The notes beneath the pieces were generated by a model, which saw only the letters and a list, made by a program, of their open reading frames with translations, had not been told where the DNA came from and made no database searches. Positions 1 through 13,600 of a stretch of 13,600 nt of DNA are shown piece after piece (the first letter of the stretch is position 1; each line of letters opens with the position of its first letter). Made by a program: the position numbers and the translations under genes. The stretch is from an uncultured Actinomycetes bacterium. Its GTDB lineage: Bacteria; Actinomycetota; Actinomycetes; Mycobacteriales; Mycobacteriaceae. The DNA is taken from positions 1-13,600 of the forward strand of contig CAIWCQ010000005.1 of assembly GCA_903911165.1 (NCBI GenBank). The letters are read 5' to 3'.

Positions 1-1
1 C

Positions 2-289
2 GATTGGGCTGCACGTTCCATGCAGGAATCATCAACCCCCATTAGCGATTACGACGATCACGTTGGCGCACGCAAGACGCTGATCAAGCAGTTCGTCGAT
101 CATCTCCCCGGTGACCCCCGCAAGGTCGCCGAGGCCGTACTGATGGTGGCCGGCCTCGATGAGCCACCATTGCGACTGCTGCTCGGGCGGGACGTCCTGG
201 CCGCGGTCCGTGAGAAGATCGCCGACCTGACCGCCTCGATCGACCATTGGGAGTCGGTCACCAAAAACGTCAATTTCCCGAAGGACTAG
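2..289 (+). CDS. C-terminal part of a short-chain dehydrogenase (5' truncated by window edge)
   Basis: The reading frame is open to the left edge (from base 2, residues DWAARSMQES...), so only the last 95 residues are visible and the ATG at 20 is internal. The visible part has no catalytic motif. Its pattern resembles the C-terminal tail of classical SDR oxidoreductases: a surface segment that may bind substrate, then 'GDPRKVAEAVLMV', then 'PPLRLLLGRDVL', and a closing amphipathic helix with 'DIxxWES'-like composition ('SIDHWESVT'). The NAD(P)-binding domain and the Ser-Tyr-Lys centre would lie upstream, outside the window. It ends 2 bases before the next SDR, so the two are probably co-transcribed. 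Family assignment is moderately sure; the substrate cannot be told. Confidence 0.72.
   Translation, partial: DWAARSMQESSTPISDYDDHVGARKTLIKQFVDHLPGDPRKVAEAVLMVAGLDEPPLRLLLGRDVLAAVREKIADLTASIDHWESVTKNVNFPKD
280..285 (+). promoter_or_regulatory. Ribosome binding site fixing the start of the mycofactocin-type SDR
   Basis: GAAGGA lies 6 bases before the ATG at 292 and overlaps the end of the upstream coding region. It supports the short form of the protein and suggests coupled translation of the two SDR genes. Confidence 0.6.
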
Positions 290-291
290 CG

Positions 292-1107
292 ATGGGATCA
301 CTCAACGGTCAGGTTGCGCTCATCACCGGGGCCGCACGCGGAATGGGGCGCGCGCACGCGGTCAGGCTCGCCTCCGAGGGTGCCGCCATCATCGCGATCG
401 ACATCTGCGCAGAGTTCGAGTCGACCGACTACCCCGGCGCAACCTCTGATGACCTGGCCACCACAGTGCAACTGGTCGAGGACGGTGGCGGCCGAATACT
501 GGCCCGGCAGGGCGACGTTCGCGACGGCGATTCCCTCGCGGCGGTGCTCGAGGAGGGACTGCAGGCCTTCGGCAGGCTCGACATCGTCATCGCCAATGCC
601 GGGATCATCCGGATCACCGACACCGATGATCGGTACCGCACCTTCCGCGACATCATCGATGTCAATCTCATCGGCGCGTGGAACACCGTCGACGCCGCGA
701 TACCGGCGCTCATCGAGGGCGGCCGCGGCGGATCGATCGTGCTCGTCAGCTCGACGCAGGGGATTAAGGCCTCGGGTACTGAGCGCGCGGGTTTACAGGC
801 CTATGGCGCCGCGAAGCGGGGTCTGGTTGCACTCATGCAGGGATGGGCAAGTCAGCTTGCGCAGCATTCAATCCGGGTCAACACCATCCACCCGAGCGGG
901 GTCGCGACCGACATGATCGTCAATGAGGCAACCATCGGCCTGGCGGCGGCACACGATCCCTGGTTGGCCACCCAGCAGAACGCGTTGCCGATCGGGCTCC
1001 TGGCTCCGGACGACGTCGCGGGCGCGGTGGCATGGTTGGTCTCCGATGCGGCCAGGTTCATCACCGGCATCTGCTGGCCACTGGACGCCGGATTTACCGT
1101 TCGGTGA
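292..1107 (+). CDS. Mycofactocin-coupled SDR family oxidoreductase
   Basis: A 271-residue NAD-dependent short-chain dehydrogenase. The cofactor glycine motif TGAARGMG is at residues 12-19, an acidic residue after the second strand ('AIDIC', D37) favours NAD over NADP, NAG is at 102-104, and the catalytic residues are Ser154 and Tyr171-x3-Lys175. The phrases 'GRAHAVRLASEGA', 'AIDIC' and 'YRTFRDIIDVNLIGAW' are typical of the mycofactocin-coupled SDR subfamily. Those enzymes hold NAD(H) tightly and recycle it through the peptide redox cofactor mycofactocin while oxidising alcohols. The start at 292 is chosen over an in-frame upstream codon at 247 because GAAGGA (280-285) sits 6 bases before it and it begins just after the upstream stop. 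No mycofactocin biosynthesis gene is in the window. Substrate unknown. Confidence 0.9.
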   Translation: MGSLNGQVALITGAARGMGRAHAVRLASEGAAIIAIDICAEFESTDYPGATSDDLATTVQLVEDGGGRILARQGDVRDGDSLAAVLEEGLQAFGRLDIVIANAGIIRITDTDDRYRTFRDIIDVNLIGAWNTVDAAIPALIEGGRGGSIVLVSSTQGIKASGTERAGLQAYGAAKRGLVALMQGWASQLAQHSIRVNTIHPSGVATDMIVNEATIGLAAAHDPWLATQQNALPIGLLAPDDVAGAVAWLVSDAARFITGICWPLDAGFTVR

Positions 1108-1129
1108 ATGCGGTTCTGCCGGCGGCTCC

Positions 1130-2782
1130 TCAGTCGTCTGCGGCAACCAGCGAGCTGAAACGAATATCCGGGTTGTCCTCAGCGAACCCTTGCAGTCGCC
1201 ACTTGGTGGTGAACAGGGCGAGCATGACGCCATCGGCCCGGGTGAGGACTTCCATCGACACCTGTTTGTCCACGAACGGTGCGTCCTCGGGGTCGACGGC
1301 TCGCGCGACGGTGTAGGGAAGGGATTCCAGCGCGATGGGCGAACCGAACTCCGACGCCATCCGGTGGCTGGCGACCTCGAACTGCATCGGGCCGACTGCG
1401 GCTAGCACCGGCGATTGGTCGCCTCGCCGATCCGAACGCAGAACCTGGACCACGCCCTCCTGAGCCAGTTGCTCAATCCCGCGGCGGAACTGCTTGTGCT
1501 TACTGGGGTCGGTGCCGCGGGCGACGGCGAAATGTTCGGGGGAGAAGCTCGGTATCGGCGGAAAGTGCACGGGCACATCGCGAAAGAGAGTGTCACCCGG
1601 TCGCAACGTGGCGGCATTGGCCAAGCCGATCACGTCTCCCGGCCACGCGTTATCGAGGGTGGTGCGCTGTTGGCCGAATACCGATTGGGCGTACTTGGTG
1701 ACGAAAGGCTTGCCGGTGGCGGCGTGGGTGAGGACGTCACCGCGCTCGAAGGTGCCCGAGCAGACCCGCGCGTAGGCGATCCTGTCCCGGTGTGCGGAGT
1801 CCATACCGGCCTGAACCTTGAAAACGAATGCGCTGAAGGGTGATTCGACCGGCCGCAGATGGCCGTCGACATCACGCTGCCCGTTGGGCGCAGGCGCGAG
1901 CCGCACCAGATTGTCCAGCAGTTGGTTCACCCCGAAGTTGAGCGCCGCAGACGTGAACAGCACCGGCGTCGTTTCGCCGGCAAGAAACGCCTCCTGGTCG
2001 TGGTCGCCACCGTCGGCGGTGAGCAGTTCGCACTCCTCGGTCGCGTTGACCCAGTCATCACCGGCGGCGTCGAGGGCACGATCGGGTGGAATGTGCTCCT
2101 CGGGTGCCGCGGTGGCTCCGCCCGCGGTGCGGGTGAACCGGATGAAATTGCCGGTGCGCCGGTCTAGGACGCCCTTGAAGTCGCCGGCGATACCGACCGG
2201 CCACGTCAACGGTGTGGGCTTGAGTCCGATGCGTTCGGAGATCTCGTCGAGGAGGTCCAGTGCGTGGCGGCCCGGACGATCCCACTTGTTGATCACGGTG
2301 ATGATCGGGATGCGGCGATGGCGGCACACTTGAAAAAGCTTGAGGGTTTGGGGTTCCAGACCCTTCGCGGCGTCGATCAGCATGACTGCGCAATCGACTG
2401 CGCTGAGCACCCGGTAGGTGTCCTCGGAGAAGTCGGCGTGCCCGGGTGTGTCGAGCAGGTTGATCACGCAGTCCTGTCCGTCGGGGGAGACGTAGGGGAA
2501 CTGCAGCGCCGTGGAGGTGATCGAGATGCCCCTGGCCTTCTCCATCTCCATCCAGTCCGACACTGTGGACCGCCGCCCGGCCTTGCCGTGGATGGCGCCC
2601 GCTTCGGTGATTACCCGGGCGTGTAGAACGAGCGCCTCGGTGAGTGTGGACTTACCGGCGTCGGGGTGACTGATCACCGCGAAGGTTCGTCTGCGGAGGG
2701 CTTCAGTCCTCAGACGAAGCGCCGCGGACCCGGTTGGGGCCGGGCGGGTCTCCACAACGTTGTCAGTCATCGCGGTCGCCAT
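1130..2782 (-). CDS. prfC: Peptide chain release factor 3 (RF3), ribosome-recycling GTPase
   Basis: A 550-residue translational GTPase that removes RF1/RF2 from the ribosome after peptide release. The GTP-binding motifs are in order: G1 SHPDAGKST at 38-46, the switch I threonine in 'RGISITST' near 84-91, G3 DTPGH at 111-115, G4 NKWD at 165-168, and G5 in 'TSAALNFGV'. The stretch 'EKARGISITST' and the later 'GPMQFEV' fit RF3 rather than EF-G or ribosome-protection proteins, and the length is close to the usual 525-550. G1 has S and KS where RF3 commonly has A and KT. The start is uncertain: Met1 (2782) and Met5 (2770) are both possible and neither has a clear ribosome binding site. It converges on the mycofactocin-type SDR with 22 bases between stops and lies 52 bases downstream of the PE-PPE gene. 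Confidence 0.95.
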   Translation of the reverse strand: MATAMTDNVVETRPAPTGSAALRLRTEALRRRTFAVISHPDAGKSTLTEALVLHARVITEAGAIHGKAGRRSTVSDWMEMEKARGISITSTALQFPYVSPDGQDCVINLLDTPGHADFSEDTYRVLSAVDCAVMLIDAAKGLEPQTLKLFQVCRHRRIPIITVINKWDRPGRHALDLLDEISERIGLKPTPLTWPVGIAGDFKGVLDRRTGNFIRFTRTAGGATAAPEEHIPPDRALDAAGDDWVNATEECELLTADGGDHDQEAFLAGETTPVLFTSAALNFGVNQLLDNLVRLAPAPNGQRDVDGHLRPVESPFSAFVFKVQAGMDSAHRDRIAYARVCSGTFERGDVLTHAATGKPFVTKYAQSVFGQQRTTLDNAWPGDVIGLANAATLRPGDTLFRDVPVHFPPIPSFSPEHFAVARGTDPSKHKQFRRGIEQLAQEGVVQVLRSDRRGDQSPVLAAVGPMQFEVASHRMASEFGSPIALESLPYTVARAVDPEDAPFVDKQVSMEVLTRADGVMLALFTTKWRLQGFAEDNPDIRFSSLVAADD

Positions 2783-2834
2783 GCTATTTGGCGCAAGCCC
2801 GATTCATCCAATCGCGAGTCCGGCGGCGAGACCC

Positions 2835-4760
2835 TCAGTACTCGGGTTGTGTGAGGTTCAGGCCCGGGATGAAGACCGCTGCTGCAGCCTGCGCCCACAC
2901 CAGGACTCCGACGAGTCCCGCGGTGGCGATCAGTCCGACGTTTGCCGCGATGGGAAGGCCGATCGCGTTGATCAGGCCCGCAATCGGCTGTCCGTTGATC
3001 ATCTGCTCGATTCCGGCGAGGACCAGGTTCACGGAATAGGCCGGCAGTGAAATCAGAAACGCGTTGATGATGTCCGCGGTGGGCAGCAGTGCGGCGTAGA
3101 GGCCGGCGATCGCGAATGACACCCGGTCGGCGATCGCGGTGATCCCGTCCTGGAGGTCCTTGATGAATTCGTCGGGCGTCGGTAGTGAGAACGACAGGGT
3201 CGGAAGCGAAAATGACTGCACCGCAAGTGCGATTGCGGAGATTTCCCTGGCCAAAGAACCCTGCGGTCCGAAGTCGGCGACGAAATCGCTGACACCCTCT
3301 CCGATCCCGCTAACCAAGCGGCTCAACACCTCGAGTGGACTGACGTCGGGGAACAGCCCGAACGGAACAACCACGTTGGCATCGGGTTGGACGGCGGAGG
3401 TGAATCCGTGTGCCGGATCGCCGTAGCCGAGATCCACGATCACCTTCAGAACGGGCTGGATCAGGTCGGCGATGGGCGTACCGATCAGGGGAAGCAACCG
3501 CAAGGGCTCCAGCAAGGGCAGATTCTCGGTCGGCATGAAGAGGTATCGCTGCGTCGGCGACGTCGTGGGCAGTTCGATGGCGGTGCCGCCCAGCGAGACC
3601 GGGATGACGGCCGGCGGCGGTGTGGATCCAATCGCATTGAAGTACTCGGCGTCGGCGTACTTGGTGTGGACGAAGACGATTCCGAGTCCCGCATTGAGAA
3701 CTGACAGCAAGTTCAGTGGATACCGCGGGAAGTCGGCAAATCCGTCATACTCCAACGCGTAATTCGTTGTGGGATAGGCATCTTTAGGAGTTCCGCCGTA
3801 GAATTCGATACCCAGACTGGCCAGGGAAAGGCCGGGGAACCGCGACAGAAAGCCTCCGTTTGGGTTCATCTCGTTACCCACGAAAACGAAACTGATCGAC
3901 TCCCGCAGGCCCTCGGGGATCGTGGGCTTTGTGAATTTGGGCGGGACGTACGTTGAATTCGGCGGGACGTACCCTTCTTGGAGCAGGGAGCCGATGATCG
4001 CGCTCTGCGAGTACCCGAATACCGTCGTCGTGGTGCCGGCGGGCAATTTCGCCAGGGTGTCCGAAACGATCGTCAGCCCCTGATCCACCGAGGTGCTCAG
4101 CGGCAGGCTCTTGACGCCGGTGATCGGGTACAGGCCTTCGGGAGTGAACACCACCTGGGGTGCCAGGGTGCCACCCGGACTGTTCGGGGTTACGTAAAAG
4201 TTCATCACGTTGTGGACGTAGGTCTGCGACGGGATCGGAACGCCACTCGGCCCGGGGATGAGGGGCAGGGTGGCCGCCAATGCCGGGACCGCCGCCGTGC
4301 TGGCAGCCGAAGTGCGGCGGCCGACCGCCAATCCGGTCCATTCCAGCGGGGAACCGACCGGAACCGCCGGCGCTCCGTCCGCGGCCGGATCGACGGGGAT
4401 ACCGGCCGGCGCGCTCACCATCCCCGACACCGGTGCGGCGGCCACCGGTAGCGGCGTAGCACGGGACCGCTGGGGTGCCGGTCTGGGCTTGGTGCTGCCG
4501 ATGGCTCGGGCCGGGGCCGTGCCCCGCGTCGGTGACGCCGCCGAGGCGGCCCCGCGAACGTTGGCCCCCCGCCCGTCGGTCCTGCCCCCGTCGGCCCTGC
4601 CCCCGTCGGACCCCCGCCCGTCGACTGCTGCCGACGGGGCGTCCGATCCGGCCGAGGGGGATTCCGCCCAGGCGGTCGCCGAGCCACTGAAGGCTGCGGC
4701 GCCCACGCCGAGAGCGACCGCCAAACCACCGACCCGACCGATGTGATTGCTGGCGCCCAC
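2835..4760 (-). CDS. Exported PE-PPE-domain serine hydrolase with disordered N-terminal linker
   Basis: A 641-residue protein probably exported to the mycobacterial envelope. Residues 1-32 form a signal peptide: 'HIGR', a hydrophobic stretch and an Ala-x-Ala-type site near 'TAWAE'. Residues 33-160 are a Gly/Ala/Pro/Arg-rich low-complexity linker. The PE-PPE domain (alpha/beta serine-hydrolase fold of the cutinase/lipase type) spans about 165-400, beginning 'LPLIPGPSGVPIPSQTYV'. The GYSQS nucleophile elbow is at 249-253, with Ser251 the likely nucleophile. The C-terminus has a long hydrophobic segment (about 605-632). Unlike many relatives it lacks an N-terminal PE or PPE secretion domain and uses a signal peptide instead. 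The start is GTG at 4760: it is the first usable start after an in-frame stop upstream and has a GGGGA (4765-4769) 4 bases before it. Substrate unknown; esterase activity on lipids is plausible for the family. Confidence 0.88.
   Translation of the reverse strand: MGASNHIGRVGGLAVALGVGAAAFSGSATAWAESPSAGSDAPSAAVDGRGSDGGRADGGRTDGRGANVRGAASAASPTRGTAPARAIGSTKPRPAPQRSRATPLPVAAAPVSGMVSAPAGIPVDPAADGAPAVPVGSPLEWTGLAVGRRTSAASTAAVPALAATLPLIPGPSGVPIPSQTYVHNVMNFYVTPNSPGGTLAPQVVFTPEGLYPITGVKSLPLSTSVDQGLTIVSDTLAKLPAGTTTTVFGYSQSAIIGSLLQEGYVPPNSTYVPPKFTKPTIPEGLRESISFVFVGNEMNPNGGFLSRFPGLSLASLGIEFYGGTPKDAYPTTNYALEYDGFADFPRYPLNLLSVLNAGLGIVFVHTKYADAEYFNAIGSTPPPAVIPVSLGGTAIELPTTSPTQRYLFMPTENLPLLEPLRLLPLIGTPIADLIQPVLKVIVDLGYGDPAHGFTSAVQPDANVVVPFGLFPDVSPLEVLSRLVSGIGEGVSDFVADFGPQGSLAREISAIALAVQSFSLPTLSFSLPTPDEFIKDLQDGITAIADRVSFAIAGLYAALLPTADIINAFLISLPAYSVNLVLAGIEQMINGQPIAGLINAIGLPIAANVGLIATAGLVGVLVWAQAAAAVFIPGLNLTQPEY
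4560..4619. repeat. Four tandem 15-base units inside the PE-PPE gene
   Basis: Four consecutive 15-base units (4560-4574, 4575-4589, 4590-4604, 4605-4619) share the plus-strand pattern GTYGG followed by a C-rich run. Read on the minus strand they encode the pentapeptides GRGSD, GGRAD, GGRTD and GRGAN in the linker between signal peptide and hydrolase domain. The unit length keeps the frame, so copy number could change without disrupting the protein. Confidence 0.75.
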
Positions 4761-4883
4761 GACGTCCCCGATTCGCTGAAAAATTCCTGAGGTTTATCTG
4801 AGAGGAAGACTATCGGATGGTTTTCCGGGCCGCTACGGCGTCGCTCGTTTGGAAAGGGCCGGGAATGGGCGCGGCCTGCGGCG
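4761..4883. promoter_or_regulatory. Divergent intergenic region likely to hold promoters for both flanking exported proteins
   Basis: This 123-base gap separates the divergent PE-PPE and proline-rich genes and is locally more AT-rich (about 4775-4825) than its surroundings. On the minus strand TAGTCT (plus 4807-4812) fits the mycobacterial TANNNT -10 pattern about 47 bases before the PE-PPE start. I see no convincing -35 box and no clear -10 for the plus-strand gene. Promoter placement is a guess from position and composition. Confidence 0.35.
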
Positions 4884-4901
4884 GTGTGCGACGATCAACC
4901 C

Positions 4902-5519
4902 GTGATCCACCGTCTCCGCGTCGTCGCACCGGCCCTCGTCGGCCTCGCCGTCGCCGGCGGGGTGGTCGCGACCGGACTTGCATCGTCGGCCCTGGCAGAC
5001 CCGGCCCCGCCGGTTCCCACCTATCCGGTACCGGCCCCGCCCCCGCCGCCGCCGTCCGCCCCGGCCCTGGCCCCGGCGGCTACGGCACCGGTACCGGGAG
5101 ATCCGACCGCCCCGCCACCGCCTCGCGATCCGTTCACGCCGTACGTTCCGGAGATCCCGAACCAGTCCTACGGTTCCGGCAACTCCGGCGGCGGCGTATT
5201 CGGCACCCTCAAGGATCTGTTGCAGCAGGTCCAGAACCCCACCTACGCTCCCAGCGAGATCGCGGGCTCCGGTGGCCCCGGCGCGCCGCCGCCGATCTCA
5301 GCACCGGTACCCGCACTGCCGCCCGGCTACGTGTCGATCAACCTGCCGGGTTCCGAGACACCAGCGGCGCCGGCCGGAAGCGAGGCCGCGAGCAGCGGTC
5401 CCGCCCTTCCGCCGGGCTATTACCCCCTCGACGGCCCCCCACCTCCCGGATATGAGTACGTGGCGCCATCGGCGGGTCAGTCCCCGTCGACGCCCACAAC
5501 GTCCGTCCCGGGTTCGTAG
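4902..5519 (+). CDS. Exported proline-rich protein of unknown function
   Basis: About 205 residues from the GTG at 4902; a GTG at 4884 would add six residues, and neither start has a good ribosome binding site. A clear signal peptide is visible: basic 'IHRLR', a hydrophobic core 'VVAPALVGLAVAGGVVATG', and an AxA-like site 'SSALA' before 'DPAPP'. The mature part is strongly Pro/Ala-rich (runs of prolines, repeated 'LPPGY' and 'PPPPG' elements) and looks largely disordered. One short, more structured patch ('GVFGTLKDLLQQVQNPTY') may form a helix. There is no cysteine or enzyme motif in the mature part. Such proteins are common in the mycobacterial cell wall. I do not recognise a named family. 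Codon frame and signal peptide make it a real gene. Confidence 0.75.
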   Translation: MIHRLRVVAPALVGLAVAGGVVATGLASSALADPAPPVPTYPVPAPPPPPPSAPALAPAATAPVPGDPTAPPPPRDPFTPYVPEIPNQSYGSGNSGGGVFGTLKDLLQQVQNPTYAPSEIAGSGGPGAPPPISAPVPALPPGYVSINLPGSETPAAPAGSEAASSGPALPPGYYPLDGPPPPGYEYVAPSAGQSPSTPTTSVPGS

Positions 5520-5545
5520 CCCTTCGCGCATGCAGTACCTGAGCT

Positions 5546-5552
5546 AGGTGGA
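5546..5552 (+). promoter_or_regulatory. Ribosome binding site of the antiporter gene
   Basis: AGGTGGA 8 bases before the ATG at 5561 decides between this start and an in-line GTG at 5548 that it would overlap. Confidence 0.5.
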
Positions 5553-5560
5553 TCTGAGCC

Positions 5561-6682
5561 ATGGACCGGACGGCGCGCCGCGGGACGTTGCAGTGGACTG
5601 TCGCGGTTCCGCTGGCGGCGATGGTGGTCTTGGTCGCCACCTGGGCCAGTCACGAGAGCCCACTGGTGCTGGCGCTCATCGCGGTGTGCCTGATCGGCGC
5701 CGTTCTCGCGGCGGTGCACCACGCGGAAGTGGTGGCGCATCGGGTGGGGGAGCCGGTCGGGTCGCTGGTGTTGGCCGTGGCCGTCACGGTGATCGAGGTC
5801 GGTCTGATTGTGATGCTGATGATCGGCGGTGGGCCCGGCGCCTCGACCTACGCCCGTGACACCGTGTTCGCCGCGGTGATGATCACGCTCAACGGCATTG
5901 TCGGCTTGAGTCTGCTCGTCGGTGCGTTGCGCCATCGACTGGTCTCGTTCAACGCCTCCGGTTCCGGTTCGGCGCTGGCGACGGTGATCACCCTGGCCGG
6001 TGTGTGTCTGGTGCTGCCCGGGTTCACGGTGACTGTTGCGGGTCTGGAGTACTCCGCGACCCAGCTGGCTTTCGTGGCAGTCGCTTCGCTGATCCTCTAC
6101 TGCGGCTTCGTCTTCACCCAGACGGTCCGGCATCGCGACTTCTTCGTGCCGGTCTCGTCGGATCGGCACGGACGCGTCACCGGGGTACTGGATCTGGATG
6201 CCGACCAGCATGCCGATCCACCGTCGGCCCGCGAGGCGACCATCAGCCTTGGCTTGCTGATGATCGCGCTGGTGGCCGTGGTCGGTCTGGCGAAACTGTT
6301 GTCACCGAGTATCGAAGGTGCGGTGAAGCACCTGGGCCTGCCCTACGCCGTGGTGGGTGTGGTGATCGCCCTTGTGGTGCTGGCGCCCGAGAGCATCTCG
6401 GCGGTCAACAACGCCAAGCGCGATCATGTGCAGACCAGCCTCAATCTGGCGTACGGATCGGCGATGGCTTCGATCGGCCTGACCATCCCGACCATCGCCG
6501 TGGCAATGATCTGGCTACCCGGCCCGCTCGCGCTGGGTTTGGAGCCGATGCAGATCGTGCTGCTGGCACTGTCGGTGGTCGTCTCGGTGCTGACCCTGGC
6601 TCAGGGCCGTGCGCTGGCACTGCAGGGTCTGGTGCACTTGACGATCCTGGCGGCGTTCCTGTTCTTCTCCGCAGTGCCGTAG
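5561..6682 (+). CDS. Calcium/proton antiporter, ChaA-like (CaCA superfamily)
   Basis: A 373-residue inner-membrane cation exchanger expected to expel Ca2+ (possibly Na+ or K+ too) in exchange for protons. It has about ten to eleven hydrophobic segments in two halves. The half-signature acidic motifs of the CaCA alpha repeats are seen: 'EPVGSLVLAVAVTVIEVGLI' at 64-83 (E64, E79) and 'APESISAVNNA' at 275-285 (E277). A hydrophilic loop at about 190-225 separates the halves and carries 'DLDADQHAD', an acidic/histidine patch that might sense the ion. The ATG at 5561 is preceded by AGGTGGA (5546-5552) at 8 bases, so it is preferred over the GTG at 5548. The gene follows the proline-rich gene by 41 bases and precedes the phosphotransferase by 6. 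Confidence 0.9.
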   Translation: MDRTARRGTLQWTVAVPLAAMVVLVATWASHESPLVLALIAVCLIGAVLAAVHHAEVVAHRVGEPVGSLVLAVAVTVIEVGLIVMLMIGGGPGASTYARDTVFAAVMITLNGIVGLSLLVGALRHRLVSFNASGSGSALATVITLAGVCLVLPGFTVTVAGLEYSATQLAFVAVASLILYCGFVFTQTVRHRDFFVPVSSDRHGRVTGVLDLDADQHADPPSAREATISLGLLMIALVAVVGLAKLLSPSIEGAVKHLGLPYAVVGVVIALVVLAPESISAVNNAKRDHVQTSLNLAYGSAMASIGLTIPTIAVAMIWLPGPLALGLEPMQIVLLALSVVVSVLTLAQGRALALQGLVHLTILAAFLFFSAVP

Positions 6683-6688
6683 CCCGCG

Positions 6689-7768
6689 ATGGATCCGGCG
6701 CCACGGCCAGACATTCCTCGTCGGGCAGAGGATCTCGATGCCGCCACATTTCGCGCGCTGACTGGCCGCACTGATGTGACCGCTGTGCAGATCGACGGCA
6801 TCGAAAGTGGTACCGCGCTCCGGGCCCGGATCGCCATCACCGGAAGTCCAGACCTACCGGCGCGGGCTTTCGTCAAGCTCGCCCCCATTCGGCCCGCTGA
6901 ACTTCTGCTCAACCGCTTGATGGCGCTGGCGCAGACAGAGGCGCTGATCTATCGGCAGGTGAATACCGAACTCGCCTGGCTCATGCCGAAAACATATGCC
7001 GCGCTTTCGGATCCACGAAGCAGCCGAGCGATTGTCATCATGGAGGATCTCACCGACCGCGATGCCCGGTTCCTGTCTGTGGAAGCAGGATGTACAGCAG
7101 CGGATGCGTTGGCAGTCGCTGCCGCACTTGGCGATCTGCACCGAAGATTCTGGATGTCGGACCGGTTGCATACCGGCGATCTCCTCGAACTAAGCCCCAC
7201 GAGGTCACGCTCAACATCCCGCGGGCCATGGGCCTGGCCGCTGCTGCGGATGATCCCGCGGCAATTCCACGACGTCGTTCCTGCGGACGTCCGTGCCCAG
7301 ACGTCGACCCTGGTCACACAACGCTGGACGATAGCCAAGCTCATCGGCACATACCCGCACACCCTGATTCACGGCGATACCCATGCCGGCAATATCTGTC
7401 TGATCGGCGACCGGCCGATGCTCTTCGATTGGCAGGTGGCATCCTGCGGTCCGGCAGTGAAAGACCTGTCCTACTTCGCCTGCACGTCGCTGGACACCGA
7501 AACGCGCCGGGCAATCGAAACCCGGCTCGTTGAGACCTACGTTGCGCATCTCAACGGAGATGGCATCGAGCGCCTCTCATTCGCGCAAGCCTGGGATGCC
7601 TACCGATTGTTCGCATTCACCGCCTATGTCGCCGCGGGGGTCACCTCAGTCTTCGGCCGGCGACTGCAAAGTGAGGCATCGACTCGCGCAGGTTTACGCC
7701 GCGCGGTTCAGGCGATTGGTGATCTGGACACCCTGGCAATGCTGCGCAGCCAACTCGGTACGGCCTGA
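6689..7768 (+). CDS. Small-molecule phosphotransferase, aminoglycoside/choline kinase fold
   Basis: A 359-residue kinase-like protein. The Brenner motif HGDTHAGN is at 228-235 (catalytic Asp230, metal-binding Asn235), followed by the metal-binding aspartate in LFDWQ (Asp247). The N-lobe shows 'AFVKLAP' at about 60-66, whose Lys63 is the likely ATP-contacting lysine, and 'IVIMEDL' at 115-121, the hinge strand. This layout fits the APH/choline-kinase/ecdysteroid-kinase-like group, common in mycobacteria, where the substrate is usually unknown. Antibiotic resistance is not implied. The ATG is 6 bases after the antiporter stop, so the two genes are probably co-transcribed, though no functional link is obvious. 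It converges on the catabolic operon with 17 bases between stops. No hairpin terminator is visible in that space. Confidence 0.85.
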   Translation: MDPAPRPDIPRRAEDLDAATFRALTGRTDVTAVQIDGIESGTALRARIAITGSPDLPARAFVKLAPIRPAELLLNRLMALAQTEALIYRQVNTELAWLMPKTYAALSDPRSSRAIVIMEDLTDRDARFLSVEAGCTAADALAVAAALGDLHRRFWMSDRLHTGDLLELSPTRSRSTSRGPWAWPLLRMIPRQFHDVVPADVRAQTSTLVTQRWTIAKLIGTYPHTLIHGDTHAGNICLIGDRPMLFDWQVASCGPAVKDLSYFACTSLDTETRRAIETRLVETYVAHLNGDGIERLSFAQAWDAYRLFAFTAYVAAGVTSVFGRRLQSEASTRAGLRRAVQAIGDLDTLAMLRSQLGTA

Positions 7769-7785
7769 CGACTCCAGCCCGCCGA

Positions 7786-8601
7786 TCAGCGGTTGGGTAG
7801 GCAGAGCAGCCGTTCGGTTTCCCCGATGGACGCGATCGACAGGTCCAGCGAGCGTGCCAGTTCGGCGGTGCGTGCGACCAGTGGTGTGTTTCCCTGCGCG
7901 AGTTCGCCTTTGCGGAGGTACAGGGTGTCCTCGAGGCCCGCTCGGGCATTGCCGCCCAGCGCCAGGCCGATCCCGGTGAGGGTGAGGTTCGCCCGTCCGA
8001 TGGCGATGATCTGCCAGACGCAGTCCTTGGGCAGCCGCTCGACCATCATCACCAGGTTCGCCGGTGTTGCGGCCGCGCCGCCGGCGACACCCAGCACAAT
8101 GGAGAACTGCAATGGATCGGCGAGCAGGCCTTCGTCGTGGAGGCGCATGACGGCATCGAGGTGGCCGGTGTCGTAGACCTCAAGTTCGGGTTTTACGTCC
8201 AACTCGCGCATGCGGGCGGCGAGTCGGCGAACTCCATCGGGAGGGTTACGGAACTCGCCCTTGCCGAAGGACATTGTGCACGGGTTCAAAGTGGCCATGC
8301 GCGGCCGTAACTCGACGAGCTTCTCGCGTTCCTCGAAGGGCACCGAGAGCCCGACACCGGTGGAAAGCTGAATGTGAATGGGGCAGCGCTCGGTGATCAG
8401 GTCCATCGTCCGCCGCGCAATGCTCAAGTCGGCGGTGGGCTTTTCGTTCTCGTCGCGCAGGTGCAGGTGTGCGACCGTCGCTCCGGCCAGGTAGGCCTCG
8501 TGCACCGCCGCAGCGATCTCCTCTGGGCTGGTCGGTAGGTACTGATTGTCCGATTTGAAGGCGATCGGTCCGGTTGGTGCGACGGTGAGGACGACGCTCA
8601 T
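7786..8601 (-). CDS. Beta-keto acid cleavage enzyme (BKACE family); candidate triacetate acetoacetate-lyase
   Basis: A 271-residue TIM-barrel Zn enzyme related to 3-keto-5-aminohexanoate cleavage enzyme (Kce). The family reaction is beta-keto acid + acetyl-CoA giving acetoacetate + an acyl-CoA. Visible residues: 'VAPTG' at the first strand, Zn ligands His45 and His47 in 'AHLHLRD', the third ligand Glu224 in 'GLEDTLYL', and the Arg220/Asp225 pair with the same spacing as the catalytic Arg/Asp of Kce. The strand usually rich in Thr/Gly reads 'ATLNPCTMSFG', which may reflect substrate choice. It is the last gene of the operon; its ATG overlaps the cupin stop by one base (TGATG) with GAAGGAAA just upstream. 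Family is sure. That it takes 3,5-dioxohexanoate is inferred from the operon; a dehydrocarnitine-cleaving role is the main alternative. Confidence 0.92.
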   Translation of the reverse strand: MSVVLTVAPTGPIAFKSDNQYLPTSPEEIAAAVHEAYLAGATVAHLHLRDENEKPTADLSIARRTMDLITERCPIHIQLSTGVGLSVPFEEREKLVELRPRMATLNPCTMSFGKGEFRNPPDGVRRLAARMRELDVKPELEVYDTGHLDAVMRLHDEGLLADPLQFSIVLGVAGGAAATPANLVMMVERLPKDCVWQIIAIGRANLTLTGIGLALGGNARAGLEDTLYLRKGELAQGNTPLVARTAELARSLDLSIASIGETERLLCLPNR

Positions 8602-8942
8602 CAGCTTTCCTTCGGATAGGCGATGATCACCAGCATGGTGGCGTCACGATCGCTGGCGTTGACCAGTTCCCGGGTCTCGCCGGGGCCGAAGTGCACCGAG
8701 TCGTGCTTGCCAAGGGTGTGCTGCCCCTCGCAAGTCAGCGTCAACTCGCCGTCGAGCACCACGTACGCCGTCTCCGCGCGGGTAGGCGAGGACTCGGCGA
8801 TGCCGCCGGGCGGATAGACCGAGAGACCAACCCAGAAGTTCTCCGACGGGCCGGCTTCGAGACCTTGTAGTCGCCGGGTGTCGACTCCGGTATGCATCGG
8901 TGCCGCATAGGGCACTGCATCGGCATGACGGGTGATGCGCAC
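8601..8942 (-). CDS. Small single-domain cupin lacking the usual metal-binding histidines
   Basis: A 113-residue cupin (beta-barrel fold), counted from a GTG at 8942 one base after the stop of the cyclase-family gene. Longer upstream starts would overlap that gene heavily. The core is visible: 'GGIAESSPTRAETAYVVLDGELTL' corresponds to cupin motif 1, and 'HDSVHFGPGETRELVN' to motif 2 with its Pro-Gly turn and terminal Asn. By alignment to the usual G-x5-H-x-H-x3-4-E-x6-G pattern, both motif 1 histidines are replaced and the motif 2 histidine is an arginine, so canonical metal binding seems lost. Position between ring-opening hydrolase and BKACE suggests a part in the same pathway, either as an isomerase or decarboxylase of another kind or as a ligand-binding accessory protein. 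Function unknown. Confidence 0.8.
   Translation of the reverse strand: MRITRHADAVPYAAPMHTGVDTRRLQGLEAGPSENFWVGLSVYPPGGIAESSPTRAETAYVVLDGELTLTCEGQHTLGKHDSVHFGPGETRELVNASDRDATMLVIIAYPKES
8606..8613 (-). promoter_or_regulatory. Ribosome binding site of the BKACE gene
   Basis: GAAGGAAA on the minus strand, inside the end of the cupin coding region, 4 bases from the ATG at 8601. Together with the TGATG stop/start overlap it indicates efficient coupled translation of the final gene. Confidence 0.6.
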
Positions 8943-8943
8943 G

Positions 8944-9777
8944 TCAGTTGTTCCCGGTCTCGATGCGATAGGTGCCCTTCGGATCGGTGATCGCCACCAG
9001 GCGAACGATGCATCCGTCACCGCCGCGCCACCGCCACGGGAAGGCGGCGAAGGTGACGCGTTTACCGGTCACCTTGTCGATATCGCCGCCGACGTTCTCG
9101 AAGCCGTAGATGCCGTTGGTCAGGATTTCGCGATGGCAGGGCTCCCACAGCGCGAATTCCTCGGACACCAACTTGCCGGTCTCCTCCTCGAATTCCCTAC
9201 AGGCCCAGGGCAATAGGCCGCCGGTAGCCTCGGCTGGTCCGTGCGGGCCGATGGCAGTGGCCAACGGGTGATCGAGTGCCTGGGTGTCGGTACCCACGGC
9301 CTTGACGCCTTTGGAGACGAACCACTCGCCGGCCTCCTTGTAGAAACCCGGACTGTAGGCGTAGTACTCCGCGCTGTCGGCGTACTTGTGGTGCCAACCG
9401 GTGTTGACGATGACGATGTCGCCCTCGCGGACCGGCGTCTTCTCGGCTGCCTTGTCGAGGTGCTCGGGCATGATCTTCTCCCACTTGCCCATCGGCACAT
9501 CGAGAACGACGCCGGTGCCGAAGAAGGCACTCAGCGGAATCTCGTCGAGCAGGGGAGTGCCCTCGACCACGTGGCCGGGTGCATCGATATGGGTACCCGA
9601 GTGCATGACGGTGGTGATCTTCTGAGTCAGCACCCGGCTCTTGGCCATGCCATGCAGGCGTTCGATCTTGACGTCCTCGAAGTACGGCCAGCACGGCTGA
9701 CCCAGACCCCAGGAGTGGGATAGGTCGACGAACTCAAGTTGGCTTTCCGCATCGCCCAGCGGCCACGTGTAGGTCAT
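8944..9777 (-). CDS. Cyclase-family metal-dependent hydrolase; candidate dihydrophloroglucinol cyclohydrolase
   Basis: A 277-residue member of the cyclase/kynurenine-formamidase family (PF04199 type). The metal-binding signature HSGTHIDAP occupies 59-67 (His59, His63, Asp65). It is preceded by the family's 'VDLSHSWG' strand (17-24) and followed by 'GTDTQALDHP' (162-171), where the family places a conserved Asp/His region. These enzymes hydrolyse amides, lactones or cyclic diketones. In the anaerobic phloroglucinol pathway the C-C ring-opening step, dihydrophloroglucinol to 3-hydroxy-5-oxohexanoate, is done by a cyclohydrolase that I recall as belonging to this family. Here it lies directly after the dehydrogenase and before the cupin (1-base gap). 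AGAGGA sits before the ATG. Family is sure; the substrate is inferred from neighbours. Confidence 0.9.
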   Translation of the reverse strand: MTYTWPLGDAESQLEFVDLSHSWGLGQPCWPYFEDVKIERLHGMAKSRVLTQKITTVMHSGTHIDAPGHVVEGTPLLDEIPLSAFFGTGVVLDVPMGKWEKIMPEHLDKAAEKTPVREGDIVIVNTGWHHKYADSAEYYAYSPGFYKEAGEWFVSKGVKAVGTDTQALDHPLATAIGPHGPAEATGGLLPWACREFEEETGKLVSEEFALWEPCHREILTNGIYGFENVGGDIDKVTGKRVTFAAFPWRWRGGDGCIVRLVAITDPKGTYRIETGNN

Positions 9778-9781
9778 GATG

Positions 9782-9787
9782 TCCTCT
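9782..9787 (-). promoter_or_regulatory. Ribosome binding site of the cyclase-family gene
   Basis: AGAGGA on the minus strand, 4 bases before the ATG at 9777, in the 27-base gap after the dehydrogenase stop. This is one of only two operon junctions with a real gap, so the gene has its own initiation site. Confidence 0.55.
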
Positions 9788-9804
9788 CGAAAGGGTTGTG
9801 GTGG

Positions 9805-10698
9805 TTAGGTTTTGACTTGTCGGGAGATATGCGCGGCCAGCCGGGCGGCCGCGGCGTCACGGGCGCCGGATGGCCAGGCCAGGAAACCCTGCCCGGTCTT
9901 GGCGCCGAGCTCGCCTACCGCGACTTTGTGCCGCAGTAGCGGGCTGGAGTGCGGGTCGCTGTTGATGCTCGGCAGCACCTGCTCGTGGATCGCTAACGTC
10001 AGGTCGAGTCCGACGTAATCGGCGTTCTCGATCGGACCCATCGCGGCGAGACGAAGCCCGATGGTGTTGCGGACCACGAGATCGACGGTCTCGGCATCGC
10101 AGACCCCGCTGGCAACCAGGTCGATTGCCTCTCGCCACAGTGCGTGCTGTAGACGATTGCCGACGAAGCCGGGAACGTCCCGCTGCACCCGGACCGGGAT
10201 CTTGCCGACGAACTCCAGCACCTCAAATGCGGTATCCATCGACTCGGTCGACGTGTGGTCGCCCCGGACTATCTCGACGACGGGAATGAGATCCGGCGGG
10301 TTCCACCAGTGCATGCCCACGGTGCGATCGGCACCGGCAAGACCCTCGGTGATCCGCGAGATGGGAATCACCGAGGAGTTGCTCGCCAGCAGCGCATCCG
10401 GGGCAGCGGCGCGGGCTGCGGCGAAAAGCGCCCGCTTGGCGTCGAGGTCTTCAACGATGGCCTCGATGACGAGATCGGCGTTGGCTACTGCCGCCGCGAG
10501 GTTCGCCTCGCCGACGATGTGCGCCTTGGGAGCCATTGACCGGGCTTCGGTCAATGCGCTGTCGAGCACCCCCGGTTGGGAATCGGTGAGCACCACCGGT
10601 AACCCGGAGCGTGCAATGACCCCGGCGATACGACGACCCATCAGGCCGGCACCGACCACGGCGACCGATCCGACCGGGTGTGCAGAATCCGTCAGCAC
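9805..10698 (-). CDS. 3-hydroxyacyl-CoA dehydrogenase family NAD enzyme; candidate 3-hydroxy-5-oxohexanoate dehydrogenase
   Basis: A 297-residue beta-hydroxyacid dehydrogenase. The Rossmann motif GAGLMG is at 16-21, with Asp39 ending the second strand (NAD preference), and 'LASNSS' is at 104-109. The catalytic His-Glu pair is His130 in 'HWWNPPDLIPVVE' and Glu142, with the 12-residue spacing of the family. 'VPGFVGNRLQHALWREA' opens the C-terminal domain. The HWWNPP form, instead of the usual HFFNP, and the short single-domain layout resemble relatives that oxidise free 3-hydroxy acids, such as L-carnitine dehydrogenase and lambda-crystallin, rather than the CoA ester enzymes of beta-oxidation. 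That fits conversion of 3-hydroxy-5-oxohexanoate to 3,5-dioxohexanoate. It starts at a GTG overlapping the upstream SDR stop by 7 bases. Family sure; substrate inferred. Confidence 0.92.
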   Translation of the reverse strand: MLTDSAHPVGSVAVVGAGLMGRRIAGVIARSGLPVVLTDSQPGVLDSALTEARSMAPKAHIVGEANLAAAVANADLVIEAIVEDLDAKRALFAAARAAAPDALLASNSSVIPISRITEGLAGADRTVGMHWWNPPDLIPVVEIVRGDHTSTESMDTAFEVLEFVGKIPVRVQRDVPGFVGNRLQHALWREAIDLVASGVCDAETVDLVVRNTIGLRLAAMGPIENADYVGLDLTLAIHEQVLPSINSDPHSSPLLRHKVAVGELGAKTGQGFLAWPSGARDAAAARLAAHISRQVKT

Positions 10699-11477
10699 GC
10701 GGTGTAGCCACCGTCGAGGTACAGCACCTGCCCGGTCATGAAAGACGAGGAGTCACTGAGCAGGTAGACCAGCGCCCCCACGAAGTCCTCCGGTTCGGCG
10801 AACCGCTTGAGCGGAATGCGGGAGAACATCGCCTCGCGGGTGGCCCGGCCCTTCTCGTCGTCGGCGTACATCCAGGCGGTGAGCTCAGAGCGAAACACTG
10901 TCGGCGCCAGCACGTTACAGCGGATCTGGTGCGGGCCCCACTCGGCGGCCAGCGTCTTGCCGAGCAGGTCGACGGCGGCCTTGGAGGGGCAGTAGGCGGT
11001 GTAACCCGCGGGATGTCCGAGCTTGCCGCGGGTCGACGACACCAGCACCACCGAGCCGCCGCGGCCCTGGTCGATGAGCACCGGTGCGGCGGCCTTCGCC
11101 ATCAACCAGGAGCCCTTGACATTGGCGTCCATCACCGATTCCCAGTCCGCCACGGACTGGTCCGTGATGAGACCGACCTTGTTCATGCCGGACGCGACGA
11201 GCATGCCGTCGATTCCGCCGAAGGCGGCCACCGCACCGGCGACGATGGTCTCGGCATCGGCGAGTTCGTCGGGTCGTCGGGCGACGATGGTGCTGTGGCC
11301 GGCGAGTTCCTGCAGTGCGCACAGTTCCTCCAGCACAGCGACATTGGTGCCGGCCAGAGTCACATTCGCGCCCGCAGCCCCCAGTGCCTTGGCGGCCTCG
11401 GAGCCCATGGCGCCCGAGGCTCCGGTGACTATCACGGACTTGCCTTCAATCGAGAAGCGCTTCGCGGGATCGACCAT
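10692..11477 (-). CDS. Short-chain dehydrogenase; candidate phloroglucinol reductase
   Basis: A 261-residue classical SDR, FabG-like in length. The cofactor motif TGASGAMG (18-25) has Ala where the middle Gly normally stands. Other visible elements are 'DANVKG' (Asn119), Ser148 in 'VLVSSTRG' and Tyr162-x3-Lys166 (YCPSK), and 'EPEDFVGALVYLLSDSSSFMTGQVLYLDGG' is the usual C-terminal signature. The NNAG motif is replaced by 'ASGMN' (95-99), and the Ser-to-Tyr spacing is one residue longer than usual. Phloroglucinol reductases of anaerobes and fungal polyhydroxynaphthalene reductases are SDRs that reduce polyphenols through their keto tautomers, so this gene is the obvious candidate for reductive dearomatisation. 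GAGG (11485-11488) lies 7 bases before the ATG. It could instead be an ordinary alcohol or oxoacyl dehydrogenase. Confidence 0.92.
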   Translation of the reverse strand: MVDPAKRFSIEGKSVIVTGASGAMGSEAAKALGAAGANVTLAGTNVAVLEELCALQELAGHSTIVARRPDELADAETIVAGAVAAFGGIDGMLVASGMNKVGLITDQSVADWESVMDANVKGSWLMAKAAAPVLIDQGRGGSVVLVSSTRGKLGHPAGYTAYCPSKAAVDLLGKTLAAEWGPHQIRCNVLAPTVFRSELTAWMYADDEKGRATREAMFSRIPLKRFAEPEDFVGALVYLLSDSSSFMTGQVLYLDGGYTAC

Positions 11478-11484
11478 GTCAGGG

Positions 11485-11490
11485 CCTCAC
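11485..11490 (-). promoter_or_regulatory. Ribosome binding site of the operon SDR
   Basis: GTGAGG on the minus strand, 7 bases before the ATG at 11477, in the 26-base gap after the PhlG-family stop. Confidence 0.5.
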
Positions 11491-11503
11491 ATTTTCCGCG
11501 GGG

Positions 11504-12340
11504 TCAATCGCCATGTCCGGACTCCTGTTCGTAGATCGCGGGCAGGAAGGTGGCCAGGTGGGTCATCTCCTGCGAGCAATGCACGAGCAGTGCCCGGGCA
11601 TCGAGTTCGGTCAGCCCGACAAGCCGTTTGGCCACCGGCACCGCGGCTCGCAGCGGGGCTGATCGGGCTGCGATGTCGGGTCCGCCAAGCCAGAAGCGTG
11701 AGCGCATCACGCTGCCGCCGGGGACGGCGGCGACGTGGTGCGCGAGATAGCCGAGATCGACGGGAAGGTCCACCAGTCCGGTGCGGGCACACACCGCGGT
11801 CGCGTCCACGCCGGCTGCAACCGCGGCGTCCACCAGACCGAATTCCTCGGGCCGGCGGAACTGGATGGCCCCGCGAATCATGGCGCTGCCGAGGTATTCG
11901 TCGACTTCGGAGGTGTGTCCGACATACCGGGCGCGGCCGGTACTGCCGACCGGAGGCTGTGTGGTCCACTGCGCGTGCACGTGTGCCTTCGGATGCCAGA
12001 GTTTGTAGCGTTCGGGGCTGTCACCGTGCCAGCCGAACCACCAGTCGATCATTTGAGGTGTCACGTCGGGCATCTCAGTCACGAGGTTGACGCGCATCGC
12101 GCCGTCGGAGGTAATGGTGAAACCGTTCTGCACCTCGGCGTCGGGAATGTTGCCGATAGCTTGTGCCATCGGGGGGAACAGCGCCTCGGCCATCGGGCTG
12201 TTGGCCACCGCACGGTGGGCGTCGGCCGAGATATCGGCCATGACGGGATTCCAGAACCGCGCGTAGGGCAGCGTGGCGAGTTCGTGGTCGGACCAACCGA
12301 GTCGACGCCCCGGTACACGTTTGGGTGCGGGTACTTTCAT
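11504..12340 (-). CDS. PhlG-family C-C hydrolase (2,4-diacetylphloroglucinol / phloretin hydrolase type)
   Basis: A 278-residue enzyme of the DAPG hydrolase family, which removes the acyl group from acylphloroglucinols by Zn-dependent carbon-carbon hydrolysis (2,4-diacetylphloroglucinol to monoacetylphloroglucinol + acetate; phloretin hydrolase is a relative). Family signatures seen are 'WWFGWHGDSPERYKLWHP' followed by 'HVH', the 'VDEYLG' segment with its acidic residues, and near the C-terminus HCSQE followed by 'THLATFLP', whose His-x3-Glu spacing matches two known Zn ligands of PhlG. The start is set at the ATG at 12340 because it forms a 4-base ATGA overlap with the preceding FAD oxidase gene; an ATG seven codons upstream would overlap more. 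It is the second visible gene of the operon. Family assignment is strong; which acylphloroglucinol it accepts is not known. Confidence 0.88.
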   Translation of the reverse strand: MKVPAPKRVPGRRLGWSDHELATLPYARFWNPVMADISADAHRAVANSPMAEALFPPMAQAIGNIPDAEVQNGFTITSDGAMRVNLVTEMPDVTPQMIDWWFGWHGDSPERYKLWHPKAHVHAQWTTQPPVGSTGRARYVGHTSEVDEYLGSAMIRGAIQFRRPEEFGLVDAAVAAGVDATAVCARTGLVDLPVDLGYLAHHVAAVPGGSVMRSRFWLGGPDIAARSAPLRAAVPVAKRLVGLTELDARALLVHCSQEMTHLATFLPAIYEQESGHGD

Positions 12341-13600
12341 GCGCTTACCGCTCCGATCCATCGGTTGAAGCGACCCTCGGGGTCATGTACGGCGCGGATC
12401 TCCTCGAGCCGGCTCTGCGCAGCCTCGGAGATACCGCGGGAAGGGCGTCCGGGGTCGTCGGCGAACTGGACACCGGTCGACAGCGACTCCATGGCGGCGG
12501 CGTTATCGCGTGACCACCGTGTGGTGGCGGCGCCGTCGTCGCCGTCGAGCCAGCCGCCGTAAAACGCGAGATACGTCTTGTCCTCCACCGTGTACGCCAT
12601 GTCGGGGAGGTTTCCCGGCGGCGCCCAGTTCAGCCACAAGAAATGCGCGGGTGGGGCCGGCATGGTGTCGGCGATGCGCTGGATATGCGGTAGTAACTCG
12701 TCGGCGCTGGCGTGGGTCCAGAGGTTATCGGCCTCCCAGTTGGCTACGGGGTAGTGCTGCATCACACCCGAGTACAACGGACCCATCGTGGAGGGCAGTA
12801 GTGGCGTGCCCAGTCGGGCGCCCTTTGGTCGGCTAGCCGCGAAGGCGGTGGCGGCTTTGGCCGCCGACCGGGATGCGGCCATGACGGGCAAGACCAACTC
12901 GATGCTCACCGGCGAGCGGACTGTTCGACGCCGTAACGGTGGTGGAAATGACGGGCCCCTCGAGACGACGAACTGCATCTCGACTTCCGGCGGGACATCC
13001 GCGCCTACCCGGTCCACCCAGCGCACCACATCCTCGAGTCGGTCGATGGGGTAGTTGAACAGTGTTGTTCCGATAAAGCCCGGCTTGGGGTATACCCGTA
13101 GATGGAATCGCACGATGACACCGAAGAAGTCCGGACCGGAACCCCTTGCGGCCCAAAGCATATCGGCGTTCTCGGTCTCACTGGCATGGCGTAATTCACC
13201 GTCGGCGTCCACGTAGTCGATCGCGATGACGTTAGAGCACGCTATTCCCGTGGCGCGACCGTTCCAGCCGAAGCCGCCCTGCAGTAGGTAGCCGCCGACC
13301 GCCACGCCGCGGCAATGGCCCACGGGGAAGAACAGGTCTCGTTTCATCAGTTCGGCGAGCAGCACACTGCCGCCGAGGCCGGGTTCGGCGGTAGCGGTCA
13401 TCGCCGACTTGTCGACCGTGAAACTTTTTAAGCGGGACACGTCGATGAGCACGCCGCCATCGCGCACATGGTTGGCCGACCAACTGTGACCACCGGAGCG
13501 CACGCCCACCTGCCGACCCTCGGCCTTCGCCGCCCGTACCGCCGCCACCACGTCGCCGACGGAGTTGGCCTGCACGATGCGGACGGGGAACCGATCCGGC
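12337..13600 (-). CDS. FAD-linked oxidase, berberine-bridge-enzyme type (5' end beyond window)
   Basis: The frame stays open through the right edge (PDRFPVRIV before the GTG at 13575), so that GTG is internal and the N-terminal residues are missing; about 420 residues are visible. The VAO/BBE flavoprotein pattern is clear. 'VRSGGHSWS' holds the histidine that carries FAD covalently, 'GHCRGVAVGGYLLQGGFGW' holds a cysteine in the place of the second covalent FAD bond, so bicovalent FAD is likely, and 'ACSNVIAIDYVDADGE' and 'AARGSGPDFFGVIVRF' continue the FAD and substrate domains. The C-terminal BBE tail is 'HDPEGRFNRWIG'. Such enzymes oxidise alcohols, sugars, alkaloids or polyketides with O2. 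Here it is translationally coupled to the PhlG-type hydrolase, suggesting it modifies the same compound or a side chain. Substrate unknown. Confidence 0.9.
   Translation of the reverse strand, partial: PDRFPVRIVQANSVGDVVAAVRAAKAEGRQVGVRSGGHSWSANHVRDGGVLIDVSRLKSFTVDKSAMTATAEPGLGGSVLLAELMKRDLFFPVGHCRGVAVGGYLLQGGFGWNGRATGIACSNVIAIDYVDADGELRHASETENADMLWAARGSGPDFFGVIVRFHLRVYPKPGFIGTTLFNYPIDRLEDVVRWVDRVGADVPPEVEMQFVVSRGPSFPPPLRRRTVRSPVSIELVLPVMAASRSAAKAATAFAASRPKGARLGTPLLPSTMGPLYSGVMQHYPVANWEADNLWTHASADELLPHIQRIADTMPAPPAHFLWLNWAPPGNLPDMAYTVEDKTYLAFYGGWLDGDDGAATTRWSRDNAAAMESLSTGVQFADDPGRPSRGISEAAQSRLEEIRAVHDPEGRFNRWIGAVSA

Follow-up and report, generated by a model that had tools for sequence, protein, structure and literature searches.

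A probable acylphloroglucinol catabolic operon joining two gene modules in an uncultured mycobacterium

We analysed a window of 13,600 bases, one entire contig of an uncultured member of the Mycobacteriaceae, and confirmed seven open reading frames on its minus strand. All seven encoded proteins pass Pfam cut-offs, and the trace of a further gene lies among them.

7786..8601, minus strand: BKACE-family enzyme, predicted to cleave triacetate (PF05853, 281 bits)
8601..8942, minus strand: cupin protein, fifth member of the ring-opening module (PF07883, Cupin_2, 41 bits)
8944..9777, minus strand: cyclase-family hydrolase, predicted dihydrophloroglucinol cyclohydrolase, DPGC (PF04199, 129 bits)
9805..10698, minus strand: 3HCDH-family dehydrogenase, predicted triacetate-forming dehydrogenase, TfD (PF02737, 3HCDH_N, 159 bits; PF00725, 3HCDH, 76 bits)
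10692..11477, minus strand: short-chain dehydrogenase/reductase (SDR), predicted phloroglucinol reductase, PGR (adh_short_C2, 162 bits)
11480..11517, minus strand: trace of a lost DUF1330 gene (relatives' sequences compared by eye)
11504..12340, minus strand: PhlG-family C–C hydrolase, predicted acylphloroglucinol deacylase (PF18089, DAPG_hydrolase, 169 bits)
12337..13600, minus strand: FAD oxidase, EncM/BBE-like, 5' end cut off (PF01565, FAD_binding_4, 93 bits)

With the cupin start taken as the GTG at 8942, the computed spacing consists of overlaps of 1 base (BKACE/cupin), 7 (3HCDH/SDR) and 4 (PhlG/oxidase) and gaps of 1 (cupin/cyclase), 27 (cyclase/3HCDH) and 26 (SDR/PhlG), identical to the tight packing described in the initial annotation. 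Because the contig ends there, the 5' end of the oxidase gene is missing and its upstream region is invisible; the encoded 420 amino acids compare with 452 in the nearest relatives, about 30 N-terminal residues being absent. A DUF1330 gene occupies the corresponding place, 3' of PhlG, in loci L173, L176, L177 and L178, and was not found at the place after PhlG in L175.

The SDR is probably an NADH-using PGR, to judge from its sequence. Its top PDB match is 5g4k (184 bits), with the runner-up entry 55 bits lower at 128; we take 5g4k to be the PGR of Clostridium BAA-442, and the part of its sequence used is identical to a Flavonifractor plautii protein in locus L114. The window protein has the catalytic Ser-Tyr-Lys and the shared form of the PTVFRS-LT-WM motif. 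It does not have the TR(S/N) NADPH motif, Thr replacing the Arg of TGRN, and across the alignment the NADPH-phosphate-binding Arg occurs in 80/80 clostridial SDRs and 0/39 others, the window's included.

Diagnostic residues of the next two enzymes are conserved. The cyclase-family protein has a W-P-Y-F stretch with the Trp20/Tyr22 pair of CsDPGC instead of the Ile32/Leu34 of isatin hydrolase, and retains the His/Asp set that presumably supplies the metal ligands. This Trp/Tyr pair is present in all 107 other cyclases aligned (33 mycobacterial, among which one M. riyadhense locus appears two times, 2 from actinobacterial family f52, 2 sphingomonad and 70 clostridial). Cyclase identity within the genus is 76–83%, the exception being the window's near-copy (G135) at 99%, and a relative labelled M. 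tuberculosis (P0053) is 78% identical. The name 'kynurenine formamidase' on cyclase relatives looks like a family-level label; as a function for the window protein it was rejected at 57 bits against the TIGR03035 cut-off of 223. The 3HCDH-family product, predicted from its residues to be a (S)-3-hydroxy-5-oxohexanoate dehydrogenase, has lost the CoA-binding Lys56 and Asn221 of HBD 6aa8, the first with its whole region and the second to Arg, and retains Ser117, His138 and Asn188. The Arg and the three retained residues are found in 81/81 aligned sequences. Speaking against the pathway, in the part of the source considered here (PMC3220763), loss of the M. tuberculosis relative fadB3 had no phenotype on any carbon source tried, and polyphenols were not noticed among these.

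The BKACE is predicted by homology to convert 3,5-dioxohexanoate (triacetate) and acetyl-CoA to acetoacetate and acetoacetyl-CoA. It retains His46, His48, Arg226, Glu230 and Asp231 of KCE; at the Glu14 position, where 51/51 clostridial rows carry the Trp of triacetate acetoacetate-lyase (TAL), it has Ile, as do 19 other actinobacterial rows. The sphingomonad operon BKACEs share this Ile, which is not specific because a hydrophobic residue also stands at the site in two further BKACEs of solved structure (Val, Leu). The window BKACE falls under the cut-off of all four curated BKACE models that it matched and reaches 166.9 bits on NF053538 (3,5-dioxohexanoate cleavage, cut-off 430), a model that the BKACEs at the equivalent place in a pair of sphingomonad operons pass with 504 and 505 bits. 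A carnitine/dehydrocarnitine route for the BKACE and 3HCDH proteins was rejected, as carnitine dehydrogenase models gave 106–126 bits against cut-offs of 414–592.

Together with the cupin, these genes form a module that crosses phyla. SDR, 3HCDH, cyclase, cupin and BKACE recur in clostridial phloroglucinol loci, in mycobacteria and in another actinobacterial family, and sphingomonad plasmids carry the five-gene module with a different BKACE subfamily. Among 80 clostridial loci retrieved through the 5g4k reductase, 74 contain a homologue of the window's cyclase, 67 of its 3HCDH, 54 of its BKACE and 44 of its cupin; a recount at another threshold gave 43 loci with the cupin, in every one of which it lay within 1 kb of the reductase (43/43). 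Both sphingomonad operons also carry a cupin homologue. The initial annotation omitted the cupin from its pathway. That the cupin belongs to the module as its fifth member across phyla is, as far as we have seen, new. Its role as a tautomerase is a guess. We take Rv1717 and Rv1718 of M. tuberculosis to be the cupin and the BKACE; for the cupin this is helped by the match of the window protein to NF050094, a model that takes its name from a beta-galactosidase of M. tuberculosis (144 bits, below the cut-off of 175). The part of the source drawn on here reports Rv1717 assayed as a beta-galactosidase (PMC7873859), which speaks against the pathway; the operon in turn puts a question to this label of the cupin family.

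The expectation of the initial annotation that five enzymes would supply exactly the five reactions of acylphloroglucinol breakdown is well supported on the whole. It holds for the families, the clustering in clostridia and the diagnostic DPGC and TfD residues, and fails for the PGR Arg and the TAL Trp, which are absent. Both are replaced in all non-clostridial rows aligned, and the window proteins are 28–43% identical to their clostridial relatives (12 loci, C. scatologenes not among them), as might be seen if aerobic versions had drifted and the module now acted, with its chemistry kept, on another cyclic 1,3-dione or a resorcinol-like ring. We consider this unlikely, given that the cyclase Trp/Tyr pair and the dehydrogenase Asn-to-Arg change are found in every aligned row, that the sphingomonad BKACE slot holds a curated 3,5-dioxohexanoate enzyme and that a member of the PhlG family, known for phloroglucinol ketones, sits in the operon.

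The PhlG homologue itself belongs to PF18089 and has the His/Glu/His/Glu that we take to be the Zn ligands, features that it shares with Pseudomonas PhlG (3hwp) and the phloretin hydrolase 5xey. It is distant from both characterised enzymes in the tree, and reaches 89 bits on the 2,4-DAPG hydrolase equivalog NF047887 (cut-off 600). Its nearest solved relative is phloretin hydrolase 5xey/5xe5 (108 bits), presumably the M. abscessus enzyme. This relationship would suit a pathway for phloretin or flavonoid breakdown with PhlG as the phloretin hydrolase, as would the report that ring-opening clusters occur together with phloretin hydrolase in various Mycobacterium species (Zhou et al. 2023, PMC10470551), which our loci, M. 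abscessus not knowingly among them, neither reproduce nor disprove. However, a long branch separates the window protein from 5xey in the tree, no flavonoid-type enzyme was found among ten window proteins scanned, and the PhlG-like Rv1775 was judged to be without phloretin-specific residues in the part of the source considered here (PMC8562490); a phloretin pathway is thus quite improbable.

The adjoining oxidase is, as far as we have seen, newly recognized as the standing partner of PhlG: the two are neighbours in 22 of 24 other loci of the genus (exceptions L086 and L184), and in the literature covered here no paper linked the two, nor did any of those listed for Rv1774 or Rv1775. The nearest PDB relative of the oxidase is EncM (130 bits across residues 2–411), with similarity over the full length, and His and Cys occupy what we take to be the covalent flavin attachment sites. 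It departs from EncM in having Cys where the second flavin bond would form and Val in place of EncM Thr139; given the roles in flavin chemistry that we assume for these positions, EncM-like N5-oxide chemistry is doubtful. The pair is widespread in mycobacteria, usually elsewhere in the genome than the ring-opening module. We take Rv1774 to be the oxidase, so that Rv1774–Rv1775-type pairs join two families identical to those in the window, but the window pair lies in a separate clade shared with family f52 and environmental sequences. From these trees, the pair seems to have been passed from one lineage to another.

The two modules are seldom joined. PhlG was found within the retrieved flank in 0/31 other mycobacterial cyclase loci of sufficient length; hence the seven genes are not conserved as a unit, an outcome that the initial annotation had listed as speaking against its pathway. 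The junction recurs only on a sister contig (G150:C187) that ends inside the 3HCDH gene, before any cyclase, and on which the oxidase and PhlG genes share an operon with SDR and 3HCDH at the least; an orthologous cyclase was not found in this 63% complete genome. Both modules are also present on M. riyadhense plasmid NZ_OY970457 and, at separate loci, in two genomes of another family. Across 198 genomes of the genus, PhlG occurs in 29/32 cyclase-bearing genomes versus 54/166 others. Shared ancestry inflates this co-occurrence; in the tree, all 10 further genomes of the genus that bear the module fall within one 14-row subclade, and a p-value uncorrected for this ancestry was dropped as proof of a link. 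That link is not obligate, because 54 genomes have PhlG without the cyclase and 3 the cyclase without PhlG. The greater frequency of PhlG (83 versus 32 genomes) and the suggested transfer would accord with a pair that detoxifies acylphloroglucinol antibiotics and a module that only uses the freed ring, but the pair is operonic with catabolic genes both here and in G150, making this very unlikely.

We therefore favour, as fairly probable, a catabolic operon for acyl- (perhaps alkyl-) phloroglucinols, phenols that plants or microbes make, built from two joined modules. The families, gene order, cross-phylum module and diagnostic residues are observed; from them we infer, as follows, each reaction in the bacterium, including what the oxidase and the cupin do, and also the cofactor and the natural substrate. 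The covalent-FAD oxidase would use O2 to ready the substrate, most likely by converting the ring-adjacent carbon to a ketone. PhlG, a Zn enzyme, would hydrolyse the aryl-ketone C–C bond, releasing phloroglucinol and a carboxylic acid. The SDR would then reduce phloroglucinol to dihydrophloroglucinol, the cyclase-family enzyme yield 3-hydroxy-5-oxohexanoate by opening the ring, the 3HCDH-family enzyme oxidize this to 3,5-dioxohexanoate and the BKACE perform the predicted cleavage with acetyl-CoA, with the cupin helping, possibly on keto/enol tautomers. SDR and dehydrogenase probably draw on a common NAD(H) pool, so that ring opening would be redox-neutral and need no O2.

A wider version of this catabolic reading is possible but doubtful. 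Here a bicovalent-FAD oxidase would turn a benzylic alkyl chain into an aryl ketone that PhlG removes, phloroglucinol lipids or ketones would be the substrates of an NADH-balanced, O2-free ring opening, and the cupin, which is without the usual metal motif, would be a true fifth enzyme. As the operon fuses the two sets, scattered Rv1774–Rv1775-type pairs and Rv1714–Rv1718-type clusters would then belong to a single pathway, perhaps acting on a phenolic lipid that the bacterium itself makes.

Read as catabolic, the operon links two mycobacterial gene sets, so far described apart, in a single pathway that can be tested, and it supplies a context for the conserved oxidase and cupin. The route was initially held to be unusual in a mycobacterium, but its core is already in print (PMC10470551, PMC5894108), Rv1714–Rv1716 having been pointed out in the 2018 paper (PMC5894108). 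As far as we have seen, the fusion of two modules in one operon is new, as are the apparent cofactor and specificity changes common to non-clostridial versions of the module. Our data suggest that aerobes (mycobacteria and sphingomonads) dearomatise phloroglucinol reductively, with altered cofactor use.

Rv1714–Rv1718-type clusters have the five-gene order of the window, and differ in that the PhlG–oxidase pair is non-adjacent in the 31 other genus loci of sufficient length. With the cluster of Clostridium scatologenes, in which the PGR, DPGC, TfD and TAL route is proven (Zhou et al. 2023, PMC10470551), the window shares all four enzyme families encoded together, the DPGC and TfD diagnostic residues and the clustering. 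Unlike that cluster, it is without the PGR arginine, has Ile for the TAL Trp, belongs to a host presumed from its genus to be aerobic and has genes for PhlG and a flavoprotein oxidase fused to the module.

The window operon joins a five-gene module (an SDR, a 3HCDH-family dehydrogenase, a cyclase-family hydrolase, a cupin and a BKACE protein) to a pair formed by an FAD oxidase and a PhlG homologue. Recomputation from open reading frames reproduced the seven genes of the initial annotation, with their strand, order and all overlaps and gaps, and the families of the operon proteins passed Pfam cut-offs. The window is one entire contig of a 3.14-Mb assembly (524 contigs, 97.6% complete), and it also encodes:

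295-1107, plus strand: mycofactocin-dependent SDR, outside the operon (NF009467, 340 bits, cut-off 269)
1130-2782, minus strand: release factor 3 gene (by eye)
2835-4760, minus strand: PE-PPE-type protein (by eye)
6689-7768, plus strand: EcKL/APH-type kinase-like gene converging on the operon, with 17 bases between it and the BKACE stop codon

The release factor 3 and PE-PPE-type genes make for an ordinary mycobacterial neighbourhood.

Conservation of all seven genes as one unit was not found: PhlG occurs in none of the 32 mycobacterial cyclase stretches fetched for the 31 cyclase-bearing genomes besides the window's, of which locus L052 is too short for a verdict and a few reach only ~1 kb upstream. 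Among 198 genomes of the genus, 32 encode a cyclase with 76% identity or more (next best, 33%) and 88 match PhlG, with up to 12 candidates scored per genome, or 83 once five weak matches (G066, G087, G117, G171 and G195) are dropped. Cyclase and PhlG occur together in 29 of the 198 (Fisher p = 6e-10, shared ancestry ignored). Genomes G100, G135 and G137 have the cyclase without PhlG, and a close oxidase was not found in these three, G135 being 89% complete with a contig that ends inside the SDR. All five module genes are present at 16 of the 32 loci (3HCDH is split at one of these, and a contig end truncates another), one locus lacks the cupin, and 15 (for example L062, L063, L066 and L070) have SDR and cyclase only. 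In the SDR tree these 15 all lie within a single fork of 16 rows (94/90), and they would represent a shortened pathway stopping at 3-hydroxy-5-oxohexanoate. At L063, the cyclase is followed by an HTH protein, IclR-like by eye. A separate branch (100/100) unites the SDRs of the window, G135 and G150.

At 22 of 24 other loci in the genus, PhlG adjoins an oxidase with 38% identity or more (the misses are L086 and L184). The PDB entry nearest to the oxidase is EncM (128-130 bits; next entry, 95). The flavin-bond Cys is found in 28/28 rows besides the window, and the flavin-bond His in 21/23 mycobacterial rows (Arg in two), 4/4 from f52, another actinobacterial family, and 1/1 other row. In the PhlG tree (43 rows), the window falls with G150, f52, P0230 (Kofleriaceae) and P0231 (Marinicauda) in a 15-member clade (100/99), separate from 23 mycobacterial rows (100/97). 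In the oxidase tree, which carries a long-branch warning, the window, G150 and f52 are again joined (100/100). From these two trees, the pair has probably been exchanged between lineages as a unit. Class-wide, PhlG matches in 17 of 394 genomes, and window-like PhlG (73-80%) occurs outside the genus in the f52 genomes G469 and G520 only, in two copies each. Both also have an 81% cyclase, on contigs other than those of PhlG; one f52 locus (L202) holds the five module genes together, and at another (L201) a BKACE match was not found.

Genome G150 (63% complete) has a 4.4-kb contig, C187, with the order 3HCDH (cut)-SDR-DUF1330-PhlG-oxidase. Before this series lies the end of a TetR-type regulator gene; an orthologous cyclase was not found in this partial genome. 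A DUF1330 gene also follows PhlG at L176, L177 and L178, and not at L175. The coordinates of the gene and of its trace in the window are:

L173, 1399-1764: DUF1330 gene
Window, 11480-11517: remnant (ends only) of a lost DUF1330 gene, between PhlG and SDR

The 472-kb Mycobacterium riyadhense plasmid NZ_OY970457.1 (L189, L190) carries both modules ~190 kb apart, each near an IclR regulator, with the 3HCDH match in two pieces. These are second copies, chromosomal copies of both modules being present.

The predicted deacylation by PhlG is supported by its family and Zn site. Some covalent flavoproteins oxidise phenolic side chains, and by analogy we favour a reading in which the oxidase would perform a benzylic oxidation, giving the ketone that PhlG requires. 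The window cupin lacks, by eye, the HxH metal motif usual in cupins, and on this ground our guess is a tautomerase. The M. tuberculosis gene fadB3 is Rv1715. Papers on M. tuberculosis report that Rv1714-Rv1716 are ~40% identical to a clostridial polyphenol cluster and that ProX has phloretin and acylphloroglucinols as ligands (PMC5894108), that Rv1775 is PhlG-like and probably no phloretin hydrolase (PMC8562490), that a fadB3 mutant had no phenotype on the carbon sources tried (PMC3220763), and that refolded Rv1717 is a beta-galactosidase (PMC7873859). NCBIfam has a cupin family, NF050094, with the name 'beta-D-galactosidase', presumably after Rv1717. This name is an odd fit for a protein whose gene neighbours that of phloroglucinol reductase in Clostridia and in sphingomonads; from context alone, and against the published assay, we consider the glycosidase label doubtful.

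Two sphingomonad plasmids, Novosphingobium pLA3 and Rhizorhabdus wittichii pSWIT02, carry cyclase-cupin-SDR-3HCDH-BKACE, one with a transporter gene inserted. With 504 and 505 bits, both BKACEs exceed the 430-bit cut-off of the curated 3,5-dioxohexanoate model, which those of the window (166.9), one mycobacterium (186) and one clostridium (216) do not reach. One pathway slot appears to be filled by different BKACE subfamilies.

According to PMC10470551, the Clostridium scatologenes enzymes PGR, DPGC, TfD and TAL, which belong in that order to the SDR, 'cyclase', 3HCDH and BKACE families, convert phloroglucinol to acetoacetate and acetoacetyl-CoA, and various Mycobacterium species have the cluster plus phloretin hydrolase; a word search of the available text returned no 'cupin'. 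A scan with 5g4k, the solved reductase closest to the window SDR, gave 174 qualifying stretches, of which 80 loci were kept. Judging by title, every one of them is from Clostridia or unplaced Bacillota; Eubacterium ramulus and Flavonifractor plautii are among them. Among these 80, several on short contigs, tblastn found homologues of the window SDR in 80, cyclase in 74, 3HCDH in 67, BKACE in 54, cupin in 44 and PhlG in 5. Under a separate threshold, the cupin lies <1 kb from the reductase in each of the 43 loci having it. Identities to the window proteins, from 12 of the 80 loci, are 38-43% (SDR), 34-41% (3HCDH), 38-41% (cyclase), 28-34% (BKACE) and 37-42% (cupin).

Diagnostic residues were read as alignment columns, with rows below length and identity limits left out and one M. 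riyadhense plasmid locus counted twice (L054/L189, L174/L190). The cyclase Trp and Tyr are present in 107/107 rows besides the window (33 mycobacterial, 2 f52, 2 sphingomonad and 70 clostridial); their positions in the L092 cyclase, 20 and 22, match those in the C. scatologenes DPGC. All 81 dehydrogenase rows besides the window (18 actinobacterial, 1 sphingomonad and 62 clostridial) keep Ser117, His138 and Asn188 of the reference HBD and have Arg for Asn221; Lys56 is missing in 80 of the 81, and in the window, as in each of the 18 actinobacterial rows, a gap takes its place. The reductase TGRN Arg is present in 80/80 clostridial rows, and neither the window nor any of the 38 other non-clostridial rows has it, so the window SDR probably uses NADH. 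At the site of Glu14 in the reference KCE, BKACE has Ile in the window, 18 mycobacterial, 1 f52 and 2 sphingomonad rows, and Trp in 51 clostridial rows. These two differences from the clostridial enzymes, in reductase and BKACE, count against the pathway. We regard the steps from phloroglucinol to acetoacetyl-CoA as a well-supported prediction from homology, residues and context.
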